Assembly (NCBI GenBank): GCA_905182985.1
Contig: CAJJDN010000110.1
Location: forward strand, 199,635-263,634
Direction: 5' to 3'
Source: Paramecium sonneborni
Taxonomy: Eukaryota > Ciliophora > Oligohymenophorea > Peniculida > Parameciidae
DNA length: 64,000 nt
Of the stretch, positions 1-64,000 are shown piece by piece. Made by a program: the position numbers and the translations under genes. Under the pieces are notes generated by a model. The model did no database searches. It was not told the DNA's origin and saw only the letters and a list, made by a program, of their open reading frames with translations. The number at the start of each line of letters is the position of its first letter. The first letter of the stretch is position 1.

Positions 1-711
1 GCTTAATAGCCAGGCTATTGATTAGCAGGATATGTAGGAGCGTAACCTTATTGAGGGTTTTATGGATATCCTAAAGTTCCTTAGAATCCTGGTTATACAT
101 AAGGCGGAGACTGTGGATATTATGGTTATTATGGTGGATAATTTGGAGGTTATTGATATGGAATTGATTGATTGTATGGTTATTAATAGTAAGGAGCTCC
201 TGGAGGTTTCATTGGTATCACGTTATTTTATTGATAATATTATGGATTTGTAGGAATTTAAGGTTGTTATTAATATTTTGAATCTGAAAACCATTCAAAT
301 GCTATGTAGATTTATCCGGCTGGCTTTCCCTATTATTTTAATTATTATTTAATTACTTTGTAGCTTAAATTTATCCATTCTGCTGGTATAGGAGTATCAA
401 CTAAATATTTTTGTAGAGCTATTGAAGTTTCTCCAACTAAATCATCTTTACTTACTTCATCTGAGTCCCAGACCTAAATTTCAGCTAAATATTCATTTGT
501 ACGCCTAAAACTTAATGATTGATTCCAAGTTGGATGCTTACCTATTTTTAAAAATACTTGTACCTGCATCTGTGTGTTCTCTTGTTCTTTAGGTTTGATT
601 GCCAATAATGACTTTGCAGTATGGATCCATTTTACCTAGGAACTCAGTATCATGAGTTAATTTAGCTTTGAGAGGTTTAATCATTAAGGTGCCTGAACCA
701 ACTAATGACAT
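1..711 (-). CDS. C2-domain protein with Pro/Tyr/Gln-rich tail (3' end outside window)
   Basis: Read on the minus strand from ATG at 709-711 with TAA/TAG as Gln; no TGA occurs before the window edge, so the C-terminus is missing. One 22-nt intron (542-563) restores the frame. The first ~105 residues read as a C2 domain: MSLVGSGTL, then MDPYCKV, a GKHPTWNQ segment and VWDSD with a following DDLVGE, matching the Ca/lipid-binding C2 pattern including aspartates in the loops. The rest is low complexity, rich in P, Y, Q and G, like the tails of many ciliate and plant small C2 proteins. Likely role (inference): Ca-dependent binding to membranes. The start is 28 bp from the divergent LSG1 start, so the two may share a promoter region. 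Confidence 0.8.
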
Positions 712-739
712 TTGATTTTTAATATTTTTATATTTGTGA

Positions 740-2586
740 ATGTCTAAGAAATCAAATTTGGGTAAAGCTCTTTAAAGATAGCAATAAAGGAAGATGAATG
801 AAGGAGCAGCAAAAGTGCAGAATTAAGGATAATTCTTTCATGATGGAAAGGTAGTAAAGGAGGAATATCAAATATAATAAGAGAACCTATAATCAATAAT
901 TGATTAGAATCCATTAAATGAATATTTATAGATGGCAGAGATGGCAAATATAAAATATTAAGCAGAGAAGAAATCAGATATAGTAGTAAATGAATAATAG
1001 AAATAAGTAATATAGTGAATAATTTTGTAGTTGGTGATAAATGTAAATGCAATAAGAAAGGGGTAGTTGGGAAATTCATAAGTATATGATTATTAAAAGA
1101 ACTAATTAATGGTTGATTTATAAATACCAAGAAGACCTAGATGGGATGAGAAGACAACAGTAGAATAATTGAGATTGATGGAGAATGAGAATTTTTTAAA
1201 ATGGAGAAAGGAGTTAGCAAAGTTTGAAGAGGAACATTATTAAATATAATTGACTCCTTATGAAAAGAATATAGAGGTTTGGAAGTAATTATGGAGAGTA
1301 GTTGAGAAGGCAGATATTTTAGTATAAGTAGTAGATGGTAGAGATATCTTATTTTATCATTGCAATGATTTAACAAAGTATGTTCATGAAGAACAGAATA
1401 GAGTTTATAGGAAGAATTAAACAAAGATAAATTTTTTACTGATAAATAAAAGTGATTTAATATCTGATAAGATTAGAGATGAATGGTCAAGTTTTTTGAA
1501 TACTTAGAATTTGAATCATATGTTCTTTAGTGCAAAGTTAGAATAAGAGAAGATTGATAGGGAAGAGTAAGTGTAATAATAAGATGCTATAAATATTATA
1601 ATATAATAAGAAGAACCATAAGTAGAAGAGAATGTAGAAGCATATATAAATACATCAAGAATAGCAGATAGGAAGATATTATTATCGGAGTTGAAATTAT
1701 TAGTTTAAAAGATTAGAAAATAGAGATAAGAGAATGTAGAGACAACTAAATAATTGGAATAGGATGATCATGATATATAACATGATGAAAATACAGTTAT
1801 TATTGGAATGGTTGGATATCCTAATGTAGGTAAGAGTTCAGTTATTAATGCGATTTGTAATAAGAAATTAGTTGGAGTTGCAGCAAGACCTGGTAAAACT
1901 AAGCATTTTTAAACTATACCATTAGAGAAATATTTATTAGTAAATAAATTGTTTATAATTTTTAGTTATGTGATTGTCCAGGTTTAATATTTCCAAATGC
2001 ATCATCATCAAGAGCAGAAATGGTTTGTAATGGAGTTTTACCAATAGATAATATTAAAGATTATTTAAGTCCAATGGATTTATTAGCAGAGAGAATCCCT
2101 AAAGTTGTATTTGAAAAACTCTATGGTATCAATTTATAAGAATTTAAAAATATTGATGCTTCTACTGTACTCTCTACTTACAGTTAGAAAAGAGGATTCA
2201 TGACAGGTAGGGGATTACCAGATGAAGCAAAAGCATCTAAATTAATGTTAAAAGATTTTGTTAATGGTAAATTACTTTATGTAAAATTACCTCCTAATTA
2301 TTAAGGAGAGCCTTTATGGTAATCAAATCCTTTGTAAGATTTGGAAAATCTACTTATTTAATAATAAAATTAGCATTAATAAAATGATGATGCTAAAATT
2401 GATAATTAGTTTGAAAATTAATTAATACAAGAAAAGAAAATTACGAATGAAGAAATATTAGAAATTTTCACATAGGAAAATTTAGCTTAATTAATGGAAG
2501 GTAAAAAGGTTCATGGAATTAAGTTAACAAAGGAATAGAGAAGAGAAATTAAACATAATTTTCAAAGAGGTATTAATTATAAATGA
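740..2586 (+). CDS. LSG1: LSG1-type circularly permuted GTPase (60S ribosome maturation)
   Basis: 598 aa after removing introns 1007-1030 (24 nt, contains an in-frame TGA) and 1940-1965 (26 nt). The GTPase motifs are in permuted order: G4 NKSD near residue 227 precedes G1 GYPNVGKSS near residue 350 and G3 DCPGL near residue 395. This order and the phrase LCDCPGL followed by FPN are characteristic of Lsg1, the cytoplasmic GTPase that releases the export adaptor Nmd3 from the pre-60S subunit. A basic N-terminus (MSKKSNLGKAL) and acidic insertions between G4 and G1 also fit. Convergent with the Rab gene downstream (145 bp apart). Confidence 0.92.
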
Positions 2587-2731
2587 CATTTTTAGGTGAT
2601 CCAATAGACATTAAAAAATATCTTAATTTATAACAAAACTAAAAGGAAACTCTATATAAAACATATATATAAGGTAAAAGAGGATAAATATGAGAAATAT
2701 TGTTATTAGTAAAAACTCAATATTAATAAAT

Positions 2732-3435
2732 TCAACAACATTTATCTTTATCTTTTTTGCCATCTTCAGCTTATTAACCAATTTTCTAACCTGGAGTTTA
2801 TTGACCTCTTTAAGGCCTAGATAATAGTTGATAATATTATATTACCCTTAAGCTTTCAATCCTTATGAATCCTTTTTTGTAATAAGTTTTTTAGCAAGGG
2901 AAATGAAAGCTTTCGATACTTAATCTGCTGTTTTTGCACTCACTTCCATATGAGCCATATTTCTAATTGCTGCATAATCTAAGGCTTTTTAAGTTGTAAC
3001 ACTATCATAATAATAATAATATACATTTTATCCTCTATATCACTCTTATTTCCTAATAATAGTAATTCTACATTCTTCTCTGCATATTAATCTACTTCAT
3101 TAATCCAAAATCTATCAATATCTTCAAATGAAGCAATTGATTATACATCATATACCATCACTATTCCATCAGCACCCTTTATTCTAATTTATCTGTACCT
3201 TATAATATGCACTTGTTATTGTTCTGAATCTTTCCTATCCTGCTGTATCCCAAATTTACAACTTTACCTTCTTCCCTTCAATTTCTAAAGTCTTGAATCT
3301 GAAGTCTACTCCTATTGTTGTTAAATATGAATCGTTAAATGTATCATCCGAAAATCGTAATAACAAAGAAGACTTACCAACTCCTGAATTCCCAACTATC
3401 ACCAACTTAAATAAATAGTCATATTCCTTAATCAT
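2732..3435 (-). CDS. Rab1/Ypt1-like small GTPase
   Basis: 209 aa after removal of three introns (3177-3198, 3002-3024, 2817-2845). All Ras-family motifs are present: GNSGVGKS (P-loop, residues ~15-22), TIGVDF (effector region), WDTAGQE, GNKSD and SAK. The protein ends in CC, the Rab-type geranylgeranylation signal, and the third intron is needed to reach that ending in frame. The effector segment [11 protein letters not shown] is typical of Rab1, so ER-to-Golgi traffic is the probable role; a Rab8/13-like assignment cannot be excluded by eye. Confidence 0.93.
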
Positions 3436-3798
3436 TAGATATAATAAATATTTAAATTAACATGACACAGAAGTCATCAGTATATATATAAATTCATTCC
3501 AAATTTATTTATCCAATTCTAACTCCAATCAATTATTAATTAATTTCTTATTATCTTTATTATCTATACATTATGAAAACAAGATTTTATTTTTTTTCGT
3601 TCAAGACTACCATTTTTTTAACTTTTTATTGATCATTAAAATCTATGAAGATTTATTTACTATACATTTAAAATATATCCATATCGTTTATTCTAAATAA
3701 ACAACTAAAAAATAAAAAGTTAGACAAATACATTAATGTGGATCATTGAAAATTTGCTTTTACAAAATAAATAATATCTCTTCATTAAAAATATATAA
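3436..3798. other. AT-rich intergenic region between divergent Rab and VSR genes
   Basis: 363 bp with no coding signal recognised. It separates two divergent starts and presumably carries both promoters; no specific element was identified. Confidence 0.6.
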
Positions 3799-5285
3799 AT
3801 GTAATTTATTCTCTTAATTTTCTGTATTGTTGCATTAGTAGATTGTAAGTTGAAAGTACTTAGACCAAGTCAATTAGTTGATCGTTTGGGATCAAAAGTA
3901 AACATAGCACTTGCTAATTTTGGGTTTAAATTTAATTATTAGAGAATAGTGAAATTCCATTTGGTCATAGATATATGGGTAATGTAGATATGGCTTATCC
4001 GAATGATGGATGCGATTCTCTAATGCCTACCAATGGAAGTCAATTCATTATGATAGAAAGAGGAAACTGTACTTTCGTCACTAAGGTTAGGAATGCTTAG
4101 AATGCTGGATATACTTTAGCTATTATTGGCAATAATTATGATTATCCTTTAGAATCTGATTTTGTTATGGCTGATGATGGTCATGGATATGCTGTACTAA
4201 ATTAACACATATAATTTTATAGATTAATATTCCATCAATATTCATTACATCATAAGATTTTAATGTAATAAAAGAGTTTGTTTTAAAGTATTAAGTTTCG
4301 AATTCTTTAGAAGAATAGGTTTTTGTTTTAGTCAAATTTGATGTAAAAAAAAGAGATGATGTAGATGTAATTTTACATCTGGAAGTAAGTAATAGAGATT
4401 CTTACAGAGTAATTGATGAATTCTAAGAATATTATGATCTTTTAAAAAATGAAAAGGTAAATTATACATTGCTTTATTCAATTTTCAATTCCAATAATAC
4501 ACAAAGTGATTATTCAATAGATGAATCTAATTGTATTTGTTAAAGACGATATTGTGCTATGGATCCAGATGGAGAAGGAATAGGAACAGGAAGAAATATA
4601 ATTGAAGAAGCCATTAGATAAACATGCATATTTAAACATTTTCCATTACAATATTTTCAATATATGGTAAACTTTAAGAATCAAAATAGAATAAATTTAA
4701 TTTTGAATGCTCTAAAGCTTAAGCTTATTCAACTTGTGGTAGTAAGATTATAACCAATTTGGGAATTTAAGATGATGAAATTGTTAAATGTAGAGATGAG
4801 TCTTTTAAGGATCCATTTAATCATAAAACAGCTACAAATCTAAATAATTCTTATAATGCAATTTTAGAACATTAGTTATTATTGTAAGAGAAGAGTGGAG
4901 CAATTGGATTGCCATCAGTAGTTGTTAATTCTGTAGTTTATAAAGGATAATTAACAGGTAAAGGAATTTTTGGTGAAATTTGCAATAGTAATCATATTGA
5001 TAATTAAATAAATTAGGTTTTAATTTACCTCCATCTGTTTGTAGAGAGGAAGTAGAAAACTATTACAAATTCGAAATAAATGGTGATGGAGACAATTATC
5101 TTTTTTTAATTATATTTATTGTGTCAATTCTGATTGCAATATTTATGCTAGTTTTATACTTTTTGTTTAAGAAATTTGTGTAAAAAGATAGCGTTTAAGT
5201 AACATAAGTTTAAGTAAATGAAATGATTAGCCAATATATAAAATTTTATGAAGGAAAAGAACAAAAAAAATAAAATTCTTTTTGA
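3799..5285 (+). CDS. Vacuolar-sorting-receptor-like type I membrane protein with PA domain
   Basis: 459 aa after removing introns 3924-3949, 4194-4222, 4667-4689 and 4988-5016. A hydrophobic signal sequence (residues 1-~17) precedes a protease-associated (PA) domain (FIMIERGNCTFVTKV, ~residues 70-120). Further on is RRYCAMDPDGEG and a Cys-containing segment ending in RQTC, as in plant VSR/BP-80 lumenal domains. One transmembrane helix lies near residues 398-420, followed by a short cytosolic tail. Known family role: sorting soluble cargo to lytic compartments or dense-core granules; in ciliates this could serve lysosomes or secretory organelles (inference). Only 68 bp separate it from the next gene on the same strand. 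Confidence 0.85.
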
Positions 5286-5353
5286 GATATTAATGTAATT
5301 ATCAGTGAATAATTATACCTTTATATTCATAAAATAAGTATTAATAAAATAAA

Positions 5354-8097
5354 ATGGGACACTACGTTGAATTAAATTAAATAAATATAATAATGATCTT
5401 TTAACTTCGTTATAATACTAAATTATCTGAATCACTAAACAATAGCAAAGATTACTATTAAATGCAAAGTACAAAGTGGGTTGCTCCAAGACTAAATTAG
5501 CATAGATTAGAACATTTGTAATTCACTTAAAGGAATAAAGCTCGTTCTAAATACCCATAAGAAATGCTTCTATGTCTTGTATCTAAAGGACTTGTTCCAA
5601 TAGAAAAGTAAAGAATGATGAATCTCTAATCTAATGATACTTCATGCAATTAAAAAGATAACACTTCTGAATTTAAATAGGAGCATCCTTACTATGGTTC
5701 AAAAATCAATCCATCAATATCAGAAATTGAACGATGTATCTTAATTAAATAACTTCATAGAAAATAAAAAAGTATTACCTCCCCTTTAGTTTATAGCTAT
5801 CCGTCCTTAAATTAGAACTTAATCAAAAGATAAGGATCCTATTGAAACTTCTACTTCCAAAAGTTGTAAATTAGTAAGTCCATTGATAAATAGAAGTGAT
5901 TAAAAATAAAATGTGAAACGTTCAGAATCCAAAGATAATAATGATAAAATTGGAAGAACTTCATCGACACCATTTATTCATAAAACTGTTTAAAATGAAA
6001 ATCTTACTAGTAGATCAGGATCGCCAAATCAAAGATCAAAGTCAAAACCAACCAAAACTTAAAAAATAAATATTTAAACAAAGTTGACATAAATTAATGA
6101 AAGGAGATATACTCAAAATCATCAAGACACCTCTTAACCTTAAAGTAATTTAAAAATAACAGAATCTACTGAAAAGAAATTGTAAGTTAAAAGAAAGAAA
6201 AGATAATTATAAACTACTCAACAACAATAGACGTTATAACAACAAAATTCTTAAAAGGATAAACTCAATTAAAAACATACTTCTTATCGTTGTTTCATTA
6301 ATAAAATCAATTTTTCAAATAATCAATGTATATAATCTCCAAATAAAATGGATGTACCTGCTTATTACTTTTATGTAGGTAAGGGTAATAATGGAAGTCT
6401 CTTAAAGAATCTTTTTAGATAAAGATGGTGGTGGTAGGAAGTTGAATCATTAGATTTAAATAAAGTTAATATGGTATGGACTCAATTGAAATAAAATATA
6501 TGTATTGATAGTTTACCTACTTTTAATATGGCTACTAATGATACTAATTATAATAATGATTCTTTTATTTAAAGCATTGAAGACACTGTTATTGAATCAA
6601 GCGATTCTGAATTGGATATTCATATAAAACCACGATCTGTCCCTGTTTTAAGTATTAATTAATTAATACGTTAATCAATTCACTCTAAGAAAAAATTATA
6701 AATCAGTAATCACAATTAATTAAAAAGAATATTTAATTAAGTTGATTTACATTAAATTTTAACCTATATGGAAGAAAATAATCAGAGTGATTCACAAATT
6801 GTTTTTAGCGATTGTTCTGAAAAATTGCTCATGTCCATTAAAGGAGTAAAATATTTACATAATCCCTTAGTTATAAACAACAATTCATTAAGATAGCAGA
6901 AATTACAAAATGCACAATCATATGCAAGATAATTGGCACTTAGGCAATAAAAAAGCACTATTTTACAATATGAGAAATTATTTTTAAATAATAAAAGAAG
7001 ATTACACTAAGTATATTCCTATTACTTTTCATATCTAAAAGGGAATGGCTGATACTGAATATTTCAAATTTGTTGATTACTATAATAAAAGACAGGAAGA
7101 GATTAAAGAACTAGAAAGAAAACAATAATTAGAATATCGAAGAGATAAGAGACCTAAACCTATTAGTTTATGGATAGTGAAACCAGGAGAATGTACAAAT
7201 AGAGGAAATGGAATCACTGTTTGTTAAGATTTATTAGAAATTAATAAAATTTTAAATGAAGAATAACCTGATGGTCGATAAAGAACATATATTGTTTAAT
7301 AGTACATAGATAATCCATTTCTTTACAATAAAAGAAAATTCGATATAAGATGCTATATGCTTTTAACTTCTTAAAATGGAATTTTTAAGGGATATTGGTA
7401 TTAAGAAGGTTATATTCGAACCTCATCTAAAGAATTCACAACAAAGTGCTTAAATAAATATATTCACTTGACTAATGATGCTGTTTAATCTAAAGATGAG
7501 GACTATGGAAAGTTTGAGTTTGGTAACAAGATCTCCTTTCTCGAATACTAAAGATATTTGGATACATATCATCCTTAATAAAAATTCAACTTTTTTATTG
7601 ATATTTATCCTAAGATGAAAAATGTTGCTTTAGATCTTATGAAGGCTTCTTATGGTAAAATTGATCCTTAGAGAAGATCAAATAGTTTTGAGGTATAAAA
7701 ATTAATATACTTAGCTATTTGGATTGGATTTTATGATTGATGATAATTTTAAGCTTTGGCTTATTGAAGCAAATACAAATCCATGCTTAGAATTATCCTG
7801 TCCACTTTTAAGCAGAATTATACCTGCCATGGTTGAGAACTTATTTAGGTATCTAAATTATAATAAACAATTATTAGAATTGCAATTGATCCAATTTTCC
7901 CTCCTCCTTATTTTGAAGAGTGGCCATAAAACAAAAAATTATTTATTCCTGATAATGTCCTGGAAAATAATCGATTTGAACTTATTTTTGATGAATTAAT
8001 AGAAAAAAAAACTATGATTAATTTATATAGAGACAATAAAGTTGAATAAGATTGTTTCAAAATAGAAGAAGAAGAAGAGGAAGAGGAGAAAGATTGA
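5354..8097 (+). CDS. Tubulin-tyrosine-ligase-like (TTLL) modifying enzyme
   Basis: 880 aa after introns 5772-5796, 6846-6870, 7693-7714 and 7849-7877. The first ~370 residues are a low-complexity, basic, Gln/Ser-rich region. The TTL domain then follows: YYFYVGKGNN, RWWW, VWTQ, NWHLGNKKALFYNM (~residue 509), IPITFHI, WIVKPGECTNRG (~589, ATP grasp), DIRCYMLLT, IHLTNDAVQ, and near residue 780 LWLIEANTNPCLE with the Mg-binding E-x-N. The protein ends in an acidic EEEEEEE tract. The family ligates Tyr, Glu or Gly to tubulin tails in cilia and cortical microtubules. The NWHLGNKK segment recalls TTLL3/glycylase members, but the subtype is not certain. Confidence 0.9.
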
Positions 8098-8519
8098 CAC
8101 TTTAATGTAATTATTATTTTATATCAAAATTTATATTCAAATTTAATAGTTTATTTAATATAATTATTTTAAATTTAAATACTCCTCATAACGTAATTAT
8201 TTTTATTATAATTATATGTTTTAAAATTAATATGAACCAGTAGATTTCAACTAAAATTCATATATAATACTCTTAAATACATACTCTAAATGATTATTAG
8301 TTGATAGAACATTTAATTGAACAAACTAATTAAAAAAAGGATTTTTTTTATTTTTTATCCAATAATTCTGAGAGAAAATAAGCAATAAGGAAGAATTAAA
8401 CATTCTTATATATTAGTTAATATGAAATAAATATAAATAAATTCCATTTATCTATAAATTTATAGAGAGAATTTCAATTAAATAATCAGCTGATAATAGA
8501 TAAATGGAAAATCAAATTC
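8098..8519. other. AT-rich intergenic region
   Basis: 422 bp between the TTLL stop and the MORN start. A frame open without TGA overlaps the right end, but it has no ATG and looks non-coding. Nothing else recognised. Confidence 0.5.
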
Positions 8520-9833
8520 ATGGGATTATGTTATCAGAAGACAACCTAATTTAATTAGGTAAATATCGTAATTGAAGCTATAACTAAGCTATAACTAAGC
8601 CTTTAAAAATGTTAAAATAGTAATTATACAATAAATTCTAATATTAATTATAAAGTTGTTAAATAAGTAAATGCAGTTAAATAATTAAATGGATGTGATA
8701 TTCTAGCAAGAAAAGGAATAAATTTTATAAGATTTCGAGGCTAAACTTCGTCGATAGTAATTATAAGTTCAAAGCAAATAATATTAAGATGGAAGTGAGT
8801 ATTTAGGTGAACTCAATAATGAGCTCAGATGTGGTTTAGGAGTATACTATTATTTTACAGGAGATGTATATGCAGGTTAATGGGTTAATGATTTATTTGA
8901 TGGAGATGGGACATATATATTTGCATCTGGAGAAAGATACTAAGGTTAATTGAAAGAAGGTAAAAAACATGGTTTTGGTACCTATTACTATTTGAATGGA
9001 AATAGTTATACTGGTAATTGGGCCAATGATAAGAAATAAGGAAGGGGAATATATGTATATGCATAAACAAATGAGAAATATGATGGTGAATGGAATAATG
9101 GATTAAGACAAGGTTATGGAACTTTTTAATATTAATGTGGAATATATGAAGGAGAATTTAATAATAATTTAAAAGAAGGCAAAGGAGTCTTAAAGTATAA
9201 AAGTGGAGCACTTTTAGATGGAGAATGGAAGAAGGATAAAATAGAAGGAGAAGCTAAATTAACTTTACCAAATGGAGATTATTATAAAGGAACTTGGGTT
9301 GGAAGTCATATGAATGGGTATGGTAGATACTAATATTAAAGTGGAGGATATTATGAAGGTTGGTGGAAATAAGATTAATTTCATGGAGAAGGTATGCTGA
9401 CTTATGAAAATGGTGATATATATAGAGGAGAATTCTAAAATGGTTTAAAACACGGTAAAGGAATATATTTACATTAAAATGGAGATCAATATGAAGGAGA
9501 ATTTTAAAATGATATGAGAGAAGGAACAGGAGTACTCAGAATGAAAAATGGAGATAGATATGAAGGAGAATGGTCTAATTCTTTGAAAGATGGAAAAGGA
9601 ATCTATTATTTTGCTAATGGCGATAGATTCGAAGTATATTATCCTCTTTCAAATTTTTTTAGGGTGCTTTTGTAGGAGGCAAAAGATCTGGACACGGAAT
9701 TATGTATTGGTCAGAAAGATCTTCTGTAAGTGGTTTTTGGTTGGATGATATAATGAATGGTTAAGGTATTATAATCAAAGAAAATGGAGATAAAATGTAA
9801 GCCTTATTCAAAAACAATAAATTAGTTGCATGA
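8520..9833 (+). CDS. MORN-repeat protein with predicted N-terminal acylation
   Basis: 420 aa with introns 8655-8676 (22 nt) and 9634-9662 (29 nt). I chose the ATG at 8520 because the protein then begins MGLCYQK, an N-myristoylation (Gly2) plus palmitoylation (Cys4) pattern, and the first intron joins this exon to the MORN part in frame. From about residue 80 to the C-terminus there are a dozen or more ~23-residue MORN repeats (for example YEGEWSN, GDIYRGEF, GKGIYY). MORN repeats bind or cross-link at membranes, and in ciliates such proteins are common at the cortex and basal bodies. Precise function unknown. Confidence 0.85.
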
Positions 9834-10753
9834 ACTTTATAATATTAAATTATACTACTTTCTAATATTTAAAAATTATTCATACATACTCAGAAATTGA
9901 TTAATATCATCGAAAAAAATCATATCCTATTTAAAGCTATTTTATTTTAAAATATTTAAGATATATTTGAACGTAAAAATTAGTTTAATTTTTATTTCGC
10001 CTAAATACTTTGTTTTTTATAGCTTGAAAAGAATTCCCAATATCAGTAAACTCCTGAAATAAAGCAATAATTTATTGCTACATTAATAAAATATAATAAT
10101 AATTAATCCAAAAATAATACAAGTTTCTTTTCAAAAATATTTTATTTGTCTTCTTATTTCTGAATCTTAGTATAGGAAAGTATAATCCATTTTCCCCAAT
10201 TTGTTTATTTTAAATCTGTATGTAGTAATAATAAGATTCTCTTGTCAAATTTGATAACCTTTTTCAATCTTTCATTTCAAAGGCTTAATACGATTTTCAA
10301 AAAATAGTTAGATTACAAAATTAAATATAGATGGATCTAAAAGTTGATTTGATCAGATTAATGTCAGTATCTTTATTTATATTTTAAAAATTTTATATGA
10401 TATAATTAATAAATTAATTGCACACAAGAAATTTGATATAATAATAAGTTATCTCCTTAATTTATTAAGAAATTTCTAACAAGCCCTAAAGTTGAATCAT
10501 AACTCAAACAATCAAAAATATGAGAAAATAATTAAAGTCATACTAGAACCCAAAATTAGAAAATAAAAGAATAAACCATATCTACATAAATTTTTATGAT
10601 ATTTTGAGAGAATTTGATGACTATATCTATTTTGCTATAAATATAGTAAAATTATTTGATAGAGGTGGATAATTTATTAGTTATGTAATGAAATCTTTTT
10701 AGTTGTGCAGAAAAAGGGTATTTAGATAGGAAAGATAGTATTTTAATAATTTA
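9834..10753. other. AT-rich region upstream of the next gene
   Basis: Mostly low-complexity A/T. A TGA-free stretch from ATG 10520 runs in frame into the gene starting at 10754 and could be a longer N-terminus, but its composition resembles intergenic sequence, so I did not include it. Confidence 0.5.
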
Positions 10754-11409
10754 ATGTTTTATAACCCTCCAAGAACTCCATATATAAAAACAAGAGTCTA
10801 ACCAAGGGTTTTATACAATGGATTTGAAAAGTACAAGTATGTAACTATAGAAGCACAAAAATAGTAAAGGTTCAGAATACTTTTGAATATTATCATTATT
10901 TACAAAGGAAAAAAGAGTATTAAGATTAGTAGAAGGAATTATTAGAAGGATTGAAAATAGATAATGATGATATGAAGAAGTTATCATATTCAGTAAAATG
11001 TTTTGGAGTGAGTAATAAAGAAGGAAAATTTGGTGTACAAAGCTAGCGCAAATTCATGGGTGGGTCATTTGAATCACATCCAACTTATGAGGTGAATGTT
11101 TAAAGTGAAAGAATATCTTATCCTTTCAAGTCGAAACGCCTAATTACTAGCCGAAGGTAATTAAGAGACAAATAGAAACCCCTCTCCGAAATAATTAAAT
11201 TGCCAGAAAGACCAGAAACAGTCCGAACAGAACTTGTCTCAAACGTCGATAGAATAGTTAAGAAATCCCGCTTAAAGTTTAAACAATAACATTCTCAACC
11301 ATAGCCCGAGATAGTATTCGAGAAAGGAAAAGCTAAGTATTAATCTTATAGTCGTCTCCTTTCAGAGGCCCATAGTCATGAAAGCTTTTATAAAATACTT
11401 AGTCCTTGA
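10754..11409 (+). CDS. Unknown basic protein
   Basis: 211 aa with one 20-nt intron (10831-10850) that is required to keep the frame. Not recognised as a known family. It begins MFYNPPRTPYIKTRV, has a Lys/Gln/Glu-rich middle that may form a short coiled coil, and a long basic C-terminal half. The sequence from about 11040 to 11400 uses noticeably more G/C-ending codons (CGC, CTC, GTC, TCC, CCC) than neighbouring genes. An alternative start at 10520 would add 78 residues. It converges with DPH7, the two stops being 97 bp apart. Confidence 0.65.
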
Positions 11410-11505
11410 TTTAACATCTTACGTTTTTTTTTAAGTTGATCATTATTGACCAATTTTTATAGTGGATTGTGTCTTTCATTAAGAAATTATATTTAATATA
11501 TAAAC

Positions 11506-12439
11506 TCAAATAATATACTATCTTAATTGTTTATCATAGAATGAAGAAGTCACTATAACATTCTTATACCAATCCATAGCATATGCAAGAGAAGAATGTT
11601 CTTTGAATTCTTGGATTATTGAAACTATTAGATACATTCATATAAATTTTACCTTGTTTATTTTTAATTTCAATCAATTCATATTTATGTTCTTGAAATA
11701 GTCCATTCAAATATTAATCTCCTTTTTTTATTATTCTCCAAATTCCTCCTTCTCTTTTATATTCCTCCATAGCAATATTTGGTTATCTTTTATCAAATAT
11801 TCGAATGTAACCATCAAATGATCCTGTAATTAGATTATATTATCCATCATTTAATAAATATGTAATTCCTTGAGAATGTGATCTTTATATAATATAATCC
11901 ATATACTTTTTATCCTTTCTCAAAATTCCTATTCTTGCATCATAATAATTTAAACAAGCATCATCACTTCCACTATAAAATAAATCTTAATTTGTATTAT
12001 CTAAAAGTGTACACCAAACAGAATATTCATGACATTTTTGTTAATAAATGATTTAACCTTCTTTTTGTAAAATCACTTCGCCATTATCTCCACCCAATAA
12101 TAAATTTTATTGGTAATCACAATCTAAATATAATAATTTGATGTTCTTAAAACATTCCTCAAAAGATTATTAGTTATTTAATTTAAATTTATCATCTTTA
12201 ATATCTATAATCCAAACATCACCTTTCCATGTACATAGTATTATTTAATTATTTATTATTTTAAAATGCAAGATGCCATCACATTCTAATTTATCAATAA
12301 TGTTTAATTTTTCATTGAGCAACAATAGAACTCCAGTTTTAGTTTCATCATTAATAAAATCATAAGTAGAAACTACTATATGATTTTCATCTATTATAGA
12401 AATGCAATCAGGACAATAATCTAAAAGTATATTATTCAT
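11506..12439 (-). CDS. DPH7: Diphthine methyltransferase (WD40 protein, DPH7/WDR85 family)
   Basis: 301 aa with one 28-nt intron at 11625-11652. The protein is a WD40 propeller with DPH7-specific phrases: an N-terminal STYDFIND segment, YSGSDDACLNYYDAR, ITGSFDGYIRIFDKR, GGIWRI, and a C-terminal SSLAYAMDWY followed by VTSSFYDK. The intron is needed to bring this last part into frame. DPH7 removes the methyl ester from diphthine methyl ester, the step before amidation in diphthamide synthesis on elongation factor 2. The length is near the family's lower range. Confidence 0.88.
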
Positions 12440-13498
12440 ACAGTATTAATCAAATATATAACAATATTCTAATAAAAAACTAAATAGAAATAAAATTATG
12501 TTTATATATATATTATTAAATCAAGGGTCATATATTACTTGGCAATGATATTGTTTTCAAGATGCAATATAACACATGATGTAATAATCATCATTAACTA
12601 ACTCAACATGTTTAATATCATATTAAATTTTTTTATATTATGTATAATTTGCAATTATTGATTAATCTCTAAAGAGATATAAGAGATTTAGAGATAGTTG
12701 GTTCAACATTTTGAACTTAAGTCACTACAAAAACTAGATTTATTTATGACCACTGTAATTTAGATAATCATGCTATTTAAGGCTTTTGAACATCTTAACA
12801 GTCATTATTGGTACTATGTTTGATTTCTCTTTGTTTATGATAAACTATTTTTTTTGTGTGGCATACCTCTAATGTATAGTAATTATTCTCCACTTATATA
12901 TTAATTAAAATTATCCTCCTAAAATACTTTACAAATTTAATGAGTGATATCATTAAAGATAAGAAGTTAAGATTGAACAACTAAGTAATCAATTAGAATA
13001 TTTGGAATGAATTGTTAATGGTGAATGCTACTTAATTTAAAAAAAATAGAGTTTATAAATGTAAGTTATTATTAGATTTAAATCTAAATTTTTATAAAAT
13101 TTGTTCCATAGCTTTAAGTAATATGATAATAGATCTAACATTAAATTAATGATAATGTAGAATAAATAAATAAATAGAGCAGCGTCTAATATTTTGTTTT
13201 AATAAGCCTATTTAAAAAATATTATTAAATTTACTAATCATTTAATTTTTTATTTAAGACATTACTATAAGGCAAAAATCTCTTAAAATTGTTATTTAAG
13301 AAGACTAATTTGTTATGAAAACATGAGATGAATTTTTTTACTTAAATTTATAAAAATTTATTTGGTTATATATTTATATAAAAATAAATAATAAAATATG
13401 ACACATTGTAATTAAAATAAACTAACTTTTATTAATTAATTATAAAAATAAATATAAAAAAGTATTTGTAGAATAGGATTATGAATAACTATTTATAT
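12440..13498. other. Gene-poor AT-rich region, about 1 kb
   Basis: No convincing gene. A 70-codon frame from ATG 12940 to TGA 13152 exists, and overlapping it in another frame is a short heptad-like peptide (KIEQLSNQLEYLE, then TGA at 13010). This could be a remnant of a coiled-coil gene, but the evidence is too thin to call it. Confidence 0.4.
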
Positions 13499-14488
13499 TC
13501 ATTCTTCTAGTGATATTTTAGCTTCATTTTGTATAATTTGATCGTAAATTTCAATTAATTTTTCTGCTAACCTATATCCTCCAACTGAAAGATTTTCTTC
13601 ACAAAAAGCAATAGCTTATTTTTCATAATCAGTATTGTAAGAATTGGATGTTGCTACCATTGGATACACAAACTATTATGCCTATCTAAATCCAAGGTAA
13701 GTCCAAACAGAAGGATTACTATATAAAAAAATATTAGTACGTCATATCATAATTTGTGTATTTTTATTTTGGGTATTTAAATATAAGTTCCTTAGCCCAT
13801 TTATCTAGATATGCGCTATCACTTTAACTTAGTGGTCTTGCCATAAAACTATTATTAGGAGCAAATGAAACAGCACCAGAATCCCAAAAAGAATGGAAAT
13901 TCATAAGAGTTCCATTGGATAACTATTTATTTATAATATAAATACTTAAATCTTCATAAAGTTCCCACCAGCATCTCCATTTGGATAGCTACTATTCCAA
14001 AAAGTAGTATCATGTAATGGTTGATGTATATCACCAATAACATGTAGTAAAACTCTGATCATCTAGGCTTTAAATACTGTATGTCTGTTTTTTGAAGTTT
14101 TAGGGTTTGTTAAAACAGCGACAGCTTAATTAATTGCATAGATTGAGTTGATATTTCTTCCTTAATCATCTATTTTGATTAACAATCTAAATACTAATAA
14201 TAAAATATACCCATCTGGATTGATTGGTCTGTCAGTATAATGCCAATCATTTAAAAATCCAGTTCCTGTTTCTTTTATGTCATCTAACCATACAGCAGCC
14301 TCTGCAAAAGTATTTGATTTTCCATCTGTAAGAGAGTTAAAGTCTTAAACTAAAGAATCTGCCCAAGCTAAGACATCTGGTCTATTATCTTTTAAGTAAT
14401 TCTTGGCAATTTAGGCTGTCATCATATGTCCGACTTCCCACCAACAGTAGACTATTGAAATAAGATAACAAAAGACAAATCCTTTCAT
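13499..14488 (-). CDS. Secreted S1/P1-type zinc nuclease
   Basis: 306 aa with introns 14187-14210 (24 nt), 13923-13945 and 13719-13740. A signal peptide (residues 1-~15) is followed by WWEVGHMMTAQIA; in the S1/P1 family the mature N-terminal Trp and this His bind zinc. Other motifs include AAVWLDDIK, NDWHY, HVIGDIHQPLH and NFHSFWDSGAV, which supply the remaining Asp/His zinc ligands. The family cleaves single-stranded nucleic acid and 3'-nucleotides, and in ciliates it would act in food vacuoles or outside the cell. The 24-nt intron contains no in-frame TGA, so the alternative of 8 retained residues is possible. Confidence 0.9.
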
Positions 14489-14543
14489 TAATACGATTAT
14501 TAAATACTCAAAAGCAATGAATTAATACCTCATATATATATAA

Positions 14544-15789
14544 TCAAAATTTCTTATTATTTAATTTTTTTTACTAAGATTTACTTTTATTTTATATATT
14601 TCTCTACTATTTTTATAATCCTTCTAAATTATATAATTTAGTGGATCTCAAATTTCCAACAGTTGTTTAAGTCTACAAACTCTCTTATCTAAATTTTGGG
14701 GATTAACAAATTGGTGTATTCTAATGCTTTTCTTAATCTATCTTTTTCATTAATATTTTATTATCATTTAACTTTTTATTTGTTGTATCAGATAAAACTC
14801 TTTCATCCATTAGTGTTGGATTAAAAGAAACTAATTAATCTGTTGGAACTAAATAACTTGACTCGGCTTTTTATGGAGATGGAGATTTATCTTCTACTTC
14901 TTATTCAAATATTGAGGGATTACTAAATTCATCTAATAATTAAGAATAAGTTGGCCTTCTATCAGGAATCATACTAACACAATCTAAAATTTATTTTTCT
15001 AAATTTTCTTTTATTTATATATTATTATTTTTACTATTCAAATTAAATTATGTAAATAATTTTAAGTATTTATCGAATTTTTCAGTCAAGCAATATTTCT
15101 CATAATTATAAATTTCTGCTTCATATGGTGTTACTTCTGTGTATAATGATATCATAATTAATCCAAAATTAAATATTGTGGCTTTCTCATTATTAAATTA
15201 TTTATAATCATTCATTCTTAAACATTTCAAAACTTCTGGAGCAAAATACCAATCTTCACATTTTATATCTCCAGATAATATTCGCTAATAATCACTCTAT
15301 TGACATAATAGTTATTAATCCACAATTCTCACTTAATCTCCAAAAAGTAATAATTTAGATAAACTAAATTAACAAGTGTCTCTTTTACGAAAATCTAAAA
15401 ATGCTAATGTTCTAAGCATCTCCAAACTAAATTTTTACACATCTATTTAATATATGTTTTTCAAATTTTTTTCTGTATAATCTATTGTTAAATGAATTTT
15501 ATGAAATGTACTACATAATTATGATTCAACTTCATGCTCTATTTTATTTATTTTTACGAAATTATACTACATTAATTATATTAAATACTTATTCTTCATT
15601 TACTTTTTTTATTTCTTCATTTATTTTATTTGCTTCTTCTTCCTACAATGTGAATGTACGTAAACATTATTATTTTTCCTAACTATTCTTAAATACTTTT
15701 ATTGGTCCATATAAAGGATGATTGAGTTATTTAATCATGACCCATTGATTTGAATGAACAATTTAAGGTTTTAATTCCGTGTTACCCAT
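14544..15789 (-). CDS. Protein kinase-like protein, probable pseudokinase
   Basis: 408 aa using ATG at 15787-15789 (MGNTELKP) and a 19-nt intron at 15539-15557. The kinase fold is recognisable: IKVFKN (beta-3 Lys), VVQFQHEVESQ, LTIDYTEKNL (hinge), WYFAPEV (APE), FNFGLIMISLY and DRRPTYSQLL. However, the HRD..N catalytic loop is replaced by FLDFRKRDTC and DFG by DQQ, so it is likely inactive. An acidic then basic Gln-rich C-terminus follows. The frame stays open upstream of MGN and reads like protein (YDDLQQQISCYVKYY), so the true N-terminus probably lies further upstream in the duplicated block. Confidence 0.75.
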
Positions 15790-16145
15790 AAATTTGAAAA
15801 ATTATTCAGTTAAATAATATTTTACATAACATGAAATTTATTATTGCAAATCATCATAATCATTTAGATTTCTTTTGACTTCCAATCTCTTTTATTTACA
15901 TTCAATCAAATGTAATCAAATGTGATATCTATTAATAATTTAACAAATTTAAAAATTTATTTGCAAATTTTTCTCTCTATCTTATATTTAAAATTTAAAT
16001 CAACTTTAAGCATTTACATAATGATGAATTTCATTTTAAATTGTTTTTGTACTTTATCCACAAGTAAACCACTCAAAATTAAAAAATTTTTTTTAAAAAT
16101 TCAGATTTTTGTTAAATTTAACCCAGAACAGTTACATATGATTTA
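15509..16145. repeat. First copy of a 637-bp exact duplication next to the N gap
   Basis: Bases 15509-16145 reappear at 16561-17197 with a constant offset of 1052. The copies abut the N run on both sides, which points to an unmerged assembly overlap. The block includes the 5' part of the pseudokinase gene. Confidence 0.9.
15790..16145 (-). other. Probable 5' exon(s) of the pseudokinase gene, structure unresolved
   Basis: On the minus strand the frame that continues from MGN is TGA-free for about 40 codons. A further exon-like stretch starts at ATG 16137 (MQLFWVKF, later EWFTCGQS). I could not connect them without an in-frame TGA; a 10-bp tandem repeat at 15904-15923 lies at the break. This may reflect an unrecognised intron or a sequence error next to the assembly gap. 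Confidence 0.35.
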
Positions 16146-16560
16146 NNNNNNNNNNNNNNNNNNNNNNNNNNNNNNNNNNNNNNNNNNNNNNNNNNNNNNN
16201 NNNNNNNNNNNNNNNNNNNNNNNNNNNNNNNNNNNNNNNNNNNNNNNNNNNNNNNNNNNNNNNNNNNNNNNNNNNNNNNNNNNNNNNNNNNNNNNNNNNN
16301 NNNNNNNNNNNNNNNNNNNNNNNNNNNNNNNNNNNNNNNNNNNNNNNNNNNNNNNNNNNNNNNNNNNNNNNNNNNNNNNNNNNNNNNNNNNNNNNNNNNN
16401 NNNNNNNNNNNNNNNNNNNNNNNNNNNNNNNNNNNNNNNNNNNNNNNNNNNNNNNNNNNNNNNNNNNNNNNNNNNNNNNNNNNNNNNNNNNNNNNNNNNN
16501 NNNNNNNNNNNNNNNNNNNNNNNNNNNNNNNNNNNNNNNNNNNNNNNNNNNNNNNNNNNN
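16146..16560. other. Assembly gap (415 Ns)
   Basis: Run of N between two identical 637-bp blocks; the gap size is probably artificial. Confidence 0.98.
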
Positions 16561-17197
16561 TACTACATAATTATGATTCAACTTCATGCTCTATTTTATT
16601 TATTTTTACGAAATTATACTACATTAATTATATTAAATACTTATTCTTCATTTACTTTTTTTATTTCTTCATTTATTTTATTTGCTTCTTCTTCCTACAA
16701 TGTGAATGTACGTAAACATTATTATTTTTCCTAACTATTCTTAAATACTTTTATTGGTCCATATAAAGGATGATTGAGTTATTTAATCATGACCCATTGA
16801 TTTGAATGAACAATTTAAGGTTTTAATTCCGTGTTACCCATAAATTTGAAAAATTATTCAGTTAAATAATATTTTACATAACATGAAATTTATTATTGCA
16901 AATCATCATAATCATTTAGATTTCTTTTGACTTCCAATCTCTTTTATTTACATTCAATCAAATGTAATCAAATGTGATATCTATTAATAATTTAACAAAT
17001 TTAAAAATTTATTTGCAAATTTTTCTCTCTATCTTATATTTAAAATTTAAATCAACTTTAAGCATTTACATAATGATGAATTTCATTTTAAATTGTTTTT
17101 GTACTTTATCCACAAGTAAACCACTCAAAATTAAAAAATTTTTTTTAAAAATTCAGATTTTTGTTAAATTTAACCCAGAACAGTTACATATGATTTA
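16561..17197. repeat. Second copy of the 637-bp duplication
   Basis: Identical to 15509-16145. Positions 16561-16841 repeat the 5' part of the pseudokinase coding region and do not form a complete gene. Confidence 0.9.
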
Positions 17198-18551
17198 AAG
17201 GCATTATTTTATTATTCAATTATAAAAATAATTTATAGATGTGACTTTATGAAATTTATTTATTATTTATTACATTTAATCGCTCTTTTACATAGTATTA
17301 ATAAAATCTAATACAATTTATTAAATCAAAGCTTTTAAATACATTTTTATAATTTATAGTAAAGCATTCTATTATTACTTTTGAGGACTTATAGTTTAAT
17401 AGTTTAGAATTTATAGAGTTTGGCTCTAAGGATACATTATTTTAAATAATTGTATTGTATTGAATTTCAAGAATGGAATAAGATAACTTTTATTCAAAAA
17501 CTAATATTAAAGAAAATAAAATTTATCTAGAAGATAGATATAGTATTTTGATTTAAAACTTTTTTTATTATTTAAAATCATAAAATTTGGTTTTATTATT
17601 ATCAGAGATTTTTATTTTTCATCATGATCTAATTAATATTAATAATTTAAGCACTTATGAAAGAACTTTTAAGACTGCTTTGGAATGATGGATAAGAAAT
17701 CTTTTTAATGCTGAATTATATGTTCCATTAGATATAATTAATTGATAAGGGAATTGTTTAATCTTTAAGTTTACAAAGTAAAAAAACTTTAGCATTCAAA
17801 TCTCTAATTCTATGATAGCATTATATATTTAATTTGTTAAATCAATTTTTTCGAATAATTTTCATTCCAGCATTTTGGAGCTGATTTAGGAAAAGATTTT
17901 GATATATGAAGGGAAAAGTCGAAGTTATATAAATTTTATTGCAAGTATTTATAAGATATTAAACTTGATTAATTCTATTTTTCTATTTTTCAGTTCGTTC
18001 AAAACTATAAATAATTATCTTCAGAAAAATAGCTTATTATTATACATTGTTATTAAAGTTGTTATGATAATACTAATATGATTTAAACTACATGTATGCT
18101 TACTTAAATTAAATTTTATCGAAATTGATTTTCAATTTAATTGAATTATTTATAGTTAATTTTTATACAATATATTTTAATTAATATAGCATAAAATTTA
18201 TAAATTTTATTATTTTTTATAAAAAAATATAAATGATTTTTGGTTATAAGAAATAAAGTAATAAAGTAGAAAAGATAATTTAAAAATTTGAATTTTGAAA
18301 ATATTTAGATATAGTTAATGATTTAGAATATTTAAATAAGATTAAAATAAGTATTAAAATAAGTATTTTTAATTAAATTCAGTTGATTTATTATGGATTA
18401 TTAATATGAATTCAAATTCTTTGATTTGATAAGACTTCATTTAAATTGAGTTATTGAAATCAGACTTTTTATTTGATTATAAATAATTAATTTTTAAATT
18501 GCCCTTGATAAACAAGAATGTTTAATTAAACATAATTCATTAAATTATTAA
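17198..18551. other. Gene-poor AT-rich region, about 1.35 kb
   Basis: Only short frames of low-complexity composition were seen; no gene, RNA or repeat family recognised. Confidence 0.5.
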
Positions 18552-21500
18552 ATGAGAATAACCTTGATAGAGAATTTAACATTAATTGCTCATTCTTAAC
18601 ATTAGAATTAAGCTGGAAATACATTGATAAGTGTTATTCTTATAATTCCATATATTTAATATTTATCCCTTTTACTTCCATCTCATGGATGGTCTTATTG
18701 GAATTATAAAGATGGTTATTTATAATTTATTTAAAAGGCATGCTCATATTTTACAATAACTCCTTTTTTTGAATTTGAGAACAACTTCATATATTATCCA
18801 TTTACAATATTTAGTCTAATAATAATGGTAGGACTTATTTTATATTTGAGTATTTTTACATTAGAAATAGAATCTAAAGATAAGAAAATAAAATATAAAG
18901 AAGGTAGAACTAGTACTTTATGCACAATAATTCTATTTACAATACAAACTCTTTAAATTCCATGCTATAAGTTCTATATTTAATAAATAATCGAGGCATA
19001 ATAAAAAAACCTTTAGAATTAATTAATTCTTAACATTATCTCAATTATATTATACTGTCTCTACATCTTTATGAGTGAGTACTTTTTGAGATAGTATTCA
19101 TTTACACCTTATCATCCAATGTAATAAAAATTTACACGTTTAAACGCTTATTAGATTCTTCTCAATTTAGCAGCTATAATTTTAACTTTGGAATAGGAAT
19201 CTGAATTATAAAATTTGATTGGACTATTAGTTCTACATTCAATATTTATTTTGAAAATGCTTAATTATTTATATTATAAACCAGAAGCACCTCATAAAAA
19301 TATGATTCATTTCGAAATTTCATTTACATTAGAATCAATTGCTATATTAATAACAGTAAATGTATTTTCAGAAAATTAAATATTTCCAGAAAGATAGATT
19401 GGAATTTATATTATGTTTATTTTTAGTTTAGGAATGATTCTAGGAAATCTAATCTTTACTTTCTTACTATAATTTATTTTTGATTAGAGAACTAGATATC
19501 TTTATTAGATTTATCAATTATATTCCTATATTGGTAATATCACTTCAAACTCTATAACAACTTATAATCTCATTATTTATTAATTAATAAACGATAAGAA
19601 TTTTTCACAATTTTAAAGAAAAGTAATACTTAATAAAAAGAGTACTTAAATGTAAGACTATTTTAAATTAGGATTATATATAGTAACTGAAATATTTATC
19701 AATTTGAAAGAATAATAGAAAACTGACCTTGAAGAACTTTAATTATTGTTTGTTTCTTTTTTAGCATTAATTAGAAATAAACCATTAATAGCTTATGTAG
19801 AATTTAAAAAATTTGAATAAAATGTCAATATAAAGAAGTCTTAATATTTTTAATTGATGAAAGGTAGAATAGATAGACATTTATAAAATAAAATTACAGC
19901 AATTTAATTAATCTATGAAAAAGAGCAATCATATTTAAAAAATCCAACATTACTTAAAAGTGTAAGTCCTACAGAATTGTATGAATATTGTTTAATAGAA
20001 TAGAAGTTTTAAGAAAAAGTTTATGATTTAATTTAACTTAAAATTTCTATTTGGGAATTTTAAATAACTGGTTGTAAAACTTTATATAATTTTGAAGATT
20101 TTGCTATTAATTTAAGTAAATAAATAATAGAATGTATTTTTTATTTAAGAAGTTAAAGTATATATGTAATATAAGAAGAGTATATAAAAAACTGTGATGA
20201 TATTTTAAGATTGAAAATATGTTCAATGTTTCATAGTTTTGTATTGAATGATTATTATAGTGCACATATATGTGAATAAAAAATATAAGATATTATGAAA
20301 GTTGAAACAACATATGAATAAAATGTAATAACACGTTCAAATATTTTAAAAGATGAAACAATATTAATAATAATTAGTATAGTTAAATAATTAGGATTGA
20401 TATTAAATTAGAGTAAGAGTTAATTAGCAAATTATTTTGGATATACAAATACAGAATTTTAATAAATAGTAGATCTTAAAGAATTAATGCCTTAATATTT
20501 TGGTAGTAAACATGATTAATTTTTATAAGCCTACATAAAAGATCCAAGATCAGATTTAGCATACAAAGAGACATTAACTTTTGCTTAAGGAAAGAATGGA
20601 TTCTTAATACCATAATATCTAAATATTTATAATAATTTTGTTATAAATGATGATTTTACTATAATAGGTAGTTTGACAAAAGAAAGAGAAATTCATAATT
20701 ATTTGATTTTTGATGAATATGGTAAGTGTATAGGAATTACTTAATAATTAAGTAAATTACTTGTACCATAAAATCACTTAGAGTATTTTTTGGCAAACAT
20801 TAATTCATTTTTTGTTTATATGTTTTTACCTCATATTCATATATATATGAATGATGTATTAAATAATTCTATAAATAATAATGAAGGAGTTATTCAATAA
20901 AAATCTGTATTATTGTATGTATTTTCAGATTTTATTGATTTATAAAAGATGCATCATACAATATTAAGTTCATATTAATAGCCTTCATAAAAATTTGTAT
21001 AATAGACAGGAGTTTTTCAATAATAATTTGAATAGATGAATTCATTAATTACTAGTCCTAGAAATGGCAATACAAAGAGACTTATTTCAGAAACTAAACC
21101 ATCTAATCTGATGGAAGATTTTAAGAATCTAGAATAAAGTAGTTTAGATTTTTTTAAAATTGGTTAAAAATAATAATATTAAAAATAAAATATTATTACT
21201 ACATAATAAAATTAAACTTCAATAAAAGAAAATGAAATAATAGACTTTTTAAATGCAATTGAAGTAATTATTAATAAAAATTGATAGGTTTTGTAAAAAA
21301 CAATATATTTTTGTACAGCTAAAATACAATTATCTACTTTAGGGAAAAAAGAAAATAAATAACATTATTTTATTTTAGAGTTATCAGAATTTATAGATAA
21401 ATCTAATTAATAAGATGATGAAAGAAAATAAATTAGAAGATAAAATCTACCTATTCGTAAAGTAACTTAAAGAAAATCAAGTCATAAACATAGTTTTGTT

Positions 21501-23768
21501 TAATAATTTTAAACTATTCCAAAGAGTCCAGATTATTAAATGGATTCATCCTTAATGAGTCCTAATGGTTCTGTTTTATAAAAGAAAAGCTTTCTTGATA
21601 AATCTCCTGTAAATAGTTAAATTTTAAATTATGTAAGTGAAAAAAGATTAAATTTGATGGGTTCATTAGGATAAGCCCATTCTGAAAGTTTTAGTGAAGA
21701 ATTATTTAGTAATGAGATATAATAAGTTTTTTAACATTAAAAAGAATACAAATCAAATCATTAAGTAGGAATACTTAAATCTTAATCAAGTACTAAATCT
21801 GGTACTACTAGATAGACTGCAATAGAAATTGTAAATAAATTTAAAACAAAAACTTCATTAATATCTAGTCTTGCTATTATTTCATTAATAAAATTTATTG
21901 TTCTTATTTTATTTATCATTTTTCTATGTATAAACTTGACATAAATTAACATTTTTAATAATTAAGTAACTAAATTTATTACAGATATTAATTTACCTAT
22001 AAATTTAAACAAATACTTTTTAAACCTGTTTACTTATTCATGGATTACATCTTTATAAATTAATAATATATTAAATACAAGTTAATTTATCAATAATTAA
22101 ATGAAAATATAAAATTAAAGAATGGAAACAACTTTTATCAATTTGACAACTATGTATTCTAATTTTATTTCATTAGAAGATAATGGATACTTAGAAAATT
22201 TGAATATCACTCATGTAGATAATACAATTTATGTCTAAAATGTTGATTTTACTGATTATATATATCATCTTTAATAAATTGGATATAGACTCTTACATTT
22301 TGAATCAAATTAAATTTATTTGTCTAATCTTTTAAAATACAGACTCAATTTTGCTAATATTATTAGAAATAATTTTAAAATAATATAATCTTTGGGATTA
22401 TATTACACTGATCAATAAGATGGAAAAATAGCAGTTTTATTTAATTAGATTTTGATTGAAATAATTTTAATTGGAATATTTATATTAAGTTAATTATTTT
22501 TTTGGAGAAAGATTGAATAATATTGTTAAAAGATACTATTATTAATTAATAGATTGACTGAAAAAGGAGCAGAAAATTAAATAATCAAATTCAGATTAAT
22601 AGGCTAAATAATAAAACAAACATTTGGAGAATTAGGATTTAAATAATAAAATTGTTATAAATTATGTTATACTGATATGTTGTCAGGCAAAAAAGGATTA
22701 AAATAATATAAATCTAAGGTTTAATCAATTTTAATAAAATCAAATGGAGCAAAATAATAGGAAATTTTGGCAAAGAAATCTAATTCATCAACAATTCCAT
22801 TAAATTCTAGAATAACAAACGTATAAGTTAATATAATAATGAAATTAATTTATATAGTGATTAATTTATCGTTATTAAGTTTCTTTTTTTTAGGAGATTA
22901 CTTATTATATAAAGATTAATCATAGCAATTAAATCCTGCATATGAATTAGCTATGGATTATATTTAATTTTACTTAAAATTTGAGAATACAGTTTCTATT
23001 GCCCTTATGATTAAATCATAATAATAAATATATTATGTAATGGAAGAAGTAATAAAGGAAGAGAAACTAATTCTTAATTAGTATGATTAAGAGGTAAATG
23101 TCACTAAATTTTTATAAGAAGCATATAGTTTTAATCATAGTGATTTAAGTTCAATTTATTAGAAAATAATAGATTCTGATATAATAAATGATGAAGATGA
23201 AACTTCAATATTAACTTTATATAACAATGATTTTTGTTTATTCTTTAATAGTAATGATATTCCATTTTGTGATAAAAATTTAACATAATAAGAATTTAAA
23301 ACACAATTTGGTGCTTATGAAAGCAAGGACAATAATTCTTAACTTTTAAAATCTGGAATTGTAGGAATAGTTAGTAAGATGGATGTATTTTTATTACAAT
23401 AATATGAATATGAGTATCAGACAGGAAAACTAGATGATGATTTGATCAAATTAAATTAACAATTAAATAGTTAAGATTTTAATAATATTGTAGTACAACA
23501 TTATTTAGATACATACTAAGGTTTTGAAGAGTTTTTTAATTTGATTCAAGTATCTACAATTAATCTAATAACAAAATAATAAAATACATAAGATTTATAT
23601 TAGTATATGATTGGGATATTTTTGGTAGTTTTTTTGATAGTTTCTTCTATATTTATGATAATTAGAATGAATTTACGATTGATACAGTTAAGATTATTGA
23701 TAACTTTATTACCTGTTGAAATAATGTTAGATATTTACACAATTTCCTTGCTTAAAATCTTATAATGA
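18552..23768 (+). CDS. Giant multi-pass membrane protein with PAS domain (copy 1)
   Basis: 1730 aa with a single 24-nt intron (21264-21287, containing an in-frame TGA). The N-terminal ~330 residues hold several hydrophobic segments, beginning MRITLIENLTLIAH and PSHGWSYWNY. A PAS-like domain lies at about residues 620-730 (NQSKSQLANYFGYTN, then LKELMPQYF and FLIPQYLNIY). A Ser/Gln-rich linker follows, then four more predicted membrane helices near residues 1101, 1290, 1425 and 1678. The C-terminus ends RLIQLRLLITLLPVEIM. It belongs to a large ciliate family of PAS-containing membrane proteins; a sensory role is inference only. Paralogue of the minus-strand gene at 27717-33111. Confidence 0.85.
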
Positions 23769-23850
23769 ATATATTTATATATATATAATTATGATTCTTT
23801 ATTTGAGATATATTTAACTTTAATTCTAAAATTAATTAATAAAACAAAAA

Positions 23851-25504
23851 ATGTTGCTTTATTTTCTTATGCTAGGTTAAAGCATATGTTTAAATTTCAG
23901 TTTCTTTAATGATACTGAACAATATTAGACATAGGTGATTATGAATGTAGAATAGTAATCATTCATTAAAAGATTAGATGATATGGGCAAAATTTTGTAT
24001 ATTTTATATTTCTTATTAATTTAGATCAGTTAAGTTTACGAGTGATGATGGATCTGATAAATTTTGTTCTTCATATTTTTAAGGAGTAACAATTCATTAA
24101 TCGCCAACTGGTTTTATATCATTAGTACATGAATTCTCAAAAAAAGACATTGATGATTTAAGCGAAGAAGAATTATATAAAGGATTTAATGAAAAATTAT
24201 CATCATTTGCAATTAGTCCAGAAGGGATTAGTATATTATCTTCAAAAGGAAAAATTTACTATATTAATACAATGTCAAAAGATTTTTCTATCTTTAATTA
24301 AACAATCCCTTCGTTAAATGAACATTAATAGACAACATAATTAGTATATGATGAAAAATCAAGATATTTTTATGCCTTTTTAAATGATAACAATTAAGTA
24401 ATTAAGTATTAGTTAGTGAATAATGAAATATAATATAAATCTATTTAAGGATGGCAAAAACCTAATGATAAATTTAAAGTTGTTACTTATAATGGATGGT
24501 TATTTTCAGCTTAAGATTAATAAGGTTTATTTATTTATGAAATCGAACAACATGGTTTAAAATTAATAAGAAGTATTACTGCTTAAGATTTGTATGATTT
24601 CTAATCAGATTCATCAAGAATAGTTGATGTTGCTGTTTCTTAAGATAAGTTATACATTTTAGATTATTATCATGGGATAACTTAATTTATTATTAATTCA
24701 AATGGAAGTTTTACAAAAAATGAAAAATTAGGATTGATTAAATATTAGGATTGTAAATCATTCTCAATAAGAGGATAAACAATAATTTTAATATAAAATT
24801 ATTAATCGAATTCTGAAATAATTGAATTATTTATATAAGATGATGAATATATAGAAATGAGAAAAATATATACAAAAAGTTAATTGAGAAAAGCTGATAT
24901 AATAGATGATAATTTTGCAGTAGTTCGTGGTTTACATGATCATAAAATTATGCTTCTTTAAATGCCTGATTAATATCTAGATTAAAATGCTAAACTATTG
25001 TAATTGTTTATTTATATACAATATATAGAGATAATTATTTTTTTAGTGGAAATCTATTAGGAGTTAATAAATTTGGTAATAGTAATAATACTCTTTTTGC
25101 TATTTCACCTCATGGATTTTACATCTTTGTTTACAAATCTTATCCTTCCATTATAATATGTAATAGTAATGAAATTGATTCGGGACTCTATTAAACTAAT
25201 GTAATTTTAAATTATATTTAAGTTGGAAATCATAAGTACTGATTGTGAAAAGAAAACTGATAAATCTAATCATCTTCAATATTGTGTTACCAATTATCTC
25301 TATGATTTCGAAATTAAAAAACCTTTGCTTTCACCATAATAATAGTAAATTACTATTTATCTTACCATCATTTTAATATCTTTTATTCTACTTCTAATTG
25401 GATGTATTTTATATCATTGCAGAAGATATCAAATCAAATTAGAAATCCTAAAGAAAGCAAAATAATATAAAAAATAAAGATCTGAAGATAAAGGAGAAGA
25501 ATGA
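23851..25504 (+). CDS. Type I membrane protein, unknown ectodomain
   Basis: 524 aa with introns 23997-24024, 25000-25028 and 25201-25222. Start ATG 23851 gives a clear signal peptide (MLLYFLMLGQSICL). The large lumenal or extracellular part has recurring short beta-strand-like units (for example FISLVHEFS, GLFIYEIEQ, FYIFVYKS) that resemble a beta-propeller, although no family motif is certain. One transmembrane helix (ITIYLTIILISFILLLIG) lies about 60 residues from the end, before a basic cytosolic tail. It sits 82 bp downstream of the PAS membrane protein on the same strand; co-function is only a possibility. Confidence 0.75.
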
Positions 25505-25979
25505 TGTTATTAACATAATCAAATATTTTATTATTCATTTTATACAAATGATTATTAAATAAATATAACAAAATTTTATTATTTAAAATATGAAGTAAAA
25601 TACATTTTTAAATATATATATATATGCCTCATTCTATATAATAAATATATAAATAAAATAGAATATTAATCTATGATCTGCTAATTATATAATTAGATTT
25701 AAAATAAATAAACAAGATATTCAACAAAAATAAGGTGATAAATTTTGATTTATTCCCTATATTTATTTTTTTAATTTTATTTTTTCAAGAGTATAAATTA
25801 GAAGATATACTTTATTTTAAAACTAATTCCTTAGAAAAAAATAAAAAATCTTATTTTTTAATATATTATTTTAATTATAAATTTTTGAATTTATTTTAGT
25901 ATTATAAAATTTATTGCATAATATATTTTTATTTTTCTTCTCATGCTTTAAAAGAGATGAAATCTAAATACAGCACAAG
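25505..25979. other. AT-rich intergenic region
   Basis: 475 bp with no coding or RNA signal recognised. Confidence 0.5.
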
Positions 25980-26947
25980 ATGATCAACAAAGTTGATATT
26001 TAATAATAAATTAGCAATAGATCTTTATAGGATGAGAAATAGAGTAGCCTTGAGTTTTATATTTTAATTGATTTATTTTTATATCCAATTATGTGGCTTA
26101 AATTTCTTTTTTGCGTGTTAATGTACTTTGAGGTACAAGAATTAGGAAAGATTGCTATTAAAAGTACAATCTAAAATGATCACTTGGTTTCATATACAAG
26201 TATTCTCTAAATTTTAAACTAGATGCATTTACTTCTGGATTATTTTTATCTGTAGGTATTTTACATATTTTACCAGAATCAAATGAGACATTAATAGAAT
26301 TTGTAGATTATCCTATTGCATTTCTGATTGCAATATTTGGATTTTCTCTTCTACTCTTTGTGGAGAAAGTTCTATTTAGAAATATAGAAGATAACTCTTG
26401 TAGTTAGGAATTATAATAATTAGATCATTAAGGAAAGCATTAAGTGATTATTCTTGAAAATTCGGAACATTAACATACAGATAAATTAATTAATTCCTTC
26501 AAACATGATTAAAATAGTCTTAAACCATATTTACTATCAATTACAATAGGATTGCATGCTATATTTGAAGGAATAGCAATTGGAGTTACAACAAAAACTT
26601 CTGATACCTTAGCCTTAGGATTAACTTTGATGAGTCATAAATGGGCTGAAGGTTGGGCTTTGGGTATAGCTTTTAGATAGTCCAATATTTAAAAAGATAG
26701 ACAAATTAAATTCATTATATGTGCTGCTTTTTTATCTCCAATAGGTATTTTCTTAGGTATGTTGATTTCAAACCAAAGTATCTTAATTATAGGAATTGTT
26801 TAAAGTATAACAGCTGGATCCTTTATTTATATTGCCTCTACTGAATTAATTGTAGAAGAATTCAATAAAATTTAAAATTAAACATTTTAATATATTCTAT
26901 ACCTATTAGGCATAATATTAATGTCTTTAATTGTGTATTTTGAATGA
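25980..26947 (+). CDS. ZIP-family metal (zinc/iron) transporter
   Basis: 314 aa with one 23-nt intron (26200-26222). Family motifs are TSGLFLSVGILHILPES in an early membrane helix, the signature LHAIFEGIAIGV with His and Glu for metal binding in TM4, and MSHKWAEGWALG in TM5, followed by three more hydrophobic helices. A His-containing acidic loop (SEHQHTDK) lies between TM3 and TM4, as usual in ZIPs. ZIP proteins import Zn or Fe into the cytosol. The start at 25980 gives an N-terminal extension rich in Gln and Ser before the first helix. Confidence 0.92.
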
Positions 26948-27716
26948 TTCAATATAATCTATATTAGATTAAATAAAATATTATAATATTACATTATTTT
27001 CATATCTTAATATATATTTATTAATATCATAATCTCTTTGAATTTTAGGATATGTTTAAATGTAATTTTATATTTAAATTTATTATTTTTAAATTTAAAT
27101 TTAAAATAATCATTTTTTATTTGAGATATTATTATTATTCTATTTAATTTTATAAATTAAAGAATTCAATTTTCACTAAAATCTTATTTAGAAATTGATT
27201 AAAACAAAATAATGGGGTATCTAATATAGTTTTAAATTCAAGAATAAAAAAGAAAGAAGAAAGTTAATGAAATAAATGAAGTCTTAATATAGAAAAGATA
27301 TTGAAATCTTAGTTAATACTGATGATTATGAACAATATCATAAAGGATTAAAAAGAAAAGATAGAGAAGTTTCAACGAAGAACTAAAGTAATTATTTGAG
27401 GATATTAATTATTTAAAAATACTGAAAAAGGAATCCTTTTAATTTATTGATAGCATTACATTATTATATATTGTATAATTTAATTCAATAAGCTTTTAAA
27501 AATTGTCTACTAAAATATTGAAAATACTTAATTTTTAGAATAATTTAGCCATATATTAAACATAAAAAGATCTTATGATTATAAATTATCAAATCAACCT
27601 TTAGTTTGATATTTAGTCACATTATTTTTAAAAATCTAATGAATCAAATCTCTTATATAAAATGAATAATTTATAATAATAAATATTTATTTAATAATAC
27701 ACATAAATACTGATTA
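26948..27716. other. Intergenic region with a doubtful small ORF
   Basis: About 770 bp between convergent genes. A short Lys-rich frame starts at ATG 27212 and can be extended to TGA 27399 by assuming two introns (26 and 30 nt), but other readings are equally possible. No function or homology recognised. Confidence 0.3.
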
Positions 27717-30700
27717 TCATTACAGTTTTTTGAGTAATGATAGTGTATGTTATTCTGTAAGTACTTCAATTGGTAAATTAGTTAAGATTAATCTTAATTG
27801 TATTAGTCTTTAATTTGTTCTATAAATCCAGCAGCCATAAAATATAAGATAAATTAATAGGAGCATAAGTCCAGTTACCAAATAATAAGTAAATAATAAA
27901 TTTAAATCATTCTCAGTAATAGTTTTCACAGATTTCATAATAGTATCTATAAAAAGATTAGTTCCATCTGTAGTATCTAAAAAATGTTCAATTAAAGTAT
28001 TAGTAAATTCTCTAGTTTCAAAAAGTTCTCTTACTACTTATAAATCTGGAAAATAATCAATCTTATTGATTTCATAATGATAATTTTATTTAAAAAATGC
28101 ATCTAATCTACTAACTACTCCTTAAATTCCTTTACTTAAATAATCCCTATTGTCATCTAATCGAGTAGGTTTTCCATATAGTTAATCAAAATTAATTGTA
28201 TTATTATCATAATTGCAAAATGGAATATCAGTTCTCAGTAAATAACAAAAATCATTAGAAAATAATTCAAGTAAAATATTTTCATCATTTTCAGTAATTT
28301 TATCTGATTGAATTATATTTTCATAAATTGATGTAATATTTTCAAAATAGATTGAATAAAGGGAAATGAATATTGATATTATTACACGCTAATCTCTGAA
28401 AGTTTCCATTTCTTAATCTGTATATATATTTAATTCAACAAGTTTATTATATAATATTGGTTATGTTTTTGTAATAAAGGCTGTGCTGACTACTATATCT
28501 AGTTAAGATGTAAATCTTATAAAACTTAGAGTTAATTATTGAGTTGGAAATAAATCATTTTGTTATTTTTTAAATATTAAAAATCCTCCTAAAAGATAAA
28601 ATAAAAAAATAAGACAAGTTATAATGATTATTATAATTGCACATTGAATAGAAGTATTTGGATTATTTATTTTTGAATTGAGAACAACATTAAGATTTTT
28701 TTTATAATTTTTTCTATCATCAATAATATGATTTAATTTAATTGTTTAATTACCAACTTATGATAATTAATATTCTTTAAGAACTCTAGATTAAGTTTGC
28801 ATAGCTTCAATACCTATTTAATTTAAAGGAAAAAATAGTAATTTATAATAATTTTATTTTTTCCATCCATATTTTCCAGACAATTATTTTAATGTTTCTA
28901 TAACTGCTGTAAATCTCGTTATCATATCTTATGCTTAATTTAATTATAGTTTACCAACTAAAATTAATATCTATTAACTATATAATTCTATTTTTTTCCA
29001 ATAAATTAATTAACAAGTAATAATTAATACCAATAAAATAATTTCTATTATAATTTATATTTCGAATTCTTCTATTTAACTTACTTATTATTAAAAGAAT
29101 AATACATTAAGAGAATCAATTAATTACGAATTCATATCCACAACATTTTTTAAATTATATCTGAGCATAAGTAAATTATCTATATAATTTCTATCAATCA
29201 ATTAAATAAGAGTTTATATGTTATAATTAAGTGCTTAAAATAAAGTATCAGCAACATTAGAAATAATATTAATAAAATAAGTATATGTAACATTTTCATT
29301 ATTTTAATACAAAAAATCTAGATTAATTAAATTAAGCATTCCAGATGATTCAACTCCAATAAAAGTATCATACATATTTGTTAGATCATAAAAAATAATT
29401 TAAGCTAAATCTCTCATTTCAGAAATAGTTTAAGTTATCAAAAATTCACTACTTTCAATTATTCCAAGACTGTTAAAAACCAAACTCCAAGTATAAGTAA
29501 AGACTTTAAAAAAATACCTATTAAATAAAGTAGGCCCATTTATATTTGAAAGTGTTAATTAAGTTTAATGATTGTAAAATTCAATTTTTAATAAATGTGC
29601 TATTATAAAAGCAAGAATGATAATCATTATCATAATATTGATGGATACCAATATTCTAAGACTATTAGTCATTTCAGTTTTTTATTAAAATTTCTTAATT
29701 GTAGATATTGCAGAAATCCCTGAAGTTCCAGATGTAATACTAGATTTTGATTTCTTAGCTTCTCTATCTATATCTTCATTTTTTTTATTTAATCTATTAT
29801 TTTATAAAATCTCAATTAGATTATTGCTCTTTTAATTTTAATCTTTACTGTTACTTTTTACTTTAGATGAATCAGGAACATCAATATCATTTCCAATATC
29901 TTCATTTCCTAATTCTAATTGATTCTATAAATCCATAAAGTCCTTATCAATCAACTCTTACATATGTTATTATTTAGAAGATGGACTTATAAAATTTATT
30001 CTCTAAGATAATGGACCATAACTCATACTATCTCTTGCTGATTCCATCCCTAATTAATCCATTAAATTTAATTATGCTTATTATTTACTCTCATATTTAT
30101 TTAAAAGTCTTGAAAAACCAGTTTATAATTATTTAGATATATTTGGTGTTACTTCTTCTAGATCTACATGCATAGTTCCTAAGTAACTATTGTTTTGATC
30201 TTAGGCAGTAGGTATATTACCTTTGTTTGTTGTTTAAATTGATATTGTATTCTAATTATTTATTAGAGAATCATTAGTTTTAAAGAATTCATCTGCTTTC
30301 CTCATATCATTTATTTCCAAAATAAAATAACTCTTTCTATTATCCTTTTTTCCAATCATTTTATATACTATATTAATTTTTGCAACATAATGTTGCTTTG
30401 TTTTACCCTAAATATCAATTATATTTTACTTCTAAAATTTATAATGAATTTCTCAACTAGTTATTGAAATTTAAACTATAAATTGTTAAGGATTTTAAAT
30501 TTGAAACCCCTTTTAACTTCTTTTTCTCATTTATAGATTATCCCAATTACTAATATATTTTTATATCTGCTTTTTCTTTCTCAATAGAAGCAAAAGATGT
30601 TCTAGATAAAAATACACTACTATCATTAATAAAGTAGCTTTATTTAGATGAACAACCCAATTTTATTGACATTTCATATAAATCTTTATTATTATTATAT

Positions 30701-33111
30701 TTCCATATTTTATAAAATTTATCCTACTAAACATAAATAGAATCCTTTCCATAAGTATTTTTTAAATCATTTAATAATTCCATAATATTTGGAATAATAA
30801 AAAAAACATTTAGTTGATTCAAATTTTCGTGTAATATACTTTATGATTAATCTTTAGCATTAATAATTATTTAATAAAAATTCTCAGTCATCCCAATTAG
30901 AAAACCATCCTCACCAAAAAGCAAATAATCTGCTGATTATTTCACTTATGCAAGACAACCAATTAATACATAATCATCTAATTCACTAAAATTATTGTCT
31001 AATTTCAATTAATATGAAATTATCATCCCTTCTTTTGATTGACCAAAAACTTAATTATAATCATCAAAAAATTGAGATTTTGCAGTTTACAAATAATTTA
31101 ATAATAATTTATCATGTTTCTCTGCAAAAAAAGTAGGCATAAGACCAGATATATTATCTATTTATGCGAACTCTTACTCAGTATAATTAAAAAATTAAGA
31201 AATCAATTTCTTATCTTAATTAATTATCTTACCTCTATTTTTAACTAAACTTAACATCAAAATAACTGCTCTTTCTTAAATAAATGATAAATTTGAAATT
31301 GTATCTTCTTAAAATGTATGTTCTATATTATATATTTCTGAGATTGTTGTCTCACATATTTAAGTACTATAATAATCATTCATTATAGAACTACAAAAAA
31401 TAGAAATCAATTTTAAATCCTAAACATTATTTGAAATTGACAAATGATCTAAATTCTTAATATCTATTTAACAATATTAATTTATTTAACTAGCTAAATT
31501 TAAGATATTCTTGCTTTATTTTATTGCTAATCTCTCTAATTCATAAATATTATTAAAACCCTTAATTTATCGATTCCAAAAATTTATCTTATCATTTAAT
31601 AAATCTATAATACTAGGAATAAATTGATCTTGAAATTAGAGAGCTTCAAAAATTGATTAAATACTCAATTATCTATCTGTTATAGCAACCTTTTATTAAT
31701 TATTTGCTTAAATGTTTGTTTATTATTGATTTTTTATAAGTGTTTGTAGATAAATGCTCATTTAATATCTGATTTAAACAAAGTAAAAAGATTAAATTTA
31801 TTATTTACTTTAATAGCGTTTTAATTCTACATAAGCTAAAAGTGGTTTCTTACAGAATTAAGCAACATAACTAATATACAAGAGTTGCAATTCTTCATAA
31901 TCTGTTTTTGAATCTTATTATGCTTTTTCTAATTCTGTATTTAGAATACAAAATATCGTTTGATGGGTTCTTTATACTTAATTATACTCAGTTTTATAAT
32001 TTGATTTTAACCAATGTTTTTAACAAACTATCTTATGTCCCTTCCATTATATATAAAGATGAAAAAATTCTTTTATTTTTTAATTTTCTAATGTCATCAA
32101 ATGTTTAAAATGCATTTCTTATGTATAATGAATACAATTGAAAGGAGTTATTTCATTATCAAATACAGATAAACATCGATTAGAATAAAATTGTTTACTT
32201 AAATAATATGCAATCAAACCCAATAACATTATTACATAAATCAATTGTTCTTCTTAAAATATTTAATTATTGTTTGTAAAAATATTAATGCTTAAAATAA
32301 TTAAGATTATAAAAAGTGTAAAATTTAATGAAAATTATAATGAATTAATAATAGGAATAGATGGTTTCATAATAATTGATTCTGCTAATCTTAAAAATAT
32401 TAATAAAAATATTAAAAGTATTTGTATATATTAAACAGTTGTATCCTGATCAACTAAATATAAAAATACTATAAAAACTGAGAGACCATATTATATAGAT
32501 TGAAATCCATTATACTTTTATTGGTAAAAATTAAAAGGAATAAATGTATATGCCCTCAAAAAGTATTAGTACAAAAATACAAATATTGAAAATATAAATA
32601 GGGTTACTATGCACAAAATACTTTTTACATTAAAAATTGTCAATTCTTAATTAAAATTGTTTTTTTCTATCAAAATGAAAGCAATTAATAAAAATAGGAT
32701 TGGCATTTAAAACATATTCGTACTAAACACAAAAAAATAAAAAATAGATTTTCTTATTTAATAATGTAAAAGAGGATTGACATTATTCTACATTCCTAAG
32801 ATCATTAAGGTAATAATAATTGCCACAAAAGTTATTAGAAGTAAAATGACAAGACCAAAAGCTATATTACTAAAATTAAAATTAGATTCAAAGGCATATG
32901 GAATAACAAGTGAAGCTTAAGCTAGCTTTTATAATAGGTAAAAGTGTCCATTACTGTATTTCCATAAATTCCAACCATGTATAGGTAACATTATTGCAAG
33001 TTATTAAAGGTTCATTATGAAAGCAACCCAGACAACCCAAAACTCAGAAGGTTGGCTATTATGAGGTATATGAGCCAAACAAGATAATTGTTCGAATATT
33101 ATAAATTTCAT
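27717..33111 (-). CDS. Giant multi-pass membrane protein, paralogue of the PAS protein (copy 2)
   Basis: 1790 aa with one 22-nt intron (30408-30429). It aligns by eye with the plus-strand gene at 18552-23768 along its whole length: N-terminus MKFIIFEQLSCLAH with PIHGWNLW (compare PSHGWSYW), the segment KIINQDKKLISQFFNYTEQE with LMPTFF in the PAS position, the KKDNRKSYFILEIND block, four late membrane helices, and C-terminus RLIQLRLILTNLPIEV. The single intron falls at the equivalent place in both genes. The PAS-like region is more diverged than in copy 1. Function unknown; probable membrane sensor. Confidence 0.85.
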
Positions 33112-34762
33112 AAAAATAATGATAATATAAGAAAACAAATTGCATTTTTTTAAATTTGAAGGCTTATAGTTTATTTATTTAAATTTCTTAATATGAGGTA
33201 AAATTTATAATATTTAATATTTCAATCTGACAAAATAAAACATTATTCAGAAATATTTTAAAAAATAACCTAAAAGAAATAAGCTTAAATATAAATAAAT
33301 ATTCTTTTCTATCAATGAAACATCAATCAATTTAGAATTTAATTAGAATTATAATAATCTTTCTTATTAATATAACTTTAATAAAATCCATTTTTAAGAG
33401 AAAAATTAAGACTAAATTTTAAATATTTTATTAATTAAAGCCACTTTTAGATCAATATTTTTTTATTGAAAATAATAAGATATTTAATTAAAAAAAATTT
33501 ATATCAATTCTTAAAATAAATTCAAAAGTAGAAAATTCAATATTTAAATCTAAAGAAACAATTTTTTATATTTAGCAACGAATGGCATCAATTTAGTATT
33601 AATAAAGTATCTTCAAAATATTAAAATTAAATTTAATTTAAAAAATTTACTATGAATAAATAATGATTATGATAAAGAAATAATTAAGATATATAGATAA
33701 TTTTTGAATAGAAATAAATTCACTATTCTTTTTGCAAAAAGATTAAATTAGATCTCAGTTTTAATGATATTTTATATAAGTAAATATTTAAGCTGAAAAT
33801 ATTTCAAAGAAACTAAATCTCTTACTTATAAATATAAATTTTAATATTAATTTCTTTTGATCAAATATTTATTTTCCCAACTATACATAATTTATAATCC
33901 TTTATTATATTTATAAAGAAATTTATACAAATCTATTTGAGCTTTTTAGTTAATCAAATTTAAATCAAAATTAAAATTATTCTCAAAATTTGTTTAGTAT
34001 ACTTATAAGCACACAATCAAAAATGATTCAAAATGAATGATTAAATTTAAAATCAAAAATTACAAAAAAAATTAGATTTATTTGAATAATAAAATTAAAA
34101 TTAAAAAATTTATAACATTATTCAAATAATAAAATATAATTCTTATTAAAATATAATATTTTTTCAATCATTATAAAAAAGATGGCTGGTTTATTAAAGA
34201 TTAGATAGCTTGTCAATTTTTTTAAATGAATTATTAAAATATTTACTCTAAAAATTAAAAAATTAACGAAGTAATTATCTTTTCTGTCTCTATACTAATA
34301 TTCACTTATTAAATTTGAAATTGAAAAATCCTTTGAAATGAATTGATGAATTATTAATTTATATATTTTTTTACTTTTAGAACTTTAAGGAATGTGTTAG
34401 GTTTGTATAATATATTATATCTAATTCTTTTTGTAAATCTGTTAAGTTTAGAATTAATTGATAAATGTCTTATATATTATTAATACAATCCATTATAAAT
34501 AGCAATTACTTTAGGATATATTCCTTAATATATCAAATATGATATATTATCATTAAGTTATGTATTAGTTGATAGTATTTAGATATGAAAGTATTAAATA
34601 ATTGATTATAAATTTTATTTTTGATGAAAATCAAAACAATAGAAATTTATGATTAATTTAGTAAGATAATTCTTCTAGGCTTTTTGTATATTTTTATTAA
34701 AATAACCTAAAAATTTTTATTTCAATTTAAAATAATTATATTCGTTTTTTTTAATATTATTA
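33112..34762. other. Gene-poor AT-rich region, about 1.65 kb
   Basis: The longest gene-free stretch. It contains A/T homopolymer runs and no convincing exon, intron pair or RNA gene on either strand. Confidence 0.5.
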
Positions 34763-35916
34763 ATGAAAATAATTATTATCATCACTCTTTTGATATGTAT
34801 TTAAAGTCAGGAATCTGAAATGTTATAGCAAATTGCTTAAAACAGTTTTGGAAGATAAATATTGTAAACAATTCAATTGGAACTTACTTAAGAGTAAAAT
34901 AAGTTATAATAAATTTGTAGAAATGCAGCAAGATAAATATATACAATGCTTAATAAATTATTTTATGATTTAAGAGATGAGGATGCACGTTCTAGTAAAG
35001 CAAATGGAGAAAGATAAGCACAATGTTCTGATTAATTTTAATTAATAAATTAAATTTAAGAAAAAGCTGTTGTTGCTAAAGCAGATTATGAAAGATAAAT
35101 ACCAGGAAAATAAGAAGAATTATTAAATAAATTAGGTTAAGTTGAATAAAAAAATGCAGAAATTTAAAGAAATGATTAATTATAAATAAAATTTTAAGAA
35201 GAAAGAAGAAAAGATCATGAAACATATGAACGTAAAAGAGATGAACTAATTGGCTTAATAAATGGTTTAAAATAAGCATAATAAATTATTAGACAATTGT
35301 AAACACCTCATCCAGGTGGAGCTCTAGTTTAATTGAAAGAGCATCATTAATAATTATGTATATAATTCCTTTTAATAAAGTGAAATCATATGCTTAAAAT
35401 TCAGAATTTAAAGAAATGACATCTTTATTAATGGAATTATGTTCAGATTCTAAAATACATTCTGATAATGATAATGTTTAGGTAATTGTTGATATAATAA
35501 ATGATTTAATTGAAAGCATTTATGATGTATAAAAAAGAGAAATGTATGCAGAAGATTGGGCAGAAAAATTCTTTTAATAAGATTTGTATTAATTCTTATT
35601 TAAATTTAGACTTCGACTCTCGAAAGAAAATGTTAGATTATAAGGTTAAATTACTGATGATTAAGTAGCAGCTGATTTTGCATAATAAAGATTAGATGAT
35701 CTTTAATAATAAGCTTCACTTCAATAAATTATTTATGATAACAAAGAAATTGAAAGAAAGTCATTTGAAATTGCTTGTAAAGAAGATAATAATGCTGCTG
35801 AATAAACAAGGCTTTCAAGAAATGAATAAATTCAAATTGTACTTCAATTACTGGAATTATTTGAAAATAATTTCAATGATAGAACTAGGACAGCACTTCT
35901 TTAAATTGTTGTATGA
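34763..35916 (+). CDS. Trichocyst matrix protein precursor-like protein
   Basis: 376 aa with one 23-nt intron (35358-35380). It has a signal peptide (MKIIIIITLLICIQS) and then long amphipathic coiled-coil regions rich in Gln, Glu, Lys and Leu with few Cys. Segments such as YERKRDELIGLINGL and, near the end, EIACKEDNNAAEQTRLSRNEQ resemble the conserved repeats of Paramecium trichocyst matrix proteins (Tetrahymena GRL family), and the length matches those precursors (~350-390 aa). These proteins are processed and crystallise in the core of exocytic trichocysts. Identification is from composition and short motifs. Confidence 0.78.
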
Positions 35917-35949
35917 ACAATATAAAAGTTAAAACAAATATTATATTAA

Positions 35950-36342
35950 TCAAGATAAAGTTTATGATTCTAACATTACCACTTTCTTTGATTTTTTCTC
36001 AAAGAAAGTTGTTGTCCTACAAAATGATACTTTTTTTGAACTACCTGCAGAACTTCCACCTGATCCTTGAGACTTAGCTGTTATTTATTTTAAAATCCCT
36101 TTCCCATTATTTAATCTTTTTTTCTCAGATGATTCGGATTCTTCACTTTCCTTATTGTCTAATACTTCATATTCAAAAACACTATCCAATATTGTGTATG
36201 ATGGAATTTCCAAAATTTCTAATTATTTTCCAATTATATTTTTCACTATTGGACTATTTATTACTATTTTCTTTGAAATTTCACTTGATATATTAGTATT
36301 TAGAGTCTCATAATCCATTTTATTCATACAGCAAGATCCCAT
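35950..36342 (-). CDS. Small acylated protein with PP1-docking motifs
   Basis: 130 aa, no intron. It begins MGSCCMNK, an N-myristoylation plus dual palmitoylation pattern that would tether it to membranes. The middle is acidic and Ser-rich (ESEESESSEKK). The C-terminal part contains KGILK, matching the [G/S]IL[R/K] (SILK) motif, and 22 residues later KKVSF, matching the RVxF motif; together these are the two docking motifs for protein phosphatase 1. I do not recognise a family. Inference: a membrane-anchored regulator or targeting subunit of PP1. Convergent with the trichocyst gene (33 bp apart). Confidence 0.7.
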
Positions 36343-36607
36343 TTTACAAAAATATTACAATTTTATAAATTAAAATTATTATATTTGATCCTTTCATCAT
36401 CGAAAAAGGAAACTATATTTTTATCTCTTCATATTATCTTTTCTAAATAAATAAATAACTTTATATTCTTAAATGAATTTTATTAACTATAACAATAATT
36501 TTATTAATCGAACAAATTAAGAATAAATGATCAAAGCACACAAATAACAAATAAATTATATCATTTATATTTATTTATTTTCAATTCATAAAAAACTATA
36601 ATGATAA

Positions 36608-38619
36608 TCACAGTTTCAAATTGTTTAAAATAAAATACTTAAATCTACATTTATTAATTAATGATATCAATTATATATTTTTCTAATTTATTTCCAATTA
36701 TTTTATTAATATATAATTAATTTTATAAAATTATGTTTATAAATTGAACTATTACCATTAAACAATATTAAATTAATGTAATTTTATAATTAAATAAGAT
36801 AGAATTAAAAAAAGAAGAACAGTAAAAAGTTTAGAATATTAATAATTGGAAATATCATCAGTGTATGATCTTAGAATTTTATGTAAGATTTGATAAACTT
36901 TTTTCAAGTTGGCTGACTCTTTAGCTATAAAAAATAATCTTAAATTTTACTTCAAAATCTTTTCATCAGCTTAACTCACATTTATGAGACTCTAATCAAG
37001 ATTATCTGAATCTTTTTTTAATTTTTTTTAAAGTTCTTATTGAGCTTTTCGAATTAATTCATTTGAGATTTTTTCAAGAGATTTTTATTCATTTAATTAT
37101 TAGGTTGACTTAATTAATGATTTAAATCTAAAATCTTTTAATCTTTCTTATCTTTAATAGTTTTCTATTAAATCTTATTGTTTTAATTTCATTCTTTCTT
37201 ATTTTAAAGATTTCTGATAATCTAATTCTTCTTTTCTTTTAAGACTATAATCTTCAAGAAGTTAAAATTTCTTTTATAATGTATCAACTCTATCAAATTA
37301 TTAAGATTAAATATTTTTAAGACTTTTTTCAATTTTTTTTCTTCTTAATTTTTCATCTCTAAGTTTACTTTATTCTTCTCTTTCTTTTGATTATTTTAAT
37401 GCTAATTTAAAATATTAATTACCTTTAAGATCTTCTTCTTTATTTGCTAATTTTTAAACAACAGACTAAACTAAAGATTCTTCTTTTTAGAAAGTTCTTA
37501 ATTTGTACTATTTTAATTTTTCTTCATGTAAAGAACTTCTCAAATTAAGACGTTCAAGTTTGCTTTCCCAAATTTATTTTTCTTTATTTGATGAAGTTTC
37601 TGCCCATTTTTATTATATTTAAGTCATAGTTTATGCCAAGTGTTAATTATATTATTAATCTTATAAATTTTTGCGTTGTTATATTTATAATCTTCTTTCT
37701 TAATATTTTTTTTCTTATTCTTCTAATTCTTTCTTATGTTAAATTTCATCTTACTCTAATTTTTTTTGTCTAGAATTATTTAATAATTTACATTTTTTCT
37801 AATTTTTCAGCTTGTTTTTTTTTATCTTCAAATAATTTGATTTGTTTTTCTCTTTCTTTTTATTTAATTTCATTAAATTTCTTCTATGAAGTTTATTTCA
37901 TTTATCTTTTTTTCTTAGCTTTCTATTGAGATATTTTAAATTATAATTCTTCTATTCTTTTTTCTCTCTCAATCAAATCATGTTACATTTTTTGTCTTTT
38001 TTTTTCATTATCCAATTAATGTTAGACTTCTTTAGCTTTTATTTATAATGATTTTTTATATTTAGCAATTTCTTTTTCCAATTATTATTCTAACACTAAT
38101 ATTGGATCATCTTCATCAAAAGATAAATATGAGGCATCTTTATCTTCTTTATCAATGCTACTCATTTTTTTGTTATAAGCTTCTATTAAATCATTAACCA
38201 ATCTTTATTAAAAAATATAAAATACTCTTCATCTCTCTGAAAACTCTTTTCTAGATGTAAATTAGTTATATTTTTTTATTTTTTTATTATAGTCTTACGC
38301 ATTTTACTAATTTCTTTTAAAGCACCTAAAATAAATTTTCAGTTTTACCTTCAGTCTTTTTCATATAATGTTCAAATCTCATCTTTTAGACATTTTCTGG
38401 TATGTCTGGTTCAGCAAAATCCTCTAACGATCTAATGACATTAATTTTGGACTGTTACTTGAATTAAAATATATGTGGATCATAACCTAAAGCTAAACAT
38501 GCTTCTCTAGTTTTAGGTGAGTCTGGTTTAATTGTAAAGGTTTTTCTTGTATGTTAGAATACGATGCCTCTTCTAGTATTTCGATGTGTTTAGTCTAACA
38601 AATTTTCTATATTATTCAT
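36608..38619 (-). CDS. Long coiled-coil protein
   Basis: 647 aa with introns 38326-38348, 38203-38225 and 37770-37791, each needed to hold the frame. The N-terminal ~100 residues are globular (GIVFQHTRKTFTIKP, ACLALGYDPHIFQF) and not assigned. Residues ~170-560 are almost continuous charged heptads rich in Lys, Glu and Gln, typical of a cytoskeletal or ciliary rod. The last ~85 residues become AT-codon-rich with a hydrophobic patch (LFTVLLFLILSYLII) and may be read-through into the 3' flank if an intron was missed. The start is only 29 bp downstream of the SHMT stop on the same strand. Confidence 0.75.
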
Positions 38620-38648
38620 GTATATTTATTATTTATTTTATTTGTTAA

Positions 38649-40215
38649 TCAATCCAATCCAGGAACAGGGAATTGAGAACTGAAAGAAACAACATCGTTT
38701 TTAAGTTTTTGTATTTCTGGATGTTAATCAGCATGTTTATTTAACCAATCTTTGAAATCTTAGACTTTAGGTCCAGCTTCTCCTTTAACTTTTTAAGCAA
38801 TAGCAACACCACGATCAATAAAGTCAGCAATTTAAGCAAATTCATCTTAATTAACACCTCTGGATGTCATAGGAACTGATCTATAAAAATAAAATAGTTG
38901 ATATTATATACCCCATTCTTAAACCATTAGGTACTAAGGCTGATTTATCTTTAGGTACAGTATTTTTATTAACTGAAATATTAACAGCTTATAAAATAGA
39001 TTCTACTCTAGCACCATCAATAGATTTAGGTTTTAGATTAACTAAAACTAAATGATTATCGGTACCTCCAGAAACTAAAGAAAAGTCTTGAATATATAAT
39101 ATAAATAATACTTCTTTTTAATAATTCATCAGCTAATTTTTTGCTATTTAATAAAACATTTTTTTAATAATTTTAGAATTCAGGAGTTTTAGCTTCTTCT
39201 AATGCAACAGCAATGCTTGTAATAGTATGAAAATGAGGTCCTCCTTATAAACCAGGGAAGACAGCTTAATCAATTTTAGATTTAAGATCATAATTAATAG
39301 GTTTACCATTTTTATCAATTTCTTTTTAGCCAACTCTATAAAAAATCAGACTTCCTCTTGGTCCTCTCATTCTAAAATAATAAATAAATAATATGATACG
39401 ATTTATGAGTAGTAGTCATAACAACATCAGCATATGGAAATGGACTAGGTAATTATTCTGCTGCCATCATACCTGCTGTATGTGAAATATCAGCTAATAA
39501 ATATGCTTTAACACTATCACAAATTTTTCTAATAGCTTGAAAATCTATAATTCTTGCATATGCAGATGCTCCTGCAACTATTAATTTTGGTCTAAATGCT
39601 CTTGCTAATATTTCCAACTATTCATAATCTATAAGTTCTGTTTCCTTTATATTTATTATATATATATATATTACTTCATTTAATCTATATGGCATTACTT
39701 CAAAATAACTAGATACAGCAGATACTTTTTTTGTTTCAGTTTAATATCCATGAGATAAATGACCTCCATGTGGAAGATCTAAACTCATTATTCTATCTTT
39801 TGGTGCTAATAACCCTGTATAAATTGCAAAATTTGCTGGAGCACCAGATAACATTTAAACATTTACACCCCATTCATTCTAATTTAAATTAAATGCATTC
39901 AATGCTCTTTATTAACATAGTACTTCCACTTTATCATAAACTTATGTTCCTCCATAATATCTTGCTCCAGGATAACCTATACAATTTTATATCATTCTAA
40001 TTACCTTCTGCATATTTTGTTGACATCACTGATCCTAATGCTTCTAATACAGCTTTTGAACTGTGATTTTCAGATGGAATTAAATTGATACTCTCTCTTT
40101 ATCTTTTTATTTCCTCCTATATTAAATTATGTATTGTAGGATCAGCCTAATTTAAAGATAATCTCTATCTTGGAACCAATCTAGAGAAACGATATAATTA
40201 AGTGTATAATTACAT
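38649..40215 (-). CDS. SHMT: Serine hydroxymethyltransferase
   Basis: 474 aa after five introns (39977-40004, 39645-39674, 39372-39399, 39087-39111, 38881-38911). Diagnostic motifs: [49 protein letters not shown], and TTTHKSMRGPRG, whose Lys binds PLP (~residue 255). Others are FPGLQGGPH and [11 protein letters not shown]. The enzyme converts serine and tetrahydrofolate to glycine and methylene-tetrahydrofolate. The N-terminus ([19 protein letters not shown]) is basic, amphipathic and free of acidic residues, suggesting mitochondrial import. Confidence 0.95.
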
Positions 40216-40259
40216 TAATAATTATTTACTATTTAATCAATACATATTAAAATTTAAAT

Positions 40260-41372
40260 TGTGATTCCTATTCTCTCTATTTATATTACATTCATCTACA
40301 TTAACTCTAAGAACTTTATTATTTTTAGATTTTTATCAAAAATATATTAAATAAAATATATTATCATTTTCATTTAATTTCATTCTTTTCCTCTCCATTT
40401 CTCTAAATAATCATTATCAATATTCTCTATATCCTAATTATTTATATCAGGCTCTGAATTCGCTTTCTCATATTCCTAATCTAATTTTTAATTTATTAGT
40501 ATTTAACCAATTTAATTTAAAGGATTTGATGAAATTGAACTATATCTTATCAGTGTTGTATTATCATCTTCATATTTATCAAGAATTTCTTTTATTATAA
40601 ACAGTCCTTTTCTTGGTACTCTTTTTATTGAATTATTTCGAACCTTACCGTTTGTATTTAAATCATTTTTACAATTTTCATTGTTCTACAGTATTTTTTA
40701 CTATAAATACTCAATCTATTTCTCTTTTTCTTATTTCTATCTTAGTTTCTAAATTTATGTATAAATATATATTTTTACCATTTTTAATAGTATTTTTTAT
40801 TCATCATACTTTTAAAGTTTTTTGGATTCTCTTCTACTATTTTAAATAAAATAATCTAATATATCTGAATTATTCAATTCTGGGTTACTCTATTTAAATA
40901 TGATTAAATACGCATAAAGTGAATTTAAATAAATTTCTAAATTGCACTTTCTATTTTCAATTTCTTAAGGATCATCATTTGTAATTCTAAATAATTTTCT
41001 TTTTGGAAATTCTGGTAATGTAATTTTAGTTTATTCTTTAAGTGCTTAATGAATATCTCTTAAATCTGAATATCTAGTTTTAAATCTCCATTTAGTTTTA
41101 TTAAAACTATCAATAACCTATACAGAATATAATACAAACATTTCCAATTATTAAAATGAATCAATAATGAAACTATACTATTAAAGAGGTCTATAAATAA
41201 CATACATAAAATTTACCTATCTTCTAAATATTATATAAGATCACTTTTATCATCATTAATATCAGGTAGTAATTATTTTAAACAAGAGAGAGAATAAAGT
41301 TTATCATTTTTAAGTAGCTAATTAAAATAATCTTATAGATCAGATCTCTAATAATTTATAAATTATTTATTA
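40260..41372. repeat. First copy of a 1113-bp duplication (assembly overlap)
   Basis: Matches 41374-42486 at a constant offset of 1114, the two copies separated by one N. It carries a truncated minus-strand copy (40380-41372) of the tandem-PX gene, from the middle of its first intron to the stop codon. The exact match and the single N indicate an unmerged overlap rather than a biological duplication. Confidence 0.88.
40380..41372 (-). pseudogene. Truncated copy of the PX-domain gene (assembly artefact likely)
   Basis: Repeats the 3' part of the gene at 41494-42748, including its second intron at 41191-41216. It lacks the first exon (N-terminus and most of the first PX domain) and ends at the N. 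Confidence 0.8.
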
Positions 41373-41373
41373 N

Positions 41374-42486
41374 TGTGATTCCTATTCTCTCTATTTATAT
41401 TACATTCATCTACATTAACTCTAAGAACTTTATTATTTTTAGATTTTTATCAAAAATATATTAAATAAAATATATTATCATTTTCATTTAATTTCATTCT
41501 TTTCCTCTCCATTTCTCTAAATAATCATTATCAATATTCTCTATATCCTAATTATTTATATCAGGCTCTGAATTCGCTTTCTCATATTCCTAATCTAATT
41601 TTTAATTTATTAGTATTTAACCAATTTAATTTAAAGGATTTGATGAAATTGAACTATATCTTATCAGTGTTGTATTATCATCTTCATATTTATCAAGAAT
41701 TTCTTTTATTATAAACAGTCCTTTTCTTGGTACTCTTTTTATTGAATTATTTCGAACCTTACCGTTTGTATTTAAATCATTTTTACAATTTTCATTGTTC
41801 TACAGTATTTTTTACTATAAATACTCAATCTATTTCTCTTTTTCTTATTTCTATCTTAGTTTCTAAATTTATGTATAAATATATATTTTTACCATTTTTA
41901 ATAGTATTTTTTATTCATCATACTTTTAAAGTTTTTTGGATTCTCTTCTACTATTTTAAATAAAATAATCTAATATATCTGAATTATTCAATTCTGGGTT
42001 ACTCTATTTAAATATGATTAAATACGCATAAAGTGAATTTAAATAAATTTCTAAATTGCACTTTCTATTTTCAATTTCTTAAGGATCATCATTTGTAATT
42101 CTAAATAATTTTCTTTTTGGAAATTCTGGTAATGTAATTTTAGTTTATTCTTTAAGTGCTTAATGAATATCTCTTAAATCTGAATATCTAGTTTTAAATC
42201 TCCATTTAGTTTTATTAAAACTATCAATAACCTATACAGAATATAATACAAACATTTCCAATTATTAAAATGAATCAATAATGAAACTATACTATTAAAG
42301 AGGTCTATAAATAACATACATAAAATTTACCTATCTTCTAAATATTATATAAGATCACTTTTATCATCATTAATATCAGGTAGTAATTATTTTAAACAAG
42401 AGAGAGAATAAAGTTTATCATTTTTAAGTAGCTAATTAAAATAATCTTATAGATCAGATCTCTAATAATTTATAAATTATTTATTA
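41374..42486. repeat. Second copy of the 1113-bp duplication
   Basis: Matches 40260-41372. This copy is continuous with unique sequence to its right and completes the PX-domain gene. Confidence 0.88.
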
Positions 42487-42748
42487 CCCTTCTTAATATA
42501 CCAGATTCAGAATCATTATGACTACCAAATAATTTCTTACCTGGAAATTATGGCAAATTAACACATTATCTTAATTGTTATAATTATTTCTCAATTTTAT
42601 TATGTAATTTTTCTGAATCTGAATATCTAAGATGTTAAACTTTAGCTGAACAATAAGAATGAGAGACAAATATAACAACATAAACTATCTTTTAATTGAT
42701 GACTTTGTGATGTGGAATTCTACAACTAAATTCTTAATTTGCTTTCAT
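41494..42748 (-). CDS. Protein with two PX (phox homology) domains
   Basis: 400 aa with introns 42462-42487 and 42305-42330 (26 nt each). The first PX domain spans about residues 8-110: RIPHHKVINQKIVYVV, then LRYSDSEKLHNK, LPQFPGKKLFG and a LRRRSDLQDYF segment. The second spans residues ~150-240: FVLYSVQVID, KTRYSDLRDIHQ, LPEFPKRKLF and NRKCNLEIYL. Both keep the R-Y/F-S/D and P-x-F-P-x-K features used for phosphoinositide binding. A charged Gln-rich C-terminus follows. Likely role: membrane traffic at phosphoinositide-marked membranes. The first intron straddles the edge of the assembly duplication. Confidence 0.82.
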
Positions 42749-42880
42749 TTTAAATCTAAAAAATAATAATTGTTTATTTTAATGCTATTATTATAACAAA
42801 GAAAAACATAAGAAAATCTAATTATTAAAATAAATCACAAAAATTGACAATTAATTTATTGCTTATTATGTAATTTTATC

Positions 42881-45800
42881 TCATTATTCAACATCAGATC
42901 CATTATTTATTTTTTTCAATTTTCTAGAAGGTTGAGTAGTTTAAACAGGTTCAATTTTTACCTTTTTCTTTATAATAGGTTAGATAAGTTCTTCTTTATG
43001 ACCAGGACAAATTACAAATTTCTTTGTTACTTTTCTTATACCTTTTGGTGCACATTTCTCATGATAACTTTTAGGACATCTCAAACATTAAATAAATTTT
43101 TAATTATCATCATTGGATTCTAATTAAATAATTAAAATTATAATACTATCTTTGCATTTTTCACAAAAATGAAGTGCACATTTAAATTTTTATCTTTCTC
43201 CATCTAAAATTTTAAAATTTTTGCTTGTTTATACACAGGCAAAATGATAGAGTTTATGACAGTTTAAGCTACATTTAACCAATTCAGATAATTATTATTA
43301 TAATTATTATTAAGCCCTTGCTCTAGTAATCTTTCCTGTTGCTACTACAATCTACTTTAAAAATGATATATATAATCATACTTCTACTTAATTATCATCA
43401 TAATCATCATCAATAAATTGTTTATCTTACTAAGTTTTCTTTTTAGATTGATTTGGATAAAAAGTACCTTATTTTAGACATACAAAACATGTTCCTTTAT
43501 ATTTTTCACAATCTTAACATAAATATTTAATATTAATTTCTCCCTATGTTTATCCATTATGTTATCCTCCTTCTAAACATTCTTTATGAAATTATCTTCT
43601 GCAGAATCCTCTACAAAATAAATCACATTTCTACTTTTCACAAATAGCACATAACTTTATTTATAAACTATAACATAATTATATTATAATTACTCTTAAC
43701 TAGATTTATTTTATAATTTCTTATATTCTTCATATTCAGACCAATTTAATTCAAAAGTTTTTGATGGTTTTGGTGTCTCAATCACTTATTATGATATAGT
43801 CGTAGTATTTATTATTAAATCATTTTCTGTAATTTTTTTAAATCTTCTTGAAGGTTTACTTAATTCTAAAATCCAACTATTTGCTAGATTTTTAAAATCT
43901 TTTTCAAAGAATTTACTAAATTCAATTAAATTTAAAATATCTAAAATAGTATTTTCTTCATCAGCATCATATCCTTCTCTACTTAATTTTGATTATATTA
44001 TATTATTCACACATTCAGAACTCTCTAACATTATTTCTTTTTATTATTAAAAAGTTTTAATATTTTATTCTTCTTAGAGTTTTTTAAGAATCTTTTAAGA
44101 TTTGGATTCTTGATTTTTAAGTACCTTCTACCAAAAATTTGGATCATCAATATCAATTTATTAATTAGCTTATTCTGGAACATAAGTTTATTTACTTATT
44201 GTATAAGCTCCATTAATTAAAGAATATTTTGCAACTCTAGTATTATTTAATATATCATCAATATTTTAATCAATTGCTTCTTAACCATAATGTTCAAGTA
44301 AACCTAAAGAACCTTATTTAAGTAATATTTCTAATTCTTTTTTACTTAACTTTTTATTGTTTTATTCTGGATTAGTAGTAGTATTATTTGTATTTAAATT
44401 AGCTGATTTGAATTCACCATTCATAAAAATGGCTTAATCTAAACCTAATTTGGCAAAAGCTCTTTCAAACATTTTAGCTTCATAAGTATTTTTTGTAATA
44501 AATCTATATACTGCTACTTATTTATCTTATCCAATTCTATGAGCTCTTGCTGTTGCTTAAATATCATTCTATGGATTCCAATCACTATCAAATATTACAA
44601 CTATTTCAGCAGCTGTTAAATTTATACCTTAACCACCAGCTTTAGTTGAAAGTAAAAATACTTATCTCCCTTTCTTTTAATCATTAAATCTATCTATAGC
44701 ATTTTATCTATCTATTTATTTTATATCTCCAGTTATCTTTTCATATTTTATTAAATTAAATTATAAATATTCTTCCAATAATGCTAACATATTTGTAAAT
44801 TGAGAAAATATTAACATTTTCTTATCTTCCTTTAAAAATTTCTTTAACATTTTATCCAATAATACCATTTTACCAGAATATTCTATCAATATCTTTAAAT
44901 ATTCCCCTTCATTTCCTTTACTCTTCTCTAAAATATCAGAATGCATCTCTTTCAACAATAATGGATGATTACATAACTTTCTTAAATGCATATCTAAATT
45001 ATTCAATGATGCTATCTATGCTGTCTATTGAGAAAAACCTTATATTAATGCTAATTTGTTTCTCTCATATAATGCTCTATATAATGTTTTCTATACATTT
45101 GTTAATTCAACATCTATTATATTCTCTTATAAAGGAGGAATTGATTATTCTACATCTTCTTTTTATCTTCTTAAAATATAAGGTTTTAATGTCTTATTTA
45201 ATTTCTCTATCTATTCTGCTGTATTCAAATCTCCAAATTAAGATTTAAATTAATTCAAATTTTAAAACTAGCTTGGTTCTATAAAATTAAGCAAACTCCA
45301 CAATTCTTCTGGATTATTCTAAACTGGTGTTCCTGTTAATATCATTATTCTTGGGCAAACTAATCTTTTAAGACTAGCTAATATTTTTGCATTCTAATTT
45401 TTTAATCGATGTGCTTCATCTACAATAATAAATTAAAATGGTATCTACTAAATATAAGTTGAATGATCTTGGTTAAAAACCTCAAACGATGTTATCAATA
45501 TTTAAAATTTATATAATTCTTAAGATGGTAAAGTATTTCCTTTTAAAGAAATATCAGTATAAAACCATTCGTAATCTCTTATTGCTTATCTACCAGGTTA
45601 GCCTTACTAATCATAATACAGAACTGCATTCAAAGATGTCCAATCTTCACAAGATCTCTTCCAATGTTGTAGAGTTGATAATGGAGCAATAATTAAAAAT
45701 GGACCTCGACATGATTCCATGGAAACTAAGTGATTTAAAAAGGCAATTGATTAAATAGTCTTTCCTAATCCCATCTCATCTGCCAATAACACATTTCTAT

Positions 45801-47599
45801 TGTTATAATAGGCATCAATCATCCAATTCAAAGATTCTAATTAATAATCTCGCAATAGTTTTCTATCTTTATAAATGGTTTAAGTTCTAGGGGTGTATTA
45901 ATAAGGTTATTTATTTCTTCCAATATCTAATTAATACAATGAAGTCTTTAAATCTTATATATCTTATTAGGGTATTCGATTCCTCTTTTTTTAATCATAA
46001 TCTATTATTTATTTGTGTTTTTTGCAATTATAGATTTACAATTATCTGCTATCTTTATCCAAAGACCTTGTGAAAGTACGAAATTCAAATAATTTAGCCT
46101 AAGCATTTGGAAACCCAGTTATAAACTCCCAAGTAGCTTACAAATATGATAAATTCTTCCATTTAACAAAATATAATTGCTCATGATTTTAATAGAGATC
46201 AACTTATCTTTCATTAGTTAATTATGGTTAGAAATTAGGATCATCTTCAAACCATTAATAATTTAATGAACCAGGGTTCCATAATTCAATATCTCCTAAT
46301 AGTTGAATTTTATCTTAATTAATTTCTTCTTCTAACTTTTCATTACCAATTTCTTAAATAATTTACTGTCTATATTCTTTATCTTCCTCGCATTTTTTTA
46401 ATTTAACCAATTATTGATATCTTTAAGATGTGTATTCATACCATTGATTATAAAGTATAAGAGCACATTCACCAAGAGCATCTCCCAATTTTCTTATTTC
46501 ACCTTCTTAATTACTATTATATTTTCTACAATTTTTGAATACTAATCCTAATTCGTACCAGAATTATTATGAATTTCTGTAATATTCCAAATATAATCTA
46601 TTGTATATAGTACCTAAATCCATAGGTTGAGTAATTATTTTTCTATAATCTGGACAACCGTCAGTTTCAGGATTAACTGGTTACATAAAATAAATTCCAA
46701 ATTTTACCCTCCCTTCAGAATAATTAAGAAGTTTAGATATAATAATGGATAGATATTCATTCCATTTACCTTTAATTTCATTAGCCTTTTTAGGATGGAT
46801 AATTGGAAAGAGTTCTGTTGATGAAATTAATCGATCAATTTCTAGATAAGACGGATCAAAATAATTCATTTCTTATAATTCATCAGGATCATATTCTTTG
46901 ATTTTCTTCTCAAATTAACGATTAAACCTATTTATTTTTTATTTTCCATTTTTATCCTTTAAAATAATCTATTAATAATTAGAATAATTAAATACTTATT
47001 ATTCACTTTTCCATTCGCACCATAAATAGGAATAAGATTTATATTTTACATAAAATTACACTTCACCATCTTCTTATTGTCTTCTCCATAAGATTTATTC
47101 GATATCAGGATCAAAAACTGACTCTTCCTATTCTTGTGATGATTCTTTATAAAATTAAATGTATACCTTATTATTGTTCAACTTCTTCTTCTGATGACTC
47201 TTCTTTAAAGCCTGCATTTGTTTTACCTCTCCTAGGTCTTTCAACACAAAACTAATAAGTTATTGAACAAAAATACAGTCATTGGTTAATTAATACGTAT
47301 TTATGTATTCTTTCCACCTTTTTTCTTTTTTTTATCATGGTAATCTGAGCTAGGGCTTCTAAAAAATATATAATATTTAAAAATAATTATAATTCGCAAG
47401 TTCTAATATGAGTCGATATATATATATATAATATTACTCTATGTCCATTTCACTATCTTCTTATTCACTCTCGTTATAGTCTTCATCTGATGATTTTTCT
47501 TTGTTCACTAAAACAACTAAATTTATATTTTAACTTTTTGCGTATAATGGGCTTCTTTCTTCTTTTTTTTAAAAAAATAACAAAAAAATACTCACACAT
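42881..47599 (-). CDS. CHD-like chromatin remodeller (chromo-bromo-chromo-SNF2-PHD)
   Basis: About 1489 aa. Introns: 47555-47591 (37 nt, uncertain), 47508-47534, 47359-47437 (79 nt), 47252-47276, 47145-47166, 43668-43693 and 43355-43387. Order: acidic N-terminus (SSDEDYNESEQ); chromodomain at ~105-160 (VQFYVKYKSYSYLWCEW); bromodomain at ~210-325 (FMQPVNPE, DYRKIITQPMDLGTI, NCRKYN); second chromodomain at ~370-445 (LYFVKWKNLSYLQATWE); SNF2 ATPase with LADEMGLGKT (~548), DEAH (~665), TGTPVQNN, STKAGGQGINL and RAHRIGQ (~956); PHD-like Cys/His clusters at ~1245-1440 (LCAICEK, QFHKECLEGG, LKCSLNCHKLYHFAC-like and CPKSYHEKC). It would slide or evict nucleosomes. The start codon is the least certain part. 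Confidence 0.88.
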
Positions 47600-47662
47600 A
47601 TAAATCAAGATAATATCCTAATTCAAATACATTATTAGCATGATTTAATATATATATATACA

Positions 47663-48228
47663 TCAATCCTCACTTTATACTCCTTTTTCTTTCATTTTTT
47701 TATCAATTTTTTCCATCTCATGATATGCCATTTTTTCGTGTACTATTTTCATAATCTGCAGTATCTTTATATTTTCTATTCTTATATTTATTAATTTTAT
47801 ATTCCATTTATTATAAAATTGTATTCCTTCATTTTCTACAAATTCTTTCTTCACTCAAAAATCATTCCAACTTCAATTCCTTATTCTAACTTTCTATCTC
47901 TCATTTTCTATATATTTTTTATCTTATTCATGTTCATTTTCACTCTTTTTTTATTCTACATTCCATTTCTCTCCTTAATCCATTATTTTATTACATTTTC
48001 ATCATACTTGTTATAAACCAAAATATCCTTTAATTCTCATATAACTTTAGAGATTCATTTATTTTCTCATTTTTTTCTTTATTTCCTCAACTCTTCAACC
48101 TTATAGTCTTTGCCTAACTTTTCATGAATTTACCAAATATTCAAGTACTTTTCATCAAAAACTTTAATAATAGCATTAATCCATGCCATTTTAAGAATAA
48201 AATGATGTTTTTAACGAATAAACTTCAT
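47663..48228 (-). CDS. Hypothetical charged protein, 5' structure unresolved
   Basis: The C-terminal part reads well with a 23-nt intron at 47849-47871: LVYNKYDENVIKQWIKERN, then QGIEKEFVENEGIQFY, and HEKMAYHEMEKIDKKM before TGA at 47663-47665. A probable N-terminal exon starts at ATG 48228 (MKFIRQKHHF, later WINAIIKVFDEKYLNIW). Between them (about 48005-48080) three in-frame TGAs must lie in one or more introns that I could not place. Not recognised as a known family. It ends 63 bp upstream of the CHD gene on the same strand. Confidence 0.5.
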
Positions 48229-48375
48229 AACTAATCAATAAGTATATGATTAAAGTAATTCAATCTTCTTCTTAGTCTCACTTTAGTAATAATTAAAATT
48301 AATTATATCTTATTTATTAAAAATATTTAATCATTATTCCTAATATTATAAATATTAATTATATTATTTATTAAT

Positions 48376-49390
48376 TCATAACTCCAACTAATTAAGTTCT
48401 TCTTTACAAATAAAAGGATATTATAGATTAGGTCTATATCCATCAAATTATTCCCATTTAAATCTAGGCACTCTAAAAATAGGTTGACATGATTTTTCTA
48501 TAATTATTTATAAGATTCTCTTAGTTTTCCAGGCTAAATCATTAGCTTTGATTCTTGCTGATTCTTCAACCTATAAACAATCCACAATTAATTCTTTTGC
48601 ATATTATGGAATACCATTAATATTGATCTAAATTTATTATGCTACATAATTAAGCATTTCTTTTTCTAATTAATCACTTTTCTTAGCTCTCCAAGGATAA
48701 TGTTAAGTAATCATAAAAAATAATAAAACTCCTAAACTCCAAATATCGTTAGCATATGGATCATATTGTGATCTAAATTTTAATTAATAGTCCAATCAAT
48801 ACAATAATTTTGTTTATGGACTCATGTACATTGGAGTTCCAACATATGTTCTTGAAGTAGTTTATTCATCATTCAATAGTCTTGCGAATCCAAAATCAAT
48901 AACTTTAATTTCTAATTTTGGTTTCGTTCTAATTAAAATATTTGATGGCTTTATATCTCTGTGTACAATATGCATATCATGTAAGAAACTTATTCCTGAA
49001 GCAATCTAATGAAATATCTATAGCGCATCATCTTCACAAATCTAACCTTTCTTTTCAATATAAGAATTAAGATCCAAAGAGTCTTTAAAACATTCCATTA
49101 CAATATTATTGAAATTAGAGCATTAATAGAAATCCTTATACCTTTTATTAATTACATTATTTATATTACCTTATTAAATATTATGATCCATTTTACCCAT
49201 CTTAATATGGTATACTTTACATAGATTCAACTTCTTATCTAAAGATTTTGTTGTCTAATCCCAGTTCTTATTTGCTCATTTATTTTACAGCTACGATTTC
49301 ATTTGTTAGTGTGTCAAAAGCTGCATATACAGTTCCATACACCCCACTTCCTAGCTTTTACTTCAAGTTTATTTGATATCTGCTATTCAT
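48376..49390 (-). CDS. Active serine/threonine protein kinase
   Basis: 318 aa with introns 49142-49169 (28 nt) and 48773-48802 (30 nt). Complete catalytic set: [13 protein letters not shown] (glycine loop), IVAVKQM (Lys), [22 protein letters not shown] (DFG), GTPMYMSP (activation segment ending SP in place of APE), and [12 protein letters not shown]. The protein is little more than a kinase domain with a short C-terminal tail. The MYMSP ending and overall pattern suggest the CAMK/NEK/ULK-like kinases that are abundant in Paramecium; the subfamily is not assigned. The second ATG in the cluster at the 5' end was chosen because it leads directly into the glycine loop. Confidence 0.9.
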
Positions 49391-50996
49391 TTTTAATAAT
49401 AAACATATTACAGAAAATCAAATCTTGTTATTTATTTTATTTATCCTGAAAATTTATTAAATGTGTAAAAGGAAATAGTCTTGCTAAATGAATCTAATAC
49501 AAAATTATAAAAATAGATTGTATTAACTATCTCTCTATGTTTAGATATTATTATTATATATTTATGTCAATCATATTTAATTAGCATAGTATACTAAAAA
49601 AATTACTACCAAGAATAATTTTAGATTGGTCATCTAAAACTTATATTTAAAATGGAAATAATTATAGTTATTCTATAGTAATTCTTAAAGAAACAAACTA
49701 TTGTATTTATTTAAAATCTTTAATGTTTTTATTTCCATATGCAACATTATAATTATAAATAATCTAGAGATATATACCTTATAATCTAACTAGTGAAGTG
49801 ATTTCTTTTTGAACAAGTTTTCATAATTAAATTTATTCCATGACAATTTAAGAACTATTTAGGCATTCATTATAATTACTGCTAAAGCGATTATTTTTAT
49901 TTTAATACAATATTATCAGTATGAAATTTAAAAAATCGGTTTTCAATAAAATATAGAACATTTATAATATTGAAAATAAGTTTTCGTTTTTAATTTGTCA
50001 TTTTAAACATTTGCTTACTAGCAATTGAAGAAAGAGCAAGTAAAAATATCATTTTAAAACTATTATTAGAGAGGGATTAATTATGGATAATAAATAAATT
50101 TTCAGTTGCATTTAGTAATTGTTTTTTATCAAAATATATCTAAGAATAATATAACTGATATTTTTTGATTAAAAATTTTAATTGAAAATTTTATTATTAT
50201 TCAAATTCTCATTTTTTGGAATAATACATATAATAAAGCAGTAATAATTCTTATATTATATATTTAATTTCCTTTCTATGTTATAAAACTTTTAAGACTT
50301 TTTTTAATATTTATTAAGAGTCCATAACTTCTTATATATGAATTTTGAGCTATTCATAATAAAATTTAGAATTTAAAAAATCAAGTTTTTTATATTTAAA
50401 ATTGTGAAAAAGAATTGAATAAATCCATTTAATATTTCTTTAAAATATTGAAAACAATTGAACCTAGGCAAATTCTCAAAAAAATATATAAAAGCTCAAA
50501 TTAGAGTTTCTAATTAATCTATGTAGGGAATAACCTAATTTATTAATATTCTTTAATTTTAAGCACACTATATTTATTGTTAGTAAACATCAATAAGTAA
50601 ATCTAAAAATTATAATTAAACCTGATTTATTATAATAAATATAACAAAGCTTTTTATTAATAAATATCAATATGAAAATTCTTATTATAAACAACTTCAA
50701 TAATTAGTTTAAAATTTAGTAGAATTAAAATATTCAGTTAATTATTGAATTTAAAATAAGATAATAATAGTAATAGTATAATATTATACATTTGGACATC
50801 TATAAATAAATGGCTTTGATTTAAATAAACTTTCTTTTAATAATTAATTTATAATGAAGACAAAAAATAGTAAAGATGATATAAAATTAGATAAATAGAA
50901 AAGAGATACAATAATTATACAAAAATGAAATATGAATTAAAAATTAATAGAAGATTTCATAAAATATTATTGATATACTGAATTCTTATAACAAGA
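49391..50996. other. Gene-poor AT-rich region, about 1.6 kb
   Basis: No exon, RNA gene or repeat recognised on either strand. Confidence 0.5.
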
Positions 50997-52174
50997 TCAT
51001 TAATTCGAAATGAATTTTTTATAATTTGCTGCATTTCTTCTTAAAATATCTTCAACAGGTCCTAGCAATCTCAAAAATGAGTTGCTATCCAAATAAACAA
51101 CAGTGCAATCAGTCTATAAAATTTAATTAATATAAAATACTTCAGCTTTGATTGTAGCTTATCTTGGTACTTTATGAATTAATGCTAATTCACCAAAATA
51201 ATCTCCAGTTTGATAACGTAAGACTTGTTCAGATGAGCCATTGTTTTATTTATAAGCAATTAAAGTTCCGTCTGCAACCATATAAAACTTATCACCTTCT
51301 TCTCCCTCTTAAATAATAATTTAACCTTTAGAATAGACTTATTCTTTTAAACCATCACATATTTATGTCTTTTCATATGTATCCATAGATTATAATAATT
51401 CTACCTTAGATAAAACATCTTCATATTGTTATCTTTTCTTAATAGTAGCATCTTTAACAATATTATTAAATGTGCTTCTATCTAATGCAAATAAAATAGA
51501 ATCTCTTTTAGCTTAAATTGATGCTGCTCTAGGTGCATTATACAAAAGAGATAATTCTCCAAACATATCTCCTGATTTATATTCCTTAAGATATTTTTAT
51601 TCTGTATCTGTTGCTTTCATTCTTCTAAAACAATCAAGTTCACCAGAAAATACTATGTAAAGCTCACCTCCATCATCTCCCTAATTAATAACCCATTAGT
51701 CTTTTTAGTAATGTTTTTCCTCCATTGCATTTACTACTATTTCTTATTCATTTTAGCCTAAAGCTGAAAACATAAACACTTTCATTAATTTCTCTAATAT
51801 CTATTATTTCTATTCTTCTGTCTTTGGAATTACTCTTGGTATAAAATTCTCTTTCTTATTGTGCATTCCAAATACTTCTGCACTTACAGAACTTCTAAAA
51901 CCTTTTGTATTTTTAACTGGCTATGGTAATTCTTCAACTTCTTCATTCTCTTCTTCTTCAGATGATAAATTGTATTCTACTTCAAACTTTGCTTATTGAC
52001 TCTTTAATGAATTCCTTTTAACTTATTCTAAATATTCCATCATCCAATCAATCTTTCATAAACTAATTTATTTACATAGTTTTCAGGTTATTATTTAAAC
52101 AGTTCATACATCATTTTCTCAATTACATCATTCACTTTCTCCTTATATTTTGCTATTCGCTACTTATTATTCAT
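50997..52174 (-). CDS. cAMP-dependent protein kinase regulatory subunit
   Basis: 375 aa with introns 52053-52075 (23 nt) and 51114-51140 (27 nt, no in-frame TGA). The N-terminus (VNDVIEKMMYELFK, then PENYIDWMMEYLEQ) resembles the dimerisation/docking region. Next comes an inhibitor-like segment FRSSVSAEVFG. Two cyclic-nucleotide-binding domains follow with phosphate-binding cassettes FGELSLLYNAPRAASI and FGELALIHKVPRQATI, each retaining the Glu and Arg that contact cAMP. The C-terminus FLRLLGPVEDIL matches PKA-R. Binding of cyclic nucleotide releases the catalytic subunit; in Paramecium this pathway controls ciliary beating. Selectivity for cAMP over cGMP is assumed from family. Confidence 0.92.
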
Positions 52175-52496
52175 TATTATTAATTATATTTTTTTTATTC
52201 GTTTCTGTAACTGAACTCCAAAATTATCAAATTTCTATTTAATTTAACAGGTAAAAAAACATTTCATTTCAAAACTTTAAAACTTATTATTTTATACATA
52301 TTTTACTCACTTGGATTTTCAATATTTCAATTATTATAAATATTTATTCTTAAATTTTCTACCTAAACCCTTATTATTTTCTATTGATATTTTTAAATCA
52401 AAATAATTTATTAGGATAATAAAAAAGCGAAAAAATTCTACGCATTATGACTACATATTAAAGTAATTTTTAAATAAATAAATATTAATAAAATCC
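52175..52496. other. Intergenic region between divergent PKA-R and ABC transporter genes
   Basis: 322 bp of AT-rich sequence presumably holding both promoters; no element recognised. Confidence 0.5.
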
Positions 52497-56576
<4,080 letters not shown>

Positions 56577-56665
56577 CCATTCACCTTGTAATCAATCAAT
56601 ATTATGATTTATTTGTTGTTTAGAGGCACAAATATAACTAATATTTTAATCCAAAAAATAATAAA

Positions 56666-59600
56666 TCATTTAAAATTAATCATATCATTCTTCTTTAATT
56701 GGTCTAGTTATTAAAAAGGAAATTTAAAAAAAAAATCAGATATACTTTGTAAAGATGCCTAAATCTCTTTAGAAATTATCTACATATCTGGTTGGCCTTA
56801 TAAAAATTGGAAAATTTCTTAAAAACAAATTATTGTATCATAACAAGTTATTTATTGTAACTATTATTTTGTTGATAGCTTATTATTTAAATAGAAAAAA
56901 GATCTTCTATGTTTTTCATTTTTTACTTAGTTTCGTACTTAAGTTGAAATTTATTCAATTCTCGTATTAATCTTTTGTTTTTAATATTCTAAATCTTCTT
57001 CGGTAATTTAATCCAATAGACTATTTTAATTTGCTTGTAATAATTATCCACCCAAGAATAAATAGTCCTTTTATTTTAAAATTATTAAGTCATCTAAACA
57101 TGAGCTTTAACACTTTCTAATATAATATTCTAAAATAATCTTAGTGTCTGATTCATTAGCATCTGCCAACTTTTCAATAGAATTTTATATTGTAACAAGG
57201 AAGCATGATATATACAAAATAGCATTCATCTTATCATTATTTTATTCTATCATATTTAACATTTTTTGATAATCATAATCCCTATCTCTTGGAGAATTTG
57301 GAAAATCTTATTGACTATCTTAAATGATTATTTAATTATGTTAGTGCTCATCCAAAAATTATTAAAAGTTATTTTATGGATTAATATTTTATCTATTTTA
57401 TTATTAATGTTAATTTTCCCGTAATAAATACTATTATTAATTATAATCCTATGGATATGATGGTTATTGATATGGTTATTGATATGGTTATTGATATGGT
57501 TATTATCTAACTGGTTATTATGATTATGATGGCTATACTTATTGGTTTGAGTATTAGAATTAATTTTAATTACTCTACTGTATTATCCCCCTATTAAAAT
57601 TATTTTCATTAATAATTTACCCTTTTGAGTTCTAATTATTATTTATCTATTATTGATTTTAATGATTAAATTATTAAAAATTTTAAACATCACCACTTGC
57701 TTAAGGTGTAACTCCATATAATTATGGCAAAACTCTTATATGTGCATTTTACTTTGATTAAATACTTGGGTTATAAAATTATTAATTATTGTTGTTTTAT
57801 GAATTTTGAGAAGGATATTATTATATATTACTATTTGGCTATGAAGGGATATTTCTATTATTCTGATATTCATAATTGTTCTGTATATTATAATTGAAAT
57901 AGTTTTCATGCTGATTATTCATTTGATTACTCTATTAAATTATCTTTTAATTTAGATTTTAGGGTACTTATTGATAAGCTTATTATTAATTATATTTCTA
58001 AGCATCATTATTGTAATTTTTAACTTATTAAATTGATTATTAGTTTTAAATTCTTGGATGTTAATTCTAATTGTATTAGTTTGTATTAATTTTTTAAATT
58101 TTTTATTAAGCTTATAATTCATCAAGTAAATCTTCCCACTTTATTCTCATTCTGGGATCATAAATTAACATTCTTTCAATTAATGAAGTAAAAGTAGAAT
58201 TAATAACCTTTGAAAAATTTTTTTATGGACATTTAAAAGGTTGATTCTAAAATAATTTTTGTTATTTTTTTAAATCTTCAATAGATGAAGCACTTATATA
58301 AAAGTATCCATAAATAAGATAAAACAGCATGGTTCCAAGCTAAATAAAAAAAGAATAAAATACAGAAAAAATATCACATGAATAATCATATGTGTTTCCA
58401 TCAATAACTTCTGGGGCTGAAAATATTGGTGTTCCTGCAACAGTGAATGCCTATTATTTATCAATGATTTTTCCAACACCAAAATCAATAATCTAGGACT
58501 TAATTAACATAGTACTTTAAAAATTGGATTTTCATTTTCATATTTCACAAGAATGTTTTAAGGTTTTAAATCTCTATGTATAATTTTTAAATCTTTTAAA
58601 AATTTATATCCATTAACAATTTATGTCAACATATCAAATATTTCTGCATCAGTTAAATTTTATCCCCTACCTTAAAAATATTCTTCAATATTTTAATCAC
58701 ACTTCTCCATAATAATATAAGTCTTTAAGTTATCATCAGTTTTTATTATATCAAAAGTTTTTATTATATTTTAATGAGTTTTTTATTTCATTATTTTTTA
58801 ATAAATCTCCATCTCTCTTTGCCCTTCGGTTTAAGTGATGTCAATTTGTTTAGCACACAATTACTCATCTGTTTCTAAATCTTCAACTTAAAATGTAACT
58901 CCCTGTGCACCTTTTCCAAGTTATTTATTCTTGTCTATATAATATTTATTTTTTAATAAGATAAAGCTTTATTATAATTTATTATGGTTTGATAATTCTT
59001 TCCATGTAATTCGATCCTTTTAGTTAAATTACATCATTCTACCGATCAAGTTCTTTAAAACTTAATCAACACCATCTTATTAATTTAATTTATCTTAAAA
59101 TTATTTAGATTAAAGTAAATTTTATTAAAATTTAATAAGATCTACCATACTATTTATTCCTTCAGTTGGTTTTTACATCTCATAGCATAGCTAATATAAT
59201 ATTATTCCAAGCTAAAATTTAATCAATTATTTACCAAATAAATATCACTTTAATCTGATGCTTATGCAAAGTTATTTATTTCTTCTGGACTCTTATAATG
59301 CGTAAATACCGTGGGCATTTTTGAACGTTAAAAATTAGAACCCAAGAAATTAAAAAATATTTTTATAAGTATTTTTTAGTTTTTTAATCTCCTTACTAGA
59401 ATCTTATTCGGATTTAATTCATAAAATCGCGTTTCAAATTTTTTTGATATGTACATATACCCATTTATTATTTAACTTAATAGATCGTAAATTTCATCAG
59501 CTGTAAATTTATAAAGTTTTCTATCTTCCATATATTAATATAAGGAAAAATCGCATTTGTCAATCTATATATATTAATTATTTTCGTTATCTTTATAGTT

Positions 59601-59807
59601 GCCAATAATTTAAATCAAGTTAAAGCATTCATTCCTTTTAATTATGTCGAATAATTTATTATTAATTTATTCATCTAAAAGTTTTCCATGAATGATATAA
59701 AATTTCTAGGAATTCATTGTGTCTTAAAACTCAATTAAATTATAATTGCTTGCACCAATAATCTTTCTCTATTCATAATCTCCTATTCGATTCAGGTTAA
59801 AATTCAT
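56666..59807 (-). CDS. Tandem pseudokinase-kinase with long Gln/Asn-rich tail
   Basis: 1023 aa with introns 59212-59234, 58493-58515 and 58340-58363. Residues 1-~260 form a degenerate kinase domain: hinge-like IQIDKCDFSLYQYM, a catalytic loop reduced to ETRFYELNPNKILV, no DFG, then HYKSPEE and SDIYLLGIILYQ. Residues ~280-540 are a complete kinase: QLGKGAQGVTF, ETDEQLCAKQI, IIHRDLKPQNIL (~403), IIDFGVGK (~424), GTPIFSAPEV, DIFSLGTMLFYLIYG. The tail (~545-830) is Gln/Asn/Tyr-rich and prion-like, with a PYQQ repeat near 751. It ends in a mixed helical region of ~190 residues. Frame and length are consistent across all introns. The kinase half resembles ULK/CAMK-type enzymes. Confidence 0.87.
57461..57503. 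repeat. 12-bp tandem repeat coding for PYQQ
   Basis: About three and a half copies of a 12-bp unit (tggttattgata) inside the Gln/Asn-rich tail of the minus-strand kinase, encoding repeated Pro-Tyr-Gln-Gln. Confidence 0.85.
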
Positions 59808-60057
59808 TTTAATAGAATACTAATCAAAGAATTTTTATTTTATTATCAAATATTTTATTGATTCTTTAATTTATTTTAAAAATAATCAATCTAAAAAATC
59901 AATTAATGATTATCATGTCTCATCTTTATAGTATTGTTAGTATTTTAAACTCAACATAAAATCTTGAAAAAAAATTTTAATTAAAGTTTATAAGTTATTT
60001 ATTTAGAATTATAACAAAAAATATAAAATAAACTTTAAATCATGAGTTATATAATTA

Positions 60058-60720
60058 ATGATTTTTGATTTTGATTAAGAAGCTATTTCACAAAGAAAAA
60101 ATAAGCTAAAGATCTTGTTAAATAAGAATAATAAGAAGCAGAGAATTATTTGTTATAATTAGCATTAAATAATAAAATAGGTATTTGAGTAGCCCAAAAG
60201 AGTTTTTTCATATTCTCGATCTATACGCCATTTTTAAGAAATCATGTCAAAAACAGGATCTATAAGTTTGAATAAAAAAGCAATTACATTATTTTTAAAA
60301 AGAGATGAAAACACAGAAAAAAAGCCATATGATGAGATTTTGAAAGTTACAAACTCAAAGTTAGTGTAGACAGATAACATAATTTAAGATGATTATGGAT
60401 ATAAAACAGAACGAAATTAATTGTATAGATAGCAATCTCCTTATATAAAATAAAGAAAATTCAGTTAACATCTTCATATAAAAGATAAGATACCAAAAAT
60501 GCCATATATTTAGCATTCAACTGAGAGTTAGGTTGTTTAATAGTAATAAAAAAATAGAAGCTTAAAAAAACATACTTTTCAGAATGAAATTTTATAGCAA
60601 AAAGTGAATTAAATTACAAGTATGAAAGATTAAGAGCAATTAACTAGTAAGAGTAGATAGAAATAAATTGAGCTTTATTCGAATGATAATATATTTACAA
60701 CAATAACTCATAGATATTGA
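60058..60720 (+). CDS. Unknown basic protein
   Basis: 220 aa, no intron needed. The ATG at 60058 gives MIFDFDQEAISQRKNKLK; a later ATG at 60244 (MSKTGSISL) is a possible alternative, but the upstream frame reads as protein (QPKRVFSYSRSIRHF). The composition is Lys/Gln/Ser-rich without membrane segments or recognisable domains. Confidence 0.6.
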
Positions 60721-61691
60721 TCAACTCATAATATATTTCCTAATTGCTTCTAATTTATTCATAGAAAATTAAATTATCTAATTATTTTTGCAAAAATCAA
60801 TAGATCTATATATTTGATTGTCATTATTTAAAGTAAAAGCAAAATTTAATGTTCATTTGCGATTTAATAAAACAATCATTATAAATATCAATAATTTGAT
60901 GTATTTATTTATTGAGTTTTTAATTTTTATTTTTAATCCCAGAATTCGAGAATGCTTGATTTTTTTATTCTATTTAGAGGATTGGAAGATTATTAATTGA
61001 TGATAATTTTTAAACATTTCTTGGAAAACACAGAGATATATCATGATTTTTTAGGATTGATTTATATTGTAAAATTTTAAAAGCTTTAATCTTCTATCTC
61101 AATTTTTTATTTTTCATACAAGTTCTTGTCTAATCCAATTCAAAGAGTTCTTAAAAAGTATAATACTTAATAAAAAACACATTGTATATCCATTGTTATT
61201 GCAAAATTAAAATTATATCTGTACTTTTTTGATTTTTGTCTTGTGCTTTTCTGACCAATATCATTTTTTATTATAAAAATAGTACCATTTATGTTTGTAA
61301 TAAGTTTATAGGGGTTACTTCACTTAAAAATTTAACTTCAGTTTGGCAAAAGATTTTTTTTTGATTAGGAATTTTAAGTGGTAACGAGACAGTTGTAATG
61401 AATCAACACATATTTTATGTTATAACAATTATTAATTTAAAAAAAAAATCAATAAATATATATTTAATCACATCGATATTATCAAATTAGATTTAAGAAG
61501 TATTAAGTGATGAATAAGTTTATATAAAATTTGGTAATACTTATGTCAAATTTTAATATTTATAAAATTGATTTTATTTACTATTTGAATAAATAAATTA
61601 TTTTTTCAATTAATGCTATATTTATTTAATGATCTGAGCTAGCAAATTGAAATTTTCCACAGAAATTCAGAATATTTTAATATTAATTAAT
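60721..61691. other. Gene-poor AT-rich region, about 1 kb
   Basis: Lies between convergent genes. No exon, RNA gene or repeat recognised. Confidence 0.5.
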
Positions 61692-63750
61692 TCATTTATT
61701 TATATATTTCAGATTTCCAGTCAATTACTTTTATATCAATGAGAATTCTATCTTGTCAATGCATTCTTGATTAGTTTCATATTCTACTCTATCTCCTTTG
61801 AATCCTGGGTTCTTAAATCCTGTAATTTTCAAACCTTCTGGAATTTTAATAGATTTAATATCAAATTCTATTTGAGCCTAAATAAAATAGTCTATTTACA
61901 TCTTTAAGAGACTCAATATTGTCACAAATTTTAGAAGATTAACCTTGATAATTACATTCACTAAAGACTTCAATGCATTCTTTTAATGGTGAATACAATA
62001 ATAAAAAGTCTCTAAAGCCCCAAGAAGCTTCATTTGCAGTTTTTTGTAGTGTGCTCTTAAAATCAACTGTAAGTTCTGATTATGTATGAGGAATGATTTT
62101 ATCTATACTCATAATTCTTTCTTTCCAGTTTCCATCAGGTCTACCACATACATCACTTTAGCCTGGATCATTCCATCCTAAAAATTAACTCCAAAATTCA
62201 TTATTATCAACAAACATAGTTAATTCTTCTCCATCCCATTCATCAATTTTATAAACAGTTGCTTTAATTCTAATAAAATCATGTTTAGGTATTTTAAACA
62301 CTTTTTAAACAGTAGCTTTCTAAAATTGTTTAATATTACATAATAATTACTTTTCCAAAAGCTTAATATCCACCTACTAATCCTAAATCTCCACATTTTG
62401 TTACTGGAGGATTTGGTCCAGCTGGATCATTATCTTAAAATTTCCATCCATCTAATTTATTAAATTGCTCATCTGTAAAGAATTCTTTTGATAAGATATA
62501 CCATTCATTCTTATTAATACATTTTCCATCTTGTAATGTATGTGTAGCTTAACATTTAGTACATTCATTTTCTGCAGTTCCAACACATTCTTCGCAAAAC
62601 TTTGTACATTATGCAGCAAACAAAAAGAAATCACGAATTCCCCATGATTATTCATCAGGATCTTTTTTTAATGAAGTAGTGAAGGATATAGTCAATGTTG
62701 GATTTGAATGTTTTTATATAATCTCAATAGATACAATTTTTTCTCCATAACCAGGATTTGTTTCCTTACTAAAATTATTAATTTAACTTACGCTCCACAT
62801 AAATCAATTCCATCAGTTTTTTAAAAGGCTAATTTTTATACTTATTTATCATCAATTTTAACATAAAATTCTTCATTATCCCATAAATCAATCTAAAATA
62901 TAAAACTAAATATCGTACCTTCCAAAATGTAAATTTAATCATAACTTTGCTATGAGGTACTAGATTTGTAATTGTATTTGATAATAATGCTTTAGCACCT
63001 ATATTTTCATAACCCCCAAATACTACAATACCAGAACATTCAAATCCTTTTGGTTTTCCATTCTCTAATTTCCATCCTTCCAATTTAGTGTCTACATGGA
63101 ACCAACTTAAAGCCTCCTAATTCCAGTGTTTACATTCTTAAACTTTATCATTATGACATATCCCACATTCTGATGGACATGGAATAAATGATATTTTTAA
63201 TTACCTAAATCCCCATGCTTATACATCAGCTTTTCCTTAAGAAGTTGTAGCCATAACTATTGTTACAGTTGGTGAATTGTGCAATATTTCAAATTCAACA
63301 TCAAATACTTTATCACTATTTTTTGATTCTGGTCCACCACATAAACGAATTCCTCCTTCTGTAAATCCCCATTTCATTTCCCAAGGAACTCCATCTACAT
63401 AAACAGAAATCACATCATTTTCCCATTCTCCTATTCTAAATTAATTATATCACGATCTCAATACTTCCATAATTGTAAATTGAACTTTAATTTATAATGA
63501 GGAGGTATTTTCAGTAATTTTGTAGCTGTACTCTTTGTACCAAATGTCTTGAATCCTCCAACTATATTTTTACCACTGCATTTTGTAATTATATCTGTTG
63601 TTGCTTCAAATTAATTTTAAATCACCCAACCTTTAAATTAATTATCATTTTACCATCCAAAGAGTCAAACTCTTCATTCTAGAATGCCTCATATTATGTT
63701 ATCCATTATGTATTTACTAATACCAATAGTCCTATTAATAATAATTTCAT
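61692..63750 (-). CDS. Secreted modular protein with repeated GW..CSG..FW modules
   Basis: 634 aa with introns 63631-63653, 63436-63464, 62893-62918, 62769-62791, 62320-62350 and 61878-61899. It has a signal peptide (MKLLLIGLLVLVNTQ) and then three related modules. Each holds a D/EGW start, a Cys-Gly or Cys-Ser-Gly strand (KCSGKNIVGGF, ECSGIVVFGGY, KCGDLGLVGGY), a PH-x-K/R segment, an aromatic-K-I turn (LWKIGEW, FWKIDLWD, VYKIDEWD), a CG motif (RLCGGP, DLCGA, DVCGRP) and a W-G-F/I-R ending. Short Cys-rich linkers (CPSECGICHN, CTKFCEECVG) lie between modules 1/2 and 2/3. The final ~80 residues form a separate Cys-containing domain (ECNYQG, IPEGLKI). The fold is unassigned; probably a surface or secreted protein. 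Confidence 0.78.
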
Positions 63751-63774
63751 TAGAATAAAAAAACGAATATATTT

Positions 63775-63972
63775 TCATATTTATGAATTATTTAGTATTC
63801 TTGTTACGCTCAATCTATTATTATTAAACACATTAGATTTATCAACATTTTAATATTATTGTGGACTATATAAATTTTTACTATAATTTTATTGATCCTC
63901 AATCTAACTCACATTTATGTATTTACTCTGATGTTAATTCTGTTCTTGAGATGAGTTTAAAGAAGACTACAT
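63775..63972 (-). CDS. C-terminal part or whole of a small Gln/Asn/Ser-rich protein
   Basis: 65 codons from ATG 63972 (MQSSLNSSQEQNQ) to TGA at 63775-63777 (ending ILNNSQI). The frame is also open upstream to the window edge, where a TA-rich tract could be part of an intron, so the gene may extend beyond 64000. Only 24 bp separate its stop from the start of the next minus-strand gene. Confidence 0.55.
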
Positions 63973-64000
63973 TTATACATATATATATATCTTACTTATT

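What the first reader, a model, noticed from the sequence alone, without database searches (positions are those of the whole stretch)
56666..59807. Pseudokinase fused to an active kinase and a prion-like tail
One 1023-residue frame contains a degenerate kinase domain lacking HRD and DFG, then an intact kinase (HRDLKPQN, DFG), then ~290 Gln/Asn/Tyr-rich residues with PYQQ repeats. A pseudokinase N-terminal to a kinase recalls JAK and GCN2 regulation, and a prion-like tail could drive condensate formation. I know of no described protein with this three-part design.
Basis: partly seen in the sequence, partly recalled or inferred. Interest (0 to 1): 0.75.

Follow-up and report, generated by a model that had tools for sequence, protein, structure and literature searches.

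The report
Paramecium kinase with dead twin domain
A single-celled ciliate makes a family of at least ten proteins in which a broken copy of a protein kinase is fused to a seemingly working one, followed by a spacer and a conserved helical end; the glutamine-rich stretch that first drew attention is the changeable spacer, not the conserved core.

Summary
The genome is Paramecium sonneborni by my identification. It holds at least ten such genes; family members occur in P. tetraurelia, P. octaurelia and P. primaurelia. The two kinase halves form two clades with matching subclades, and introns sit at identical positions in both halves of 8 of 10 genes, so an internal duplication older than the split of these species is the best explanation. 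In 15 of 15 proteins the first half lacks the catalytic-loop Lys while C-lobe core residues are kept; in the window pair it is under purifying selection (dN/dS 0.40). The 'prion-like tail' is a linker: absent or short in 10 of 14 members, poorly conserved, with a slippage repeat. Best reading: the pseudokinase regulates its neighbour kinase in cis and the C-terminal domain targets the protein. Novelty: new variant of the known pseudokinase-kinase design. A bolder, unproven reading is a divergent ATG1/ULK arm, which ciliates are said to lack.

The parts
59235..59807 (-). exon 1, codons 1-191: N-lobe remnant and most of the pseudokinase domain
   Evidence: translation
59212..59234 (-). intron 1, 23 nt GTA..TAG, after DIYL of the pseudokinase (kinase-model column 193)
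   Evidence: same place in duplicate gene C119
58516..59211 (-). exon 2, codons 192-423
58493..58515 (-). intron 2, 23 nt GTA..TAG, just before IIDFG of the active kinase (column 150)
58364..58492 (-). exon 3, codons 424-466, holds DFG and APE of the active kinase
58340..58363 (-). intron 3, 24 nt GTA..TAG, in frame (column 193); 22 nt and frame-changing in the C119 duplicate
56666..58339 (-). exon 4, codons 467-1023 and TGA stop
58975..59807 (-). pseudokinase domain, about codons 1-270 (intron 1 inside): no HRD or DFG; APE Pro-Glu and the late Arg kept
   Evidence: dN/dS 0.40 (0.27-0.58)
58103..58974 (-). active-type Ser/Thr kinase domain, about codons 271-545 (introns 2 and 3 inside): GKGAQG, CAK, HRDLKPQN, DFG
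   Evidence: dN/dS 0.43 (0.30-0.62)
57284..58102 (-). Gln/Asn-rich linker, about codons 546-818; its last 119 or so residues (57284-57640) were modelled and have pLDDT under 50
   Evidence: dN/dS 0.78 (0.51-1.19)
57460..57504 (-). perfect 12-bp tandem repeat, 3.8 copies, coding PYQQ
56669..57283 (-). conserved helical C-terminal domain, about codons 819-1023; no Pfam match at a curated cut-off
   Evidence: single-sequence search of the genome matched only this gene and C119

Best explanation
The gene encodes a Ser/Thr protein kinase of a Paramecium family born by internal duplication of a kinase domain: pseudokinase, kinase, linker, helical C-terminal domain. Supported by results here: the architecture, its spread over species, the shared loss of the first copy's catalytic Lys, the retention of C-lobe core residues, the intact second copy, and linker turnover. 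Inferred: the pseudokinase no longer phosphorylates and, abutting the kinase with no spacer between the two domains, acts in cis as an allosteric regulatory surface (holding it off is my slight preference, roughly 55:45 over holding it active); the C-terminal domain binds a partner or site and so brings the kinase to its substrates; the linker is a tether of freely varying length.
For: Same layout in 10 genes of the genome and in deposited proteins of three other aurelia species (P0128 of P. tetraurelia is a truncated model that ends within the kinase). The 15 first halves form one clade (95/86) and the 15 second halves another (98/94), with the same four subclades by content. Phase-0 introns at model columns 150 and 193 in both halves of 8 of 10 genes; C110 and C119 lack only the column-150 one of the first half. 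Motifs: second half intact in 15 of 15 for beta-3 Lys, HRD Asp, catalytic Lys, Asn, DFG Asp and Gly; first half keeps the catalytic Lys in 0 of 15, Asn in 2, HRD Asp in 7, DFG Asp in 10 and Gly in 3, but APE Pro and Glu in 15, LG of helix F in 15, late Arg in 15. dN/dS of C110 against C119: 0.40 for the pseudokinase, 95% bootstrap 0.27-0.58. Predicted structure of the linker-free relative P0004 (8 sequences aligned): block means of pLDDT 81-89 over residues 31-140 of the first half, 74-93 over most of the kinase, 60-89 over the helical C-terminal domain. The first half ends where the second begins.
Against: No expression, activity or binding data; regulation in cis is argued from layout and conservation only. 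In the P0004 model the later part of the first half is weak (block means 44-80 over residues 151-220) and pTM is 0.53, so the placement of the domains against one another is not known. The window's own spliced protein was not modelled. The pseudokinase of the window's clade has the longest stem of the first-half subclades (1.38), which also fits slow loss of function. Some first halves keep DFG and HRD Asp (C57, C39, C117), so weak catalysis cannot be excluded in every member.
Confidence: 0.5

Rival explanations
1. The pseudokinase is a relic in slow decay after the internal duplication, tolerated but not used.
For: It is less conserved than the kinase between the duplicates (56% against 69% identity); most members have lost the glycine loop, and the window clade has also lost HRD and DFG.
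Against: dN/dS 0.40 with upper bound 0.58, no higher than the kinase's 0.43; frame open and C-lobe core residues kept in 15 of 15 proteins from four species.
Confidence: 0.12
2. The Gln/Asn-rich stretch is a functional prion-like domain that drives condensates of the kinase.
For: Up to 45 Q/N in 80 residues; the 120 residues before the C-terminal domain that were modelled have pLDDT under 50; the frame holding it is the richest in Q+N of 38 long open frames in the window (31.2% against 7.7-22.6%).
Against: Long only in C110, C119, C57 and C39; about 37-45 residues in four members and 0-2 in six, of 14 measured with approximate boundaries. 33% identity and dN/dS 0.78 (0.51-1.19) between duplicates, so constraint is not shown. 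PYQQ is a 12-bp repeat. A published survey reports that reassigned stop codons expand Q-rich motifs in ciliates (PMC10942620, title, passages and section 13 seen).
Confidence: 0.12
3. A divergent ATG1/ULK kinase: the kinase, disordered linker and helical end equal ATG1's kinase, linker and tandem-MIT domain, with a pseudokinase added in front.
Confidence: 0.2
4. Artefact: two or three neighbouring genes joined by mis-drawn introns.
For: The window gene itself was not among the proteins listed, so its deposited model may be absent or of another length.
Against: Canonical introns in conserved places, one frame-changing in the duplicate; deposited single-protein models of the same layout (P0002, P0003, P0004, P0122-P0127); my models of C117 and C63, guided by other members, have the lengths of the deposited P0122 and P0123, 808 and 742.
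Confidence: 0.04

Closest known systems
Janus kinases (JH2 pseudokinase - JH1 kinase)
   Same: Pseudokinase directly N-terminal to an active kinase
   Different: No FERM or SH2 match; Ser/Thr-type catalytic loop; both halves fall among Paramecium kinases; extra linker and helical C-terminal domain. JAK features are recalled.
GCN2 (eIF2alpha kinase)
   Same: Pseudokinase before kinase, further domains after it (recalled); the best solved-structure sequence match of the pseudokinase half is PKR, another eIF2alpha kinase (E 3e-5)
   Different: No RWD or HisRS-like match in the scanned pieces; the kinase half matches CDPK by sequence and ULK1 by fold best
ATG1/ULK kinases
   Same: Kinase, disordered linker, helical C-terminal domain in that order; kinase close to ULK1 by fold
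   Different: Pseudokinase in front; C-terminal domain not shown to be tandem MIT
Paramecium single kinases P0129, P0131, P0133, P0135 (511 aa)
   Same: The kinase of P0129, the one put in the tree, lies just outside this family; 49 columns near the end of the C-terminal domain match (profile E 1.5e-4, reversed 0.27)
   Different: One kinase domain, no pseudokinase. With a mixed set of nine single-kinase ends the profile match was weak (E 0.085)
Plant tandem kinase proteins and other kinase-pseudokinase fusions
   Same: Two adjacent kinase domains, one often degenerate (recalled)
   Different: Other lineage and kinase type (recalled; not tested)

Membership tests
Pseudokinase-kinase tandem (works like) | degenerate domain abutting an intact kinase in one polypeptide | tested here: met
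Janus kinase | FERM and SH2 domains N-terminal | tested here: not met
   protein begins at the pseudokinase; Pfam scan of the three folded pieces gives kinase families above cut-off and only sub-threshold others
Janus kinase | tyrosine-kinase catalytic loop | tested here: not met
   HRDLKPQN, Ser/Thr type (the type rule is recalled)
GCN2 | RWD and HisRS-like domains | tested here: not met
   no such match in the three scanned pieces; the linker was not scanned
CDPK | EF-hand domain after the kinase | tested here: not met
   no EF-hand among the 13 families matched up to E 10 by the C-terminal domains of 11 members, although CDPK2 is the best solved sequence match of the kinase (E 1.7e-31)
ATG1/ULK | kinase domain of the ULK group | tested here: inconclusive
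ATG1/ULK | C-terminal tandem-MIT domain | tested here: inconclusive
Prion-like domain | Q/N-rich composition (30 or more in 80; recalled criterion) | tested here: met
   45 in 80
Prion-like domain | conserved in relatives as a functional part | tested here: not met
   absent or short in 10 of 14; 33% identity between duplicates
Prion-like domain | self-assembly | not testable with these tools
   needs experiment

The most novel reading that the evidence does not exclude
The family, or the single-kinase proteins from which it arose, is the ciliate ATG1/ULK arm reported as missing: an ULK-like kinase, disordered linker and strongly diverged tandem-MIT C-terminal domain, onto which an internal duplication added a pseudokinase that replaces the usual regulation by partner proteins.
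Probability: 0.18. Interest if true: 0.78.

Novelty: new variant of a known kind. Interest (0 to 1): 0.5.

Why it matters
Pseudokinase-kinase tandems are a known way to build a switch, best known from JAK and GCN2 (recalled). Here is an independent case whose history can be read: matching introns in both halves, loss of the catalytic Lys in every member seen, and further loss in subclades, in a genus with genome duplications, several sequenced species and gene silencing by feeding (the last recalled). It shows which residues a pseudokinase can lose while staying under selection. If the C-terminal domain proves to be tandem MIT, it would also bear on whether ciliates really lack ATG1, which a 2017 survey concluded (PMC5244887, passages and section 9 read).

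Tried and rejected
Standard-code open frames: none of 80 aa or more overlapping 54500-61500; code 6 was needed. Pfam and solved-structure profile searches with the C-terminal domain gave nothing usable (one Surp match at 4.8e-4 in 1 of 11 members, taken as chance). Alignments A4 and A6 placed the C-terminal domain or the linker against kinase columns and were not folded. For A7, the same set tested in a script put 192 of 192 aligned C-terminal residues of P0004 in register, but its linker columns face unrelated kinase columns, so the low pLDDT of the linker is weak evidence of disorder. The proteins P0005-P0019 (source ena) looked like relatives; P0005 and P0008 with three kinase domains and P0132 with two were put in the tree and form their own clade (100/100) away from this family. 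Foldseek with the window C-terminal model: 0 matches at E 0.001 or better. The VIA list of the P0004 model covers only the kinase. My note that P0155 is the deposited model of C39 was wrong: it is a single kinase whose contig has the same length. The C39 model has doubtful introns inside its linker, so its linker length is approximate; linker lengths rest on assumed C-terminal-domain lengths of 165-215. C57, C149 and C73b models were guided by, or are, their own deposited proteins. Family size is a lower bound: the search with P0002 did not complete. No paper describing this family showed in the listings of searches; many subscription papers are not in the library, among them perhaps a Paramecium kinome paper that I recall (FEBS Lett 2009; not seen).

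Full report
What is there. The window is AT-rich (17-27% GC per 4 kb). The three introns are GTA..TAG of 23, 23 and 24 nt, typical of Paramecium (recalled). The window lies in G000 contig C110. G000 is Paramecium sonneborni by my identification: the deposited P. sonneborni protein P0003 matches locus L010 at 100% over stretches of 492 and 171 residues, and contigs C73, C117 and C63 have exactly the contig lengths printed for deposited P. sonneborni proteins (489241, 369793, 523590). For P0002 and P0003 the printed contig lengths differ by a few kb from C149 and C57, so the assembly version may differ.

The parts. Pfam's kinase model hits codons 1-274 at E 2.1e-13 and codons 275-548 at 6.1e-50. 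The first lacks HRD and DFG; the second has GKGAQG, CAK, HRDLKPQN and DFG. Then come about 273 residues with 29% Q and 20% N, then ~205 residues with no Pfam match at a curated cut-off. A duplicate gene on contig C119 (1027 aa) has the same layout and the same three intron places; its third intron is 22 nt and changes the frame. DNA beyond both ends of the gene also aligns between the two contigs, as expected of genome-duplication partners. Between the two genes identity and dN/dS (Nei-Gojobori, own script) with 95% bootstrap are: pseudokinase 56%, 0.40 (0.27-0.58); kinase 69%, 0.43 (0.30-0.62); linker 33%, 0.78 (0.51-1.19); C-terminal domain 41%, 0.63 (0.41-0.94). The linker alignment is uncertain (56 gap columns).

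A family. Searches of the genome and protein collections led to ten genes with the same order of parts in this genome: contigs C110, C119, C57, C39, C149, C117, C53, two on C73, and C63. Ten is a lower bound. Models of C57, C149 and C73b follow their own deposited proteins; C117 and C63, guided by other members, reproduce the deposited lengths (808, 742); C39, C53 and C73a are mine alone. Other species: P0124 and P0127 (P. primaurelia), P0125 (P. tetraurelia), P0126 (P. octaurelia), and P0128 (P. tetraurelia, 479 aa, 58% identical over 83% of the 563-residue query). P0128 is the window pair's nearest relative in the tree; its deposited model ends 18 residues after DIFS, where the window gene has its third intron, so its kinase is cut and its linker and end are unknown.

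Origin. In a tree of 63 kinase domains the 15 first halves form one clade (95/86) and the 15 second halves another (98/94), with the same four subclades by content, inside a group of 44 domains that are all from Paramecium and apart from CDPK, MARK, ULK and the multi-kinase 'ena' proteins; four further Paramecium domains (P0264, P0276, C16, C137) lie outside that group. P0127's first half is a long branch. Inside the window's own subclade the halves disagree weakly: C110 groups with P0128 in the first half (91/72), with C119 in the second (99/78). Introns fall at kinase-model columns 150 and 193, phase 0, in both halves of 8 of 10 genes; C110 and C119 lack only the column-150 intron of the first half, and also a fifth intron that the other eight have late in the second half. 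Of eight other kinase loci examined, two have the column-150 intron and one the column-193 intron, none both; five have neither. A kinase-domain duplication that carried both introns explains this best.

Degeneration. Of 15 first halves, the catalytic-loop Lys is kept in 0, the metal-binding Asn in 2, HRD Asp in 7, DFG Asp in 10, DFG Gly in 3; but APE Pro and Glu in 15, the LG of helix F in 15, the helix-F Asp in 12 and the late Arg in 15. All 15 second halves keep the catalytic residues; the late Arg is seen in 14, the truncated P0128 lacking that region. So loss of the catalytic Lys is probably ancestral, and the window's clade has gone furthest. This pattern, with purifying selection, fits a folded, non-catalytic partner domain.

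The linker. It is long in C110, C119, C57 and C39, about 37-45 residues in C149, C117, C53 and C73a, and 0-2 in the remaining six of 14 members measured (boundaries assumed). The PYQQ stretch is a perfect 12-bp repeat. All 120 residues modelled before the C-terminal domain have pLDDT under 50, weak evidence because their alignment columns were poor. Among 38 long stop-to-stop frames of the window the one holding the linker is the richest in Q+N (31.2% against 7.7-22.6%), so it is locally striking; but 6 of 24 Paramecium kinases at hand, two of them of this family, pass the 30-in-80 mark, and a published survey reports that stop codons reassigned to Gln expand Q-rich motifs in ciliates (PMC10942620; title, passages and section 13 seen).

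How it likely works. The pseudokinase abuts the kinase with no spacer, so regulation within one chain is the simplest reading; the C-terminal domain, under some constraint and joined by a variable tether, most likely docks. Neither step has been shown. The arrangement of the domains could not be read from the model (pTM 0.53).

Caveats. No transcript data. The gene was not among the proteins listed, which together allow lengths of about 310 to 1790 aa but scored only about 8000 candidates each and listed 120. A P. sonneborni assembly is reported to contain micronucleus-derived sequence (PMC10195154, passages read). Several counts rest on gene models of my own.

Noticed in passing
P0134, P0242, P0243 (P. 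primaurelia, P. sonneborni); G000:C53:67621-69945 and C59:87386-88823: A second Paramecium tandem-kinase group with a degenerate first domain by reading; P0134 and P0243 end in Q/N-rich stretches. The domains of P0134 and P0242 lie near this family in the tree; a helical end was not looked for.
   Followed up: partly
P0128 (P. tetraurelia, 479 aa): Deposited protein appears to end because an intron at DIFS|LG was read through, so the P. tetraurelia orthologue is probably mis-annotated.
   Followed up: partly
window 53230-56518 +: ABC transporter (PF00664, PF00005 in the first frame, 53230-55779) converging on the kinase gene and continuing in a second frame, as an intron would give.
   Followed up: no
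window 43084-47334 -: 1417-codon open frame with SNF2 helicase, bromodomain and chromodomain in one protein.
   Followed up: no
window 8494-9753 +: Protein with eight MORN repeat stretches.
   Followed up: no
P0005-P0019 (source ena): Proteins with several kinase domains in a row, some degenerate by reading, some with PF03382; P0005 and P0008 have three. From unnamed sources; those tested form a separate clade.
   Followed up: partly
G000:C57, P0003 (1420 aa): Linker of some 700 residues built largely of a repeated PQQQQ/YSQQQ unit, an extreme case of linker growth in the same family.
   Followed up: no
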